From Acidimicrobiaceae bacterium (lineage in GTDB: Bacteria; Actinomycetota; Acidimicrobiia; Acidimicrobiales; Poriferisodalaceae): DNA of 59,766 nucleotides. A program made the position numbers and the translations under genes. Under the pieces are notes generated by a model. That model saw only the letters and a program-made list of their open reading frames with translations. It had not been told where the DNA came from and searched no databases. The stretch is from contig JAPOPC010000022.1 of assembly GCA_026713105.1 (NCBI GenBank), positions 1-59,766 of the forward strand, in the 5' to 3' direction. Of this stretch, positions 1 through 59,766 are shown piece by piece (within the stretch, counting starts at the first letter, position 1; each line of letters begins with the position of its first letter).

Positions 1-125
1 ATCTGGCCAAGCTGATCAAGCGAGTGTCGTTCGGGATCACCAACTTCGACCACTACCGCACCCGCGTGCTGCTGTACGCCGGCAAACCCGACTGGAGCCT
101 GCTCGACACCCTCACCCCACGCTAA
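1..125 (+). CDS. Transposase, ISL3 family (C-terminal fragment, cut by window edge)
   Basis: Only the last 40 residues are present, in the frame starting at base 3 and ending with TAA at 123-125. They read SFGITNFDHYRTRVLLYAG followed by a PDWSLLDTLTPR-type tail, which resembles the C-terminus of DDE transposases of the ISL3 family. The stop codon lies inside the terminal inverted repeat. The minus-strand copy at the other end of the window encodes almost the same residues (R-I-R for R-T-R, D-W-T for D-W-S), with most base differences at third positions. The two are therefore diverged copies of one element type. Confidence 0.8.
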   Translation, partial: LAKLIKRVSFGITNFDHYRTRVLLYAGKPDWSLLDTLTPR

Positions 126-138
126 AGCGCGAAGAGCC
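1..138 (+). mobile_element. ISL3-family insertion sequence, transposase-end fragment
   Basis: This is the right end of an insertion sequence that continues beyond the window. It holds the last codons of a transposase and, overlapping its stop codon, a terminal inverted repeat. Read inward from position 138 the end is GGCTCTTCGCG, and the ISL3 family typically has ends beginning GGCTCTT. A near-identical end in the opposite orientation lies at 59627-59766. The next eight bases (139-146) would be one copy of a target duplication, but the other copy is outside the window. The family call rests on the terminal repeat plus the transposase C-terminus. Confidence 0.85.
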
Positions 139-425
139 GCTATGTCAACATCGACATCGAAGGCAAGTACTGCAGCAGGTTCGAGGACTTGGAGTTCATC
201 ATCAACTATCCCGAGACAATTACGAGTCAGAGTCTCGTGCGCGGTCTTGGCGATGACGGGCCGAGACTGCTGCTGTGCCCTGATCACTGGACAATCGACG
301 ACCAAGACAAGTGCCGCTATCCGCATCCTGAACATGCGGCCATACGAGAAGCCCTCCTCTTGGAGAAGCATCCTGACCTCGCAAGCGAGCCGTTGTGGGG
401 CGCCGGTTACAGCGACGAAGACTGA
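139..425 (+). pseudogene. 3' remnant of a small hypothetical gene truncated by the IS
   Basis: An open frame runs from the IS boundary (codon phase 141) to TGA at 423-425 and reads YVNIDIEGKYCSRFEDLEF, then INYPETITSQSLVRG, ending in GAGYSDED. The coding-like stretch extends upstream of the first internal ATG (189) right up to the IS end, with no start codon or ribosome site of its own. This suggests the IS removed the 5' part. The composition is normal for a small acidic soluble protein. I do not recognise the family. An independent 78-residue protein from ATG 189 remains possible. Confidence 0.55.
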
Positions 426-588
426 GCCGTGCCAGGAATTCCTGTGCGACGGCGGCGCGCGACGGCGGGTCCTGACACTTCAGCTGTCGCAGCGGCGTCG
501 CTGGCCGGCCTGACGTCTCCGCTGCTGGTCGTTGTACGCACCGACACAGTCGGCTGTCACCCGACGCTCTTCTTTGTCGGCGGTCGAT

Positions 589-975
589 TCAGACGTGGCG
601 AATGCTGACGTCGACGGCGTATGCGGCGAGGGCGCTGAGGTCGCCGGTGTCGCTGGTGAGGACAGTGCCGCCTGGCTCGGCTGTGGCCACCACCAGTGCG
701 TCGACTGCTGAGCCGCGCCCGGCGAGCGATCGCAGTACGCCGGCCCGGCGTGCCAGCGATTGGGGGACCTCTTCGACCACGATGCATGACTTGAGCAGCC
801 GGTTCACTGCTGCGTCGGTGTGCGGGCGCCCGCTGAGCGATTCGGTCAGTACGACGGCGGGAACGAGCGGCGGCCACGGCGCAGTGCGAGCGAGTGATGT
901 GATGAGTTGCGCGCTCTGACGTCGAGGTTCGGCCAGACGGCTGAGTCCGCCCGAATCCAAGACCAGCGAAGCCAT
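589..975 (-). CDS. vapC: VapC-type PIN-domain ribonuclease toxin
   Basis: 128 residues, the usual length for a VapC. PIN-domain acidic residues are visible at D7 (SLVLDSGG), E45 (LTESL), D92 (SAVDALVVATA) and D109 (LTSDTGDL), so the metal-dependent RNase site looks intact. The ATG lies 17 bases after the stop of the upstream gene at 993-1280, which encodes a DNA-binding antitoxin-like protein, as expected of a vapBC operon on the minus strand. The target RNA cannot be read from sequence. In family members expression is held down by the antitoxin binding the promoter. Confidence 0.85.
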   Translation of the reverse strand: MASLVLDSGGLSRLAEPRRQSAQLITSLARTAPWPPLVPAVVLTESLSGRPHTDAAVNRLLKSCIVVEEVPQSLARRAGVLRSLAGRGSAVDALVVATAEPGGTVLTSDTGDLSALAAYAVDVSIRHV

Positions 976-992
976 GGACGCCAGCGAGGATC

Positions 993-1280
993 TCAGCTCG
1001 TCGGCGCGTCGGGCAGAGGCTCCCGCGAGCGGCGTGCGTCATTTCTTCGCAGCGACTCGACGATCTCACGCACGTGGGTATCGGCCCACTCGATGTCCTC
1101 GGCGGTGGGCGGCCCCAGTTCAGCAAAGATCTCTTGGGCGTACGCGTGCGCTTCGGCGACCTTCTCTTGGCGCACGCAGTGGTCCCGCACCGCATCTTGC
1201 AGCAGGCGCGACGCCGAGAGTCCCTGCGACTTGACGACCTCGTAGAGATCGTCGGACAGGTACACCTGCATCCGTGGCAT
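993..1280 (-). CDS. vapB: VapB-type ribbon-helix-helix antitoxin
   Basis: 95 residues starting MPRMQVYLSDDLYEVVKSQG, the short beta strand plus helix typical of ribbon-helix-helix antitoxins. It continues with LSASRLLQDAVRDHC and a long helical, charged C-terminal half that would wrap the toxin. The ATG at 1280 is chosen because the RHH strand starts there and a TATATT box sits six bases upstream. The open frame itself extends further upstream across hisS sequence. It is the first gene of the vapBC pair and diverges from hisS, so the two promoters share 1281-1335. Confidence 0.8.
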   Translation of the reverse strand: MPRMQVYLSDDLYEVVKSQGLSASRLLQDAVRDHCVRQEKVAEAHAYAQEIFAELGPPTAEDIEWADTHVREIVESLRRNDARRSREPLPDAPTS

Positions 1281-1286
1281 ACACCC

Positions 1287-1292
1287 AATATA
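1287..1292 (-). promoter_or_regulatory. -10-like box for vapBC, leaderless
   Basis: On the minus strand TATATT lies six bases before the antitoxin ATG, so transcription would begin at or within a base of the start codon. No convincing -35 is seen. The AT-rich stretch is also the likely operator for VapBC autoregulation. Confidence 0.5.
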
Positions 1293-1320
1293 CACACGGC
1301 CGATTTGACGAGCAGGGCCG

Positions 1321-1326
1321 TAGCCT
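1321..1326 (+). promoter_or_regulatory. -10-like box for hisS
   Basis: TAGCCT ends nine bases before the hisS ATG, matching the TANNNT boxes found just upstream of other first genes in this window. It implies a leader of two or three bases, or none. Confidence 0.35.
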
Positions 1327-1335
1327 TCGCTGGTC

Positions 1336-2727
1336 ATGTCCGGTACGCCTTCGACGCCCGCGAGCTCTCCTGACGGCGGCGATGCAGCGGCCCCGAAGTC
1401 GTTCCGCACGCCCATCGGCACGCACGATCTTGCGCCGCCCGAATCGGGGCGCTGGGTGGCATTGCTGGGCACGTTCATCGCTGCGGCGGACCGTGCCGGG
1501 TTCGGCTACTTGCAGACGCCGATCTTCGAGGACATCGGCGTCTTCGCCCGCATCGGGGAGGGCACCGATGTGGTCGGCAAGGAGATGTACGAGTTCTTCG
1601 ATCGCAGCGACCGCCACCTGGCGCTGCGACCCGAGTGCACGGCGTCGGTGTGCCGTGCCTTCGCGCAGCACCGCCCCACCACGCCGTGGAAGGTCTGGTA
1701 CCAGGGGCCGTTCTTCCGCTACGAAGCGCCCCAAGCCGGCCGCTACCGCCAGTTCCATCAGATCGGGGCCGAAACGCTCGGCACCGACGACCCTGACGCC
1801 GATGTCGAGATCATCGCCCTGGCTGCGGAGTTCTTCACGGCAATCGGGCTGCGGCGCGTGCCGCTGCTGGTGAATTCGATGGGCGACGCTGACACTCGCG
1901 CCGCATACAACGACGCGCTCAGCGCCTACCTGCAGCAGCGGGCCGGTGACGTCGACCCGGAGGATCGGGACAAGATTGAGCGCCACCCGCTGCGCATCCT
2001 GGATTCCAAGCGTGCCGCCACCGCTGCAGTGGCTGCGGAAGCCCCGCAGATCACCGACTATCTCTCCGCAGAGACGGCTGCCCACTTCGAGCGGGTGCGT
2101 GAGGGCCTGGACGCGCTCGGGATCGAGCACGCCGTGGAGCCCAAGCTGGTGCGCGGGCTCGATTACTACACACGCACCACTTTCGAGTTCCGTGCAGCGA
2201 GCTTGGATGCTGCCCAGGACACGATCTGCGGCGGTGGTCGCTACAACGGGCTGGTGGAGGCGCTGGGCGGGCCGCCGACGCCCGGCATCGGCTTCGCGCT
2301 GGGCATCGAGCGTCTGCTTCTGGCCTGCGATGCCGAGGGCGTGTTCGACGTGCCGACGCAACGGGCGGAAGTGTGGGTGGTCGACACGGCGGGCGGCACC
2401 GCTGCACGCGATCTCACCCACGAGCTGCGCTCGGTCGGCATCCGGGCCGACCGCGCCTTCGACGACCGGTCGATACGGGCGCAGATGCGCGCCGCGAACC
2501 GCTCGGGTGCAGAGATCGCGCTCATCGTGGGAACCGACGAAATCGATGCCGGCACCGTCACCGTCCGGCCGCTGCGGCGTCCTGACGGCGGCGACGCCGA
2601 CATGGCGCAGCAGGCCGTGCCGCGGTCTGAACTGCTGAGCACACTGCGAGCCACGTTCGACGCGCTGAATGCCCCAGTGCTGAATACCCCAGTGCCGGCC
2701 TCTGATGACACCTCAAGCCCAGCTTGA
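1336..2727 (+). CDS. hisS: Histidine--tRNA ligase
   Basis: 463 residues. Class II synthetase that charges tRNA-His in the cytoplasm. Motif 2 is seen as GPFFRYEAPQAGRYRQFHQIG, the histidine-specific loop as LVRGLDYYTRTTFEF, and motif 3 as GIGFALGIERLLL. These are followed by an anticodon-binding domain of about 100 residues (VWVVDTAGG to the end). The N-terminus carries about 20 extra Ser/Pro-rich residues before SFRTPIGTHDL. The start is ATG 1336, nine bases after a -10-like box. It overlaps the start region of aspS. Confidence 0.95.
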   Translation: MSGTPSTPASSPDGGDAAAPKSFRTPIGTHDLAPPESGRWVALLGTFIAAADRAGFGYLQTPIFEDIGVFARIGEGTDVVGKEMYEFFDRSDRHLALRPECTASVCRAFAQHRPTTPWKVWYQGPFFRYEAPQAGRYRQFHQIGAETLGTDDPDADVEIIALAAEFFTAIGLRRVPLLVNSMGDADTRAAYNDALSAYLQQRAGDVDPEDRDKIERHPLRILDSKRAATAAVAAEAPQITDYLSAETAAHFERVREGLDALGIEHAVEPKLVRGLDYYTRTTFEFRAASLDAAQDTICGGGRYNGLVEALGGPPTPGIGFALGIERLLLACDAEGVFDVPTQRAEVWVVDTAGGTAARDLTHELRSVGIRADRAFDDRSIRAQMRAANRSGAEIALIVGTDEIDAGTVTVRPLRRPDGGDADMAQQAVPRSELLSTLRATFDALNAPVLNTPVPASDDTSSPA

Positions 2728-2746
2728 ACCCCGAAGGACTGACCGA

Positions 2747-4576
2747 GTGAACACCCTCATGCGAACCGACTACTGCGGACGGCTGAGCCGCGCCGACATC
2801 GGCCGGGAAGTCACCGTGTGCGGCTGGGTCTCCCGGCGGCGTGAACATGGCGAGCATCTCGCCTTCGTCGACTTGCGTGACCGCACCGGCATCGTGCAAT
2901 GCGTGGTGGACCACGCGCACGACCTGCGCTCGGAGTACGTGCTGTCGGTGACGGGCACGGTGCGTGAACGACCCGAAGACACCGCCAATGCCGACCTGGC
3001 CACCGGCGAGATCGAGATCGGCGATGCAACCGTCGAGGTGCTCTCGCGCTCGGAGCCGCCGCCGTTCCAGATCGACGGCCGCACCGACGTCGACGAGATG
3101 CTGCGCATCCGCCATCGCTACTTGGACTTGCGGAACCCTCGCATGCACTCGAACCTGGTGAAACGGGCACGGGTGAACGCAGCGATCCGCCGCTCGATGG
3201 AGGCTGCGGAGTTCATCGAGGTCGAGACGCCCACGCTCGTGGCCTCCACCCCCGAAGGCGCCCGCGACTTCGTGGTGCCCAGCCGGCTGCATCAAGGCCG
3301 CTTCTATGCCCTGCCGCAGAGCCCCCAGTTGTTCAAGCAGCTCTGCATGGTGGGCGGCATCGACCGCTACTACCAGATTGCGCGCTGCCTGCGAGACGAG
3401 GACCTGCGGGCCGATCGCCAGTTCGAGTTCACCCAGCTCGACTTGGAGATGAGCTTCGCCAGCGGCGCCGAGGTGCGGGCCGTCATCAGCGAAGCAGTGG
3501 CCGAAGCTGCCGAAGAGATCACCGGCGTGCGCCCTGCGGCGATGGCGGAGATCACCTGGCACGAGGCGATCGACCGGTACGGATCCGACAAGCCGGACCT
3601 GCGCTTCGGGCTCGAGTTGGTCGAGCTCAGCGACTTGTTCGCCGAGACCGGCTTCAACGCCTTCAAGGCGCCTGCGGTGCGGGGCATTCGGGTGCCTGGC
3701 GGCGGCGATATCAGCCGCAATGCGGTCGATGATCTCACCAAGCAGTGCCAGCGATGGGGTGCCAAGGGGCTCGTGTGGATGCGCGTCAGCTCTGGCGAGC
3801 CGCTGGCCGATGGCGCCCGTAGCGCGGCCGGCGGCCGGCTGGCGGTCACCTCGCCAGTGGCGAAGTTCATGTCCGACGCCGAGATCGACGGCGTGCTGGA
3901 GCGCCTCGGGGCCGAGGCCGGCGACATGTGCTACCTGGTGGCCGACACCTGGCGCAGGGCCAGCGGTGTGCTCGGCCTGCTGCGGCTGGAGCTGGGCCGT
4001 CCGCCAGTCAACGAGGGCGGCCTGCACTTCTTGTGGGTGGTCGACTTCCCGCTGTTCGAAGATGTGAACGCCGACGGGCTCCCCGTCCCCGCACACCATC
4101 CCTTCACGATGCCCCACGCCGACGATCTCGACGTCGTCGCCGCGGCCTCGCAGCGCATGGCATCGGGCGGGGGGTTCGATGCCGACACGTTGCTCGGCAT
4201 GCGATCGCAGGCATACGACCTGGTGCTGAACGGCTGGGAGCTGGGCTCGGGCAGCGTCCGGATTCATCGGGGCGCCATCCAGCAGCAGATCTTCGATCTG
4301 CTGGGCATCGACCCTGTCACGGCGCAGGAGCGGTTCGGTTTCCTGCTCGACGCCTTCCGCTTCGGCGCGCCGCCGCATGCCGGCTTCGCCTTCGGCATCG
4401 ACCGTCTGGCGGCGCTGCTGTGCGGCGAGGAGAACATCCGCGAGGTCATCGCGTTCCCCAAGAGCCAGTCCGGCGCCGATCCGCTCACCAACGCCCCGTC
4501 TGCCATCTCCGACGTGCAACTCGACGAGCTGGGCCTCACGCTGGCCGTCGCGGATGAGGACGCCGACGAGTCATGA
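2747..4576 (+). CDS. aspS: Aspartate--tRNA ligase (bacterial type)
   Basis: 609 residues. N-terminal OB-fold anticodon-binding domain (VCGWVSRRREHGEHLAFVDLRD), class II catalytic core with motif 2 at QIARCLRDEDLRADRQFEFTQ, the bacterial GAD insertion in the middle, and motif 3 at GFAFGIDRLAALL. GTG 2747 is preferred over ATG 2705 because a GAAGGA ribosome site sits eight bases before it; ATG 2759 is also possible. It follows hisS, the common hisS-aspS pairing. Bacterial AspRS may be discriminating or not, and this cannot be settled here. Confidence 0.95.
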   Translation: MNTLMRTDYCGRLSRADIGREVTVCGWVSRRREHGEHLAFVDLRDRTGIVQCVVDHAHDLRSEYVLSVTGTVRERPEDTANADLATGEIEIGDATVEVLSRSEPPPFQIDGRTDVDEMLRIRHRYLDLRNPRMHSNLVKRARVNAAIRRSMEAAEFIEVETPTLVASTPEGARDFVVPSRLHQGRFYALPQSPQLFKQLCMVGGIDRYYQIARCLRDEDLRADRQFEFTQLDLEMSFASGAEVRAVISEAVAEAAEEITGVRPAAMAEITWHEAIDRYGSDKPDLRFGLELVELSDLFAETGFNAFKAPAVRGIRVPGGGDISRNAVDDLTKQCQRWGAKGLVWMRVSSGEPLADGARSAAGGRLAVTSPVAKFMSDAEIDGVLERLGAEAGDMCYLVADTWRRASGVLGLLRLELGRPPVNEGGLHFLWVVDFPLFEDVNADGLPVPAHHPFTMPHADDLDVVAAASQRMASGGGFDADTLLGMRSQAYDLVLNGWELGSGSVRIHRGAIQQQIFDLLGIDPVTAQERFGFLLDAFRFGAPPHAGFAFGIDRLAALLCGEENIREVIAFPKSQSGADPLTNAPSAISDVQLDELGLTLAVADEDADES

Positions 4577-4956
4577 GCAGCAGCGACCTGGCCGCGGTGG
4601 TGGTGACGGTCTGCGTGCTCGTCGCGCTCGTCGCCTTGATCGCTGTGCTGACCCAGGCGTTCGTGCTGATGCGGGAATTCCGGCGCAAGCTGGAGGACTT
4701 CGACGACAAGGTCGGGCCGGCGCTGAGCCAGCTCGCCGACACAGCCGAGATGGCCCAGGCCGAGATCAGCCGCCTGCGCGACCTGCTGAACATCGCACAG
4801 AAGGTGGCCGGAGCCGCCGAGGCTGCCGGGGGTGCGGCTGCCAAGATTGCCGGGATGCCGGTCGACAAGGTGCGTGCAGCAGCCGAGGCCGTGCGCGACA
4901 AACTCAGTAGCAAGGGGAATGAATCTCCTAGCGCCGGCACCGAGGAGGAGCGCTGA
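4573..4956 (+). CDS. Small membrane protein, DUF948-like
   Basis: 127 residues starting at ATG 4573, overlapping the aspS stop as ATGA. One N-terminal membrane segment (about residues 7-29, VVVTVCVLVALVALIAVLTQ) is followed by a long amphipathic helical region, then Ala/Gly-rich sequence and a charged tail. This arrangement resembles the DUF948 family of membrane-anchored coiled-coil proteins. The role is unknown. Tight coupling to aspS and the next gene suggests one transcript. Confidence 0.7.
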   Translation: MSSSDLAAVVVTVCVLVALVALIAVLTQAFVLMREFRRKLEDFDDKVGPALSQLADTAEMAQAEISRLRDLLNIAQKVAGAAEAAGGAAAKIAGMPVDKVRAAAEAVRDKLSSKGNESPSAGTEEER

Positions 4957-4957
4957 G

Positions 4958-5227
4958 ATGTTCAAGCGAATGCGCTGGATGACCTTGGGCGCCGGGCTGG
5001 GTGCGGGCGCCTCGCTGTGGCTGCAACGCCGGTTCCGGCTGCTGCTCGACCGCTACGCGCCCGTCCGGGGCACAGCCAATGTGCTCGGCACGGCACGCCA
5101 GATGCGCCGTGACCTGCGAACGGCGTGGCGGGACGGCAAACGCCAGATGCACGACGCCGAGCAGCGACTGCGCGACCAGCGAGACCGCCGCTGGGCCGAA
5201 CGCCGCCACCGCCGCGAAGCCGCCTGA
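4958..5227 (+). CDS. Small basic hypothetical protein
   Basis: 89 residues. A short hydrophobic stretch rich in Gly/Ala (MTLGAGLGAGASLWL) is followed by a strongly basic, helical C-terminal part (QMRRDLRTAWRDGKRQ, RWAERRHRREA). The ATG is one base past the stop of the preceding gene and an AGGAGG-like site lies at its end, so the two are translationally coupled. I do not recognise the family. A similar small gene is often found between aspS and alaS in related actinobacteria, from memory. Confidence 0.65.
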   Translation: MFKRMRWMTLGAGLGAGASLWLQRRFRLLLDRYAPVRGTANVLGTARQMRRDLRTAWRDGKRQMHDAEQRLRDQRDRRWAERRHRREAA

Positions 5228-5282
5228 GCCACAGAGGCCGCGAGAGCGCCCGGCGGCCACGGAGGCCGCGAAAGAGCCTCTG

Positions 5283-5288
5283 TATCCT
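5283..5288 (+). promoter_or_regulatory. -10-like box for alaS, leaderless
   Basis: TATCCT is separated by six bases from the alaS ATG at 5295. No ribosome site precedes that ATG, which fits a leaderless mRNA. Confidence 0.5.
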
Positions 5289-5294
5289 CTGGGA

Positions 5295-7925
5295 ATGCGC
5301 GCCGGGGAACTGCGTGAAGCCTTTAGCTCGTTCTGGTCGGAGCGAGGCCACGATGTCCGCGCCTCCGCGAGCCTGATCCCCCACGAGCCGTCGCTGCTGT
5401 TCACGGTGGCCGGGATGGTGCCGTTCATGCCGTACTTCCTCGGTGAGGAGGTGCCGCCGACGCGCCGCATGGTCACCATTCAAAAGTGCGTCCGGGCAGG
5501 TGGCAAGCACAACGATCTCGACGACATCGGCCGCACGAACCGCCACTTCACGTTCTTCGAGATGATGGGCAACTTCAGCTTCGGCGACTACTTCAAGGCC
5601 GAGGCGATCCCGTGGGCGTGGGAGTTCGTCACCGACGTGCTCGGCCTGGAACGCGACAAGCTCTGGGTCACCGTGCACGTCAGCGACGACGAGGCCGCAG
5701 AGATCTGGCAGAGCGCCGTCGGTGTTCCGCCCGAGCGCATCCAGCGGCTCGACAAAGACAATTGGTGGGCGGCAGGCGACGTCGGACCGTGCGGACCCTG
5801 CAGCGAGATCTTCTACGACATCGGGCCCGAACATGGCGCCGACGGCGGCCCTGCACACGGCGGCGAGGACCGATTCGTCGAGATCTGGAACCTGGTGTTC
5901 ATGCAGTTCGCGGCCGACGGCACCGGCGACCTGACGCCGCTGGAGGCCCCCGGCATCGACACGGGCGCTGGCCTCGAGCGGATCTTGGCGGTGCTGCAGG
6001 GCGTGCCCGCAGCGTGGGACATCGACCTGTTCGCGCCGCTGCTCACCGAGGCCGAGCGCATCTGCGGCAAGACCTACGGCGCTGATCCCGAGACCGATGT
6101 CTCCATGCGCATCTTCGCCGACCACGCTCGCACGACGGCGATGCTCATCTCCGACGGCGTCTTCCCCTCCAACGAAGACCGCGGCTATGTGCTGCGGCGC
6201 ATCATCCGCCGCGCCGTGCGTCACGCCTGGGTGCTCGGCGTCACCGATGTCGTGATGCCTCGCCTGGTCGAGATTGTGGTGGACGTGATGGGCGACCACT
6301 ACGCCGACCTGGTCAAGAACCGGCAGTTCATCGCCGACGTCGTGGCCCGCGAGGAGGAGCGCTTCCGCACCACGCTCGCCGCCGGCGTGAAGATTCTCGA
6401 TGAGGCGACGACCGGTCTGGACTCGGGCGATGCGGCCAACGCCGTGCTTGACGGCGAGACGGCCTTCTTGCTGCATGACACGCATGGCTTCCCGGTGGAG
6501 GTGACCGAAGAGATCCTGGCCGAAAGGGGCTTGCGCCTCGACCGCGACGGTTTTGAAGCCGCCATGGATGAGCAGCGGGCACGAGCCCGTGCGGGACGGG
6601 CAGGTGGCCCGACGTTCGCAGACGAGCGCTACCGGGAAATCCTGGCGCAATTCGGCGCCACCCATTTCGTGCGAGACAACGCGACGGTGCCCGATGCCCG
6701 GGTGCTTGCCGTGTTCGAGCTGCCCCAAGGCGACGAACACGGCACCGATGCGCACGACGGCGACTGTCTCGTCGAAGTGTTCCTGGACCGCACGCCCTTC
6801 TATGCCGAGAGCGGCGGGCAGATCGGCGACATCGGCACGATCACCGGCCCCGACGGCAGCATCGAAGTGAGCGACTGCACCTACGCACTCGCCGACCTGC
6901 ACCGTCACGTGGGGCGCGTCGTGGGCGACGGCGTCGAGGCTGGGTCGCTGGTGAGTGCAACGATCGACAACGAGCGGCGGTCGGCGATACGGCGCAACCA
7001 CACCGGCACCCACATCCTGCACTGGGCGCTGCGCGAGGTCTTGGGCGACCACGTCAAGCAGGCGGGCTCGCTGGTGGCGCCCGACCGCCTGCGCTTCGAC
7101 TTCAGCCACTACCAGGGCGTCAGCCGCGACCAGCTGCGCGAGATCGAGCGCATCACGAACGCCGAGATCATCGCCAACGGCCGCTGCCGTCACTACGAGA
7201 CCTCGATGAGCCATGCGCAGGCCATCGGCGCCATCGCGTTCTTCGGCGACAAGTACGGCGACATCGTGCGCGTGCTCGAAGCGGGCCCCCATTCGACCGA
7301 GCTCTGCGGCGGCACTCATGTGGCCGCTCTCGGCGACATCGGTCACCTGCGCATCGTGTCCGAATCGAGCATCGGCTCGAACATGCGCCGCATCGAAGCG
7401 GTCACGGGCCTTGCGACCGTCGACCGGCTGGCTGATGCCGAGGACACCTTGGACTCGCTGGCGGAGATGCTGAATGCTCAGCCCGACGAGCTCGCCGCCG
7501 CCATGCAGCGGCGGCTGGACGAAACCAAGGAGCTCCGCCGCCAGGTACGGGACCTGCAGCGGTCAATGGCCTCCTCACGGGCCGACGAATTGGCGGCCGC
7601 TGCAGACGAGGGCGTGGTGATCGCCGACCTCGGCGACCTTGAGCGCGACTCGCTGAGAGACCTGGCAGTGTCGGTGCGCGACCGGAACGGCATCCGCGCC
7701 GTGGTGCTCGCCTCGGCGCCCGCAGCCGGGGGAGTGGCCTTGGTCGCAGCAGTGGACCCGGCAGGAAACCTGTCGGCAGGCGACTTGCTGCGCGACGCCG
7801 CCCGGACTGTCGGCGGCGGCTTCGGCGCCAAGGGCGATCCGCCGCTCGTCGTGGCCGGCGGTCGCAACCCCGACGGGATCGGCACCGCCCTGGCCCAGGC
7901 CCGAGCCGCGGCACTCGGGGCTTGA
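5295..7925 (+). CDS. alaS: Alanine--tRNA ligase
   Basis: 876 residues, the usual full length. It has the N-terminal class II aminoacylation domain (starting MRAGELREAFSSFW, with KHNDLDDIGRTNRHFTFFEM), the editing domain with the zinc-binding HTGTHILH at about residue 569 and the CGGTH motif further on, and the C-terminal C-Ala domain rich in Gly (VGGGFGAKGDPP). The editing motif has G where HTATH is more common. ATG 5295 is chosen because the conserved N-terminus begins there and a -10-like box lies six bases before. The long upstream open frame is spurious. Confidence 0.96.
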   Translation: MRAGELREAFSSFWSERGHDVRASASLIPHEPSLLFTVAGMVPFMPYFLGEEVPPTRRMVTIQKCVRAGGKHNDLDDIGRTNRHFTFFEMMGNFSFGDYFKAEAIPWAWEFVTDVLGLERDKLWVTVHVSDDEAAEIWQSAVGVPPERIQRLDKDNWWAAGDVGPCGPCSEIFYDIGPEHGADGGPAHGGEDRFVEIWNLVFMQFAADGTGDLTPLEAPGIDTGAGLERILAVLQGVPAAWDIDLFAPLLTEAERICGKTYGADPETDVSMRIFADHARTTAMLISDGVFPSNEDRGYVLRRIIRRAVRHAWVLGVTDVVMPRLVEIVVDVMGDHYADLVKNRQFIADVVAREEERFRTTLAAGVKILDEATTGLDSGDAANAVLDGETAFLLHDTHGFPVEVTEEILAERGLRLDRDGFEAAMDEQRARARAGRAGGPTFADERYREILAQFGATHFVRDNATVPDARVLAVFELPQGDEHGTDAHDGDCLVEVFLDRTPFYAESGGQIGDIGTITGPDGSIEVSDCTYALADLHRHVGRVVGDGVEAGSLVSATIDNERRSAIRRNHTGTHILHWALREVLGDHVKQAGSLVAPDRLRFDFSHYQGVSRDQLREIERITNAEIIANGRCRHYETSMSHAQAIGAIAFFGDKYGDIVRVLEAGPHSTELCGGTHVAALGDIGHLRIVSESSIGSNMRRIEAVTGLATVDRLADAEDTLDSLAEMLNAQPDELAAAMQRRLDETKELRRQVRDLQRSMASSRADELAAAADEGVVIADLGDLERDSLRDLAVSVRDRNGIRAVVLASAPAAGGVALVAAVDPAGNLSAGDLLRDAARTVGGGFGAKGDPPLVVAGGRNPDGIGTALAQARAAALGA

Positions 7926-8070
7926 GAGGTTGCGCGCGTAGGTCCGCCTGCTCGTCGCGCTGGCCGGTGTTTCCTGCTCCTGTTCCCAGTTTCTCTCCGA
8001 TGCGGGTTCACGAGACGCTCGGGCCACGGCGTCGCGTCTCGGCTGGGATTCTGATACCGCGGGTTCGGTG

Positions 8071-8484
8071 ATGCGGGCGATCGGCGTGGATCTGGGGTCG
8101 GTGCGCATCGGCGTGGCCCTCGCACCCGCCGATGCTTCGGTGGCAGTGCCCTACGAGGTCCTCGAACGCAGCGGCGAACGTGCCCGGGACCACCGGGCGC
8201 TCGCAGGTATGGTCGCTGAGGTGGGTGCGGAGGTGGTCGTGGTCGGCCTGCCGACCTCGCTCGACGGCAGCGAAGGACCAGCCGCCGTCGGCGCACGGGC
8301 CGAAGCCGATGAGATCGCCGCGGCGCTCGACGTGCCGGTGGTCCTCCACGACGAGCGCTACACCACGGTGACCGCGGAGCGCATCCTCGCCGAACAGGGC
8401 GTGCGCGGCCCTGACCGCCGCAAGGTCATCGACAAGGTGGCTGCCGCCGTCATCCTCCAGTCGTGGCTCGACTCACGTGGCTGA
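8071..8484 (+). CDS. ruvX: Putative pre-16S rRNA nuclease / Holliday junction resolvase-like protein RuvX (YqgF)
   Basis: 137 residues with the RNase H-like fold signatures GVDLGSVRIGVALAP at the N-terminus, VVVGLPTSLDGSEG in the middle and DERYTTVTAE with the acidic C-terminal DKVAAAVILQSWL. The family matures the 5' end of 16S rRNA. GTG 8068 directly before ATG 8071 is an alternative start. It lies between alaS and mltG, as is usual in actinobacteria, and overlaps the mltG start by eight bases. Confidence 0.92.
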   Translation: MRAIGVDLGSVRIGVALAPADASVAVPYEVLERSGERARDHRALAGMVAEVGAEVVVVGLPTSLDGSEGPAAVGARAEADEIAAALDVPVVLHDERYTTVTAERILAEQGVRGPDRRKVIDKVAAAVILQSWLDSRG

Positions 8485-10114
8485 CGACCGTACTGAAGCG
8501 CCCCGTGGCGAAGACAAGGCCGGCGGTGGGCGTGGCGACGCTGGCCGTGGGGCCGGTGGACCCGGCGGTGGGTCTGGCGAGGCTGGCCGTGGGGCTGGTG
8601 GACCCGGCGGTGGGCGTGGCGAGGCTGGCCGTGGGGCTGGTCGACCCGGCGGGGGGTCTGGCGTGACAGTGCCGCCGGCGGCGCGAAGGCTGGCCGGACG
8701 GCTCGCCGGCCTCGTTGGGCTGGCGCCCCAGGGCGGGTCTCCAGGAGTCGAGCCGGGCCTCGCGCCCACCCTCACTCCCGGCAGCGAATCCGGCTCAGAG
8801 TCGCGAGGCGCGCACTCCCCACCGTCCCCGTCACCGACAGCCGCCCAGTCGGCGTCAGCTTCCCGGTCTGCGTCCCGGTCCCGGTCTGCGTCCCGGTCCC
8901 GGTCGGCGTCAGCTTCCCCGTCAGCTTCCCGGTCCCGGTTCCGGTCGGCGTCGGCATCACCGCCCCCGTCCGGTCCCGGCGCCGACGCGGAGAGCTCACC
9001 ACCGGTCGGGGGCCGCCGGGGCGTCGACTTCGAGGTGATGAGCACCCGGCGCGGCCTGGGCACCCCCGCAGCGCTGCTGTTTCTCGTGCTGCTCGGCGTC
9101 ATCGCCTGGACGGCCGGCAGCCGCGGCTACCGCTGGGTGGCCGAACAGCTCGACCCGCCCGGCGAACCCACCGGCGAGATCGTGCTGACGCTGCCGCCCG
9201 GATCGAGCACAGCGAGCATCTCCGACCTGCTCGCAGAACACAGCGTCGTTCCCAGTTCACGGGCCTACGAGTGGTACGTGAGGTTCAAGGGCGGCCCGCT
9301 GTTCCAAGCCGGCGAGTACACGTTCCAGTCCAATTCGTCGGTGTGGGAGACCATGGCCGTGCTCGAAGCCGGGCCGAGCCGGGTCGCGCAGGCCGCTCAG
9401 CAGCCGCTCACGATTCCCGAAGGTCGGACAGTGGCGCAGATGGCCGCGCAGTTGGACGAGGTGGCGGATCTGAGCTTCAACGGCAGGGACTTCCTCGTGG
9501 CCGTGCGGGAGCGCCCGGTCCTCTCGCTGGTGGCACCGGTGCCCCCGGTGCTGCCCGATGGGGTCATCGATCCGGCCGAGGGACAGCTCTTCGCCGACAC
9601 GTACTTCTTCGACTCCCAGACGAGCGCTGAGCAGCTGGTGGCGCTGATGGTCGACCGGCTCGATGCCGTGCTGACCGAGCTGGGCTACGACGATGCCCCG
9701 CGCCGGGTGGGCCTGACGCCGTATGAGGCGTTGATCGTGGCCAGCATGATCGAGCGCGAGGCCCAGCGCCCCGAAGACCGGGCCAAGGTGGCCCGGGTGA
9801 TCTACAACCGGCTGGCTCGGGGATGGTCGCTCGGCCTCGACGCCACCGTCGTCTACGCAGTCGGGACCCAGGAGCTGACCGCCGAGCTGCTGGCAGTCAA
9901 CTCCCCGTACAACACCCGGGTGCTCGTCGGGCTGCCCCCGACGCCGATTGCCGCACCGGGTCGGGCGTCGCTCGAGGCGGCACTGAATCCGCAGGACGGG
10001 CCATGGATGTTCTTCGTGCTGACGTCGCCGGACGGAACCCTGTCGTTCTCGGAGACTGACGAGGAATTCCAGCGCGACAAGGCGGTCTGCCAGGAGCTGG
10101 GGCTCTGCGGCTGA
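8477..10114 (+). CDS. mltG: Endolytic murein transglycosylase MltG with long low-complexity N-terminus
   Basis: 545 residues from GTG 8477. Residues 1-185 are low complexity: three 14-residue Gly/Ala/Arg repeats (20-61), then a Ser/Arg-rich stretch. A single membrane segment follows (about 195-215, TPAALLFLVLLGVIAW). The YceG/MltG domain follows, with LTIPEGRTVAQMA, the catalytic glutamate in ASMIEREAQ, VARVIYNRL, and SPYNTRVLVGLPPTPI. The enzyme cuts nascent peptidoglycan glycan strands outside the membrane, and the N-terminal tail should be cytoplasmic. Family members are usually 330-400 residues, so the tail is an expansion. GTG 8477 overlaps the ruvX stop. Confidence 0.93.
   Translation: MADDRTEAPRGEDKAGGGRGDAGRGAGGPGGGSGEAGRGAGGPGGGRGEAGRGAGRPGGGSGVTVPPAARRLAGRLAGLVGLAPQGGSPGVEPGLAPTLTPGSESGSESRGAHSPPSPSPTAAQSASASRSASRSRSASRSRSASASPSASRSRFRSASASPPPSGPGADAESSPPVGGRRGVDFEVMSTRRGLGTPAALLFLVLLGVIAWTAGSRGYRWVAEQLDPPGEPTGEIVLTLPPGSSTASISDLLAEHSVVPSSRAYEWYVRFKGGPLFQAGEYTFQSNSSVWETMAVLEAGPSRVAQAAQQPLTIPEGRTVAQMAAQLDEVADLSFNGRDFLVAVRERPVLSLVAPVPPVLPDGVIDPAEGQLFADTYFFDSQTSAEQLVALMVDRLDAVLTELGYDDAPRRVGLTPYEALIVASMIEREAQRPEDRAKVARVIYNRLARGWSLGLDATVVYAVGTQELTAELLAVNSPYNTRVLVGLPPTPIAAPGRASLEAALNPQDGPWMFFVLTSPDGTLSFSETDEEFQRDKAVCQELGLCG
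8534..8659 (+). repeat. Three tandem copies of a 42-bp coding repeat in mltG
   Basis: Residues 20-61 of MltG are three 14-residue units of the form G-(D/E)-A-G-R-G-A-G-(G/R)-P-G-G-G-(S/R), also nearly identical at DNA level. In-frame copy-number change would leave the enzyme intact. Confidence 0.9.
8847..8957 (+). repeat. Degenerate Ser/Arg-coding tandem repeat in mltG
   Basis: Alternating TCGGCGTCAGCTTCC and CGGTCCCGG-type blocks encode SASRSASRSRSASRSRSAS-like sequence in the cytoplasmic tail of MltG. The short-period structure suggests slippage-driven growth. Confidence 0.8.
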
Positions 10115-10146
10115 ACAACCGCAGCCGTCGGTGGGAGATGCTCACG

Positions 10147-10152
10147 TAAGCT
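10147..10152 (+). promoter_or_regulatory. -10-like box for aroE, leaderless
   Basis: TAAGCT ends six bases before GTG 10159, supporting that GTG as a leaderless start. Confidence 0.4.
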
Positions 10153-10158
10153 CGCAGC

Positions 10159-11097
10159 GTGCTCATGTCGGGCGGGCCATCGGATGGGGAGAATATGCCG
10201 ATGTCCGTTCCGACAGGCCATACACGCGTTGCGGGTGTGATCGGTGATCCCGTACGCCACACGCTGAGCCCGGCGCTGCACAACGCGGCATTTGCGCGAC
10301 TGGGCCTGGACTGGACCTACGTCGCGTTCGAGATTCCCGCTGGCCGCGCCGCCGACGCGCTCGCTGCGATGCGGGTGCTGGGGATCGAAGGGCTGTCGGT
10401 CACGATGCCCCACAAGCGCGATGCAGCGGTTGCGTGCGACGAGCTGTCGCCAGCGGCCGAGCTGCTGGGGGCGGTCAACTGTGTGCGCCGCGACGGCGAC
10501 CGGCTTATCGGCGAGAACACCGACGGCGCAGGGTTCCTGCGGTCGCTGCGCAACCAGGCAGGGGCAGACCCCGCAGGGCTGCACGCCGTCGTGCTGGGCG
10601 CCGGCGGGGCCGCGCGGGCGGTGATCGCTGCCCTGGCAGCCGAGGGGGCGTCGGTGACGGTCGTGAATCGCTCGCCCGATGCCGCCGAACGGGCTGCGGC
10701 ACTGGGCACCGCGGCTGCGAGCGTCGCGGCTGCGGCATCGGGCGCGCTGTCGGGCGTTGCGGCATCGGGCGCGCTGTCGGGTGCTGTGGAGGTGGGCGGC
10801 CCGGACGCAGTGCGCGACGCCGACATCGTGGTGAACGCCACACCGCTCGGCATGAGCCACGGCGATCCGCTGCCGGTCGACCCAGTGCTGCTGCGCGGCA
10901 GCCAGATCGTTGTGGATCTCATCTACCGGAGCGAGCCGACGCCACTGCTCGACGCTGCCGCGCAGGCGGGTGCGACCACGCTGAACGGCGTCGGAATGCT
11001 CTTGTTTCAAGCCGCTGAGCAGTTCAGTATGTGGACCGGCCACGACGCTCCCATCGACGCGATGGCGGCGGCTGTCGGCCTCGACCTCGCCGGGTAG
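10159..11097 (+). CDS. aroE: Shikimate dehydrogenase
   Basis: 312 residues from GTG 10159 (ATG 10165 and ATG 10195 are alternatives; the family match starts near residue 22). Shikimate-binding residues are visible in IGDPVRHTLSPALHNAAF and VTMPHKRDA (the catalytic Lys), with the NADP-binding loop VLGAGGAARAV and NRSPDAAERA. It reduces 3-dehydroshikimate to shikimate. An Ala/Ser/Gly-rich insertion at about residues 185-215 includes a 9-residue direct repeat (AASGALSGV, AASGALSGA). It lies in an aro cluster with aroB and aroQ downstream. Confidence 0.93.
   Translation: MLMSGGPSDGENMPMSVPTGHTRVAGVIGDPVRHTLSPALHNAAFARLGLDWTYVAFEIPAGRAADALAAMRVLGIEGLSVTMPHKRDAAVACDELSPAAELLGAVNCVRRDGDRLIGENTDGAGFLRSLRNQAGADPAGLHAVVLGAGGAARAVIAALAAEGASVTVVNRSPDAAERAAALGTAAASVAAAASGALSGVAASGALSGAVEVGGPDAVRDADIVVNATPLGMSHGDPLPVDPVLLRGSQIVVDLIYRSEPTPLLDAAAQAGATTLNGVGMLLFQAAEQFSMWTGHDAPIDAMAAAVGLDLAG
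10732..10785 (+). repeat. 27-bp direct tandem repeat inside aroE
   Basis: Two adjacent 27-base copies (10732-10758 and 10759-10785) encode AASGALSGV and AASGALSGA in a loop of the nucleotide-binding domain. The duplication is in frame. Confidence 0.85.
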
Positions 11098-11151
11098 CAC
11101 CCCGGACCACAAGCGGCCCGAGCGGCCGCGGGCGACCGGGGAGCCACCAGC

Positions 11152-11256
11152 GTGACGATCATGACCGCCTCCCGTTGTGCTTGTGCTCCATCGACCTGCC
11201 GCCCGGCTGGCTCATGTGAGGGCCACGGCGGGGCAGTCCTGGTGGCGGCTCGATGA
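11152..11256 (+). CDS. Possible Cys-rich micro-ORF coupled to prepilin peptidase
   Basis: A 34-codon frame from GTG 11152 reads VTIMTASRCACAPSTCR and then PAGSCEGHGGAVLVAAR. Its TGA overlaps the ATG of the next gene as ATGA. Four cysteines (C-x-C, C, C) could bind a metal or form disulfides. No homolog is recalled. The frame may be chance in GC-rich DNA; the stop/start overlap is the only positional support. Confidence 0.25.
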   Translation: MTIMTASRCACAPSTCRPAGSCEGHGGAVLVAAR

Positions 11257-11912
11257 CCGGGCCCTACGTGATCGCGGGTGCGGCGGTCGGATTCGGCGGG
11301 GCAGCGGCGGGCGTCGTGGTCGTACGTTGGGCGCGACGAGTCTTCGGCGTCGGCCTGCATGCGGCGGCGGCAATTGCGTCGTGCGTCGTCGTGGCGGCCT
11401 TGCTGGCGCTGCGTTTCCACCACAGCGCTTACCTCGCACCGTTGCTCGCGTTCGGATGGGCAGGAGTCGTCATCTCGGGCATCGACCTGCGCACCCACCT
11501 GATCCCCACACGGCTGCTGCGTGCGGCTGCCGCCATCGCTGTTCCGCTGGTGTGCGCCGCGGCAGCGATCGAAGGCGGATTGGCCGCCATGGCACGAGCG
11601 AGCGTCGCCGCGGCTCTTGGAGGGTGTGCCGGATGGGCGATGCTCCACCTTGTGTGGCTTGCCGCCAAGGGCGGCCTGGGCTACGGCGACGTGCGGCTCG
11701 GCGGGTACCTGGGCATGCACCTGGGCCTGGGCGGATTCACCCTGGTGCTGTGGGGCCTGCTGGCCGGATTCGCCATCGCCGCGCTCGTCGGCGCAGTCGG
11801 GGTGGTCGTGCTGCGTCGCGGCTCCAAATACCGGTTCGCGCTCGGTCCGTCGCTGGTCGCCGGTGCGCTCGCCGCCCTGTGGTGGTCTGCGCCGGGCGGG
11901 TTCGCCGTTTGA
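11253..11912 (+). CDS. Prepilin peptidase, A24 family (TadV/PilD-like)
   Basis: 219 residues with about six membrane segments. The two catalytic aspartates of the A24 family are visible: one in SGIDLRTHLIPTRLL and one in GLGYGDVRLG (the GxGD motif). It lacks the N-terminal methyltransferase domain of large PilD enzymes. It would cleave class III signal peptides of pilins at the inner face of the membrane. It is the only prepilin peptidase in the window and probably serves the Tad-like operon at 16219-26560. A prepilin peptidase gene in the aro cluster is common in actinobacteria. Confidence 0.88.
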   Translation: MTGPYVIAGAAVGFGGAAAGVVVVRWARRVFGVGLHAAAAIASCVVVAALLALRFHHSAYLAPLLAFGWAGVVISGIDLRTHLIPTRLLRAAAAIAVPLVCAAAAIEGGLAAMARASVAAALGGCAGWAMLHLVWLAAKGGLGYGDVRLGGYLGMHLGLGGFTLVLWGLLAGFAIAALVGAVGVVVLRRGSKYRFALGPSLVAGALAALWWSAPGGFAV

Positions 11913-11922
11913 GGCACATCGG

Positions 11923-11928
11923 TACCCT
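11923..11928 (+). promoter_or_regulatory. -10-like box for aroB
   Basis: TACCCT lies five bases before GTG 11934 and eight before ATG 11937, consistent with a leaderless transcript starting at one of them. Confidence 0.4.
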
Positions 11929-11933
11929 CGCCC

Positions 11934-12995
11934 GTGATGGGGGACATCATCCGCGTCGACGTTCCGCTGGGCGATCGCTCGTACCCGGTGCTGGTCGGTG
12001 CCGGTGCGCGCCATCAACTCGCCTCGGTCCTCGCTGCGACGCCGCTGACGGCCCGAGCGCGCCGTGCTGCGGTGGTCACACAGCCGGGCATCGGCGTCGA
12101 CGTCGACCCAGGCATCGGGTTCGAGACGTTCACCATTCCCGACGGCGAGCAGGTCAAGGAGCTGGCCACCGTGGGGGAGCTGTGCAGCGGCTTCGCCCGC
12201 TGCGGCCTGACGCGTCGAGATGTCGTGGTGGGTGTCGGGGGAGGCGTGGTCACCGACGTGGCCGGCTTCGCAGCGGCCGTGTACCACCGGGGGATCGCGG
12301 TCGTACACGTCGCCACCACGCTGCTGGGTCAGATCGACGCTGCCGTCGGCGGCAAGACGGGCGTGAATCTCGCCGAGGGCAAGAACCTCGTGGGGGCGTT
12401 CTGGCAGCCCGCCGCGGTGCTGTGCGACACCAGTGTGCTCGACACGCTGCCCGAGCGCGAGCTGCGCGCCGGGCTGGGCGAGCTCGCGAAGTACCACTTC
12501 ATCGACAGTCCGGCTGCTGAGCGCTGGCTCGCCATGACCGACGGCGGCGATCTGGGCGCGCTCGGCATCGACGAGCGGGTTGCGGCGTGCGTGGACATCA
12601 AGGCCGAAGTGGTCGCATCTGACGAGACCGAGAGCGGCCGGCGGGCGTTGCTGAACTACGGGCACACCCTGGGTCACGCGCTCGAGATCGCCGGACGGTT
12701 CGATCTGCGCCATGGCGAGGCCGTGGCCATCGGGCTGCGGTATGCGGCAGTGGTGGCCCGCCTGCTCGGACGCATCGACGACGACCGGGTGGCCGCCCAC
12801 GAGCGGGTGCTCGAGGCCTACGGGCTCGACGGGGCCCTGCCTGCGGGCATCGACCACGACGAGATCATCGAGCTGTTCGGCCGCGACAAGAAGGCCGCCG
12901 ACGGCATCACCTTCGTGCTTGACGGTCCCCGGGGCCTCGAAGTGGTGCCAGGCGTCGACCCCGGCGTGCTCCGCCGAGCACTGGAGCAGATGTGA
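11934..12995 (+). CDS. aroB: 3-dehydroquinate synthase
   Basis: 353 residues, full length. NAD-binding loop GVGGGVVTDVAGFAAAVYHRG, the VATTLLGQIDAAVGGKTGVNL segment, zinc ligands in ELAKYHFI and LNYGHTLGHALE, and HGEAVAIGL are all present. It converts DAHP to 3-dehydroquinate, the second shikimate step. GTG 11934 is followed at once by ATG 11937. aroQ, the next enzyme of the pathway, lies 61 bases downstream. aroC and aroK, often found just before aroB in actinobacteria, are not here. Confidence 0.95.
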   Translation: MMGDIIRVDVPLGDRSYPVLVGAGARHQLASVLAATPLTARARRAAVVTQPGIGVDVDPGIGFETFTIPDGEQVKELATVGELCSGFARCGLTRRDVVVGVGGGVVTDVAGFAAAVYHRGIAVVHVATTLLGQIDAAVGGKTGVNLAEGKNLVGAFWQPAAVLCDTSVLDTLPERELRAGLGELAKYHFIDSPAAERWLAMTDGGDLGALGIDERVAACVDIKAEVVASDETESGRRALLNYGHTLGHALEIAGRFDLRHGEAVAIGLRYAAVVARLLGRIDDDRVAAHERVLEAYGLDGALPAGIDHDEIIELFGRDKKAADGITFVLDGPRGLEVVPGVDPGVLRRALEQM

Positions 12996-13056
12996 CTGTC
13001 GCCATCGGCGGATGCTCCGGCCGGCGACGCCTCGCGGCGCGGGGCTGAGCCAAGCC

Positions 13057-13563
13057 ATGCCTCGCCACGTCGTGCTGCTGCTGTCGGGTCCGAACCTGAA
13101 CCTGCTGGGCACCCGCCAGCCCGAGATCTACGGCACCGACACGCTGCTCGACCACGTACAGGCCGCTCGCCGGGCAGCCACCGAGCTCGGCTGGGATCTC
13201 GAGCACCGCCAGAGCAACCACGAGGGCGACCTCGTCGATGCCGTGCACGCGGGCATCGGCCGGGTCGAGGCGATCGTGGTGAACCCCGGCGCGCTCACCC
13301 ACTACGGCTGGTCGCTGCATGATGCGCTCGCCGCCTTCGATGGGCCGATCGTGGAGCTGCACCTGTCGGAGCCCCGCGAGCGCGAGTCGTGGCGGCACCA
13401 CTCGGTAGTGGAGCCGTTGGCGACCGCCCGAGTGGCGGGCCAGGGCGGCGCCGGCTACCCCCAAGCGGTTGCGCTGGCCATTGAGGCGGCGGCTGGCGAG
13501 GCCCCCACCGCCGCGCCCGACAGCGGCGACGCAGCCGACACTGGCGATTCAGGCGACCGGTGA
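13057..13563 (+). CDS. aroQ: Type II 3-dehydroquinate dehydratase
   Basis: 168 residues from ATG 13057. Family motifs: LLLSGPNLNLLGTRQPEIYG (with the catalytic Tyr), HRQSNHEGDLVD, VVNPGALTHYGWSLHDAL, and VELHLSEPRERESWRHHSV. It dehydrates 3-dehydroquinate to 3-dehydroshikimate. The C-terminal 20 residues (APDSGDAADTGDSGDR) are an acidic extension beyond the typical fold. The last codons run close to the efp leader. Confidence 0.95.
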   Translation: MPRHVVLLLSGPNLNLLGTRQPEIYGTDTLLDHVQAARRAATELGWDLEHRQSNHEGDLVDAVHAGIGRVEAIVVNPGALTHYGWSLHDALAAFDGPIVELHLSEPRERESWRHHSVVEPLATARVAGQGGAGYPQAVALAIEAAAGEAPTAAPDSGDAADTGDSGDR

Positions 13564-13651
13564 TCGTGGCAGGCCGTCGTGACGGTGAGCTGTGCTTGTA
13601 CCGTCCCGCTGCGAACCTGTGAAGCACCCAGGCTGACTCCGAGGCGTTGAC

Positions 13652-14218
13652 ATGGCCATTTCCACTGCCGATTTCCGCAACGGCATGACGCTCGATCTCG
13701 CCGACGGGTTGTTCCAGCTCACCGAGTTCCAGCACGTCAAGCCCGGCAAGGGCGGCGCTTTCGTGCGGACCACGCTCAAGAACGTTCGCACCGGTGCCAC
13801 GTTGGAGCGCACGTTCCGGGCGGGCGAGCGCATGGAACGCGCCGTCATCGACCAGCGCGACATGCAGTACCTGTACGCCGACGGCGACTCCTTGGTGTTC
13901 ATGGACACCGACAGCTACGAGCAGCTCCCGGTGAGCCGGGCGGCCGCCGGCAGCGCCACGAACTTCCTGGTCGAAGGCGAGATGGCCACGGTGGTGCGCT
14001 ACGGCGACGAGGTGCTCGGCGTGGAGCTGGCTGCCTCGGTGGTGCTGGAGGTGGCCGACACCGACCCTGGCGTGCAGGGCGACCGGGTGTCGGGCGCCCG
14101 CAAGCCGGCCACCATGTCCACCGGGCTGGTGGTGCAGGTTCCCCTGTTCATCGAGACCGGCGAGCGGCTGAAAATCGACACCCGCAGCGGCGACTACATC
14201 GAGCGGTCCCGCGGCTGA
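13652..14218 (+). CDS. efp: Elongation factor P
   Basis: 188 residues, three beta-barrel domains as usual. The tip loop reads HVKPGKGGAF with K33 at the position that is modified, or acts unmodified, in other bacteria. Domain III ends GERLKIDTRSGDYIERSRG. It relieves ribosome stalling at polyproline, relevant here because several proteins of the window contain Pro-rich runs. It has a leader of about 85 bases after aroQ. No modification enzyme gene is nearby. Confidence 0.96.
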   Translation: MAISTADFRNGMTLDLADGLFQLTEFQHVKPGKGGAFVRTTLKNVRTGATLERTFRAGERMERAVIDQRDMQYLYADGDSLVFMDTDSYEQLPVSRAAAGSATNFLVEGEMATVVRYGDEVLGVELAASVVLEVADTDPGVQGDRVSGARKPATMSTGLVVQVPLFIETGERLKIDTRSGDYIERSRG

Positions 14219-14256
14219 CGCCGCAGGGTCGTTGATCGGGGCCGAGGCCCGCTGCC

Positions 14257-14682
14257 ATGAACCGTCCCGCCGACCCGTTCGCCGCTCCCGACGAGCCGAC
14301 TCGCCGCCGGGAGGCGCGCCAGCGCTCGGTGGAACTGCTGTACGAGGCCGAGATGAAGTCGTGCGAGCTGGCAGACGTGCTTGCCGAACAAGTCAGCGAC
14401 CTCGATCCGTTTGCACTCTTGCTGGCCTCCAGCGTCGCCTCCCAGCGTGACGCCCTGGTCGAGCGGTTGGCCGGGCTGCTGGCTGAGGGTTGGACGCCCG
14501 AGCGCCTTGGCATCTGCGATCGGCTGATCCTGCTGCAGGGACTCTTCGAGCTTGAGCGAGGGTCTGCTCCCGCCGCCGTGGTCATCAATGAAGCCGTCGA
14601 GCTGGCGCACCGCCTCGGCGCCACCGATCGCAGCGGCGCCCTCGTGAACGGCGTGCTCGCTGCGGCCCACAGCAGATCATGA
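14257..14682 (+). CDS. nusB: Transcription antitermination factor NusB
   Basis: 141 residues. Motifs RREARQRSVELLYEAEM at the start, WTPERLGICDRLILLQGLFEL and VVINEAVELAHRLGATDRSGALVNGVL at the end match the NusB RNA-binding fold. It acts with NusE at boxA of rRNA operons. It follows efp, a conserved pairing. Its stop codon lies in the first unit of a 14-bp tandem repeat. Confidence 0.94.
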   Translation: MNRPADPFAAPDEPTRRREARQRSVELLYEAEMKSCELADVLAEQVSDLDPFALLLASSVASQRDALVERLAGLLAEGWTPERLGICDRLILLQGLFELERGSAPAAVVINEAVELAHRLGATDRSGALVNGVLAAAHSRS

Positions 14683-14726
14683 CGGCCAGAACGTGATGGC
14701 CAGATCGTGATGGCCAGATCATGATG
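14675..14726 (+). repeat. 14-bp tandem repeat across the nusB stop codon
   Basis: About 3.5 copies of a unit close to GATCGTGATGGCCA start at 14675, 14689, 14703 and 14717. The first copy contains the nusB stop codon, and the array fills the gap to the transporter gene. Confidence 0.8.
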
Positions 14727-14734
14727 TACGGGTC

Positions 14735-15985
14735 GTGAGTCCAGCCGGCGGTCCGCTGCCGCCGCGGCGGATCGGCGAACGGGAGCTGGTCTTCCTGCTG
14801 GGTGCCATCAGCGCCACCACGGCGCTCGGCATCGACATGGCCCTGCCGGCCTTCGGTGAGATCCGGCTCGGCCTGGGGCTCGCTGCCGACTCGCCCCGTG
14901 TCGCGCTGACAGTCACCCTGTACTTCTTCGGCCTGGCGGGCGCGCAGATGCTCTATGGCCCCTTCACCGATCGCTTCGGCCGCAAGCCGGTGCTGTACGC
15001 GGGCCTCGCGCTGTACACCCTCGGGGCGCTGGGCTCAGCACTGGCGCCGACGTTCGGGTTCCTGATCGCCAGCCGGCTGATCTGGGGCATCGGCGCAGCG
15101 GGGCCCCGTGCCCTCTCGCTGGCTATCGGCCGCGACCTCTATGAGGGGGACCGGCTGGGACGGGTGCTGTCGACAGTGGCAGCGGTCTTCATGATGGTGC
15201 CCGCTATTGCGCCATTGCTGGGACAGGCAGTGCTGGCCCTCGGCTCGTGGCGCTGGGTGATGTCCGCGCCGATGGTGTTGACAGTGGTGCTGGCGCTGTG
15301 GATCATCCGGCTGCCCGAATCGCTCCCGCCGCAGCGTCGCCGCCCGCTGACACTCGGCCGAACCCGCGAAGCCATCGTCGCCGTGTTCTCCAACAAGCTC
15401 ACGATCGGCTCGGCGCTTGCAGTCATGTTCGACATGGGCTCGTTCTTCGCGTTCTTGGGCAGCAGCCAGCTCCTCTTCGACGACGTGTACGGCCGCGGCG
15501 ACGTGTTCGCGTTCTACTTCGCCGCAATGAGCGTGTTCATGGGGCTGGTGGTGTTCACCGGGAGCCGTCAGGTGATCCGAGTGGGCGCTGATCGGATGAT
15601 CGTGACGCTCATGCCGGTCACGGTGTGCCTGTCGGTTGCGCTTGCGTTGTGGTCGTGGCAGGCCGGCGGCCAGCCCTGGTTCTTCGGCTGGTTCGCCGTC
15701 ATCGTGGTGATCAATGCGGTGCGCACGTTCGTCAACCCGCTGATCCAGGCCCAGGCCATGGGGCCGATGGGCGAGCTGGCCGGCACTGCATCTGCGGTGA
15801 TCGGCACGATCTCGTTGGGCGGCGGTGCGGTGCTGGCCATGCTCATCGACCGCAGGATCGCAGGCTCGGTGACGCCACTGGTGATGGCATACGCGGGATA
15901 TGGGGCGATCAGCCTGGCGTTCGCCCTGTGGGCACTCCGGCACCGGCCAACGGTCGCTTCCCCCGACCATTCTCCGGCCTCTTAA
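14735..15985 (+). CDS. MFS multidrug transporter, Bcr/CflA type
   Basis: 416 residues with twelve membrane segments. It starts at GTG 14735, the only in-frame start near the conserved ERELVFLLGAISATTALGIDMALPA. The MFS loop motif is seen as GPFTDRFGRKPVLYAGL between segments 2 and 3, and RLIWGIGAAGPRALSLAIGRDLYEG matches the Bcr/CflA drug:H+ antiporter group. It probably exports small toxic molecules; the substrate cannot be told. It is the first gene of the accessory block separating nusB from pyrR. Confidence 0.85.
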   Translation: MSPAGGPLPPRRIGERELVFLLGAISATTALGIDMALPAFGEIRLGLGLAADSPRVALTVTLYFFGLAGAQMLYGPFTDRFGRKPVLYAGLALYTLGALGSALAPTFGFLIASRLIWGIGAAGPRALSLAIGRDLYEGDRLGRVLSTVAAVFMMVPAIAPLLGQAVLALGSWRWVMSAPMVLTVVLALWIIRLPESLPPQRRRPLTLGRTREAIVAVFSNKLTIGSALAVMFDMGSFFAFLGSSQLLFDDVYGRGDVFAFYFAAMSVFMGLVVFTGSRQVIRVGADRMIVTLMPVTVCLSVALALWSWQAGGQPWFFGWFAVIVVINAVRTFVNPLIQAQAMGPMGELAGTASAVIGTISLGGGAVLAMLIDRRIAGSVTPLVMAYAGYGAISLAFALWALRHRPTVASPDHSPAS

Positions 15986-16092
15986 CCCGTCAGCGGCTCG
16001 GATGCCAGCCCGTTTGGGGCGTGGCTGCCGACGCGTCAGGGCATTCGGCGCTCGCGCACGCAGGCGAACGTGACCGGCGCGTTTCCCGTGTC

Positions 16093-16134
16093 GTTTCAAA
16101 TAAATAGAAAATGATTGGAATAATATGAAACAAC
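16093..16134 (+). promoter_or_regulatory. AT-rich promoter region of the Tad-like operon
   Basis: This 42-base stretch is the most AT-rich segment of the window and stands out from its GC-rich surroundings. It contains TTCAAA, AAATGATTGGAA and TAATAT (about 16120-16126). A canonical 17-base spacing cannot be drawn with confidence. It lies about 85 bases before the first gene of the operon and is its likely promoter and regulator-binding region. Confidence 0.5.
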
Positions 16135-16218
16135 TCGCCTAGAACTCGCCATGACTCCCCAGCAACGGCCCCGACGAAGTGAGGCGGCTGCGGAAGGCGA
16201 GTTCTCAGGAGCGGTGTG

Positions 16219-18156
16219 ATGGCCATCTTCCAATGCCAGCGGGCAAGAGTCGGGCGCCGAGCGTGCGCCGCAGCAGCGATGGCGGTGCTCGGGGCCGCAT
16301 GCAGCGGGGGTGACACGGAGCCTGTCGATCTCGGCATACCCATCTCGGCGGCACCGAGCGTTGCCACCACCGAGGTGCGTGCCGAAGCGCCCGTGCCGCG
16401 ACAGACCGGCGAATCGCGGACGATCAGCGCCGGTGATGGCGGCTTTCCGGTGCACCGCCAGCCGCCGCCGCCGTCTCTGCCATCGGCGATCAGCATCGGC
16501 GGCGGGCGCATCTGGGTGCCGTGGCCGCCCTACCCCGACCCTGGGGGATCCGCCCCCCAACAAGTGTCCGGTTCGCAGTCGGCGCTGCATGCCGACACGC
16601 AGGCGGGTTACCGGTTCGTCGTGGAACAGCGGGCCCGATGGGAGACGGTGCCTCCCTACTTGGGGGCTGCGCAGGCTGCGCTCGCCGCGGGCACGCGGCT
16701 GGCCGCACGGCGTGCGGGGACCGAGTCGGCCTGGGAACTCGTCGTGGACGCTGCCGGGTTGAGCCACGAGACGCGACTGGCTGCGGATCGGAGCGCCGCC
16801 TACGACCACGTGTCGCTGTGCCCGCCGCATCCGACCGCGGAGGTGCTGGGTCTCGACGTCGGCGAGACGGCGGGCGAGCGCGATCGGGCGAGCGCTGCCA
16901 TCGAGGCCTTCATGGTGGGAATGCGCTCGCCCGGCGACCGCCCGATGCACTCATGGGGCACCACGGTCAACGACATCGCCAAGCTGCTCGTCTACAGCCC
17001 TGGCGAGCCGATGGAGCTTGCCCTCGGCGGCCACAGTCTCACCGACATTGGGTACTTCCCGGGCGACTGGTCACTGCAGGCCCAGCAGTGGCTGACCCGG
17101 CGGGCAGCACAGGGCGCGGTCACTGATTCGCTGGTCGGCCATGCGGCCGTGAGCACCGGTCCCGAGACGCTCTGGGAGGCGTGCAGCGATCTGGCCACGA
17201 TCACCCCCGGCGTGTACACCGAGTCCCACCGCACCCGGCAACTGGAGTCGTTGTGGGCCCGCGGGCTGCGGCTGGAATTCGCCACGCCGCCTGTTGAGCG
17301 GGCATGGATCGCCGACATCAGCGCTGCGGGTCATGCGCTCGCCGTTGTCTGCCATGAGCCTGGGCAGTCGTTTCTGATCGATGCGTCGACGGGTGAGCGA
17401 CTCGATGCCGGCGCCGAACACCTGGCGCAGGTGGAGGCCATGTGGCTCACCTGGTCGCGTCTCAGTTACCGAGTGCTGCGAAATGCACTGTTCGAGGGCG
17501 CCTGTGACAGCGATGCCCTCGGCCGCGGATTGCAGTGGCTGGCCGAGGCCAAAGACGCCCACGCTGCCACGATCGATTGGAGCGAGCCGCGTGCTTGGGC
17601 CTCGGGCGTGCGCAACCAGTGGATCGCCGTCCGCGAATGGGTGGAAGTTCCCCAGTCGGAGGCGTGGCAGGCGCACCGTGATCACGGGTGGCACCTGGCG
17701 TTGTGGTGCCAGACCGGCATTCCCGTCGGCGCACTGGTCAACGGCGAGCTGCGCCGGCCCGAGCTGGCGTCTCATTGCACTGCCGAGCAATGGTCGGCGC
17801 TGGCCGCTGCCGCGGCAGCCGCGCCCGAAGTGACGGCCGAGCTCTCGGCCACGACGTGGGATTCGGGAGCGAGCTGGCACGAGCGCATGTATCTCTCGCC
17901 GTTCAAGTCGCTCGAGCAGGTGCTCGGATGCCCTGCGGATCCCGACCTCATCGGCGAGGCGCTCGCACGGCCGATTGAGCGACGGGCAAAAAAACCGTGG
18001 CCGCCGGGCTCGCTCCCGCTCACTGAGACTGAGCGGGCGTACCCGCGGCCAATGCCGCCGTGCCCGCAGGCCGGCTGGCCGCCGCAGACCGACCGCTACT
18101 GGTGGCCTGCCGCAGCACCGTTGGTCGAAGCGGCGCTCGCTGAGGTGTCCTCATGA
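16219..18156 (+). CDS. Large lipoprotein of unknown function, first gene of the Tad-like operon
   Basis: 645 residues from ATG 16219 (GTG 16216 adjacent), with an AGGAG site upstream. The N-terminus has arginines, a hydrophobic stretch and a lipobox (MAVLGAAC, cysteine about residue 30), so the mature protein should be a membrane-anchored extracellular lipoprotein. The rest is soluble, rich in Trp, Ala and Glu, with a Pro-rich segment at about residues 75-115 and a C-terminal PPxP-rich part. I recognise no domain. It overlaps the next gene by ATGA, so it belongs to the same transcript as the pilus genes. Confidence 0.75.
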   Translation: MAIFQCQRARVGRRACAAAAMAVLGAACSGGDTEPVDLGIPISAAPSVATTEVRAEAPVPRQTGESRTISAGDGGFPVHRQPPPPSLPSAISIGGGRIWVPWPPYPDPGGSAPQQVSGSQSALHADTQAGYRFVVEQRARWETVPPYLGAAQAALAAGTRLAARRAGTESAWELVVDAAGLSHETRLAADRSAAYDHVSLCPPHPTAEVLGLDVGETAGERDRASAAIEAFMVGMRSPGDRPMHSWGTTVNDIAKLLVYSPGEPMELALGGHSLTDIGYFPGDWSLQAQQWLTRRAAQGAVTDSLVGHAAVSTGPETLWEACSDLATITPGVYTESHRTRQLESLWARGLRLEFATPPVERAWIADISAAGHALAVVCHEPGQSFLIDASTGERLDAGAEHLAQVEAMWLTWSRLSYRVLRNALFEGACDSDALGRGLQWLAEAKDAHAATIDWSEPRAWASGVRNQWIAVREWVEVPQSEAWQAHRDHGWHLALWCQTGIPVGALVNGELRRPELASHCTAEQWSALAAAAAAAPEVTAELSATTWDSGASWHERMYLSPFKSLEQVLGCPADPDLIGEALARPIERRAKKPWPPGSLPLTETERAYPRPMPPCPQAGWPPQTDRYWWPAAAPLVEAALAEVSS

Positions 18157-20636
18157 GCGCCCTGCGCGGCTTGCCGGCCGAGCCTCATGAAGGACGTGGA
18201 GGCGGCTTGCGGCTCCCAGCTTGGTGGACGCTCGCTGTCGTGCTAGCGGTGCTCCCGCTAGCGGTGATGGCTGCACGCAGCGAGGCTGCCGGGGCGCAGA
18301 CATCGGTGACGCCGGTGCTGAGCTGCGGCGGCATGGTGCTCGACAGCGGCAGTGGAACCTGCCTGACGCCGCGCACTGAGACCGTGCTTCGCCCCTCAGG
18401 CTGCCCGGCGGGCTCGACGAAGGCGGCCGGGCAGTACGGCGGTCACGTGTGCCAGACGAAAGTGACCCGCAAGGTGGAGACAGGCCGGACGAAGCAGGTG
18501 TACAGCCGCACGACCTATGACAGGGTGTGGATGCCGACCGGCACCAAGCGAGTCCAAACCGGCACCAACCGCGTCTGGGTGCCGCCGAGCACGATGGTCG
18601 AGCCGCTGGTGCCGCCTGTGAGGGTGCAGGTCGGCACCCGCACTTCGTCGAAGACCGTCACCCGCCCAGGACCCGAGGTGCTCTACAAGGTCAGCTACAA
18701 GGTGACGGTGCGGACCGAGCGTGTGGTACGGCGATGCGCATTCGATCCGATCGCGGGTCGGCGGTGCTGGAACGAGACCGTCGGCGGGAAGCGCACCGAG
18801 ACTCGCACACGGCTCGAGTGCTGCATTGCGGGACCGCCGATCACCCGGACGATCACTACCAAAGTCCCTGTCTATAGCTACCGAACCTCGATGACGGTGA
18901 CCGTTCCCGGCTACTGGAGCGAGACACCCGTCTACGACGTGGTCGAGACCGGCTACTGGGATCGGGTGCCCACGATCCATTACACGACCGTGCCGGTCTA
19001 TGAGACGGTCGTCGAGTGGGTGACAGCGGCGGCGACGCAGGGCCCGTGCCCCGCCGGATGGCGCTCCGCCGGGAGTCAGTGTTCGCGTACCGTGCTGGGC
19101 CCGCCGTCAGCAGCGCCGGCCCAGAGCTGCCCGTCGGGAACGACGCCCCGTTATGGGGACGCACTCGGCGGCACCGGTCCTTCGGTGCTGACGTGCCAGT
19201 CGAATGCGCCCGGCTCAGACACCGACACCGGCACCGAGCAGGAGGACAGCGGTGGTTCGGAGACCTCGCCCGACGGCGGCGCTCGTCCGCTGCACCATCT
19301 CGCCGGCGAGAGCGACGAGCGGCTCGCCGAACTGGGCATCCACCGGTGCGCTGACGGGCTGCTGTCGTATGTGCCCTGCGACGAGCTGCCGGGTCGCACG
19401 TGGGAGAGCGACTCCGACGTCTGCGACGGCATCGACGGCACGACGTACCGGCCCGACCATGGCGGGAGCTGCGTCACCGAGAGCGACCTGCTCAACAAGT
19501 GCACGACGCCCGGCGACTGCGAGGAGACCACCGTGCGCACCTACTGCCCCGCGATCGGCGAGCTGGCGGACACGCAGATACAGGAGCACGCTCACCCTGG
19601 CCGCGGCGCGGAGACCTACCGGGTGTGCGTGTTCGACTGTGCGAGCTTCGGCACGCTGCCCCCGTATGTGCAGACCCGCATCAACGGCTCGTACGACTAT
19701 GCCTGCCTGCCGGTCCCCGAGCCCGAAGAGGAGCCATCGCCGACGACCACCAGCACGATCCCGACCACGACCACCACCACCGAGCCTGGCGAAGACGACG
19801 GTGACGACGATGGCGACGATGACGACGACCCAGGCGACCCACCCGACGTCACTGGGCCGGATACGACCAGGCCCGACACGACCAGGCCCGACACGACCGG
19901 GCCCGACACGACGGAGCCGGATACGACCGGGCCCGACACGACGGAGCCTGATACCACCGAGCCTGACACCACCGGGCCCCCCGGCGACAGGTGCGCACCG
20001 GTGCCGCCGGCCACGGCCGTCGCCGACGCACTGGCGTGGGAATCGCGTGTGCGCTCGACGGCCGCGGCCGACGCCGCCCAACGCGATATGCCCGGCGGAG
20101 GTCGGTTCCTGCAGGTAGCACCCGGACGCGGCTGGATGAGCGCAGCCCGCGCCAGTGAGATCACCGACGCGAACTGCACGTGGGTCGCGACCCACGTGCG
20201 CACTGCTTGGTCGGAATTACGACCGTGGGAGCCTCCCGAGCGCCGGGCGATGATGGCAGACGATGACACCAGGCGCCTGGTGCAGCGTTGGGATGCGCTG
20301 AGCGCAGAGCATCGGCGTCTCACGAGTCAATGGCATCGACCGGGTGCCGTTCCGTCCGACATCGTCTGCACGGTCGGCGACGCCTCCGGGCCGGGCGCAT
20401 CGGCGGCGTGCGGGTGGGTGCTCGCTCGTCCGGCGGCATACGCCTGGCGAGCTGCCATGTGCTTCGAGCCGCAGACCTCACCGGGCCGATCAAGGCCCGG
20501 ATCGCCGAATCGCAGCGAGCCCGCTGCGGACGATCCATGCTGGGTGCGGCTCGGCTCGGGCGTGGACTGGATTCGCTCGGTCGGCGACTACGCCGACGGC
20601 CGCGTGACCCTCACCCAGAGCGGGAACGGTTCGTGA
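18153..20636 (+). CDS. Large secreted surface protein with Val/Tyr-rich ladder and PDTT repeats
   Basis: 827 residues. A signal peptide (about residues 21-46, WWTLAVVLAVLPLAVMAARS) is followed by about 300 residues of alternating Val/Thr/Arg/Tyr strands (TYDRVWMPTGTKRVQTG, TVPGYWSETPVYDVVETGYW) likely to form beta structure. A Cys-containing region follows, then a Thr/Pro linker, an Asp-rich run (DDGDDDGDDDDD), eight PDTTx pentapeptides (569-608), and a C-terminal globular part. No closing LPxTG anchor is seen. No known family recognised. It may be an adhesin or pilus-associated protein. It overlaps its neighbours at both ends (ATGA, GTGA). Confidence 0.75.
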   Translation: MSALRGLPAEPHEGRGGGLRLPAWWTLAVVLAVLPLAVMAARSEAAGAQTSVTPVLSCGGMVLDSGSGTCLTPRTETVLRPSGCPAGSTKAAGQYGGHVCQTKVTRKVETGRTKQVYSRTTYDRVWMPTGTKRVQTGTNRVWVPPSTMVEPLVPPVRVQVGTRTSSKTVTRPGPEVLYKVSYKVTVRTERVVRRCAFDPIAGRRCWNETVGGKRTETRTRLECCIAGPPITRTITTKVPVYSYRTSMTVTVPGYWSETPVYDVVETGYWDRVPTIHYTTVPVYETVVEWVTAAATQGPCPAGWRSAGSQCSRTVLGPPSAAPAQSCPSGTTPRYGDALGGTGPSVLTCQSNAPGSDTDTGTEQEDSGGSETSPDGGARPLHHLAGESDERLAELGIHRCADGLLSYVPCDELPGRTWESDSDVCDGIDGTTYRPDHGGSCVTESDLLNKCTTPGDCEETTVRTYCPAIGELADTQIQEHAHPGRGAETYRVCVFDCASFGTLPPYVQTRINGSYDYACLPVPEPEEEPSPTTTSTIPTTTTTTEPGEDDGDDDGDDDDDPGDPPDVTGPDTTRPDTTRPDTTGPDTTEPDTTGPDTTEPDTTEPDTTGPPGDRCAPVPPATAVADALAWESRVRSTAAADAAQRDMPGGGRFLQVAPGRGWMSAARASEITDANCTWVATHVRTAWSELRPWEPPERRAMMADDDTRRLVQRWDALSAEHRRLTSQWHRPGAVPSDIVCTVGDASGPGASAACGWVLARPAAYAWRAAMCFEPQTSPGRSRPGSPNRSEPAADDPCWVRLGSGVDWIRSVGDYADGRVTLTQSGNGS
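19857..19976 (+). repeat. Eight tandem 15-bp repeats encoding PDTTx
   Basis: Eight in-frame 15-base units encode PDTT followed by R, R, G, E, G, E, E, G. The block follows an Asp-rich tract and forms an extended linker in the secreted protein. Copy number could vary without frameshift. Confidence 0.9.
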
Positions 20637-21391
20637 CCTCCGCAGGGCCAACGGGATACTCGGCCGACGGTCAGCCGCCGGGTCTCGCCGGCGGGCCGCG
20701 GCATGGCCCGGAGCCGTGGCGCCTGGGGGCTGCAGCGCTGATCGTTGCCACCGTCGTGGCTGCGATCTGGCTGTGGGGTCGTCCCCATGCCGAGCCGCCG
20801 GCCGCGCTGGCGGCGATCACATCGGAGGCGTGGATGGCGGGTCAGCCGCCGGGCGCGTTCGAACTCGTCGAAGTGGCAGCGCAGCTCGCAGAACAGCTCG
20901 CCGATCCGAGTTCGATCCCGGGCAGCGTCGCGACCCATGACCTCCCGTCGGGAACGCTCGTGACGCCAGCCTTGCTCGGCGTCGCCAGCGACGCCAGCGG
21001 CGCGCTCACTGCGATGCGCTTTCCGGCAGACACCTCGGCCTGGCCGGCGCCCGGTCCGGGTGCGGGCAGCCGAGCCGTGGTGGCAGGCGTGCTCGGCGGC
21101 TGCGCTCTCGACGTGACGACCTTGGCAGGTGGCGCCGAGGGCAGCATCGTGGTTCGAGTCGATGCGCCTGGAGCTGCGCGCTACGCGAACGCGTCCGAGC
21201 TCGACGGGCTCGTGGCGTGGCCGGCGCCGCCCGACGGCTGGCCCGAGTGCCGCTCGCCGGGGGCCGGCAACACGCTCCCGTGGTCGGGTTACGGCAGCGG
21301 GGCGTCGCCCGGATTCGACCGCCAGACACCGCCCGGATTCGGCAGCGAGGCGCCGTCGGCGACACCGTCGGGGAACCCGGCGGAGGGCTGA
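20633..21391 (+). CDS. CpaB/RcpC-like SAF-domain protein
   Basis: 252 residues from GTG 20633, overlapping the preceding stop as GTGA. One N-terminal membrane segment (LGAAALIVATVVAAIWLWG, about residues 31-49) is followed by an extracytoplasmic domain. The stretch SVATHDLPSGTLVTPALLGV matches the SAF-type motif of CpaB/RcpC pilus assembly proteins. The C-terminus is Gly/Pro-rich. In Tad systems CpaB connects the pilus machinery to the cell envelope. The assignment rests on the motif plus position directly before the ATPase. Confidence 0.65.
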   Translation: MTSAGPTGYSADGQPPGLAGGPRHGPEPWRLGAAALIVATVVAAIWLWGRPHAEPPAALAAITSEAWMAGQPPGAFELVEVAAQLAEQLADPSSIPGSVATHDLPSGTLVTPALLGVASDASGALTAMRFPADTSAWPAPGPGAGSRAVVAGVLGGCALDVTTLAGGAEGSIVVRVDAPGAARYANASELDGLVAWPAPPDGWPECRSPGAGNTLPWSGYGSGASPGFDRQTPPGFGSEAPSATPSGNPAEG

Positions 21392-21394
21392 GAA

Positions 21395-23431
21395 ATGCTC
21401 CTGGTGCTGTGCGACGACGCCGTGAAACCTGCGGCGCGCGACTGGTGCCGGGACGCGCTGCGTGCAGGGCTGTCGGCTGCCGCGGGCCAGGTCTTCATCT
21501 GGTCCGACGTGTCGTCGATGTCGCCGCCCGTGGGGTCGGGCGAGCCGTGCGTGGTCTGGCTGACCAGCTCTGCTGAGCGCGATGTGATCGCCGCGGCGGC
21601 AGCGGCGGCCAGCGAGATCGTGCTGCTGCTCGGCGCCTCGGCCGGGTTGTCTGCGGCTCGATCCGGCGACGGCACCGAGGTGGCGCGGGCTTGGCATGCA
21701 GCGGCTTCGGTCACGGTGCCGCGGGTCGCGGTCTGGCTGCCGGCGGCCGGCGGCGGCCGGGGGGATCCCACCGGTGAGCTTTCTGCGGCCCTCGGGGCCG
21801 ACCGGGTCGTGCGCATCAAGCGGATGGGCACGCGCAGCGCACTTCGTCAGATGCACCGGCTCGGCCGTGCGCTCACTGCGTCGGCATGTGCGCCCCAGCG
21901 GCTCGACCGCTCCGACGGCGCTGTGCGGCGACGCAACGCCGCCCGCGCTGCCACCGATGCCCTCGAAGACCTGCTGGCCGAGCCCGATGTCGAGGAGTTC
22001 CAGATCCGCGGCGGGGAGTCGATGCTGGTCCAGTACGCCGGGGGCCGAGTCGAGCGCCGGCCGTCGCCGTTCGCAGCAGACGCCGATCTCATCGAGGCGG
22101 TGCGATTCCTGGCCGGCTATTCCGGCGATCGCCCGCAGCGCTTCGACGAGCTCGACCCGCGCCTCGACGTGCGCGTGGGGGACCGTTGGCGGCTCCACGC
22201 CGAGGCGTTCGTCACCAGCCCGCCGAACGTCGTGCTGCGTTCCAACATGGCCGGGCGGATCCGTCTTGACGATCTCGGCGTCGCGTCGCCAGAGCTGGGC
22301 AGCGTGCTGATCGAGGCCATCACCGGTCGGGTGCGAGCGAACGTGGTGGTGGCAGCGGCGATGGGCGGCGGCAAGACCACGCTGTGCCAGGCGCTGCTGG
22401 CGGCGGTGCCCGATCACGAGCGCATCGACACCATCGAGGACACTCCCGAGCTTCGCCTGCACGAGTACGGCATTCACCCCAACACCTACGAGCGGCTGAC
22501 CCGCGATCCCAACCAGGACGGTCACGGGCGCCATTCCATGGCCGATCACATCCGGGATGCCAAGCGGGCCAATGCCGCCAAGCTCGTGGTGGGCGAGATC
22601 CGCGGCGAGGGCTGCGCGGCGCTGCTCGACGCCATGTCGTCGGGGCTCGACGGCTGCCTGGTCACGCTGCATTCCCAGCCCGGCAAGGGCGTGCTCGAGA
22701 AGCTGGTGGCCTACGCCTGCTCGGAGGGCGCCGAGCCCGACTATGCCCGCCGGCAGATCGCCTCGGCGGTGGACCTGTGCGTGTGGCTGGGCCGCAACGA
22801 CGCAGGCGAGCGCGTCGTGGCAGATGTCACCCAGCTCACCGGCATCGATGAGCTGTCGGGTGTCATCTCCACGACGTGCCTGTGGGCGCTGCAGCCGGGC
22901 GATCGCTGGGCGACGCCCCGCGGGCGTCCCATGGGTCGGGTGGCACAGATCTGCGGCGTCGCCGGGGTCGCGTTCGACAGCGACCCTCAGCCCGACGGAC
23001 CGACGCTGTTCTCCCAGATCGTCGACACCCCCGGACCCGCACTGTCCGACCCGTCCGAACCCACGCCCCCCGACATGCCCGGACCTTCGTCCCTCGACCC
23101 GTCCGCACTCACCCCCTCCGACGCAGCCGTTCCCGAGCGCACGTCTGCACTGGCAGACAACCCCGCTCCCCGTGGCCCCGCTTCTCCTGCTAGCGCGGTT
23201 CGCGCCAGCAATCCGGTTCCGTCGCGGCAGCCTTCGGGCGGTTCGGAACCCGCGGTACGTGCAGGCCAAGGGCCGACGTCGGCCGCGCCGCAGCACGACT
23301 CGCCGATGTTCGACGCGGTCTCCTGCGACGGTGCCAAGCGGGGTGACGTGTTGTGGGATCCGGGCCCGCTCGTGCCGATCGACGACCCGCCGCCCTACGA
23401 ACCGCTCGTCGACGAGGAGGCTGCGTGCTGA
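21395..23431 (+). CDS. tadA: TadA/CpaF-type secretion ATPase with extra N- and C-terminal regions
   Basis: 678 residues. Residues about 190-540 form the type II/IV secretion ATPase: DVEEFQIRGGESMLVQY, Walker A AAAMGGGKTT (K327), DTIEDTPELRL, Walker B-like LVVGEIRGEG (E401) and TLHSQPGKGVLEKL. Residues 1-180 form a separate domain with no P-loop, perhaps a degenerate TadZ/CpaE-like module (VFIWSDVSSM, SEIVLLLGAS). The last 130 residues are Pro/Ser-rich and disordered. A hexameric ATPase of this type powers pilus assembly at the cytoplasmic membrane. It lies in the typical order before tadB and tadC. Confidence 0.88.
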   Translation: MLLVLCDDAVKPAARDWCRDALRAGLSAAAGQVFIWSDVSSMSPPVGSGEPCVVWLTSSAERDVIAAAAAAASEIVLLLGASAGLSAARSGDGTEVARAWHAAASVTVPRVAVWLPAAGGGRGDPTGELSAALGADRVVRIKRMGTRSALRQMHRLGRALTASACAPQRLDRSDGAVRRRNAARAATDALEDLLAEPDVEEFQIRGGESMLVQYAGGRVERRPSPFAADADLIEAVRFLAGYSGDRPQRFDELDPRLDVRVGDRWRLHAEAFVTSPPNVVLRSNMAGRIRLDDLGVASPELGSVLIEAITGRVRANVVVAAAMGGGKTTLCQALLAAVPDHERIDTIEDTPELRLHEYGIHPNTYERLTRDPNQDGHGRHSMADHIRDAKRANAAKLVVGEIRGEGCAALLDAMSSGLDGCLVTLHSQPGKGVLEKLVAYACSEGAEPDYARRQIASAVDLCVWLGRNDAGERVVADVTQLTGIDELSGVISTTCLWALQPGDRWATPRGRPMGRVAQICGVAGVAFDSDPQPDGPTLFSQIVDTPGPALSDPSEPTPPDMPGPSSLDPSALTPSDAAVPERTSALADNPAPRGPASPASAVRASNPVPSRQPSGGSEPAVRAGQGPTSAAPQHDSPMFDAVSCDGAKRGDVLWDPGPLVPIDDPPPYEPLVDEEAAC

Positions 23432-24198
23432 ACTTCGTGGCACTCGGCGTCGCCGGTTCCAGCGCTGCGCTGTGGGCTCTGTTTTCTGATGTCGTCCGGG
23501 CTCGACCTGCCGAGGGAGCCTCGCTGCGCTGGCCCTGGCTGGTAAGCGGGATGGCGGCCTTCTGCGCCGGCTTGCTGTTCGGCCCTGCTGCGGCTGGGCT
23601 GGCAGCCGCGGTGGCGGGCATCTGTGCGTGGTGTGCTGCGACGGTCACGCGCAGTCGCTCGCGCGTGGCAGAGGCGGAATCGGTCGCGCAGTTCGCAGCC
23701 GTCCTGGCCAATCAGGCGCAGGTTTCCCGAACGGTGGTGGACGCGCTCGAAACGTCGGCGCCGCTGGCTTCGGGGCCGATGGCGCAGACCGCGGCCAGGT
23801 TCGTCGCCGAGTGCCGCAGCATCGGCGTCGAGGCGGCAGCGCAGCAGTTCGCAGCCGGCGGCGAGGGCGCCGTCGCCGCGTGGCTGGCAGATGCCGTGGC
23901 CGTGGCCGCATCCAGCGGAGGCGAGTGGGTGCCGATCCTGGAGGTGGTGGAGTCTGAGGCGGCTGAGGCGGCTGCGACGGCCCGGCACTTTCACCGCCAC
24001 GTCGCTGCAAACCTGCCCCAGCTCGGCCTCGCCGCAGCGCTCGGCGCCGCCGTGGCGCTCGGCAGCGCACTCGTGAGCCCCGATTCCTGGGCGTGGCTGA
24101 GCGGGCCCCAAGGTCAACGCGTCGGTCTCGCAGCCACCGTGATCGGCGTCGCGCTGTGCGCACGCCCGCTCGCCACGGCATGGGAGATGCTGCGATGA
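23425..24198 (+). CDS. tadB: TadB-like pilus assembly platform membrane protein
   Basis: 257 residues from GTG 23425, overlapping the ATPase stop by seven bases. It has N-terminal membrane segments, a cytoplasmic helical region of the type II secretion F family (QFAAVLANQAQVSRTVVDALETSAPL, with a repeat-like second half FVAECRSIGVEAA), and two C-terminal membrane segments (LAAALGAAVALGSALV, GLAATVIGVALCA). The arrangement matches TadB inner-membrane platform proteins. It is shorter than many TadB proteins. Confidence 0.8.
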   Translation: MLNFVALGVAGSSAALWALFSDVVRARPAEGASLRWPWLVSGMAAFCAGLLFGPAAAGLAAAVAGICAWCAATVTRSRSRVAEAESVAQFAAVLANQAQVSRTVVDALETSAPLASGPMAQTAARFVAECRSIGVEAAAQQFAAGGEGAVAAWLADAVAVAASSGGEWVPILEVVESEAAEAAATARHFHRHVAANLPQLGLAAALGAAVALGSALVSPDSWAWLSGPQGQRVGLAATVIGVALCARPLATAWEMLR

Positions 24199-24962
24199 GC
24201 GGCGCCCTTCCGCCGCTCGGCGCCGTCGCCCTGTGGGCCATGGCGGGAACTGGCGTGGTCGCCGCGCTCGGCTCGCTCTCGACGAGCGAGCGCAAACGTC
24301 GCAACCGCAGGCGGCTGGCTGCGCTGGGCTGGAGCACCCCTCGCCTCACCATGCTCACCGCTGCTGTTGCGGTAGCGGCCGTCGGTGTGGGGTTCGTCGC
24401 TGGTGCCCGGCTGCCCGCGCAGGGTGCCGCGTCGCCGACCTCAGCGTTGGCATGGTCGCTGCTCGTGGCGGTGGTGGCGTCGTGGGGCGTGCCGGCGGTC
24501 GTTGCCAGCGCGGTGCTGTCGGGTCATCGCCGCCGGCTGGACGGTGCCGTGCTGCTGTGGCTGCGCCGTATCCGCTTGTTCGTGGCCGCCGGACGGCCGA
24601 TCAGCGTGGCCGTGCTCGATGCGGCGGAGCGTGTCACCGACCCGGCCTTCGCGCCCGCTGCGGGTGCTGTCAATGCGGCGGTGATCGGCGGCCGCGACCC
24701 GCTCGGCGCCGTGGCTGCCCAGCTCGCCGATTCGCCGACCGCCTCGCTGCTGCGCACGGTGGACGCCGCGGAGCGGTCCGGCGCCGCCGCCTCACAACTG
24801 CTCGACCGTGTGCTGGACCGCGTGGTGCGAGCCATCGACGACCGCCACCGCGAAGCCATCGACCGCCTCGGCCGAACCGTCGGCGCATCCGCCTCGCTGC
24901 TCGCAGTGGTGGCCTCCGCCGTCGTCATGGTGACCATCGTCATGACCCTGCCGAGCGTGTAA
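24195..24962 (+). CDS. tadC: TadC-like pilus assembly platform membrane protein
   Basis: 255 residues, ATG overlapping the tadB stop as ATGA. Hydrophobic N-terminal segments, a central region LLWLRRIRLFVAAGRPISVAVLDAAERV typical of the T2SSF-like fold, and a C-terminal membrane segment (SLLAVVASAVVMVTIVMTLPSV) indicate the second platform protein. The ABC order and the ATGA coupling support co-assembly with TadB. Confidence 0.8.
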   Translation: MSGALPPLGAVALWAMAGTGVVAALGSLSTSERKRRNRRRLAALGWSTPRLTMLTAAVAVAAVGVGFVAGARLPAQGAASPTSALAWSLLVAVVASWGVPAVVASAVLSGHRRRLDGAVLLWLRRIRLFVAAGRPISVAVLDAAERVTDPAFAPAAGAVNAAVIGGRDPLGAVAAQLADSPTASLLRTVDAAERSGAAASQLLDRVLDRVVRAIDDRHREAIDRLGRTVGASASLLAVVASAVVMVTIVMTLPSV

Positions 24963-25041
24963 GGCCGCCGATGAGCGCCGCATGCAACTACTCCGCCGCA
25001 AGGAACCCAACCGCCCGAAGGAACGGGCAAGGAGCCAACTC

Positions 25042-25254
25042 ATGGATTCACCAGTCACCAAGCTGATCTTCATCGCCGCCGCAGTCGCCGCCTCAGTGCT
25101 GGTCGTAGCAGTCATGTGGACCACCCTTAGCGCCAACGCTCCGCAGTCGACTGGCGACGCAGTCAATTACTCGAAGATTCAGTCGCCGGGGCTCTGCACC
25201 GCCGTGGGCGGCAATTGGACAGGGCCCGATGATTCCGGCGCTTGCGCCGGGTGA
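25042..25254 (+). CDS. Small membrane protein, candidate atypical Flp-like pilin
   Basis: 70 residues. ATG 25042 is chosen because AAGGAG sits seven bases upstream; an in-frame ATG at 24982 lacks that. A short N-terminus (MDSPVTK) is followed by a hydrophobic helix (LIFIAAAVAASVLVVAVMW) and a polar tail with two cysteines in a C-x4-GGNW-x7-C arrangement. Size and position right after tadC match Flp pilins, but no G/E prepilin cleavage motif is visible. It may be an unusual pilin or a membrane accessory. Confidence 0.6.
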   Translation: MDSPVTKLIFIAAAVAASVLVVAVMWTTLSANAPQSTGDAVNYSKIQSPGLCTAVGGNWTGPDDSGACAG

Positions 25255-25292
25255 TCTGACCGTCCTCATGTCCCGAGACTGAGCGAGCTGGC

Positions 25293-25709
25293 ATGGATAG
25301 CTCAATCTCGATCCTGCGGTTGTTCAGCGTGCTGGTTGTGTTCCTGGCGCTCGTGGTTTCGATGTTCACCCGCCAGGTCGGCGCCGTGGCTGCGCAGGGT
25401 GCCGCTGACGCCGCGGCTTTCGCCGTGATCGACCTCGTACCGCCGGAATGGGACTGCACCGAAGTGACCCTGCCTGCCAGTGCCACGGCGACCGCGGCCC
25501 AGGCAGCAGTGGACCGCACGGCGCAGCTCGCTGCTGTGCAGCCCACTTCGGTCGAGGTGAGCACCGACGGCACATGTTCGGTCATTGTGTCGGTGCGGGT
25601 CTCATCGGAAGGTTGGCTCGGGTCGCGCGACGCACTCGGCGTGGCCTGTCGCCGCCCGCCGTCGGTCGAGGGTGCCGCGCTGTGGGCGCCGGTGGCACCG
25701 CCGTGCTGA
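25293..25709 (+). CDS. TadE/TadF-like pseudopilin-type protein (first of three)
   Basis: 138 residues. N-terminal hydrophobic helix (LRLFSVLVVFLALVVSMF) preceded by a short polar start, then RQVGAVAAQGAADAAAFAVIDL, the Ala-rich helix typical of TadE-like minor pilins, then a beta-rich domain with three cysteines. It lies downstream of tadABC, as tadE/tadF genes do. It would be exported and may be a minor pilin. Assignment is by architecture, not clear motif identity. Confidence 0.6.
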   Translation: MDSSISILRLFSVLVVFLALVVSMFTRQVGAVAAQGAADAAAFAVIDLVPPEWDCTEVTLPASATATAAQAAVDRTAQLAAVQPTSVEVSTDGTCSVIVSVRVSSEGWLGSRDALGVACRRPPSVEGAALWAPVAPPC

Positions 25710-25742
25710 GCAGCGCCGCGTCCGACTGGGGGAGGCCGGCTC

Positions 25743-26165
25743 ATGGATGAGAGCGTCGGGATGCTCAGTGTGGTGGCCGTGCTGGTGTTCGGCGTCTGGC
25801 TGGTGGACTACTCGGGCGACGCGACCCGGGCCGCGGGCAGCATCCATGCGGCGAGCGCCGAGGCAGCGCACTACGCCGCCAGCGCGCTCGCGTCGCCGCC
25901 AAGCGGCGTCACGGCCGCTGAACTCGACGGCCATGCCACCGGCATCGCCAACCGCGTCGTCGGTGCGGCGGCCGTCTCCGACTGCGACACCGCCGATCCC
26001 CGCTTCGGCGTTACGGCAGCCGTGCACCGGCTGCCGCCGGACGCCGAGCCCGCAGCAGTCAGCGTTGCGGTGACCTGCCCGCTCGCAGTGTCGTCGATCT
26101 TCACCGACACCGTCAGCGGCCGGGTTGCCGTGCCCGTGCCTGAACGCCTGGCGGTGCAGCCATGA
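25743..26165 (+). CDS. TadE-like pseudopilin-type protein (second of three)
   Basis: 140 residues starting MDESVGMLSVVAVLVFGVWLVDY, a hydrophobic N-terminal helix near an acidic residue. It continues AAGSIHAASAEAAHYAASAL and ends in a soluble domain with two cysteines (SDCDTADPRFG and VTCPLAV). It shares the plan of its two neighbours and overlaps the third by ATGA. Likely minor pilin of the Tad-like system. Confidence 0.6.
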   Translation: MDESVGMLSVVAVLVFGVWLVDYSGDATRAAGSIHAASAEAAHYAASALASPPSGVTAAELDGHATGIANRVVGAAAVSDCDTADPRFGVTAAVHRLPPDAEPAAVSVAVTCPLAVSSIFTDTVSGRVAVPVPERLAVQP

Positions 26166-26560
26166 GCATGCCCCTGGTTGCGCTGGCGCTGGCGGCGATG
26201 TGTGCGCTGTTCAGTGCCGCTGCAGCAGACACCGCCCAGGCCATCGGGCTGCGCAATCACGCCGCGAACGAGGCCCGCCGAATAGCTGTCAGCACCCTCG
26301 ACGACCGTGCGCTCGGCAAGGACGAGGGCAACGACGCCTGCCCAGTGCCGCCGGAGCGCACACAGATCGGGCGCGCAAGAATGCAGTGCTCGGTGTGCCG
26401 ACATGACCACGTTGTGCGAGCCGACGTCTCGCTCGAGTGGTCACCGGTCTTGCTGTCGGGCCTGACGCCTGCGCGTGGCCGCCACGCGCTGAGCCTCGAA
26501 GCGCTCAACGTCGTCGGCACGAGCTTCCCCGCCTGCACCTCACCGAGTTCCACACCCTGA
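26162..26560 (+). CDS. TadE-like pseudopilin-type protein (third of three)
   Basis: 132 residues. Very short N-terminus, hydrophobic helix (MPLVALALAAMCALFSAAAA), then a helical stretch (QAIGLRNHAANEARRIAVST) and a Cys-containing domain including CSVC. It is the last gene of the operon that starts at 16219, ATGA-coupled to the preceding gene. Related in plan to the two genes before it; gene duplication is possible but the sequences are too diverged for me to prove it. Confidence 0.55.
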   Translation: MSMPLVALALAAMCALFSAAAADTAQAIGLRNHAANEARRIAVSTLDDRALGKDEGNDACPVPPERTQIGRARMQCSVCRHDHVVRADVSLEWSPVLLSGLTPARGRHALSLEALNVVGTSFPACTSPSSTP

Positions 26561-26564
26561 CGCA

Positions 26565-26786
26565 GTGATCCCGTCCGTCGCAGCGAGCGCGTATAAGCAC
26601 GGCATTTCCGAAGAGGACATCTTGCACGCCTATCGCAATCCGATCCGGTTGTACTACCAAGACCATCGAGTGCTGCTCGTCGGCGGCGGCTGGGGCGGGA
26701 ACATCTTGGAGATCGGCGTCGAAGAGGGCGAGGAGCGAGACATCATCATTCATGCGATGCCGGCGCGGGATAAGTTTCTCCAATGA
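26565..26786 (+). CDS. Small toxin-like protein (BrnT/DUF4258-like)
   Basis: 73 residues from GTG 26565. It reads KHGISEEDILHAYRNPIR, then YYQDHRVLLVGGGWGGN, then LEIGVEEGEERDIIIHAMPAR. This helix-strand pattern ending in an IIHAMxAR(D/x)KF motif is common in small proteins annotated as toxins of type II modules in actinobacteria. It overlaps the next gene, a small helix-turn-helix protein, by ATGA, which supports a toxin-antitoxin pair. No catalytic residue is assigned. Confidence 0.55.
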   Translation: MIPSVAASAYKHGISEEDILHAYRNPIRLYYQDHRVLLVGGGWGGNILEIGVEEGEERDIIIHAMPARDKFLQ

Positions 26787-27088
26787 GCAAAGCCCGCCGT
26801 TCGGTCGAGGAAATTCGCTCGCAGGCTGATGAGTTGGCAGGCTGGTTTGAGGACTTCGATCCCTCCGAGGCGCATGAGGTCCCGGTCGCCGAATACCTGC
26901 TAGAGCGAGCTGCGCGGACCCGAACACTTTGCGAACGTGAGGTCGCCCAAGCAGTCGGTGAGGCGCGCGTCGGCGGCGCCACATGGTGTCGGATCGGTGA
27001 AATTCTCGGTTTGGACGAGCGGACTGCACGCGAGACGTACGGTCCCAGCGAAGATCAACGGGCCGAGGCCGGCACCAACGGGCCTTGA
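26783..27088 (+). CDS. Small helix-turn-helix protein, possible antitoxin partner
   Basis: 101 residues. The C-terminal half AVGEARVGGATWCRIGEILGLDERTARETYG is a helix-turn-helix of the kind found in many small actinobacterial proteins (AR-x-G-x-(S/T)-W-x-x-IG-x-x-LG). The N-terminal half is acidic and helical (ADELAGWFEDFDPSEAHEV). ATGA overlap with the preceding toxin-like gene suggests it neutralises or regulates it. Its TGA overlaps a TTG that could start the next frame. Confidence 0.6.
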   Translation: MSKARRSVEEIRSQADELAGWFEDFDPSEAHEVPVAEYLLERAARTRTLCEREVAQAVGEARVGGATWCRIGEILGLDERTARETYGPSEDQRAEAGTNGP

Positions 27089-27093
27089 CCGCC

Positions 27094-27687
27094 ATGCCCG
27101 AACCCGAACCGCGAGGCTGGAGACGAGTTCTCGGCACGTTGATGGCGCTTGCCCTCGTGCTGATAGCAGCTTTTTTTGTGTGGCCCGAATTGCCGGGGAT
27201 GGGCCTGTGGGGGGATCGGGTCAGCAGTGAGGCTCCAGCCACCACGACAACGCCAATTCCCGTGGGCGTCATCGACGGGCTTTCTGAAGAAGCGGTAGCC
27301 AGCTGTATCCGGGCTGAGCGCGAATTGGCATACAGCGCAGGGGCGCTCGAGGGCGTGCTGAAACTCGACGAGCTGCTACGAGAAGTCAGAAAACCGCCGT
27401 TCACGAGTGTCGATACGCTCACAGACGCACAAGATGCTGGCATGGCGTCGTACGATGGCCAGTCGACGCTCGACGTGCGCACTTCGGTGGGAACGTCTCA
27501 GCGGGTGGCAGTACTGGATGCTGTAGGTATCGCGACACGGGCAATGAGCGACGATGTGTTCGCGGCTTCGCATGCTCAGTTGGATGACGATCTGCAAGCG
27601 ACGCAGGACTTGATCGACTTCCTCACCGGTCTCTTCGACGAAGCTGGCGAAACTGTCGAAATCGCTTGTGCCGGAATGCCGGCATGA
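27094..27687 (+). CDS. Hypothetical membrane-anchored protein
   Basis: 197 residues from ATG 27094 (TTG 27085 is a coupled alternative). One membrane segment near the N-terminus (TLMALALVLIAAFFVWPEL) is followed by an extracytoplasmic domain with a Thr-rich linker and helical content, including two cysteines. Not recognised. Codon use looks less GC-biased than in the housekeeping genes. Coupled to the gene after it by ATGA, so it is part of a four-gene unit 26565-27950. Confidence 0.55.
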   Translation: MPEPEPRGWRRVLGTLMALALVLIAAFFVWPELPGMGLWGDRVSSEAPATTTTPIPVGVIDGLSEEAVASCIRAERELAYSAGALEGVLKLDELLREVRKPPFTSVDTLTDAQDAGMASYDGQSTLDVRTSVGTSQRVAVLDAVGIATRAMSDDVFAASHAQLDDDLQATQDLIDFLTGLFDEAGETVEIACAGMPA

Positions 27688-27950
27688 ATGAACCAGCCCA
27701 AGATCGACCGATGTCGGCGAGCGTGCGCGATCAGTTGCTCGTTCGAATAGGAATACTCGAAGTTGCTTTCGTCAACGCCGTTCAGCTACTCGATGTCACA
27801 CAGCGCGAACGTCTGGTCCAAGCGTTGCTGAATGAGACTCCAGTGCTCGGCCGCGAGTTCACGAGTCATGAGGCGCTCGCCTTTGAGAATCGCATCTGTG
27901 CTTGGATCCGAGACGGATCTGATCCGCTCAACCTCTGGGAGCCGCTCTGA
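27684..27950 (+). CDS. Small hypothetical protein
   Basis: 88 residues, ATG overlapping the preceding stop as ATGA. Mostly helical and acidic (QLLVRIGILEVAFVNAVQLLDVTQRERLVQALL), ending in a short Trp-containing tail. No membrane segment. Not recognised. It ends 64 bases before the convergent vapC. Confidence 0.5.
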   Translation: MNEPAQDRPMSASVRDQLLVRIGILEVAFVNAVQLLDVTQRERLVQALLNETPVLGREFTSHEALAFENRICAWIRDGSDPLNLWEPL

Positions 27951-28014
27951 CTAACTCAGTGCTTTCGAGCACACGGCGGCGCCTCGCCTCGGCCGTATCG
28001 GCGGGTGAGTGTTG

Positions 28015-28431
28015 CTAGTTCGGGACAATGTGGAGCGGTTCGCCGGTGAGGGATCGCAGTGCGCCGAAGTGCCTGCGGTCCAGCGTGAGGATGGTGTCGG
28101 TTCCGTAGCGCGCTGCGAGCACCACCAGCGAGGCATCCGTGATTCCGATGCCGAGGTCCCGGTAGCGAGCGATGAGGTCCAGGGCCTGCGCGATGTCGGC
28201 GGCGCTCATCGCGGCGAGTTCGTATGCGCCTCCGGCCAGTTCGGCCAGCACAGCCAACTCGGCGTCGACGCCCTTGCGCGTGGCCACGAGATAGTCGAGT
28301 TCGGCCACAACGTACGGCGAGACGACCATCAGCTCGCCGTGGGCTTCGAGCCATGCGCTCACGTCGTCATGCTGGGCGCCTGATTTGCTGTAGAACGCGA
28401 TCAAGGCGCTGGTGTCGGCGACGACGGTCAC
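28015..28431 (-). CDS. vapC: VapC-type PIN-domain ribonuclease toxin (second)
   Basis: 138 residues from GTG on the minus strand (28431), overlapping the antitoxin stop as GTGA. PIN acidic residues: D6 (VVADTSAL), E44 (VVAELDYLVA), D99 (GITDASLVVLAARYG) and D118 (TLDRRHF), all intact. The open frame extends further upstream through the antitoxin gene in another frame, which is spurious. Not closely similar to the PIN protein at 589-975. Confidence 0.87.
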   Translation of the reverse strand: MTVVADTSALIAFYSKSGAQHDDVSAWLEAHGELMVVSPYVVAELDYLVATRKGVDAELAVLAELAGGAYELAAMSAADIAQALDLIARYRDLGIGITDASLVVLAARYGTDTILTLDRRHFGALRSLTGEPLHIVPN

Positions 28432-28634
28432 TCGCCGAAGCCTGCGAGCAGCTCGTCGACCTCGAGCGCCCATGCGCTGTCGCCCCCGATGATGCCTGAC
28501 CGGGGGGCGGGCCGCGACACGGCGTCGGCGACGGCTTGGCGGATCACCTCGGCTTCGGAGCACGACCGCAGCCGGGCCTCTCGCTCCACACCGGCCTTGA
28601 TCTTCTCAGGCAGGTAGACAGTGGTCTTGTGCAT
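28428..28634 (-). CDS. vapB: VapB-type ribbon-helix-helix antitoxin (second)
   Basis: 68 residues starting MHKTTVYLPEKIKAGVEREA, a clear ribbon-helix-helix N-terminus, followed by RSCSEAEVIRQAVADAV and a C-terminal tail (RSGIIGGDSAWALEVDELLAGFGE) that would bind the toxin. ATG 28634 is favoured over an upstream ATG because the RHH strand starts there and a -10-like box lies seven bases upstream. Coupled to vapC by GTGA. Confidence 0.87.
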   Translation of the reverse strand: MHKTTVYLPEKIKAGVEREARLRSCSEAEVIRQAVADAVSRPAPRSGIIGGDSAWALEVDELLAGFGE

Positions 28635-28641
28635 GCCATAT

Positions 28642-28647
28642 ATGGTA
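28642..28647 (-). promoter_or_regulatory. -10-like box for the second vapBC, leaderless
   Basis: On the minus strand TACCAT is seven bases before the antitoxin ATG. CCATATATGG around it is palindromic and could be an operator. Confidence 0.45.
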
Positions 28648-28706
28648 CCAGCACCAGCTACTGATGGACCGAGAACGCCGGCGCAATCCATGGGTCGGTG
28701 CGTGCG

Positions 28707-28844
28707 TGAATTGTCGATGAGCCGCGCTACAAATTGTAGGCTAGCGACTATGCAGATTGTGGGTTAGGTGATCTACAGATTGTTGGTTAGACACCATGTA
28801 GATTGCGGGTTAGTGGGCATGCAAGTTGTCGGTGAGCGGGTAGG
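28707..28844 (+). repeat. Six-copy 23-bp direct repeat array (iteron-like)
   Basis: Copies start at 28707, 28730, 28753, 28776, 28799 and 28822, an exact 23-base period. The conserved core is close to CAGATTGTNGGTTAG in the first 15 bases of each unit, with 8 variable bases after it. The outer copies are the most diverged. The second copy sits in the palindrome CTACAAATTGTAG. The array lies between vapB (minus) and the DUF4143 ATPase (plus), and its last unit overlaps the ATPase -10-like box. An array of protein-binding sites is the likely meaning. Confidence 0.85.
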
Positions 28845-28846
28845 GT
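28841..28846 (+). promoter_or_regulatory. -10-like box for the DUF4143 ATPase, leaderless
   Basis: TAGGGT ends seven bases before GTG 28854 and begins inside the last unit of the 23-bp array, so a protein bound to the array would cover the promoter. Confidence 0.45.
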
Positions 28847-28853
28847 CGCACGC

Positions 28854-30134
28854 GTGGATGAACGTCGTCGACATCTGAGCAGCAGTCTCGGCGAGGCGCT
28901 CGACGCGTCGCGGGTGGTGGTGCTGCATGGGCCGCGCCAGAGCGGCAAGTCCACATTGGCGCGCCGGGTCGCAGCCGAACGCGGCGGCGCCTACGTCACG
29001 CTCGACGATGACGACGTTCTGGCTGTGGCGCTCGACGATCCGCACGCCTTCCTCCGTGCGTTCCGTCCGCCCATGGTCATCGACGAGGTGCAGCGTGCCG
29101 GCGACCGGCTGGTGCGAGCCCTAAAGATCGCCGTGGATGACGGCACGAACGCAACAGGGCGGTTCCTGCTGACGGGTTCGTCGAACTTCCTGACGGTTCC
29201 GACCATCAGCGAGTCGCTGGCCGGACGGGCTGTGATCTTGACGCTGTGGCCGTTCAGCCAAGCCGAACTACGGGAATCCGCCGAGCAGTGCCCGCACAAC
29301 GTGGTTGAGCAGTGGTTTGAAGATGACGTTGCGCCGCGACGGGCGGCGAGTTCGGGGACCAGCCGCACCGACTATCTGGCGATGACGTGCGTCGGCGGAT
29401 TCCCCGAAGTGCAGCGGCTCAGCGCCGCCGGGCGTCAGCGGTGGTTCTCGGCGTATGCCGAAACGGTGGTCAGCCGAGACATCGCTCAACTCGGTGACAT
29501 CCGTCGTGCCGCGCTGCTGCCGCTGGTGCTGCGGCTCGCTGCCGCGCAGACCTCAGGTGAGTTGAACGTCTCTCGCTGGGCCGACCAGCTCGGAGCCGAC
29601 CGCGGGACAGTGCAGTCCTATCTCGGCTGGCTGAGAACGGTTTTCTTGGTCCACGAGCTGCCTTCATGGCGGCGCAATCGCACAGCCAGGGTGGTGCGGC
29701 GTCCGAAGCTCCACATCGCCGACAGCGGGCTCGCCGCCGGGCTGCTCGGGTTGACCGAAGATGCCGTGGCGTCGCTGAACCACCCCATGACTGGTCCGCT
29801 GTTGGAGACATTCGCTGTCAATGAGATCATCCGGCTCTGCGCTGCGTCCGAGATGCCGGTATCGCTGCACCACTACCGCGACAGCAGCCAGCACGAGGTC
29901 GACCTAGTGATCGAGCGGTCCGACGGCGCTGTCGTAGCGGTCGAGATCAAGGCGACGTCATCGCCCCGAGCCGACGACCTGCGCAACCTCACCCGCTTTC
30001 GCGACCAGCTCGATGCCGTCGAGCCCGGTTCGCTGCGTGCCGGAGTGCTGCTGCACACCGGCGCCAACACGCTGCCTCAGGGCGACCGGCTGCTGTCGGC
30101 TTCCCTCGACACGCTTTGGAACCCGCCGCGCTGA
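28854..30134 (+). CDS. AAA-type ATPase with DUF4143-like C-terminal domain
   Basis: 426 residues from GTG 28854. Walker A is GPRQSGKS (26-33), Walker B VIDEVQ (75-80), and sensor-like LLTGSSNFL follows. A winged-helix-like middle (VSRWADQLGADRGTVQSYLGWL) precedes the DUF4143 region, with a restriction-nuclease-like QHEVDLVIE ... VAVEIKAT pattern (D, E-x-K). Members of this large ATP-binding family occur in many bacteria and archaea with unknown function. It is monocistronic. Its promoter is overlapped by the 23-bp array. Confidence 0.88.
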   Translation: MDERRRHLSSSLGEALDASRVVVLHGPRQSGKSTLARRVAAERGGAYVTLDDDDVLAVALDDPHAFLRAFRPPMVIDEVQRAGDRLVRALKIAVDDGTNATGRFLLTGSSNFLTVPTISESLAGRAVILTLWPFSQAELRESAEQCPHNVVEQWFEDDVAPRRAASSGTSRTDYLAMTCVGGFPEVQRLSAAGRQRWFSAYAETVVSRDIAQLGDIRRAALLPLVLRLAAAQTSGELNVSRWADQLGADRGTVQSYLGWLRTVFLVHELPSWRRNRTARVVRRPKLHIADSGLAAGLLGLTEDAVASLNHPMTGPLLETFAVNEIIRLCAASEMPVSLHHYRDSSQHEVDLVIERSDGAVVAVEIKATSSPRADDLRNLTRFRDQLDAVEPGSLRAGVLLHTGANTLPQGDRLLSASLDTLWNPPR

Positions 30135-30283
30135 TCGGCGCGGTCCTTCAGGCGATACGGCGCAGCTACGCGAGACCCCTTGCTGGCGAACTGCCTCGCT
30201 CGCCGGTCGGCCCACCTTCGGAGCGCGTAATTGCGCGCTGTGTCGCGGGAGGGCCGCGCTAGGGTGCGGTTCTGACCGTGAAG

Positions 30284-30301
30284 CGGGTCCGGTGAGGCCC
30301 G
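30284..30301 (+). promoter_or_regulatory. PyrR-binding loop in the pyr operon leader
   Basis: The RNA would form a hairpin with a CGGG/CCCG stem around TCCGGTGAGGC, matching the known PyrR-binding consensus UCCNGNGAGGY. It ends 22 bases before the pyrR GTG. PyrR bound with UMP or UTP would be expected here, giving feedback on translation or transcription of the operon. Confidence 0.75.
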
Positions 30302-30323
30302 TACGGACAGGAAGGACCTGCGC

Positions 30324-30890
30324 GTGGCAGACCGCGAGCGACGTATGACGCCCCCCTATGGGGGCGTTTTCGTTGCCCGGACCACCGTTCTCGATTCCAG
30401 CGGGATCCACCGGGCGCTCACCCGCATCAGCCACGAGATCATCGAGCGCAACGAGGGCCTCGACAACCTGGTGGTGGTCGGCCTGCAGACCGGCGGCGTG
30501 CAGGTTGCGCTGCGGATCGTGCGCCTCCTATTCGAGATCGACGGCACCGACGTGCCCTTCGGGACGCTCGACGTGGTCATGCACCGCGACGACATCGGCC
30601 TGCGCCCCGTCATGGCCGAAGCCGTCACCGACATCCCCTTCGACCTCGACGGCATGACGGTCGTGCTGGTCGACGACGTGCTGTTCACCGGCCGCACCAT
30701 CCGCGCAGCGCTCGACGCGCTGAATGACTTCGGGCGGCCGCGCGCTGTGCAGCTCGCCGTGGTCATCGACCGCGGCCACCGCGAACTGCCCATCCGCCCC
30801 GACTTCGTCGGCAAGAACCTGCCCACCAGCCGCGACGAGATGGTGGACGTCACGCTCGAGGGCGTCTTGCTGGGGGAGATGCGCAAGTGA
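30324..30890 (+). CDS. pyrR: Bifunctional pyr operon regulator PyrR / uracil phosphoribosyltransferase
   Basis: 188 residues from GTG 30324, with AGGAAGGA eight bases upstream; ATG 30345 is an alternative. The family-typical start begins around TTVLDSSGIHRALTRISHEI (residue 19 on), so the N-terminus is about 15 residues longer than usual. The PRPP-binding loop is VVLVDDVLFTGRTIRAAL. The extra codons 9-15 coincide with a terminator-like hairpin, and no in-frame start exists after it. It heads the pyrimidine operon and likely regulates it through the PyrR-binding loop just upstream. Confidence 0.92.
   Translation: MADRERRMTPPYGGVFVARTTVLDSSGIHRALTRISHEIIERNEGLDNLVVVGLQTGGVQVALRIVRLLFEIDGTDVPFGTLDVVMHRDDIGLRPVMAEAVTDIPFDLDGMTVVLVDDVLFTGRTIRAALDALNDFGRPRAVQLAVVIDRGHRELPIRPDFVGKNLPTSRDEMVDVTLEGVLLGEMRK
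30348..30371 (+). terminator. Terminator-like hairpin inside the pyrR 5' coding region
   Basis: An 8-bp perfect stem ACGCCCCC / GGGGGCGT with a CTAT loop (30348-30367) is followed by TTTC. It lies 46 bases after the PyrR-binding loop, the place of an attenuator terminator, yet falls within codons 9-15 of pyrR counted from GTG 30324. The U-run is short, so termination strength is uncertain. Confidence 0.6.
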
Positions 30891-30969
30891 GCGGGCACGC
30901 CGCAACCGAAGCAGCACGCCCCTTGCCAGCGCAGGTGCTGCTGGGGGAGATGCGCAAGTGAGCGGACAC
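30868..30969 (+). repeat. Duplicated pyrR/pyrB junction (31-bp direct repeat, 71 bases apart)
   Basis: Copies at 30868-30898 and 30939-30969 differ at one base. Each contains a GGGGGAG ribosome site, GATGCGCAAG and GTGAGCGG. Copy one carries the pyrR stop overlapped by a GTG. Copy two carries the pyrB GTG. From the first GTG (30887) a 24-codon frame ends in LLGEMRK, the same as the PyrR C-terminus, with its TGA overlapping the pyrB GTG. Confidence 0.9.
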
Positions 30970-31992
30970 CTGCTGACGTTGGGCCAGCTCGGCACCGAAG
31001 GCATCGCCGAGATGCTGTCCCTTACCGATCGATTCGTCGAAGTGGGCCAGCGACCCATACCCCGCGTGCCCGCGCTGCGCGGCCGCACCGTGGCCACGCT
31101 GTTCTTCGAGGAGTCCACCCGCACTCGCTTGGCCTTCGAGACAGCGGCAAAGCGGCTCTCGGCTGATGTGATGACGTTCTCGGCGTCCAGTTCGTCGCTG
31201 TCCAAGGGCGAGTCGCTGCGCGACACCGTCGAAACCATCGAGGCGATGGGCGTCGACGCCATGGTGGTGCGCCACCGCAGCTCCGGCGTTCCCGCACAGG
31301 TCGCGCGCTGGGTGGGCGACGGCGTCAGCGTGCTCAACGGCGGCGACGGCTGGCACGCACATCCCACCCAAGGGCTGCAGGACGCCTACACGCTATGGAG
31401 GCACTTCTGCCCGATGCCCGACGAGCCGCCTGGCACGGCCCTTCCCGACGAGCCGACGCTGTCGGGACTCCGCATCGGCATCGTCGGCGACATCGTCCAC
31501 AGCCGAGTCGCCCGCAGTGACATCGAGGCCTACACAGCGCTGGGGGCCAGCGTCGTGCTGGTCGCTCCGCCGACGCTGCTGCCCGCCCAGCCCCGGGATT
31601 GGATCGATGAGTGGCTGGCGCCCGAGGCCGCCCGGCGCGTCGAGATCACCCACGGCCTCGACGACGTGCTCGGCGGCCTCGACGTGGTGGGATTGCTGCG
31701 CTGCCAGCGCGAGCGCATGGCCGATGGGCTGATCGGCTCCGTCCCCGAGTACGTCGCTCGCTACGGCCTCACCTCCGAGCGGGCGTGGAACCTCGGACCC
31801 GATGCGGTCGTCACGCACCCCGGCCCCATCAACCGCGGCATCGAGATCACCGGCGACGCCGCCGAGGACCTCGCGGCCGACGGACGATTGCTCGTCACCC
31901 GGCAGGTCACCCACGGCGTCGCCGTGCGCATGGCGGTGCTGTTCCGCCTCATCGGATCGGGCACGGCGCTGGGAGCAGACGACGATGACTGA
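30958..31992 (+). CDS. pyrB: Aspartate carbamoyltransferase catalytic subunit
   Basis: 344 residues from GTG 30958, with GGGGGAG upstream. Carbamoyl-phosphate site STRTRLAFETAAKRL (in FFEESTRTRLAFE), HPTQGLQDAYT, and the aspartate-binding loop near GLLRCQRERM are visible. It makes N-carbamoyl aspartate, the first committed pyrimidine step. No regulatory PyrI gene follows. The next gene is a dihydroorotase-like pseudoenzyme that may be a structural partner. It overlaps that gene by eight bases. Confidence 0.94.
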   Translation: MSGHLLTLGQLGTEGIAEMLSLTDRFVEVGQRPIPRVPALRGRTVATLFFEESTRTRLAFETAAKRLSADVMTFSASSSSLSKGESLRDTVETIEAMGVDAMVVRHRSSGVPAQVARWVGDGVSVLNGGDGWHAHPTQGLQDAYTLWRHFCPMPDEPPGTALPDEPTLSGLRIGIVGDIVHSRVARSDIEAYTALGASVVLVAPPTLLPAQPRDWIDEWLAPEAARRVEITHGLDDVLGGLDVVGLLRCQRERMADGLIGSVPEYVARYGLTSERAWNLGPDAVVTHPGPINRGIEITGDAAEDLAADGRLLVTRQVTHGVAVRMAVLFRLIGSGTALGADDDD

Positions 31993-33460
31993 CGCAGCGA
32001 CCTTCCAGCGTGAGCCGGCGCAGACGCCCATGCTGGCGATCACCGGCGGCGAGATCGTCGAACGCGGCCACCGTCGGCGTGCCGACATCACGGTGATCGA
32101 CGGCCACATCGTGGGCGTCGACGAACCAGGCCGGTTCCCCCGCGGCAATCTGGAGGATCTCGACGAGCGGCAGCGAGACGAACTGGCTGCAGCTGCACGC
32201 TCCGGCGAAGCCGTGTTCACGCATTTCGACGAGATCGATGCCACGGGATGTGTCGTCACATCCGGGTTCGTGGACCTGTGTGCACGCGTCGCCGAGCCGC
32301 TCAGCGTCGAGCCCGACATCATGCAGATCACCGCCATGGCAGCGGCGCTGGGCGGGTTCACGGCACTGGTCGCCCAGCCCGATACCGATCCGCCGCTGGA
32401 CCGGCTCGGCCAGCTCGCCGAGCTTCGCCGCCTTGGGGGGTCCGCGCCGAACTGTCACATCGTTCCTGCGGCCACGCTCACCTTCGAGCGGGCCGGCGCA
32501 CAGCTCGCACCGCTGGCTGAGCTGGCCGATGCTGGCGTGCGCTGGTTCACTGATGTGGGGCCGCAGCCGGACTGGAGCCTGCTGTGCCGGGCGCTGCAAT
32601 ATGCGGCCCCGCTGGGTGTGACGGTGGCGGTGCGCCCGTCCGGAACGGCGTTCGGCATCGCTGCGCCGATGCACGAAGGCGCTGTCTCAGCCCGGATGGG
32701 CATTGCAGGCGAGCCGGCCGAAGCCGAGCATGTCGCCGCCGCAGCGGCCATCAGCGCAGCGCGCCGCACCCGTGGCCGCCTTCACCTCGACCGCATCAGC
32801 GCAGCGGGAACGGTCGAGCTGGTGCGGGCCGCCAAGGCGGAAGGCCTCGATGTCTCGGCTTCGATCACCGCTGAGCACCTGCTGTTCGTCGACGCTGACG
32901 CTGCGAGCTTCGACCCTTTGATGCGCGCCGAGCCGCCGTACCGCGCCGCCTCCGACCGGGCAGCATTGGTCGCTGGCGTCAACGACCGCACCATCGATGC
33001 CGTGGTCAGCGCACACACGCCGCTGCCGCCGCACGACAAGGACGTGCCGTTCTCCGAAGCGCCTCCTGGATTCGCGTCGCTGGAAACCTGTGCCGCGATC
33101 GTGCTGGGCCATCCCGACATCGAGCTCGATGCGGCGCTGGACGCCCTGTCATGGCGACCCGCCGAGCTGGCCGGCGTCACGCATCTCGGCGGAGGCCCCA
33201 TCCAGCCGGGACAGCCGGCCAACCTCGTGGTGATCGATCTCGACCGGCCATGGACGCAGTTCACCCGCGAAAAGAGCTTCGCGCGGGTGTCGCCACACCA
33301 CGACCGGCGCTTGAATGCGCAGGTGACCGAGACGATCATCGACGGAGCACGGACTGTGCGCTCGGGCTACCCGGAGATGCCCGACGATCTCGCTCGCGAA
33401 CGAGCATCGATTCACGCCCACCGCAGATGGTCTCGGCTTGTGCAGGAGCCAGGCGCATGA
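31985..33460 (+). CDS. Dihydroorotase-like protein lacking metal ligands (PyrC' type)
   Basis: 491 residues from ATG 31985. Overall order matches the amidohydrolase-superfamily dihydroorotase (GFVDL, AAALGGFTALVAQPDT, AAGTVELVRAAKAEGL, GFASLETCAAIVL, QPGQPANLVVIDL). Active-site residues are gone: the usual GFVDLHVHFREPG is GFVDLCARVAEPL (residues 94-106), the HxxH segment is HLDRIS, and the DHAPH aspartate motif is AHTPLPPH. An insertion-like stretch lies at 50-88. Pseudomonas PyrC' is a known inactive subunit needed for ATCase assembly, a plausible role here. A true dihydroorotase is not in the window. Confidence 0.85.
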   Translation: MTDAATFQREPAQTPMLAITGGEIVERGHRRRADITVIDGHIVGVDEPGRFPRGNLEDLDERQRDELAAAARSGEAVFTHFDEIDATGCVVTSGFVDLCARVAEPLSVEPDIMQITAMAAALGGFTALVAQPDTDPPLDRLGQLAELRRLGGSAPNCHIVPAATLTFERAGAQLAPLAELADAGVRWFTDVGPQPDWSLLCRALQYAAPLGVTVAVRPSGTAFGIAAPMHEGAVSARMGIAGEPAEAEHVAAAAAISAARRTRGRLHLDRISAAGTVELVRAAKAEGLDVSASITAEHLLFVDADAASFDPLMRAEPPYRAASDRAALVAGVNDRTIDAVVSAHTPLPPHDKDVPFSEAPPGFASLETCAAIVLGHPDIELDAALDALSWRPAELAGVTHLGGGPIQPGQPANLVVIDLDRPWTQFTREKSFARVSPHHDRRLNAQVTETIIDGARTVRSGYPEMPDDLARERASIHAHRRWSRLVQEPGA

Positions 33461-34653
33461 GCTCCCCGTCGCCGATAACCCCAACCGCAGACAACCTCGC
33501 CGCACCCGCGCCCGGTGCACTGGTCCTCGCCGACGGAACGGTCTTCGAGGGCGAGACGATCGGCGCGCCCGCTCCTGAGCCGGCGGGGACGGCCTCGGGC
33601 GAGGTCGTGTTCAACACGGTGATGACCGGCTACCAGGAAGTCATCACCGACCCGTCGTACGCGGGCCAGATCATCGCGTTCACCTACCCCCATATCGGCA
33701 ACTACGGCACCACCGCGGCCGACGCGGAGTCTCGCCGCCCCTTCTGCCGGGGCGTCGTTGTCCGCGATCTGGCCCGCCGTCGCTCCAACTGGCGTTCCGA
33801 CAGCGACCTCGACGCCTACCTCACCCGCCACGGCATCGCCGGCATCGCCGGCGTGGACACACGCCGGCTCACACGACATGTGCGCGACTGCGGCGCCATG
33901 CCCGGAGCCTTCGGCCCCGCGCCCGACGATGCGGCACTGGCTCGGCTCGCTGCCGAAGCCCAAGCCGAGCCCGGCACCGCCGGAGTCGACCTCGTCAGCG
34001 AGGTCACGACCGCTGAGCCCTACACCGTCGGCGACGGGCCGTGGCGCGTGGTCGCCTACGACCTGGGCATCAAGCGCGCCATTACCGCGAATCTCGGGCG
34101 CATCGCAACCGTCAAGGTCGTGCCGGCCGGCACCGCCGCCGACGAGGTGCTCGCCCGCGAGCCCCACGGCGTGTTCCTCTCGAACGGCCCCGGCGATCCC
34201 CAGATGGCCGGCAGCGTCACCACTGCGCTGGGCGACCTGCTCGGCGAGGTGCCGATCTTCGGCATCTGCCTCGGCCAGCAGGTGCTCGGGCTTGCGCTCG
34301 GAGGCCGCTCCTACAAGCTGCCCTTCGGCCACCACGGCGGCAACGTGCCGGTGCGTGACGAGTCCACCGGCCGCATCGAGATCACCAGCCAGAACCACAA
34401 CTTCGCCATCGAGTCGGGCTCGGTGCCCGGGGTCGACGAGACCCACGTGTGCCTCAACGACGGCGCACTCGAAGGATTCGCCTGCCGCGACCTGCCCGCC
34501 TTCTGCGTGCAGTATCACCCCGAGGCGAGCCCCGGCCCGCATGACTCGCGCTACCTGTTCGACCGCTTCGCCGACCTCATGTCGTCGTTCTGGGGCGGCA
34601 CTCGCCGGCCCAACGGTGCTGCCAGTCGTCTCGGAGGACGCGCCGATGGGTGA
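33457..34653 (+). CDS. carA: Carbamoyl-phosphate synthase small (glutaminase) subunit
   Basis: 398 residues, ATG overlapping the previous stop as ATGA. N-terminal CPSase domain (GEVVFNTVMTGYQEVITDPSY) and C-terminal class I glutaminase with the nucleophile in GICLGQQVLGL and the His/Glu pair in QYHPEASPGPHDS. It supplies ammonia to CarB for carbamoyl phosphate used by PyrB (and by arginine synthesis). The first 20 residues are a Ser/Pro/Ala-rich extension. Confidence 0.96.
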   Translation: MSSPSPITPTADNLAAPAPGALVLADGTVFEGETIGAPAPEPAGTASGEVVFNTVMTGYQEVITDPSYAGQIIAFTYPHIGNYGTTAADAESRRPFCRGVVVRDLARRRSNWRSDSDLDAYLTRHGIAGIAGVDTRRLTRHVRDCGAMPGAFGPAPDDAALARLAAEAQAEPGTAGVDLVSEVTTAEPYTVGDGPWRVVAYDLGIKRAITANLGRIATVKVVPAGTAADEVLAREPHGVFLSNGPGDPQMAGSVTTALGDLLGEVPIFGICLGQQVLGLALGGRSYKLPFGHHGGNVPVRDESTGRIEITSQNHNFAIESGSVPGVDETHVCLNDGALEGFACRDLPAFCVQYHPEASPGPHDSRYLFDRFADLMSSFWGGTRRPNGAASRLGGRADG

Positions 34654-34761
34654 ACCCTCTCGTTGCCGTACCTACTGTTTCGCGCTCTTGTTCGCTGTCG
34701 CTCACGGGCTGCTCGGGCCACGGCTGTGCCTGTCGGCGCAGCCTCTTGGGGGATCGAACTG

Positions 34762-38095
<3,334 letters not shown>

Positions 38096-38103
<8 letters not shown>

Positions 38104-39085
38104 GCGGGGGGCTGCGGGGCCGATCGACATGACCGTGCGGATCGGCAGCGTGGAGCTGCCCAACCCCGTCATGACTGCCTCTGGCACTGCCGGCTACGGC
38201 ACCGAGATCGGCGCCTACGTCGACCTTGCATCGCTAGGCGCTGTGGTGACCAAATCGCTGTCCCCGTTCGACTGGGCAGGCAATCGGGCACCTCGGGTGG
38301 TGGGCACGCCTGCGGGGATGCTCAACGCGGTGGGCCTGCAGAACCCCGGCGCGCAGGCATGGCTCGACAACGAGTTGCCGCGTCTGCGACGCACGGGCGC
38401 CCGCGTCGTGGCCAGCATCTGGGGCCGCACCGTGAACGACTACGCCGCCGCGGCAGGAACGCTCGCGGGTGCCGGCCTCACTGCACTGGAGGTGAACGTG
38501 AGCTGCCCGAACCTCGAAGGCCGCGGCCAGATGTTCGCCTGCGACCCCGTCGCCACTGCGGAGGCCGTCAGCGCATCCAGCGCGGCAGGCGTGCCGGTGT
38601 GGGCCAAGCTCACCCCCAACGTCACCGATCTCGTCGAGATCGCTGAGGCGGCCCTGGGCGCAGGAGCCGAGGCGCTGACGCTCATCAACACCGTGTTCGG
38701 AATGTCGATCGACCCCGAGACCGCGCAGCCCACGCTCGGCAATGGCGGCGGCGGGCTGTCGGGACCGGCCATCCGACCCGTGGCCGTGCGGGCGATCTAC
38801 GACGTGCGTGCGGCGCTCGGCGACGTGCCGATCGTGGGAGTCGGCGGGGTGGCGCACGGGGAGCACGCGGTGGAGCTCATGGCAGCGGGCGCCTGCGCTG
38901 TCCAGGTCGGCACCGCATCGTTCTGGGACCCCAGAGCGCCCCGCAACGTGCTCAAAGAGCTGGCTCGCTGGTGCGAGCGGCACGGCGTGGGCAACGCTGC
39001 CGAATTGACCGGCCGTGCCCACCACGCCCGAACGGCTGGGGGCCCCGCCACCGAAGCCGAGACAGCAGCGCAGGAGCCCGCGTGA
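38096..39085 (+). CDS. pyrD: Dihydroorotate dehydrogenase, class 1 (PyrD B-like)
   Basis: 329 residues. Active-site cysteine in [15 protein letters not shown]/substrate residues in [48 protein letters not shown] and [11 protein letters not shown]. The cysteine (not serine) base makes it class 1, and the sequence looks like the NAD-linked 1B group. No pyrK electron-transfer subunit is in the operon. C-terminal about 25 residues ([19 protein letters not shown]) are a non-conserved tail. Overlaps pyrF as GTGA. Confidence 0.92.
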
Positions 39086-39849
39086 ATCCGCCCGCAGCAG
39101 CCGCACAGGCGTTGAGGCTCTCAGGAGCGCCGGCGCGGGACCACCTGGCCCTCGCGCTCGACGTGGGGGACCGGGCTTCCGCCATGGATCTCGTGGAGCG
39201 CTTCGGCGACGACTTCGGCGTCATGAAGGTCGGTCTGGAGCTCTTCGTCGCCGAGGGCCCCGCTCTTGTTCGCGACCTCATGGCGGCGGGCAGCCGGGTC
39301 TTCTTGGACCTCAAGCTGCACGACATCCCCAACACGGTCGAGCGGGCCGCCCGGCGAGCGGGCGAGCTGGGCATCTGGCTGCTCACGCTGCACACCCAGG
39401 GGGGCCACGACATGCTGGCCGCCGGGGTCCGCGGACTGTCTGACGGTGCTGCTGCGCGCTCGGCCGATATACCGGGTGGCACTGCAGGCGGCGTCGAGCC
39501 GCTGGCGCTCGGCGTCACCGTGCTCACTTCAGACGCAGAAGCTCCACCTGAGGTGCTGGTGGGCCGCGCCGCGCTGGCCGAGCAAGCCGGCTGCGGCGGC
39601 GTCGTGTGCGCTGCGCCCGACCTGCCGACGGTCTCGGCGGCGGCACCGGAGATGCTCCGCGTCGTGCCGGGCATCCGTCCCGCAGGGGCGGAGCGGTCAG
39701 ATCAGCGCCGTGTCGCCACCCCCGCGTCGGCGCTGGCCGCAGGAGCCGACGTGCTCGTCATCGGCCGGGCGGTCACCGCGGCGCCCGACCCGGAGGCTGC
39801 GACGGCAGCCATCGTCGCCGAAGTTTCCGCCGAGCTGGGGGCGCCGTAG
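39082..39849 (+). CDS. pyrF: Orotidine 5'-phosphate decarboxylase
   Basis: 255 residues from GTG 39082, overlapping the pyrD stop. The N-terminal LALALDVGDRASAMDLVER and VMKVGLELF give the first substrate-binding part; the catalytic Lys/Asp cluster is DLKLHDIPNTV; the C-terminal phosphate site is VPGIRPAG and ADVLVIGRAVT. It makes UMP, the last step of the operon's pathway. It is the last pyr gene; mihF follows with its own promoter-like box. Confidence 0.94.
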   Translation: MNPPAAAAQALRLSGAPARDHLALALDVGDRASAMDLVERFGDDFGVMKVGLELFVAEGPALVRDLMAAGSRVFLDLKLHDIPNTVERAARRAGELGIWLLTLHTQGGHDMLAAGVRGLSDGAAARSADIPGGTAGGVEPLALGVTVLTSDAEAPPEVLVGRAALAEQAGCGGVVCAAPDLPTVSAAAPEMLRVVPGIRPAGAERSDQRRVATPASALAAGADVLVIGRAVTAAPDPEAATAAIVAEVSAELGAP

Positions 39850-39901
39850 AGGCTGAGCCGAATGGCGAAGCCGTGTCGCTAAGGCCCATCTACGGCGTAG
39901 C

Positions 39902-39907
39902 TACACT
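39902..39907 (+). promoter_or_regulatory. -10-like box for mihF
   Basis: TACACT lies eight bases before the mihF ATG, within TAGCTACACT. No ribosome site lies between them, consistent with leaderless transcription. Confidence 0.5.
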
Positions 39908-39915
39908 GCACGGCA

Positions 39916-40251
39916 ATGAGTCCGCTGCCTGAACTGAGTGACGAGCAGCGTGCCGAGGCGCTGGCCAAGGCCAAGGAAGCCCGCGAGGTCCGCGCAAACG
40001 TCAAGCACCGGTTGAAGATGGGCCTGCTCACCTTCGACGAGTTGCTGGCCGAAGCAGACAGTGTCGAGAATGTCGGCAAGCTCAAGGCACTGGCTGCCTT
40101 GGAGTCGATGCCGGGTCTCGGCAAAGTCAAGGCCCGCCGCCTGATGGCCGAGATTGGCATCGCCGACAATCGGCGACTGCGAGGTCTCGGCGAGACGCAG
40201 CGGCGCCGTTTGAGCGAGCATTTCGCACAGGATTCCGCCTCAGGCGCGTGA
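39916..40251 (+). CDS. mihF: Actinobacterial integration host factor, MihF type
   Basis: 111 residues. A helical N-terminus (LSDEQRAEALAKAKEAREVRANVKHRLKMG) precedes a helix-two-turn-helix DNA-binding part (LAALESMPGLGKVKARRLMAEIGIADNRRLRGLGETQRRRL). This is the MihF/sIHF nucleoid protein of actinobacteria, unrelated to HU-type IHF, that bends DNA. Family members are about 105 residues. It sits before gmk-rpoZ, the conserved actinobacterial order. Confidence 0.93.
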   Translation: MSPLPELSDEQRAEALAKAKEAREVRANVKHRLKMGLLTFDELLAEADSVENVGKLKALAALESMPGLGKVKARRLMAEIGIADNRRLRGLGETQRRRLSEHFAQDSASGA

Positions 40252-40261
40252 ATACAGTCGC

Positions 40262-40864
40262 ATGACCGACCCGGCGCCCAGCGGCGCTGCGAGTCCCGTC
40301 GCGTCTTGGGGGGTGACCCTCTACGTGGTGTGCGGACCGGGCGGGGCCGGAAAGGGCACGATCGTGGCTGCGTTGGTGGCGCAGGATCCCACGTTGCTGT
40401 TGAGCCGGTCCTGGACGACCCGACCCCGGCGTGTCGGGGAGCTAGCCGAGGCGTACACGTTTGTGACCGCCGAGGAGTTCGACGTCCGAATCGCCTCCGG
40501 GGGGTTCTTGGAGTGGGCCGACTTCTTCGAGTACCGCTACGGAACACCGATGCCGCCGCCCGACCTCGAGAAGGATCTTGTGCTCGAGATCGACGTGCAG
40601 GGCGCTGTCTCGGTGCGCGACCGCGACCCCAGCGCGCTGGTGATCATGGTGCTGCCGCCGAGCCGGGCCGAGCAGGAACGGCGTATGCGCCGGCGGGGCG
40701 ACCCCGACGAAGAAGTCGCACGCCGGCTCGCCAAGGCAGACGAGGAGCTGCCGGTCGGCTACCGGATGGCCGACCTCATCGTGGTCAACCGCGACATCTC
40801 CAGCACGGTGGGCGAGATCGCCGCGTTCGTCGACCGCACCCGCTCCCGGCCGAGTCGTCGGTAG
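40262..40864 (+). CDS. gmk: Guanylate kinase
   Basis: 200 residues. P-loop is CGPGGAGKGTIV, differing from the usual GPSGVGKST in having G-K-G-T as in adenylate kinases. GMP-binding SRSWTTRPRR-GE and FVTAEEF-EW-YRYGTP are present, then VLEIDVQGAVSVR and a C-terminal lid (PDEEVARRLAKADEEL). It phosphorylates GMP to GDP. It follows mihF at 10 bases. Confidence 0.92.
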   Translation: MTDPAPSGAASPVASWGVTLYVVCGPGGAGKGTIVAALVAQDPTLLLSRSWTTRPRRVGELAEAYTFVTAEEFDVRIASGGFLEWADFFEYRYGTPMPPPDLEKDLVLEIDVQGAVSVRDRDPSALVIMVLPPSRAEQERRMRRRGDPDEEVARRLAKADEELPVGYRMADLIVVNRDISSTVGEIAAFVDRTRSRPSRR

Positions 40865-40877
40865 CCTGCAACGTGCG

Positions 40878-41216
40878 ATGACTGAGTCAACCGACACCAT
40901 GATCACCCCGGGGCTCGAAGACCTTCTGTCGAAGGTCGACTCGAAGTTCACGCTGGTGAGCCTCGCCGCCATGCGTTCGCGGCAGATCAACTCGTATTAC
41001 AACCAGCTCGACGGCGGCATCGGCTCGGTTGTGCCGCCGCAGGTGGCTTCAGTCGCCCGCAAGCCGCTCTCGATCGCGTTCGAGGAGATCGACGCCGACA
41101 AGATCACCTTCGAGCGATTCGATCCTGAAGAGCGGGCACGGCTCGAAGCCGAAGCGCTCGCTGCTGCGGAGGCCGACGCGGCGATGCTCGAAGTCGTCCC
41201 CGACCCCGACGAGTAG
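40878..41216 (+). CDS. rpoZ: RNA polymerase omega subunit
   Basis: 112 residues. Conserved ITPGLEDLLSKVDSKFTLVSLAAMRSRQIN near the start and the actinobacterial KPLSIAFEEIDADKI motif. The acidic C-terminal tail (AEADAAMLEVVPDPDE) is typical. A TAGCCT box ends ten bases before the ATG, so it may also have its own promoter. It follows gmk and precedes coaBC, as in other actinobacteria. Confidence 0.95.
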   Translation: MTESTDTMITPGLEDLLSKVDSKFTLVSLAAMRSRQINSYYNQLDGGIGSVVPPQVASVARKPLSIAFEEIDADKITFERFDPEERARLEAEALAAAEADAAMLEVVPDPDE

Positions 41217-41224
41217 CCAGTTCC

Positions 41225-42475
41225 GTGTTCGCAGGGCGCCGCGTCGTGCTCGGCGTCAGCGGCGGCATCGCCGCGTACAAGGCCGTGATCCTGTGCCGGC
41301 TGATGATCGACGCCGGCGCGCACGTGATCCCGGTGATGACCGCCGCGGCCCAGCGATTCGTCGGCAGGGCCACGTTCGATGCCCTGGCCAGCGAGCGAGT
41401 GCTGACGTCGATCTTCGGCGAGAACGATCCGATCCCGCACACCACGCTGGGCCAGACGGCCGATGTGATCGTCGTGGCGCCCGCCACGGCGCGCGTCATC
41501 GGCAGCTACGCCGCTGGCATCTCCGACGGCTTGCTCACCGCTGCGCTGCTTGCGACGCGAGCGCCGGTCGTGGTCTGCCCAGCCATGCACACCGAGATGT
41601 GGGAGCACGATGCCGTGCAGCACAACATCGAGGTACTGAGAGGCCGGGGAGTGCACATGGTGGTTCCCGAGGCGGGCCGTCTGGCCGGCGGCGACATCGG
41701 CACGGGCCGCCTTGCCGAGCCGGCCACGATCTTCGCTGCGGTCGGTGAGGTGCTCGCCGGTCTTCCCGAACGGGACCCAGCCGACGGGCCGCCGCCGCCG
41801 CAACGCGACTTTGCGGGCGTCAGCGTCACGGTCACCGCGGGCGGCACCCGCGAGGCCATCGATCCGGTGCGCTTCATCGGCAACCGGTCATCGGGCAAGC
41901 AGGGCTACGCCATCGCCACCGCCGCCAGGGACCGAGGCGCGGACGTCACACTGATCACGAGCGCCCCGCTCTCGCCGCCCGAAGGCGTGCGGGAGGTCCG
42001 CGTCGAGTCCGCCGCCGAGATGGAGGCTGCCACCGGCGCGCATGCAGATGCCGACGTCATCGTCATGGCCGCCGCGGTTGCCGACTTCCGGCCGGTTGAC
42101 GTTGCGCCGCAGAAGATCAAGAAGGGCAACTCAGGCGAGCGTGCGCAAGCCCCCGTCATCGAGCTCGAGCACACCAACGACATCCTCGCCGGTCTCGGGG
42201 CCCGAAAGCCGCCAGGACAGGTGCTGGTGGGTTTCGCCGCGGAGACCGCTGACGTGCTCGACAACGCTGCGCAGAAGCTGTCCCGCAAGAACCTCGACGT
42301 CATGGTTGCCAACGACGTCTCGGCCGACGGGGCCGGATTCGCTTACGACACCAACATCGTGACGATCCTGCTGGCCGACGGCAGCACGCGCCCGCTGCCC
42401 ATCTGCTCCAAGCGCGAGGTCGCCGACGCCGTGCTGGACACGGTTGCCGAACTTCGCGGAGGCGCGCACCGCTGA
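41225..42475 (+). CDS. coaBC: Bifunctional phosphopantothenoylcysteine decarboxylase / synthetase
   Basis: 416 residues from GTG 41225. CoaC flavoprotein half: VLGVSGGIAAYKAVILCRL, active-site IPHTTLGQTADVIVVAPATA, and CPAMHTEMWEH. CoaB half: TAGGTREAIDPVRFIGNRSSGKQGYAIA, VAPQKIKKG and LVGFAAET. Two consecutive steps of coenzyme A synthesis in one protein. The M-H in PAMHTEMW replaces M-N of the classical motif, as I recall from mycobacterial proteins. Gap to rpoZ is eight bases. Confidence 0.95.
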   Translation: MFAGRRVVLGVSGGIAAYKAVILCRLMIDAGAHVIPVMTAAAQRFVGRATFDALASERVLTSIFGENDPIPHTTLGQTADVIVVAPATARVIGSYAAGISDGLLTAALLATRAPVVVCPAMHTEMWEHDAVQHNIEVLRGRGVHMVVPEAGRLAGGDIGTGRLAEPATIFAAVGEVLAGLPERDPADGPPPPQRDFAGVSVTVTAGGTREAIDPVRFIGNRSSGKQGYAIATAARDRGADVTLITSAPLSPPEGVREVRVESAAEMEAATGAHADADVIVMAAAVADFRPVDVAPQKIKKGNSGERAQAPVIELEHTNDILAGLGARKPPGQVLVGFAAETADVLDNAAQKLSRKNLDVMVANDVSADGAGFAYDTNIVTILLADGSTRPLPICSKREVADAVLDTVAELRGGAHR

Positions 42476-42504
42476 CGGTCTGCTGGGATTCGGCTCCGTC
42501 CGTC

Positions 42505-42534
42505 TAGCCTTGCCGCGCTGCTGCAGTCAGCAGC
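42505..42534 (+). promoter_or_regulatory. metK leader: -10-like box and hairpin
   Basis: TAGCCT (42505-42510) is followed by a perfect 7-bp hairpin GCTGCTG / CAGCAGC with a CAGT loop at 42517-42534, then 36 bases to the metK GTG. The leader is about 55 bases and does not match a SAM riboswitch I know. The hairpin could affect translation or transcript stability. Confidence 0.4.
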
Positions 42535-42570
42535 TCCGACAGGCCGAACACGATCGAATCTGGAGCCACG

Positions 42571-43731
42571 GTGAGCCAGTGGACTTTCACCTCAGAATCG
42601 GTGACTGAAGGCCATCCCGACAAGATGGCCGACCAGATCTCCGACGCCATCCTGGACTCGCTGATCGCCGAGGACGAAGAGGCCAGAGTGGCAGTGGAGA
42701 CGCTGGTCACGACCGGTCTGGTTGTCGTCGCAGGCGAGGTGTCCACCAAGGCATACGTCGACATCCCCCGCGTGGTGCGCGACACCATCGTCGGCATCGG
42801 CTACGACCACGGCGAACTCGGCTTCGACGGCAACACCTGCGGTGTGATGATCGCACTCGACGAGCAGTCCCCCGAGATCACCCAAGGTGTGTTCGGCGGC
42901 GACGATCAGGGTGCGGGCGATCAGGGAATGATGTTCGGCTACGCCTGCCGGGAAACCGATGCGCTCATGCCGCTGCCGATTCACGTCGCGCACCGCATGG
43001 CCGAGCAGCTCACCGAGGCCCGCCGCTCAGGCCGCATCCCGTACCTGCGCCCCGACGGCAAGACGCAGGTGAGCTTCGAATACCAAGACGGTGAGCCGGT
43101 TGCGCTCCGCACGGTTGTCGTGTCGGCGCAGCACCGGGACGGGATCGAGATCGACGCCATGATGCGCCCCGATCTGCTCGAGCACGTCATCAGGCCGACA
43201 CTGCCCGCGCGATTCGCCGACGACGAATTCGAGCTGCTGGTGAACCCGTCGGGCAGCTTCGTCAGCGGCGGGCCCGTCGCCGACGCCGGACTGACCGGGC
43301 GCAAGATCATCGTCGACACCTACGGCGGCTACGCACGTCACGGCGGGGGTGCCTTCAGCGGCAAGGACCCTTCCAAGGTGGACCGGTCGGCCGCATATGG
43401 CGCCCGTTGGGTAGCGAAGAACATCGTGGCCGCCGGCGCAGCGGATCGCTGCGAGATCCAGGTGGCGTACGCCATCGGCCGTGCCGAACCGGTCTCGCTG
43501 CTCACCGAGACGTTCGGGACTTCGACCGTCGATCCTGATGCCATTGCCTCGGCGGTGACCGACGTGTTCGACCTGCGCCCCGCAGCACTGCTGAGAGACT
43601 TGAATCTGCGCCAGCCGATCTTCAAGACCACAGCCGCATACGGCCACTTCGGCCGGGAATCCGACGGCGCAACGTTCCCTTGGGAGCGTCTTGACCGCGT
43701 CGATGAATTGAAATCGGCGCTGGGTTTGTAG
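42571..43731 (+). CDS. metK: S-adenosylmethionine synthase
   Basis: 386 residues from GTG 42571 with a GGAG site upstream. Motifs: [88 protein letters not shown]. It makes SAM from methionine and ATP. Full length, no oddity. It follows coaBC with its own short leader. Confidence 0.97.
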
Positions 43732-44050
43732 GGGAGGCGCGCTGGTACGTGCGCCCGCTGGGGAGGCGGCATGAGCCTCTGCTCCCGCGATCCGGCAGGC
43801 GAGAGATTTGCACCGCACCGCATTTCTTGGACGGCGCCATCGCCGCTTCGCCGTGCATCCGATAGGGAACCGGTCGCAACGTCGCAGAGTCTCCTGCCGC
43901 CTCCCCAGCTTTGGCATCTGTGCCTACTGGCTCGAGTTCTCAGCCGCCGGGCGCGACGCCGCCTGAGGGGCGCCCGGCTGCTGCGAGCCTGCGCTGGGGC
44001 ATCGCCGAAACTGCACTCGGGGTCTGAGCGAAGCCGGGCAGACTGCAGCG
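43732..44050. other. 319-base gap between metK and priA
   Basis: No convincing gene. A 9-bp perfect inverted repeat, GCCGGGCGC at 43946-43954 and GCGCCCGGC at 43970-43978, would form a strong hairpin with a 15-base loop but has no T-run. A smaller GGCGC/GCGCC pair lies at about 43736-43757. Open frames through this region run into priA out of frame and look like shadows. Confidence 0.4.
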
Positions 44051-45991
44051 GTGCAGCAGGCGGTCCAGGTGCTGGTCGACGAACCTGCGATCGACCGCGA
44101 GTTCACTTACGTCGTGCCGGACGAATTGGCCTCTGGTCGCGTGCCGGTCGAGGTCGGCACTGTCGTGCGGGTCCCCCTGGGTGGTCGATCGATCCGCGGC
44201 TGGGTGACTGATGTCGACCCGCCCAGGCCTGCGGGCGTGGATCTGCTCGCCGTGAAGCGAGTGTCGAGCGTGGGGCCGCCGCCTCACGTGGTCGAGTTGG
44301 CGAGATGGGCAGCTTGGCGCTGGGCAGGCACATGGGCTCATTTCCTGCGTACCGCCAGCGCCGACCGGGTCGTCGCCGGGTTGCCGAGCGAACCCGCACA
44401 GTGGCCGGTCATCGCGCCGTCGGGACCGCCTGGCGGGACTGCGCAGGCCGCCACGCCCGATTGGGTGAGCGCGGCATGGGCGAGCGATCAGCGGTCGCCC
44501 GCTGTGATGCGACTGGGTCCATGCGCCGACGAGTGGCCGCTGGTTACCGAGGCATTGCGGCAAGGCCGCTCGCTCGTGCTCGTACCCACCGTGGCCTGGG
44601 CAGCGCGGCTCGCGGGCCGCTTGCGCCACGCCGGCGTGTCGACTGCGCTGGCCCCACGAGACTGGGCGGGGGCAGCCTCGGCGCATGCCGTCGTGGGGAC
44701 CCGCGCCGGGGCATGGGCGCCATGCGGCCGGCTGGACGCAGTCGTCGTGCTTGACGAGCACGACGAGGCCTACCAGTCGGAAGCCGCGCCCACCTGGAAC
44801 GCCCGCGACGTGGCGGTCGAGCGGGCGCGCCGCGACGGTGCCCGCTGCCTGCTGGCAGGGCCGATGCCCTCGCCCGACGCCGTGCACATCGCCCTTGCCG
44901 CGGGCGGGTCTGGCGCTCGGGCAACTAGCTCTGCGCTCAGCAGCATGTCACCGACATCCTCCAGCGATCCGGCCGCAACGACAGGCGCGCCCACCATGCC
45001 GGCGTTTGCCACTGCACCTCGCTCGCTCGAGCGTCAGGCGTGGCCGCGGGTCGGCATCGCTGATCGCCGGCGGGATGATCCCGCGACGGGGGAGTGGTGC
45101 GGCGAAGCCCTCACCGAGCTGCTGCGCAGCGACCGCACGGTCGTGTGCGTGCTGAACAGGAAGGGCCGAGCACGGCTCGCCTACTGTGCGTCGTGCGGCG
45201 ATCTGGCCTGCTCGACCGAATCCGGACGTGCCCTGCGGCTGGAGGGCCACCAACTCGTCGATCCCCACAGCGGCGAGGTACGCCCCGCGGTGTGCGAGGC
45301 CTGCGGCGCCACTCGTTTCCGCCGTGTGCGCGTCGGCGTCAAGGGCGTCGCAGAGGAAATGGAACGCTTGGCTCGGCGGCCGGTCATCCAGGTCGTCGGC
45401 GAACCCGCAGCCGGCGCCGCTGACGGCACGGCCCACTCATCGTCTCGGCGCGAGCACGCGGGGAGGCGCCGAGCCGAGGGGCCGGCGCTCTACATCGGCA
45501 CCGAAGCGGTGCTGCACCGGGTGCCGTCCGCCGACGCCGTGGCTTTCGTGGACTTCGACCAAGAATTGACCGCGCCTCGCTACCGGGCGGGCGAGGAGGC
45601 CTTCGCGCTGCTCGTGCGTGCCGCGCGGCTAGTGGGGCCGCGTGCTGGCGGCGGCAGCATTCTGGTGCAGACCCGCCTGCCCGCCCATCCGGTCGTGGCG
45701 GCGGCGGCCACAGCCGATCCGGGTGCGTGGCTGGATGCCGAGGTTCAGCGTCGTTCGCTGATGCACCAGCCGCCAGCGGCGGCGTGGGCGTTGGTGTCCG
45801 GCGCAGCAGCCGCGGGTTTCGTCGAACTCCTCTCCGCCGATCCCGATGCCAGCGCACTCGACATCGCCGGCCCCGCCGACGGCACCTGGCGCATCCGCAG
45901 CGAGACTCATCAGGCTCTGCTGGGGGCCCTCGGCCGGACGGAGCGCCCCAGCGGACGGCTGCGAGTGGCTGTCGACCCGATGCGGGCATGA
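44051..45991 (+). CDS. priA: Primosomal protein N' (PriA), actinobacterial type without helicase motifs
   Basis: 646 residues from GTG 44051. The DNA-binding N-terminus (VLVDEPAIDREFTYVVPDEL, PLGGRSIRGWV), a DEAH-like remnant (VVVLDEHDEAYQSEAAPTWNARDVA) and zinc-binding cysteines (YCASCGDLAC, CEACGATRFRRV) match PriA. The Walker A loop GxTGSGKT is absent. This is known for actinobacterial PriA, which is thought not to be an active helicase. A disordered insertion lies at about 295-335. It acts in replication restart. It precedes def and fmt as in related genomes. Confidence 0.88.
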   Translation: MQQAVQVLVDEPAIDREFTYVVPDELASGRVPVEVGTVVRVPLGGRSIRGWVTDVDPPRPAGVDLLAVKRVSSVGPPPHVVELARWAAWRWAGTWAHFLRTASADRVVAGLPSEPAQWPVIAPSGPPGGTAQAATPDWVSAAWASDQRSPAVMRLGPCADEWPLVTEALRQGRSLVLVPTVAWAARLAGRLRHAGVSTALAPRDWAGAASAHAVVGTRAGAWAPCGRLDAVVVLDEHDEAYQSEAAPTWNARDVAVERARRDGARCLLAGPMPSPDAVHIALAAGGSGARATSSALSSMSPTSSSDPAATTGAPTMPAFATAPRSLERQAWPRVGIADRRRDDPATGEWCGEALTELLRSDRTVVCVLNRKGRARLAYCASCGDLACSTESGRALRLEGHQLVDPHSGEVRPAVCEACGATRFRRVRVGVKGVAEEMERLARRPVIQVVGEPAAGAADGTAHSSSRREHAGRRRAEGPALYIGTEAVLHRVPSADAVAFVDFDQELTAPRYRAGEEAFALLVRAARLVGPRAGGGSILVQTRLPAHPVVAAAATADPGAWLDAEVQRRSLMHQPPAAAWALVSGAAAAGFVELLSADPDASALDIAGPADGTWRIRSETHQALLGALGRTERPSGRLRVAVDPMRA

Positions 45992-46107
45992 TGCCGCCCG
46001 CCGCATACGCGGTTCGTGCCGGTCGGGACCAGCTGATGGCGGCGCCGCCCTGAAGACTGGGCGAAGCCCCACCGAGGTGCCTGCTGTCCTGCTCGCGACC
46101 GCGCCGG

Positions 46108-46113
46108 TAACCT
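46108..46113 (+). promoter_or_regulatory. -10-like box for def
   Basis: TAACCT ends nine bases before the def ATG (46123), with no ribosome site in between, suggesting a very short or absent leader. Confidence 0.4.
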
Positions 46114-46122
46114 CCGAAATCC

Positions 46123-46683
46123 ATGGGAGGCGCCTTCGAGATCCGGCTGATGGGTGATCCGGTGCTGCGCCAGCGCGCCGCCGACATCACCGACATTGAC
46201 GGCCGCGTGGCGCGCATCGTCGACGACATGCTGCCCGCGATGTACGAGGCGGAAGGCATCGGCCTGGCCGCTCCCCAAGTCGGCATCCAGCGCCGTCTAT
46301 TCGTCTTCGACCTGTACGAAGGCGACGGTCCCCAAACCCTGATCAACCCTCAAATCGTCGAGAGCGACGGTGAGTGGACCTATACCGAGGGGTGCCTGTC
46401 GGTACCGGGTCTGACCTTTGACATCGTCCGGCCCAAGGAAGTGCACGTCGTGGGCCTGGATCTCGACGGCAACGAGGTCAGCATCGAGGCCGACGAGCTG
46501 CAGGCGCGGCTGTTCCAGCATGAGCTCGACCATCTCGACGGAGTCCTGCTCATCGACCATCTCGACAAGGCCGAGCGCAAAGAGGCCTTGCGAACGTGGC
46601 GTACGCAGCTGCAGTCGGGCGGTCCGGGGCCGTCTGCGAATGGCCCCGTCCCGCTGGTGGGCCGCAGCGCTGCGGACGGCTGA
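46123..46683 (+). CDS. def: Peptide deformylase
   Basis: 186 residues. All three signature motifs are intact: GIGLAAPQVG (45-54), EGCLSVPG (metal ligand C91) and QHELDHLDG (H133, E134, H137). It removes the formyl group from nascent proteins. The C-terminal 20 residues (GPGPSANGPVPLVGRSAADG) are an extension. It is coupled to fmt, which adds the formyl group to initiator tRNA. Confidence 0.96.
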   Translation: MGGAFEIRLMGDPVLRQRAADITDIDGRVARIVDDMLPAMYEAEGIGLAAPQVGIQRRLFVFDLYEGDGPQTLINPQIVESDGEWTYTEGCLSVPGLTFDIVRPKEVHVVGLDLDGNEVSIEADELQARLFQHELDHLDGVLLIDHLDKAERKEALRTWRTQLQSGGPGPSANGPVPLVGRSAADG

Positions 46684-46697
46684 AGCAGATCGATCCG

Positions 46698-47612
46698 GTG
46701 GCGAGCGAGATTCCGCAGACCTGCCACTTGCCATCGGTCCCGCTGCGTCCCCGACGCGTGGCCTTCGCCGGCACCCCGCACGACGCGGTACCGGCGTTGC
46801 GGGCACTGGTCGAGGCCGGCCTGGAGGTTCCCGTCGTCGTGACCGGGGCGCCGCGACGCCGCAGCCGTCGTGGCAGCGACGCACCGAGCCCCGTGGCGGC
46901 GGCTGCATCGGACCTCGGCCTCCCGATCAGCCACGATCCGGCAGACATCGCCGCCGCCAACGCCGACTGCGCGGTGGTGGTGGCCTACGGCAGCCTGATC
47001 AGCGCTGAGCTGCTGTCGCGGGTCCCGATGCTCAATCTGCACTTCTCGCTGCTGCCGCGCTGGCGCGGCGCTGCCCCGGTCGAGCGTGCGCTGCTCGCGG
47101 GCGACGAGACGACAGGTGTGTGCCTCATGGCGTTGGAGGCAACCCTGGACACGGGCCCCCTCTACTGGCGTCACGAGGTGACGATCGGCCCTGCCGACAC
47201 GGCGGTTCAGTTGCGCGACCGTCTCGCCACCGAAGGGGCACAGCGGCTGGCGGCCTCCCTGGCCGGAGGGCTCGACATCCCGGCGCCCCAGCAGGGAGAA
47301 CCGACCTACGCGCGCAAGCTCAGCCCGGCGGATCGAGAGATCGACTGGTCCCAACCGGCAATCCACATCGACCGCCAGATCCGGGTCGGCGGTGCATGGA
47401 CCACGCTCAACGGCGGACGGTTCATTGTCCGCGAAGCCACCCCGTCGACGACGACGCACGACGCGCTGCCGGGAACGCTGGTCGGCGACGCAGTCGTCAC
47501 CGGCGACGGGCTCATCCGCCTTGGCATTGTCCAGCCAGCGGGCCGCACGGCGATCGATGCCGGGGACTGGCTGCACGGCGCCCGTTTGGCGCCCGGCACG
47601 CGCTTCGGCTGA
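46698..47612 (+). CDS. fmt: Methionyl-tRNA formyltransferase
   Basis: 304 residues from GTG 46698; the open frame extends back into def, and the exact start is uncertain. The family N-terminus normally begins like RRVAFAGTPHDAVPALRAL, which is at about residue 17 here. Formyl-THF site: LNLHFSLLPRWRGAAPVERALLAGDETTGVCLM (quoted parts SLLPRWRGAAP) and GPLYWRHEV. C-terminal tRNA-binding part: TYARKLSPADREIDW. rsmB and rpe, which often follow fmt in actinobacteria, are missing. Confidence 0.9.
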   Translation: MASEIPQTCHLPSVPLRPRRVAFAGTPHDAVPALRALVEAGLEVPVVVTGAPRRRSRRGSDAPSPVAAAASDLGLPISHDPADIAAANADCAVVVAYGSLISAELLSRVPMLNLHFSLLPRWRGAAPVERALLAGDETTGVCLMALEATLDTGPLYWRHEVTIGPADTAVQLRDRLATEGAQRLAASLAGGLDIPAPQQGEPTYARKLSPADREIDWSQPAIHIDRQIRVGGAWTTLNGGRFIVREATPSTTTHDALPGTLVGDAVVTGDGLIRLGIVQPAGRTAIDAGDWLHGARLAPGTRFG

Positions 47613-47651
47613 TCACGCGGAGCCGATTCGCCGCCCAAACGATCGGTCTCC

Positions 47652-47657
47652 TAGCGT
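47652..47657 (+). promoter_or_regulatory. -10-like box for the phosphoesterase gene, leaderless
   Basis: TAGCGT is six bases before the ATG at 47664. The next gene on its own transcript would be leaderless. Confidence 0.45.
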
Positions 47658-47663
47658 GGCCGG

Positions 47664-48239
47664 ATGCGCATCGGCCTGATCTCGGACACCCACATTCCCG
47701 AAGCTGCGCCCGAGCTGTGGCCTGAGGCCTACGCGGCGATGGAGGGCTGCGACGCCATCCTGCACGCCGGCGACATCTACGACATCTCGGTGGTCGACCG
47801 TCTCAACGACATCGCACCGACGTGGGCAGCGCGCGGAAATGGCGACGATGGTTCCTCAGGCCGGGACGTCCAGCCAGATCATCCGCTGTTGGCGAACGCC
47901 TGGGCGCACACGTTCGGCGACGTGCGGGTCGGGCTCACCCACCACCTGCCGGTGCCCGAGCTGTCGTTCTACAGCGTGGCCGACGCCATCGAGCGCCACT
48001 TCGGTGCCGACGAGCACCTCGACGTGTGCGTCTACGGCGATACCCACGTCCACCGAATCGACACGCTGTCAGGCGTGCTGTGCGTCAACCCCGGCTCGCC
48101 GACCTTCCCCCGCAACCTCAGTGCGCAGTTCGGCACCATCGGCTATCTCGACATCGTCGACGGGGTCGCCACGCCGTCGCTGTGGCAGCTCACGGCCGAC
48201 GGCCTCGAGCCCACAGAGTCGTGGGACCGCGTGATCTGA
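47664..48239 (+). CDS. Metallophosphoesterase, YfcE/MJ0936 family
   Basis: 191 residues. Metal-binding motifs of the calcineurin-like fold: GLISDTHIPE (D, H), LHAGDIYD (GD), ARGNGD (GN[GD]), and GDTHVHRID (GH-like), plus VNPGSPTFPRN. Small bacterial members act on phosphodiesters in vitro; the physiological substrate is unknown. First gene of the accessory metabolic block after fmt. Confidence 0.85.
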   Translation: MRIGLISDTHIPEAAPELWPEAYAAMEGCDAILHAGDIYDISVVDRLNDIAPTWAARGNGDDGSSGRDVQPDHPLLANAWAHTFGDVRVGLTHHLPVPELSFYSVADAIERHFGADEHLDVCVYGDTHVHRIDTLSGVLCVNPGSPTFPRNLSAQFGTIGYLDIVDGVATPSLWQLTADGLEPTESWDRVI

Positions 48240-48339
48240 ACTCATGCTGTAGCGGTCCCCGAACTCGCCGCAGTTCGAGTCTGTATGCGAGCGCCCTGGC
48301 TAGCGCGAAGCGACCGTTGCGGCTGGTGCGGGGCGCTGC

Positions 48340-49875
48340 TTAGCCGGGAGCGATGATGCGACTGCTTCGGCTGGTCTGCGTCCAGTCCATGCCGTCGCGG
48401 ACGAATTCGCCTGCAGCGTCGCGTTGGGGGCTGTAGTCCCACCACGACATCTCGCCAGCGCGGGCTGCGGCATTCACGACCTGGCGGGCACGCTGCGACG
48501 CCAGCACCCGCTCGCGCAACGCGGCGCTGTCCCACCGCTGCGCTGCCTCGGCTGCGAATGCCGCAGCGACCTCAGCGTGGGCCGGATCGGCCGACAGGTC
48601 GGTTCGCTCCAGCGGGTCGGCGACGACGTCGTAGAGCAGCGACGGGTCGCCCTCGCAGGCGATGTACTTGAGCCTGCCGCGGCGGACCATGAACATCGGC
48701 TGCGTCGTCATCGCCCCGGTGTACTCGCTCAGCGCCTCGCCGCTCGCTTCGCCGTTTTCGCCGCTGCCACCCGATGCCAGCGCCCACAGGCTGCGCCCCG
48801 CAGGCTGGGAACTCAGCGCGGGCCATAAGGCGCCGCAGCCGTCAGTGGCGATGTCCAGCAAGGTCGGCAACAGATCCACCAGCGAGCACACGTCGGGCAC
48901 CGTGCGGTCGGCCACGCCGGGCCCCGCCATGATGAGCGGCACCCGGGCCGAACGCTCGAAGAAGCACATCTTGAAGAACGTCCCCCGGTCGCCCAGCATG
49001 TCGCCGTGGTCGGCGACAGCGATCACCACCGTGTCATCGATGCGTCCGGTCTCCTCCAGCACCTGCATCAGCTTCCCGAGCCACGCATCGAAATAGCTTG
49101 TGTTGGCGTAGTAGCCGTGGCGGGCGTTGCGGCACTGCTGTTCGGTGAAACCGTCGGTGTCGGCCCCTATGCCGCGCCGCAGCCGCCGGGTGTGTGCGTC
49201 GATCTCGTCCTCGGCGATCGGATCGGGCAGATCGATGTCGTCGTGGTCGTAGAGGTCCCACCACTGCGGCCGTGCCTCGTAGGGATCATGGGGATGGGTG
49301 AACGATGCCACCACGAAGAACGGGCGCTCGTCGTCGCGTGATCGGGCCAGGTCGTACAGGTGCCGCACAGCGGCGAAGCCGGTCTCTTCGTCGTAGTCGT
49401 ACTGGTAGTTGGTGATCACCTGCCCTGCCTCGGACAAGCTGGCCATGCTGTACCAGTTGCCGAGCGTCTCGGGGTCGACATCCCAGTCGGGCGTCAGGTC
49501 GAATCCCGATGGGTAGATGTCGGTGGTGAGGCGCTGCTCGAAGCCGTGGAGCTGATCGGGTCCGATGAAGTGCATCTTGCCCGACAGCGTCGTGCGATAG
49601 CCCGCCAGACGCAGGTAGTGCGTCAGCGTCGGCACCGATGCCGCGAATTCCGAGGCGTTGTCCCATGCGCCGATTGCGGACGGCAGTTGGCCCGAGAGCA
49701 TCGAAAACCGGGAGGGGGCGCACAGGGGGAAATTGCAGTACGCGGCGTCGAATCGCGCGCCTCGCTCCGCGAGTGCATCCATTGCGGGGGTCTGCACCAG
49801 CGGGTGCCCGTAGGCACCGGTGAAATGCGGCGCGAGCTGGTCTGCCATCACGATGAGAATGTTGGGTTGGGTCAT
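48340..49875 (-). CDS. Sulfatase, choline-sulfatase-like
   Basis: 511 residues from ATG 49875. The sulfatase signature is LCAPSRFSMLSG with C52 as the residue converted to formylglycine. Metal-binding residues are seen in IVMADQLAPHF and VAVADHGDMLGDRG. The C-terminal WWDYSPQRDAAGEFVRDG resembles the choline-sulfatase C-terminal domain. Without a signal peptide it is likely cytoplasmic, as BetC enzymes are. It would release choline or another alcohol from a sulfate ester. Formylglycine-generating enzyme is not in the window. Confidence 0.85.
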   Translation of the reverse strand: MTQPNILIVMADQLAPHFTGAYGHPLVQTPAMDALAERGARFDAAYCNFPLCAPSRFSMLSGQLPSAIGAWDNASEFAASVPTLTHYLRLAGYRTTLSGKMHFIGPDQLHGFEQRLTTDIYPSGFDLTPDWDVDPETLGNWYSMASLSEAGQVITNYQYDYDEETGFAAVRHLYDLARSRDDERPFFVVASFTHPHDPYEARPQWWDLYDHDDIDLPDPIAEDEIDAHTRRLRRGIGADTDGFTEQQCRNARHGYYANTSYFDAWLGKLMQVLEETGRIDDTVVIAVADHGDMLGDRGTFFKMCFFERSARVPLIMAGPGVADRTVPDVCSLVDLLPTLLDIATDGCGALWPALSSQPAGRSLWALASGGSGENGEASGEALSEYTGAMTTQPMFMVRRGRLKYIACEGDPSLLYDVVADPLERTDLSADPAHAEVAAAFAAEAAQRWDSAALRERVLASQRARQVVNAAARAGEMSWWDYSPQRDAAGEFVRDGMDWTQTSRSSRIIAPG

Positions 49876-49882
49876 CGAGGGC

Positions 49883-49888
49883 AACGTA
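49883..49888 (-). promoter_or_regulatory. -10-like box for the sulfatase gene, leaderless
   Basis: On the minus strand TACGTT lies seven bases before ATG 49875. A separate box (TAGGGT, 49952-49957) serves the divergent gene. Confidence 0.45.
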
Positions 49889-49998
49889 GACCCTGCCGCG
49901 GACGCCACGGGTCGCAGTCTCTCGACCGATGCCCGGACTCGCCGTGCGGCCTAGGGTGCCGCGGGCAAATGGTTCGCCACGACACAGGGGGAGCAGCA

Positions 49999-51024
49999 GT
50001 GGCCGACGACTCAGCAACCGACAAAGACGCATGGCTCGCAGCCACCGTCGAGCAGCCGGTCGACGCCGACGAGGAAATCGTCGACCCGCACCACCACCTG
50101 TGGGACTTTGCGGCGGGCACATACCTCGTGCCTGAGCTGCACGCCGACACCGGTGCAGGGCACAACGTCACCCAGACCGTCTTCGTGGAGTGCGCCGCCG
50201 GCTACTACACGAGCGGGCCGCAGCACATGCGGCCTGTGGGCGAGACGGAGTTCGTGCGTGAGCAGGCGCAGATTTCTGCTGAGGCCGATGGTGCGACGAT
50301 CTCGGCGATCGTGAGCTTTGCCGACTTGACGCTGGGAAATGCAGTCGAGGAAGTTCTCGCAGCGCACGACGAGGCCGGAGAGGGCCTGTTTCGGGGCATC
50401 CGTCACGCCAATGCATGGGACCGCAGCGACCAGATCCGTGAGAGCCACACCAAGCCGCCGCCCGAACTGCTCGCTGATCCGGATTTCCGGGCGGGTTATG
50501 CAACGCTGGGCCGGATGGGCTTCAGCTTCGACGGCTGGATGTTCCATACCCAGGTCGCTGAACTGGTTGACCTTGCCCATGCCGTGCCCGACACGCCGGT
50601 GGTGCTCGACCACCTCGGCGGGCCGCTCGGCATCGGCCCCTACGCCGACCGTCGAGACGAAGTGCGCGCCGTGGTACGGCCCGCGCTCGAGGCGCTGGCC
50701 CGCCACCCCCAGGTCACCGTCAAGGTGGGTGGGATCGGCATGAGCATCTACGGCGCGGGATTCAAGCGCCTGCCCCAAGCCCCGTCCTCGGAGCACGTCG
50801 CAGCGACCTGGAGCGACGACATCCGCCACTGCATCGAAACCTTCGGCCCCGACCGCTGCATGTTCGAGAGCAACTTCCCGGTCGACAAGCAGGGCTGCTC
50901 GTACACGGTGCTGTTCAACGCCTTCCAGCGCATCTGCGACGAGGCGGGCTACACCGCCGCCGAGCGCGCCGACCTGTTCGCCGGCACGGCGCGGCGCTTC
51001 TACCGCGTCGAGCCGCCGGCGTAG
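49999..51024 (+). CDS. Amidohydrolase, TIM-barrel metal-dependent hydrolase
   Basis: 341 residues from GTG 49999, with GGGGAG upstream; ATG 49969 is an alternative. The N-terminal metal motif is EIVDPHHHLWDF (DxHxHxW), followed by strand/helix repeats, VVLDHLGGP, and the C-terminal MFESNFPVDK with the conserved Asp. This is the amidohydrolase-2 family, which includes lactonases and decarboxylases acting on aromatic or sugar lactone intermediates. The substrate is unknown. It lies divergent from the sulfatase. Confidence 0.82.
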   Translation: MADDSATDKDAWLAATVEQPVDADEEIVDPHHHLWDFAAGTYLVPELHADTGAGHNVTQTVFVECAAGYYTSGPQHMRPVGETEFVREQAQISAEADGATISAIVSFADLTLGNAVEEVLAAHDEAGEGLFRGIRHANAWDRSDQIRESHTKPPPELLADPDFRAGYATLGRMGFSFDGWMFHTQVAELVDLAHAVPDTPVVLDHLGGPLGIGPYADRRDEVRAVVRPALEALARHPQVTVKVGGIGMSIYGAGFKRLPQAPSSEHVAATWSDDIRHCIETFGPDRCMFESNFPVDKQGCSYTVLFNAFQRICDEAGYTAAERADLFAGTARRFYRVEPPA

Positions 51025-51041
51025 CCCCCCCGCTGGGCGGC

Positions 51042-51812
51042 CTAGGTCAGCCCGAGCCCTTCGTGGGGCAGCGTCGCCCATTGGCTGTCGTCATGCCCGT
51101 AGAGCAGGCGGCAGCCCTCGTCGTCGCGCAGTGACTTCAGGCGGCGCATCGATTCGAGCTGCATGTCGTGGTCGTAGCCGAACGGCGGCAGCAGCATCCG
51201 ATCGAGCACGTCCTCCCAGTAGACGCAGTCGCCTGTCAGCACCACCGGACCGCTGTCGAGTTCCACCCGCAGCGACTGGTGGCCCGCGGTGTGTCCCGGC
51301 GTGGGGATGCACGTCACCGAGCCGTCGCCGAACACGTCGTGGGTCCCGTCGATGAGCAGCAGGTCGTGGCCGAGGTCGAAATCTTCAGGCTTGTACACCT
51401 CGTACTCGATGAGCTTGGGGTGATGGCCGGATTCCCACTCGGCCCGCTGGCAGATCAGCCGGGCATTGGGCAGCAGCTCGGTGCCGCCGCAGTGGTCGAA
51501 ATGCAGGTGGCTGAAGATCGCAAACGTCAGCTCGTCGGGATCGACATCGACGCTGCGCAGCCGGGCCGAGACTTCGTCACTCGCCGAGTAGTCCGCCGTG
51601 AAGGATTTGGCCAGCAGCGGGTAGCGCGCTCCCACGCCTTGCTGCACTTGGGGATGCATGCCGGTGTCGAACACCAGCGTCTGCCCGCTGGGGTGACGCA
51701 CCAGCCAGCTCGGTATGGGCAGCCGCACGTTGCCAGGTGCGTCCTTGATCACCGACGCAGTGGGGGTGGACAGCCAGCCGCATTCGAGCGGGACGAGGGA
51801 CAGTTGAGTCAT
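51042..51812 (-). CDS. MBL-fold metallohydrolase, AHL-lactonase-like
   Basis: 256 residues. Metal-binding HLHFDHCGG in IFSHLHFDH, then TPGHTAGHQ, TGDCVYW and YGHDD match the lactonase branch of the metallo-beta-lactamase fold (AttM/AiiA group). An AGGAGAAAC ribosome site precedes the ATG on the minus strand. Lactone substrate is not certain; homologs act on N-acyl homoserine lactones or other lactones. Downstream of a crotonase on the same strand, separated by three repeated hairpins. Confidence 0.82.
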   Translation of the reverse strand: MTQLSLVPLECGWLSTPTASVIKDAPGNVRLPIPSWLVRHPSGQTLVFDTGMHPQVQQGVGARYPLLAKSFTADYSASDEVSARLRSVDVDPDELTFAIFSHLHFDHCGGTELLPNARLICQRAEWESGHHPKLIEYEVYKPEDFDLGHDLLLIDGTHDVFGDGSVTCIPTPGHTAGHQSLRVELDSGPVVLTGDCVYWEDVLDRMLLPPFGYDHDMQLESMRRLKSLRDDEGCRLLYGHDDSQWATLPHEGLGLT

Positions 51813-51828
51813 GCGCTGTTTCTCCTGC

Positions 51829-51902
51829 GCGCCTTGTGTCAGGCGCTGCGTTTTTGGCGCGCCTTGTCAGGCGCTGTGTTTTCTGCGCGCCTTTTCAGGC
51901 GC
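51829..51902. repeat. Three tandem 28-30 bp hairpin units
   Basis: Each unit has GCGCCT paired with AGGCGC around a 4 to 6-base loop: 51829-51846, 51859-51874 and 51887-51902. The last one (first read on the minus strand) contains the stop codon of the crotonase gene. Runs of T on the plus strand follow the first two. The units may act as terminators or attenuators between the crotonase and the MBL gene. Confidence 0.8.
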
Positions 51903-52755
51903 CGAGGCCCGTGTCCAGGGGGCGGTGGTCGGGGAACTCGGGTTCGCGACGGTCCCTTTGGGCCCGGAAGGCCTCGCCCATGTCGTCGGAGTCGAGCATC
52001 GCGGCGTTCCAGGTGGCGATGTACTCCAGGCCGTCGGCCACGGAATGGTCGCGGCTGAAGTTCATCGACTGTTTCGTGCCCCAGATCGCCATCGGGCTCT
52101 TCGCGGCAATCTGGGCCGCAACGTCGTCAACTGCTTCCATCATCGATGCGTGGTCGTCGTACACCGCGTTCACAAAGCCGCGGTCGAGGGCCTCTTCAGC
52201 GCCCATGCGGCGGCCGGTGAATGCCAGCTCCCGCACGACGCCTTCGGGCACCAGCTTGGGCATGCGCTGGAGCGTTCCCACATCGGCGGTCATGCCGATG
52301 TTGATCTCCTGGATCGAGAAGAACGCATCCTGGGTGGCGTAGCGCAGGTCGCAGGCGGAGACCATGTCGACACCGCCGCCGACGCACGCACCCTGGACGG
52401 CGGCGATGACCGGCAGCCGGCTCTGCTCGAATGCGTTGAAGGTCTGCTGTGCGCGCAATGCGGTGTTGCGGATCAGCGCGCGTGTGCGGCTGCTGTGCCC
52501 GCCGCCGAGGCCGCCGGACGGATCCTCGAAGCCGCCGAACACCGCGAGGTCCATGCCCGAGCAGAAATGGCGGCCGATCGCTGACAGCACGACGACTCGG
52601 GCGTCGGTTCCGGACGAGATCTGGTCGGTGATCTGGGGCAGCTCCCGCCAGAACTCCAAGATCATCGAGTTGGCCTTCTCGGGGCGCTTCATCACCAAGC
52701 TGGCGACCTGGTCGCGCACCTCCACGTCGAAGCAGGTGTAGTCGGATCCGGTCAT
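51895..52755 (-). CDS. Enoyl-CoA hydratase/isomerase family protein (crotonase)
   Basis: 286 residues from ATG 52755 (start of MTGSDYTCFDVEVRDQVASL). Crotonase signatures: ASLVMKRPEKANSM, GRHFCSGMDL (oxyanion hole), VQGACVGGGVDMVSACDLRYATQD, and EVGMTADVGTLQRMP-like segment. The longer open frame upstream has no good start. Likely an acyl-CoA hydratase or isomerase in a degradative pathway; substrate unknown. It diverges from the CoA transferase at 52934. Confidence 0.88.
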   Translation of the reverse strand: MTGSDYTCFDVEVRDQVASLVMKRPEKANSMILEFWRELPQITDQISSGTDARVVVLSAIGRHFCSGMDLAVFGGFEDPSGGLGGGHSSRTRALIRNTALRAQQTFNAFEQSRLPVIAAVQGACVGGGVDMVSACDLRYATQDAFFSIQEINIGMTADVGTLQRMPKLVPEGVVRELAFTGRRMGAEEALDRGFVNAVYDDHASMMEAVDDVAAQIAAKSPMAIWGTKQSMNFSRDHSVADGLEYIATWNAAMLDSDDMGEAFRAQRDRREPEFPDHRPLDTGLGA

Positions 52756-52933
52756 CGGCTGGTCCCTTCGGTCTCGCAAGCCCGCACAAGTCAAGCGCGC
52801 GAACGACGACGCTGCTCCGGCGGCACACGCCCCGGCCTGGACCCCGATGTCCTGGGACACTTCTGCGCGTCAGGATCGAGGCGTCGGCCGAGCGCTAGGG
52901 TCCGCGGCGACGGCGACCGGGGCGGGAGGGACG

Positions 52934-54139
52934 ATGTACGACGAGACTGCCGCGGAGGCTCCGCTCGCGGGCATCCGTGTCGTCGAGATGACGATGTACG
53001 TGCAGGGCCCCACGAGCGGTCTCACGCTGGCCTCGCTTGGGGCCGACGTCATCAAGATCGAGCAAGTCGGCCAGGCCGATTACATGCGCAGCTTCACCAG
53101 CCTGTTCGGGGTGACCTTCGACGAGCGCGGTCAGGATTGGCTGTACGGATCGCTCAACCGGAACAAGCGGTCCTTGGTGCTCGACATCGCCTCCGAGCAG
53201 GGGCGCCCGGTCTTCGAGCGCCTGATCGGCGAGGCCGATGCTTTCATCACGAACCTGCGAGCTGAGGGCCTCGCCCGCTACGGCGCGGATCCCGACACGC
53301 TGGCCCAGCTCAACCCGAAGCTGGTGTACTGCCGGGGCGGCGGATTCGGGCTGCGAGGCGAGTTGGCCGAAGATCTTTGCCAGGACACGGTCGGCATGGC
53401 GCACGCCGGGTTCATGGACGCGATCGCGCCGACCGACGAACCGACCTACCCACCGGGAGCGTTGAGCGACATCCTGACGGGCTCCAACATGGCCTCGGCG
53501 GTGATGGCGGGGCTGATCAAGCGCGCCCGCACCGGGAAGGGCTGCGTAGTGGGCACGTCGCAGACCCAAGCGCTGCTGTGGCTGACCAGCCAGGCCGTGG
53601 GCGTCGCCGCAAACGTCGGCCAGCGCATGGATCGTTTCGACGTCACCGGAGCCTGGAACCCGCTGTTCACGGTGTACGAGACAGCAGACGGCTGGATTGC
53701 GATTGCCGTCCTGCAGGAAGCGCAGTGGCAAGGACTGGCCCCGGCCGTCGGCATCGAGTCGTGGCTGGACGATCCCCGTTTCACGACCTTTACCGATGTG
53801 ATCGCCAACCGTGCCGAATTCACCCCGCTGTTCGCCGAGCACATGAAGACCGGCACCACCGAGACGTGGTGGCGGGCGATCCGCGGATGCGGGGCATGGG
53901 TGTCTCCGGTGAACCGCGTGGAGGACCTCGCTGGCAACCCCGACATCCTGGCGAACGAGTACCTCGTGAGGTTCGACGACGGGTTCATCGGCCCGCCGGC
54001 CATGTTCGACGTCGATGAGCACCGCGGCACACGCGGCAGCACCGCCGGCTACGGCGAGCACACCGACGAAATCCTCGCCGAACTGGGCTACAGCGACGAC
54101 GAAGTTCTCGAACTCAAGATCGCAAACGCAGTCTGGTAG
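52934..54139 (+). CDS. Class III CoA transferase (CaiB/BaiF family)
   Basis: 401 residues from ATG 52934, with GGAGGG at 52925-52930. N-terminal LAGIRVVEMTMYVQGPTSGLTLASLGADVIKIEQ and NRNKRSLVLDI are typical. The Asp in CQDTVGMAHAG is the candidate active-site residue. C-terminal part includes VNRVEDLAGNPDI. It transfers CoA between carboxylic acids, such as carnitine or formate/oxalate-type acids. Its neighbour is a crotonase, suggesting a small acyl-CoA pathway. A TAGGGT box lies at 52896-52901. Confidence 0.9.
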   Translation: MYDETAAEAPLAGIRVVEMTMYVQGPTSGLTLASLGADVIKIEQVGQADYMRSFTSLFGVTFDERGQDWLYGSLNRNKRSLVLDIASEQGRPVFERLIGEADAFITNLRAEGLARYGADPDTLAQLNPKLVYCRGGGFGLRGELAEDLCQDTVGMAHAGFMDAIAPTDEPTYPPGALSDILTGSNMASAVMAGLIKRARTGKGCVVGTSQTQALLWLTSQAVGVAANVGQRMDRFDVTGAWNPLFTVYETADGWIAIAVLQEAQWQGLAPAVGIESWLDDPRFTTFTDVIANRAEFTPLFAEHMKTGTTETWWRAIRGCGAWVSPVNRVEDLAGNPDILANEYLVRFDDGFIGPPAMFDVDEHRGTRGSTAGYGEHTDEILAELGYSDDEVLELKIANAVW

Positions 54140-54164
54140 CTGAGGCTTGCTCCAGGCGTCGGCG

Positions 54165-54593
54165 CTAGAGCATCACTCCGAAGAGCAGCGCGGTCAGGCC
54201 GCACAGCAATGACACGCCTGCTCCCGCACCCCGCTTCGCCACGTTGTCGCCGGCGTTCTGATGCACCAGCGCGCCGACGCCGGAGATGAGCACCAGCAGC
54301 ATCTTGATGCCGAGCAGCATCGACCAGCCCGAACTCGTCTCCTCGCTGGGAATGGCAAGCATCGACCACAGGCCGGTCACGACCGCGATGCCGAATGCCG
54401 GCCACGCCACCCGCGAGAACGCCTTTGCGGCAACCTTGCCGGAGCCCGGGTAGGCACGGCTGACGATGGGCACGACGGCGCCCACCACGATCTGGCCGCC
54501 GATCCACACCGTCACCGCCAGCACGTGCAGCACGACACGGACGGTGTCGAGGTCAAACGTGACGACACGGCTCACTTCGCTGATTGCTGTCAT
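54165..54593 (-). CDS. Four-helix integral membrane protein, CopD-like
   Basis: 142 residues with four hydrophobic segments (VVLHVLAVTVWIGGQIVVGAVVPI, WPAFGIAVVTGLWSML, MLLGIKMLLVLISGVGALVH, GVSLLCGLTALLFGVML). Histidines at LHVLAVTVWIGGQ and ALVHQNAG may bind heme or metal, as in CopD-like or DUF2269-like proteins. It follows the amidohydrolase gene on the minus strand. No specific role assigned. Confidence 0.6.
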   Translation of the reverse strand: MTAISEVSRVVTFDLDTVRVVLHVLAVTVWIGGQIVVGAVVPIVSRAYPGSGKVAAKAFSRVAWPAFGIAVVTGLWSMLAIPSEETSSGWSMLLGIKMLLVLISGVGALVHQNAGDNVAKRGAGAGVSLLCGLTALLFGVML

Positions 54594-54668
54594 GTGTGGT
54601 CTCGATTCTGGGTCAGGGCTGGGGGAGTTCGGGTCGCGGGAATACCACGGATGGAGCGTGTCGCGGCG

Positions 54669-55832
54669 TCAGGACCGGGCTTCGAGCAGGTCGGCCATGT
54701 TGTCGGCGTAGAAGCGATCGAGCACGTGGCCGTCGAATCCCTCGAGCGACGCGTTGAAGCGCCCCAACGGATTGCGGCCGCCCTCGATGTGGGGGTAGTC
54801 GCTCGAGAACAGGTACAGGTTCTCGTTGGAGTCGCGGATCATGGCGCCGACATCCTCGAACGGATACGGCGTGAAGGCCATCTGCCGGGTGATCTGTTGC
54901 GACGGCGTATCACCCAGCGCAGCCAGATCCGGCTCTGACCGCTTCCAGATCTCGACGACCTGATCGAGCCGGCGCAGCATCTGGGGCACCCAGCCGGCGC
55001 CGAGCTCGATGACGCCGCCGCGCAGGTTCGGGTGGCGGGCCAGCACCCCGTCGAGCACCATCACGCCGACAAAGGTCTCCGCCGCTTGATGCAGCGCAAC
55101 CATGTCTTTGCCGCGCACGTTCTCGCCGCCGCCGAGCCAATCGGTCGGCACCGGGCGGCCGGTGTCCATCCATTCGGGCTTGATCTGCAGTGGATTGCCG
55201 CCGACATGGAGGACGAACGGCACGCCCGCCTCGGCCATCTGCGCCCAGACCGGATCGAGATCGGAATGTCCTGGCGACGCGCCTCCGGCGGGGCGGTGGG
55301 GGATCCACATCGCGCCGAGCCCGAGATCGAGCGCGTGGCTCATCTCCGCAGCGGCCATCTGAGGATCGTCCAGCGGCAGCAGCGCCACGCCGATCAGCCG
55401 GTCGTCGCCGGCGCAGAACTCGGCCATGCCCCGGTTGTGCGCACGGGCGGCGCCATAGCGAATGTCGAGATCAGCGGCGGGATCGAACGCAACGCCGACG
55501 CTGAACGTCGCGAACACGAACTGCTGGGCGAATCCGAGCAAGTCCAGCGCCGTGGAGCGCTCGGCAGCGTTGAACGCACCCAGCGCCTGGTACCCCTTGG
55601 GCCCCGCGATCAGATCGTCTCCCAAAGCGGTGAGTTCTTCGACCGTCTCAGGCGGGTGAGCACGCTGCCGCGCCGCCAGCTCCATGTCGTCGGTGAGGCG
55701 ACCGCCGTTGGCGAAGTCGATGTCGGGCATGCGGTCTCTGATGCCGGGATCGGCATGTGTCCGCAGGAAATCCGGCAGCTCCATCAGGTGGCTGTCGGCA
55801 TCGAGATAGGTCCGGTTGCGCGCGTAGGACAT
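54669..55832 (-). CDS. Amidohydrolase family 2 protein
   Basis: 387 residues. N-terminal DADSHLMELPDFL (metal site near DADxHxxE), VPFVLHVGGNPL, VMVLDGVLARHPNLRGGVIELGAGW and FSSDYPHIEGGRNPLG are typical of the amidohydrolase-2/aminocarboxymuconate decarboxylase group, often met in large numbers in marine actinobacteria. Substrate unknown. The ATG has TAGTCT six bases upstream on the minus strand. Confidence 0.83.
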   Translation of the reverse strand: MSYARNRTYLDADSHLMELPDFLRTHADPGIRDRMPDIDFANGGRLTDDMELAARQRAHPPETVEELTALGDDLIAGPKGYQALGAFNAAERSTALDLLGFAQQFVFATFSVGVAFDPAADLDIRYGAARAHNRGMAEFCAGDDRLIGVALLPLDDPQMAAAEMSHALDLGLGAMWIPHRPAGGASPGHSDLDPVWAQMAEAGVPFVLHVGGNPLQIKPEWMDTGRPVPTDWLGGGENVRGKDMVALHQAAETFVGVMVLDGVLARHPNLRGGVIELGAGWVPQMLRRLDQVVEIWKRSEPDLAALGDTPSQQITRQMAFTPYPFEDVGAMIRDSNENLYLFSSDYPHIEGGRNPLGRFNASLEGFDGHVLDRFYADNMADLLEARS

Positions 55833-55838
55833 GGTCGC

Positions 55839-55844
55839 AGACTA
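55839..55844 (-). promoter_or_regulatory. -10-like box for the amidohydrolase gene, leaderless
   Basis: On the minus strand TAGTCT is six bases before ATG 55832. Confidence 0.45.
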
Positions 55845-55922
55845 GTGAGCCGGCGCAGCCAGTCGCCGGGCCCGCCGGCGCTTGTAGCGACATGACCAGC
55901 GTCACGCTCAAATGACCGTCGG

Positions 55923-55928
55923 TAGCGT
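55923..55928 (+). promoter_or_regulatory. -10-like box for the mogA-like gene, leaderless
   Basis: TAGCGT is six bases before ATG 55935, the same hexamer and spacing as at 47652. Confidence 0.45.
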
Positions 55929-55934
55929 GGCGCG

Positions 55935-56444
55935 ATGGCCGCTTCTCATGGGTCCCACGAACACTCCGGACCTCAGCGCACGTTCGAAGCGAAGGTGCTG
56001 ACCGTCTCCGACGGCGTGATCGCGGGCACCCGTGAAGATCGCAGCGGCGAGGCACTTGAAGCAGCGTTGACTGCGGCGGCATACGAGGTGGTCGAACGCC
56101 GTGTCGTGGCCGACGGCATCGACACAGTGGCCGAGGCGCTGAACGACATGGCCGGCGGTTTCGCGGGCCTGATCGTCACCACTGGCGGCACCGGCTTCAC
56201 CGAACGCGATCTCACCCCCGAAGGCACCCGAGCCGTCATCGAGCGCGAAGCCCCGGGTCTCGCCGAGGCAATGCGGCTCGTCAACCCCTTGGGCCGCCTG
56301 TCGCGGGGCGTCGCCGGGATCATCGGCCACGCGATCGTGCTCAACACGCCCGGTTCCACCAAGGGCTGCGTGGAGTGCTTCGAGGCCGTAGCCGACGTGG
56401 CGCCCCACGCGCTGGCCCTGCTGGCAGGCGAACGGCTCCACTGA
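55935..56444 (+). CDS. Molybdenum cofactor biosynthesis protein, MogA/MoaB family
   Basis: 169 residues. MPT-binding motifs: LTVSDGVIAGTREDRSGEAL, VTTGGTGFTERDLTPEGT, RLSRGVAGIIGHAIVLNTPGSTKGC. The family adenylates molybdopterin or acts in the last steps of molybdenum cofactor synthesis. About 15 N-terminal residues precede the fold. It overlaps ribD (TGATG) and could head the transcript carrying the rib genes. MogA versus MoaB cannot be decided here. Confidence 0.9.
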   Translation: MAASHGSHEHSGPQRTFEAKVLTVSDGVIAGTREDRSGEALEAALTAAAYEVVERRVVADGIDTVAEALNDMAGGFAGLIVTTGGTGFTERDLTPEGTRAVIEREAPGLAEAMRLVNPLGRLSRGVAGIIGHAIVLNTPGSTKGCVECFEAVADVAPHALALLAGERLH

Positions 56445-57547
56445 TGTGCCCGCACGGCCCGGCTCCACGCAGCGAGCCGGTGAGCCCGGTAGCGGACTCC
56501 GACGTCGCGCACATGGCGCGGGCTGTCGAATTGGGAGAGGGCGTTCGGGGCACGACCGCACCGAATCCGTGGGTGGGTGCCGTCCTCGTCACGGCCGACG
56601 GCACGGCCTTTGAGGGCGCGACCGAGCCGCCACCTGGAAGACATGCCGAGATCGTGGCGCTTGATGCGGCGCGTTCCGCGGGCGCGGACCCTGCGGGTGC
56701 GACGCTGTTCACGACGCTGGAGCCGTGCTCGCACACGGGCCGGACGCCCCCATGCGTGCAAGCGGTCATCGAAGCCCGCATAGCTCGTGTCGTCGTCGGG
56801 ATCACCGATCCCGATCCGCGGGTGTCGGGCCGCGGCCAAGCGGTCCTGATCGACGGCGGCATCGGTGTCCATGAAGGGCTGTGTGCGCACGACATCACCG
56901 CGTCGCTGGGCCCCTACCTGCACCAGCGCCGCACGGGCAGGCCTTGGGTGGTGCTCAAGCTGGCAGCGACCCTCGACGGGCGCATCGGCGCACCCGACGG
57001 CACCTCGCAATGGATCACGTCACTACAAGCCCGCGCCGATGCCCACGCGCTGCGTGCCCGCTGCGACGCGGTGCTGGTGGGTGCTGGCACCGTGCGTGCC
57101 GACAATCCATCGCTCACTGTCCGGGACGCGCCAGGTACCGATCCACGTCGATTCGTGCTGGGCACTGTGCCGTCAGGAGCGAACATCCATCCGTGCACCG
57201 AGGTGGACGGACCGCTGCCGGAGGTGCTGGAGGCGCTGGCCGCCCAAGGCGTCGTCGAACTGCTGGTGGAGGGTGGCGCTCACGTCGCGGGCGAGTTTCA
57301 CCGGTTGGGTCTGGTCGACGAGTACGTCGTCTATCTCGCGCCGGCGCTCATGGGCGGCGATGACGGTCTGCCGTTGCTGGCGGGCGCAGGCGCAGCGAGC
57401 ATCGATCAACTCTGGCGCGGCCAGGTCACCGGCGTGAGCCAGATGGGACCGGACCTGCGCGTCACGCTTCGACCGTTCACGTACCGCGAAGGGCCGTCCC
57501 CCGGTACCGTCGCTGCAGACGGGGTCGCCGAGCACCCGGCGAGCTGA
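56444..57547 (+). CDS. ribD: Riboflavin biosynthesis protein RibD (deaminase/reductase)
   Basis: 367 residues from ATG 56444, overlapping the previous stop. The deaminase zinc site is GRHAEIVAL and EPCSHTGRTPPC; NPWVGAVLV begins the domain. The reductase half shows LKLAATLDGRIGAPDGTSQWITS and LLVEGGAHVAGEF. It performs the second and third steps of riboflavin synthesis. A C-terminal 35-residue tail is not conserved. It is followed by ribE and ribBA. Confidence 0.95.
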   Translation: MCPHGPAPRSEPVSPVADSDVAHMARAVELGEGVRGTTAPNPWVGAVLVTADGTAFEGATEPPPGRHAEIVALDAARSAGADPAGATLFTTLEPCSHTGRTPPCVQAVIEARIARVVVGITDPDPRVSGRGQAVLIDGGIGVHEGLCAHDITASLGPYLHQRRTGRPWVVLKLAATLDGRIGAPDGTSQWITSLQARADAHALRARCDAVLVGAGTVRADNPSLTVRDAPGTDPRRFVLGTVPSGANIHPCTEVDGPLPEVLEALAAQGVVELLVEGGAHVAGEFHRLGLVDEYVVYLAPALMGGDDGLPLLAGAGAASIDQLWRGQVTGVSQMGPDLRVTLRPFTYREGPSPGTVAADGVAEHPAS

Positions 57548-57573
57548 GAACCGATCGGTTGGAAGGACGGGCG

Positions 57574-58179
57574 ATGTACACAGGACTCGTCGAAGAGCTC
57601 GGCAGCTTCGCTGGCCGCGACGGCGAGCGGTACCGATTCCATGCCGACCTCGTGCTCTCCGATGCCGCCGTCGACGACTCGATCTCGGTGAATGGCTGCT
57701 GCCTGACCGTCGTCGAGATGGGCGACGGCTGGTGGGAGGCCGACGTCAGCGCAGAAACCGTCAAGCGCACTGCACTGGGCTCGCTGGCACAGGGCGATCC
57801 CGTGAATCTCGAGCGCTGCATGCGCTACGCCGACCGGCTCGGCGGTCATCTTGTGCAAGGCCACGTCGACGGCGTTGCGACCATCGTTCAACCCGCCCCC
57901 GACTTGCGCGTCGCCGTGTCGCCCGAGGGCGGCCTGCGCCGGTACCTGGTGGAGAAGGGCTCGGTCACCCTCAACGGCATCAGCTTGACCTGCTTCGACA
58001 TCACCGACGACGACGAGGGCGGATGCGAGTTCTCAGTGGCGCTCATCCCGCACACGATGGCCATGACCACCATGGGCACCGCACAGCGCGGCGACCTCGT
58101 CAACCTCGAGGTCGACGTGCTCGCCCGATACGTCGAGCGCCTGCTCGGGCAGAATGGTGCCGAAACCGACGATGAGTGA
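57574..58179 (+). CDS. ribE: Riboflavin synthase alpha chain
   Basis: 201 residues from ATG 57574, with GGAAGGACGG before it. Duplicated lumazine-synthase-like halves, each with the FTGLVEE-type start; [12 protein letters not shown] and [18 protein letters not shown], and [15 protein letters not shown] are visible. It converts two lumazines to riboflavin. It overlaps the ribBA start by eight bases. Called ribE here, as in actinobacteria; ribC in some species. Confidence 0.94.
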
Positions 58180-59479
58180 GCCCGCCGTGTCCGATCGCCC
58201 AGCAGCCGACGACGCATCTGCTGAGACGCCCTTTGCTGCGATTCCCGATGCGATCGCCGCCATCGGCCGGGGCGAGATCGTGGTGGTGGTCGACGACGAA
58301 GACCGCGAGAACGAAGGCGACCTCATCATGGCCGCCGAGCACGCCACGCCGGAGGCCATGGCGTTCTTCGTGCGGTACACCTCGGGCGTCATCTGCGCTC
58401 CCTTGATGGGGGAGCGGCTCGACGAACTGGCCCTGCCGCTCATGGTCACCGTCAACACCGAGTCGATGCGCACGGCGTACACGGTCACCGTGGACGCCTC
58501 CGAAGGCACCACGACGGGCATCTCCGCGGCCGATCGGGCGCTGACGCTCAATCGCCTCGCCGATCCCAAGTCGGTACCAAACGACTTCAACCGCCCCGGC
58601 CACGTGCTGCCGTTGCGCTACCGCCCCGGTGGTGTGCTCAAGCGGGCCGGCCACACCGAAGCAGCCGTCGACCTCGCCCGCCTCGCCGGCTGCCATCCCG
58701 CCGGCGTGCTGTGCGAGGTCGTCAACGACGACGGCACCATGGCCCGACTGCCGGATCTTGTCGAATTCTGCGAGCGACACGATCTGATGCTGATCTCCAT
58801 CGCCGATCTCATCCGCTACCGGCGTGCCAACGAGCGTCTCGTCGATCCGATCGCCCAGGCCCGCATCCCCACCATCTACGGCGAATTCACCGGGCACGTG
58901 TTCCGTGACTTCGACGACACCGAGCACCTGGCTCTCACCTACGGGGCTGTCATGGGCGCCGAGCCGGTGCTGGTGCGCGTGCACAGCGAGTGCCTGACCG
59001 GCGACATCCTGGCCTCGATGCGCTGCGATTGCGGCGCGCAGCTGCACGGCGCGCTGGAGGCCATCGCCGAGGCCGGGGCCGGCGTGCTGGTGTACCTGCG
59101 GGGCCACGAGGGTCGCGGCATCGGCATCGGGCACAAGATCGCCGCCTACTCGCTGCAGGACGCGGGCCGCGACACGGTCGACGCCAATCTGGAGCTCGGC
59201 CTGCCGGTGGACAGCCGCGAGTACGGCATCGGGGCGCAGATCCTGGCCGAGCTCGGCGTGCATCGCATGCGCCTCATGACGAACAACCCCAACAAGATCG
59301 GCGGCCTGTCGGGCTACGGCCTCGAGATCGTGGAGCGGGTGCCGACCACGGCACCGGCCAATCCGCACAATCAGGCCTACCTGCGCACGAAGAAGATGCG
59401 CATGGGCCACCTCATGGACGACGACGCCCAGGACCTGGCCGAGCACCCCCTCGAAGAGGCCCCGCCGCTCGTCGACTGA
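58172..59479 (+). CDS. ribBA: Bifunctional DHBP synthase / GTP cyclohydrolase II
   Basis: 435 residues from ATG 58172. RibB part: [34 protein letters not shown] and the catalytic [14 protein letters not shown]. RibA part: zinc ligands [23 protein letters not shown], and [10 protein letters not shown]. Both entry branches of riboflavin synthesis are in one protein. ribH, which usually follows, is not found before the IS end at 59627. Confidence 0.95.
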
Positions 59480-59626
59480 GGGCCAGAGCGCCGGTTGATC
59501 TCAGGCGTCCGTCGCCGTGGCCACGAACGCCGGTCGCTGCGTCAGCGTGCCCCGCGCCACTCGGCACCGACCACGAAGACGTGACTGTGTCCGTCGCTGT
59601 TCTGACCGGTGTTGAAGAGGATTCGC
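59480..59626. other. Junction between ribBA and the right-hand IS
   Basis: The 147 bases hold no complete gene. A short frame GTG 59581 reads VTVSVAVLTGVEEDS before the IS end at 59627, and could be the start of a gene cut by the insertion, but it is too short to judge. No ribH start is visible. Confidence 0.3.
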
Positions 59627-59766
59627 GGCTCTTCGCGTTTTAGCGTGGAGTGAGGGTGTCGAGGAGGGTCCAGTCGGGTTTGCCTGCATAGAGCAGGACT
59701 CGGATTCGGTAGTGGTCGAAGTTGGTGATCCCGAACGACACTCGCTTGATGAGCTTGGCGAGGTTG
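59627..59766 (-). mobile_element. ISL3-family insertion sequence, second copy (inverted)
   Basis: The end reads GGCTCTTCGCG from 59627 inward, matching the left copy in 21 of the first 22 bases. The flanking eight bases (59619-59626) differ from those beside the left copy. The element continues beyond the window. Its transposase stop lies inside the inverted repeat, as in the left copy. Confidence 0.85.
59640..59766 (-). CDS. Transposase, ISL3 family (C-terminal fragment, cut by window edge)
   Basis: Minus-strand frame ending with TAA (complement 59640-59642). Reads SFGITNFDHYRIRVLLYAG then a PDWTLLDTLTPR-type tail. The left copy differs by two residues in this stretch, and most base differences are synonymous. 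The remainder lies outside the window. Confidence 0.8.
   Translation of the reverse strand, partial: NLAKLIKRVSFGITNFDHYRIRVLLYAGKPDWTLLDTLTPR

Follow-up and report, generated by a model that had tools for sequence, protein, structure and literature searches.

The window, by which we mean the whole 59,766-nucleotide stretch analyzed here (contig JAPOPC010000022.1 of an uncultured Acidimicrobiaceae bacterium), carries a set of Tad-like pilus genes at whose head stand two genes for large proteins with a predicted surface location. This raises the question of what such a machine would build, and whether the two head genes belong to it.

Layout and conservation of the operon

Ten plus-strand genes, g1 to g10, occupy 16219-26560 according to gene calls re-checked in the window, with intergenic distances, in order, of -4, -4, +3, -7, -4, +79, +38, +33 and -4 bases. 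The tight packing described in an earlier sequence-only reading hence holds (-7 to +79 bases), as does the proposed ATGA/GTGA coupling of the head genes, with ATGA at 18153 joining g1 to g2 and GTGA at 20633 joining g2 to g3. The order g1-g10 recurs in 10/11 relatives, the eleventh having g1-g9 on a contig that stops before g10, and this conservation is far beyond chance.

16094..16150, + strand: AT-rich control region containing a conserved element (consensus of the relatives AATCATTGGAATGATCTGAAACAACGCGCCTAGAACTC), its core partly palindromic

The same reading had pointed to an unusually AT-rich promoter region, and indeed the 40-mer at 16094 has 17.5% GC, the minimum among all 40-mers of the window; the lowest-GC 40-mer sits upstream of g1 in 10/10 relative loci tested as well. 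Searched with a limit of 9 mismatches of 38, the conserved element is present as a single copy upstream of g1 in 11/11 relatives (0-9 mismatches per 38), and differs from the consensus at 4 of 38 positions in the window. One sigma-70-like site, at 16095-16124, lies inside the control region.

Machine genes and the leader question

20633..21391, + strand: g3, CpaB/RcpC-like membrane protein; weak SAF, conserved position
21395..23431, + strand: g4, 678-aa ATPase of TadA/CpaF type that has an additional N-terminal region and ends in a Pro-rich tail
22355..22378, + strand: altered Walker A motif of g4, AAMGGGKT (vs GxxGxGKT)
23425..24198, + strand: g5, TadB-position platform protein with a GTG start, between TadA and TadC in genus and class loci
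24195..24962, + strand: g6, TadC platform protein; T2SSF E 3.2e-8, above cut-off

The Tad-core naming of the sequence-only reading stands in part: TadA (g4) and TadC (g6) are supported, whereas the SAF and CpaB matches of g3 (E 0.12 and 0.062) both fall below cut-off and the TadB candidate g5 gave no supported Pfam match. Neither did g8-g10, and the names of g5 and g8-g10 consequently rest on position and class-wide alignment. The TadA-type extension ATPase typical of Tad systems is g4, with T2SSE at E 1.9e-16, TIGR03819 at E 2.9e-40 (short of that model's equivalog cut-off) and CpaF as nearest PDB sequences (E 6e-29 over residues 189-493). It belongs to a subtype that forms its own clade (13/13 rows together, support 100/100), distinct from the other TadA of the same genomes, and the first P-loop glycine is replaced by Ala or Ser in 20/20 aligned subtype members, as opposed to Gly in 14/14 other TadA-type ATPases aligned.

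25042..25254, + strand: g7, 70 aa, one helix and a small ectodomain with two Cys (C..GG.W..C); in the major-pilin position and lacking a leader motif
25293..25709, + strand: g8, TadE/G-like, one helix, lacking a leader motif; in the window no in-frame start lies further upstream
25743..26165, + strand: g9, TadE-position, one helix; no leader motif from the annotated start, and the window offers no in-frame alternative further upstream
26162..26560, + strand: g10, TadE/F-position, one helix, no leader motif; here too the window has no in-frame start further upstream

The 'TadE-like' label given earlier to proteins of this group proved weak by sequence, the Pfam family Tad (PF13400) appearing at E 0.066 for 1/15 g8 members, again not a supported match, and among 15 members of g7 no pilin family was found even in the weak Pfam matches. 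We then looked for a class III leader, taken as Gly or Ala before the cut and Glu at +5 ([GA]-x4-E at the helix start), a Glu that is not invariant in known pilins. Read from conserved starts, 0/84 g7-g10 proteins (22 loci, four groups) carry the motif, including 0/62 of the g8, g9 and g10 proteins, where TadE/TadF-type leaders were sought. For g7, the motif of a Flp-type pilin is missing in 22/22 loci, even with upstream extensions; in the window its start is preceded by a ribosome-binding-like AAGGAG, and another in-frame ATG lies 20 codons upstream. More generally, 57/84 of the small proteins lack an upstream in-frame start codon, and g8 has a stop at most three codons upstream of its start in 15/22 loci. 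Among 21 g9 genes, seven, each from within the genus, would gain G-x4-E through an upstream in-frame start, making a short leader on g9 of these relatives possible; the Gly codons of the seven extensions fall in what mostly reads as a ribosome-binding stretch. Control tad loci showed, by eye, clear leader motifs of the GLTTLEWLL and GQATVELALL type in 9/14 and none clear in 5/14. Neither the missing leaders nor the altered Walker A featured in the sequence-only reading.

11253..11912, + strand: A24 prepilin peptidase gene, outside the operon and 4.3 kb upstream; PF01478 E 3.6e-7 on 11448-11780

Prepilin peptidases are thus present in the genome, which has three PF01478 matches including the one above; their presence, in one case so close to the operon, counts against a leaderless reading. 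Among the ten operon genes themselves, Pfam searches gave no match to TadV/prepilin peptidase or to the secretin family, and no separate TadZ gene was recognized.

The surface pair and its distribution

16219..18156, + strand: g1, 645 aa, predicted lipobox at C28
17074..17502, + strand: g1 residues 286-428, where the structure model is weakly NTF2-like
18153..20636, + strand: g2, 827 aa, Sec-type signal as judged by eye
18444..19031, + strand: g2 residues 98-293, predicted extended beta-strand, stalk-like region, Y/W/V/T-rich
19272..19712, + strand: g2 residues 374-520, genus-conserved Cys-rich domain with dense invariant columns (29 sequences)
19719..19985, + strand: g2 residues 523-611, acidic/Thr-Pro-rich linker, from sequence and pLDDT under 50
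19986..20633, + strand: g2C, C-terminal domain of g2, common to class-wide secreted proteins

Congruent with the previous view that the two large proteins are of unrecognized family, g1 and g2 have no Pfam or NCBIfam match up to E = 1, and neither is pilin-like by any search run. A PROSITE-like lipobox pattern is present in 18/23 aligned g1 sequences, that of the window among them; of the five others, two (P0055 and P0056) lack that Cys. The alignment holds eight invariant Cys. The structure model of g1 is poor, with a pLDDT of about 60, and so is that of g2 (overall mean 60.5), in which strands are modeled at residues 98-143, 178-198, 202-222 and 254-293; part of the 98-293 region is an insertion missing from some relatives. 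The g2 search recovered 73 proteins at E <= 0.001, including its own sequence, and g2C homology connects all four groups (hhalign probability 86-97%, pairwise E 5e-6 to 2e-10).

Within the genus, g1 and g2 always lie beside this tad core (11/11), and neither has turned out to be a member of a well-known family or to occur mostly away from tad genes. In three further Acidimicrobiia families the g3-g8 order is kept in 10/10 loci, in 8/10 of which g9 and g10 were placed by profile and, likewise in 8/10, g2C directly precedes g3. Among 296 genomes of the class, the TadA subtype occurs in 11, g2C in 12 and both in 11. In the loci where the stretch upstream of g2C is available, the next recognizable gene in that direction encodes a large protein carrying either a lipobox or an N-terminal helix (15/15). 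Since g1 is not recognizably related to the proteins that fill this slot elsewhere (hhalign 3.9%, 2.1% and 0.2%), a common role for them rests on position and anchoring.

The g2C-type secreted proteins thus recur beside a gene for an anchored protein, next to the machine and also as pairs without tad. In one genome (G421) lipoprotein and g2C pairs are present and the subtype TadA was not found (best match 33%, E 3.2e-27), and therefore the pair can exist without this machine. The claim that the head genes belong to the machine is accordingly upheld within the genus, where g1-g9 are co-located in 11/11 relatives and g10 in 10/11, and by g2C tracking the subtype TadA, and is qualified by the pairs found away from tad outside the genus; because of the latter, the lipoprotein and g2C pair is best described as a unit riding usually, not always, with the machine.

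A proposed machine and its alternatives

We tentatively propose, at a probability of roughly 0.43, a divergent Tad-type machine that likely builds a short rod from pilin-like subunits left unprocessed, and that likely displays or braces the surface pair g1 and g2. TadA (g4) would power TadB/TadC (g5/g6) for extrusion or movement of a g7-based rod, with g8-g10 placed at its end and the CpaB-like g3 lining its path across the envelope. The lipid of g1 would hold it on the outer membrane face, and g2, exported by Sec, may dock via g2C onto g1 or the rod tip, the beta-stalk and Cys-rich part pointing outward. As the earlier reading suggested, g1 may be an anchor and g2 an adhesin, and together they likely make up a tip or foot of the machine that is anchored and exchangeable; since pairs are also seen on their own, one machine could accept different pairs.

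Shared with the Tad (T4cP, Flp) pilus are the TadA/CpaF-type ATPase, two platform-position genes, a weakly CpaB/RcpC-like gene and, at the 3' end, small proteins of one helix each. Unlike in that pilus, the operon has neither a Flp-type pilin nor a TadE/TadF leader motif (from conserved starts), nor a recognized TadV or TadZ gene, and it adds the altered Walker A and the lipoprotein/g2C head genes. By position and weak score g3 resembles RcpC of the Tad alignment complex, which in the available part of PMC12307814 partners an outer-membrane secretin; none of the ten genes here matches that family. The pair recalls the Myxococcus Kil Tad-like pilus, where, as far as the accessible text of PMC12075869 goes, genomes with one machine type may have several clusters of possible tip parts, each lying separately. 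Kil tips are there minor pilins in which prepilin peptidase sites are predicted, in contrast to the predicted lipoprotein and the predicted Sec-secreted protein (signal by eye) found here. Pilin-like proteins without a class III signal peptide are described for the archaellum stator ArlF/ArlG in the portion of PMC8978795 at hand, with ArlG making a rod that the ArlF/ArlG complex ties to the S-layer; from conserved starts g7-g10 are of this kind, g9 with reservation. In contrast to the archaellum, g4 is CpaF-like (E 6e-29) rather than FlaI-like (1e-7), and the g8 profile, the one compared with PDB sequences for ArlF/ArlG homology, found nothing below E 0.079.

An ordinary Tad pilus in disguise, its filament being the canonical Flp pilin of another tad locus or its g7-g10 being processed at unrecognized sites or starts, with g1/g2 as accessory adhesins, is possible and in our view rather unlikely. 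The genome does hold further TadA-type loci, two of them adjoined by Flp-like GLTTLEWLL/GLATLEWLL proteins, its three PF01478 matches and the seven extendable g9 genes fit as well, and prepilin peptidases are known as common to several systems (PMC6668835, in the part available). Against this, the motif is missing from all four small proteins in all four groups when read from conserved starts, and no Flp-type gene was recognized in these operons, where g7 occupies the pilin position. Improbable, by comparison, is a secretion piston, in which a leaderless rod, akin to the type II pseudopilus, would push Sec-exported g2 across the cell wall, g1 serving as outer-face chaperone or pilotin: g2 is co-encoded and has, by eye, a Sec-type signal, and the operon has an ATPase and platform proteins but no recognized major pilin, but Tad platforms are not known for such activity. 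Moreover, Acidimicrobiia are taken to lack an outer membrane, making a piston less needed.

Equally hard to favor is a reading of the lipoprotein and g2C pair as a surface module in its own right, such as mobile-element cargo for surface exclusion or attachment, that is merely placed in the same operon. Pairs were found without tad genes within the 7-20 kb examined, two of four near DNA methylase genes, and of the tad-linked copies one adjoins an SNF2-type helicase gene and another an ArdC-like gene; yet each genome with the subtype TadA among the 296 has g2C too, and overlapping genes and synteny persist throughout the genus.

Beyond the proposed display machine, a type IV filament machine resting wholly on leaderless pilin-like subunits, with exchangeable cartridges (a membrane-anchored protein and a g2C protein) as its working end and a patchy occurrence in Acidimicrobiia, is an idea that we regard as doubtful. 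Its subunits would be born without a leader, and the machine would therefore be independent of prepilin peptidase. The parts available of PMC10191384 and PMC12075869 describe prepilin processing as required for type IV filament assembly; that the latter describes minor pilins as functional only once processed counts against a leaderless reading. An operon found across the class that joins a Tad motor to four pilin-like proteins, none with a leader motif when read from conserved starts, makes this processing rule testable, and the g2C domain gives a handle for finding the system. Finally, the occurrence of pairs away from tad genes suggests that exchangeable non-pilin end pieces may be accepted by Tad-type machines.

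Operon organization and conservation within the genus

The window represents contig 26 of a draft genome that totals 3.96 Mb in 117 contigs (94% complete). Some close protein relatives are named 'Candidatus Poriferisodalis sp.' or 'Acidimicrobiales bacterium', and we infer that the genome belongs to the 'Candidatus Poriferisodalis' genus. The genes of interest, g1 to g10, and their downstream neighbours are arranged as follows:

16219-26560, plus strand: ten genes, overlapping by 4-7 bases at 5 of 9 junctions and separated by no more than 79 bases at the remainder
26565-28691, downstream of the operon: small gene pairs resembling toxin-antitoxin modules, as judged by eye only

Pfam and NCBIfam searches identified g4 as a TadA/CpaF-type ATPase and g6 as a TadC platform protein, and returned a CpaB-like match for g3 below the cut-off only, with no convincing family match for g1 (a predicted lipoprotein), g2 (predicted to be secreted), g5 (in the TadB position) or the small, pilin-like g7-g10.

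Within the genus, g1 is present in all 11 genomes (own included), and in 0/28 genomes from the other genera of the family. The g4 subtype of TadA is likewise absent from these 28, as 22 gave nothing at E <= 0.001 and the top match among the remaining six reaches 32% identity (E 2.8e-34). The window's order of g1-g9 is kept in 11/11 named contigs and that of g10 in 10/11, with efp and nusB fully kept upstream in 9/11. A conserved 38-base element precedes g1 in 11/11 loci, and in the 10 loci tested for the GC minimum it overlaps the 40-mer of lowest GC. Mean column identity amounts to 57% for g1 (23 sequences, 8 invariant cysteines) and 54% for g2 (29 sequences, with a highly conserved Cys-rich block at residues 374-520). 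Such conservation appears more in keeping with a component of a machine than with a rapidly varying antigen. Residues 184-211 of the g2 stalk additionally gave short matches (59% identity, E 1e-4) at G000:C30:85636-85716 and G000:C106:66318-66398, both close to contig ends in the own genome, possibly representing related stalk proteins.

Distribution of the operon and of predicted surface-protein pairs in the class

Searching 296 Acidimicrobiia genomes with g4 (E <= 1e-60) recovered 11 genomes, own included, from four genera in four families. Nine of the ten other genomes supplied ten loci for comparison; in the tenth, G336, the TadA contig begins at the gene, and this genome was assessed via the contig carrying g2C, the C-terminal domain of g2 shared across the class. 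Genes g3-g8 occur in the window's order in 10/10 loci, and g9 and g10 could be placed by profile in 8/10. Upstream of g3, the seven standard loci with complete sequence there each carry two genes, encoding a lipobox protein of 334-573 residues followed by a secreted protein of 432-519 residues (lipoboxes and secretion signals judged by eye). The g2C domain is common to g2 and the secreted proteins of these loci, with hhalign values of 86-97% among the genus, the f70/f81 set, the f36 set (groups outside the genus) and locus L102, and the lipobox proteins of other families display no recognisable kinship to g1. In L102 and L103, of one family, the pair is located downstream of g8 and an N-terminal helix replaces the lipobox; their CpaB-like protein seems by eye to contain three repeats. 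Upstream of the f81 operons lie a large SNF2/helicase protein (2089 residues, L103) and an ArdC-like gene (L104), neighbours that hint at mobile elements. A secreted-looking protein without a Pfam match is encoded immediately upstream of the f70 operon lipoprotein (L105, 5349-6386), with similar ORFs in L106, L107 and L134.

A search of the same 296 genomes with the g2C alignment recovered 12, namely the 11 with this TadA and G421, where TadA of this kind was not found; matches to both are confined to few genera, so that the counts do not equal independent events. Among 19 g2C rows, 12 reside alongside tad genes and seven are away from them or unplaceable; of these seven, two are short fragments and one sits on a contig of 3.4 kb. 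Four copies have readable surroundings without a tad gene in the 7-20 kb examined (two each in G421, contigs C49 and C69, and G367, contigs C67 and C8; L128, L129, L131 and L132), and in 4/4 the next recognisable upstream gene encodes a lipobox protein, three of these being homologous to the f70 protein in this slot (E 1e-90, 4e-86 and 4e-99 against the best queries). Overall, a large anchored protein is found upstream of g2C in 15/15 genes with a readable upstream stretch. L128 and L129 also harbour N6/N4 DNA methylase genes, and in L129 a second lipoprotein-like/secreted-like gene pair directly follows the first, by eye. In a phylum-wide sample of 246 genomes, matches to this TadA at E <= 1e-70 and credible g2C matches were confined to the own genome.

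The TadA subtype and the pilin-like proteins

The 13 TadA proteins of this kind included in the tree form one group (support 100/100). The first P-loop glycine is Ala or Ser in 20/20 aligned members and Gly in 14/14 others, with the P-loop Lys and Thr, the acidic box and the Walker B Glu retained in the subtype. As the general Walker A pattern permits Ala at this position, the enzyme is probably active.

Prepilin leaders end in Gly or Ala, Glu at +5 is common and not invariant, and processing is required prior to assembly, according to a review (PMC10191384). The genome is able to process pilins, since the window contains the following gene:

11253-11912: A24 prepilin peptidase, inside an aroE-aroB-aroQ-efp-nusB-like housekeeping cluster (gene names read from sequence)

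We surveyed 84 proteins from 22 loci (g7, 22; g8, 22; g9, 21; g10, 19). Read from the start closest to the conserved N-terminus, G-x4-E precedes the helix in 0/84; two g7 proteins possess this spacing, only after the helix. The hydrophobic stretch of g7-g10 begins within five residues of the start. When the survey was widened to allow Gly or Ala and to include upstream starts, the motif was again present in 0/84 at the conserved start. An in-frame upstream ATG, GTG or TTG is absent for 57 of the 84 and present for 27, seven of which would acquire G-x4-E, all being g9 of the genus (L030-L032, L034-L037). Their Gly codons mostly fall inside GGGAGG-like stretches at the expected ribosome-binding position, and the window's g9 is without an upstream start. 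Some g9 genes may still carry a leader, and the seven motifs may be accidental, or the remnant or first trace of one. The g8 gene has a stop in frame within three codons upstream in 15/22 loci, where no room remains for a leader.

As a control, a looser pattern on stop-to-stop ORFs was applied to 14 other tad loci from these genomes and related ones, and nine exhibited clear motifs by eye (GLTTLEWLL, GLATLEWLL, GQATVELALL etc.), one of the motif proteins being TadE (E 1.6e-9); L072, L073, L076, L077 and L082 showed no clear motif. Tad-type loci other than this operon, with GLTTLEWLL-type pilins, were noted in the own genome and relatives (L069, L070, L078-L081), and the number of TadA-type matches differs from genome to genome.

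Proposed architecture

We propose that the operon core works like a Tad motor. A plain Tad pilus was considered and not adopted as the class, because the leader of Flp and TadE proteins was searched for in g7-g10 and is lacking at the conserved starts. Instead, a short rod of unprocessed subunits would display or brace the g1-g2 pair, a proposal that combines two precedents with the Tad-like core. The archaellum provides one for pilin-like rods without a leader, as ArlF and ArlG lack the class III signal peptide, with the rod of ArlG being attached to the S-layer (PMC8978795). The other, for multiple separate tip clusters serving one Tad-type machine, is Myxococcus Kil (PMC12075869). Structure models were too weak to add more than a little to this proposal. 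Separately, g7 bears a C-x4-GG-x-W-x(n)-C motif in all groups, which by eye seemingly occurs once in the f70/f81 lipoproteins too (L104/L105).
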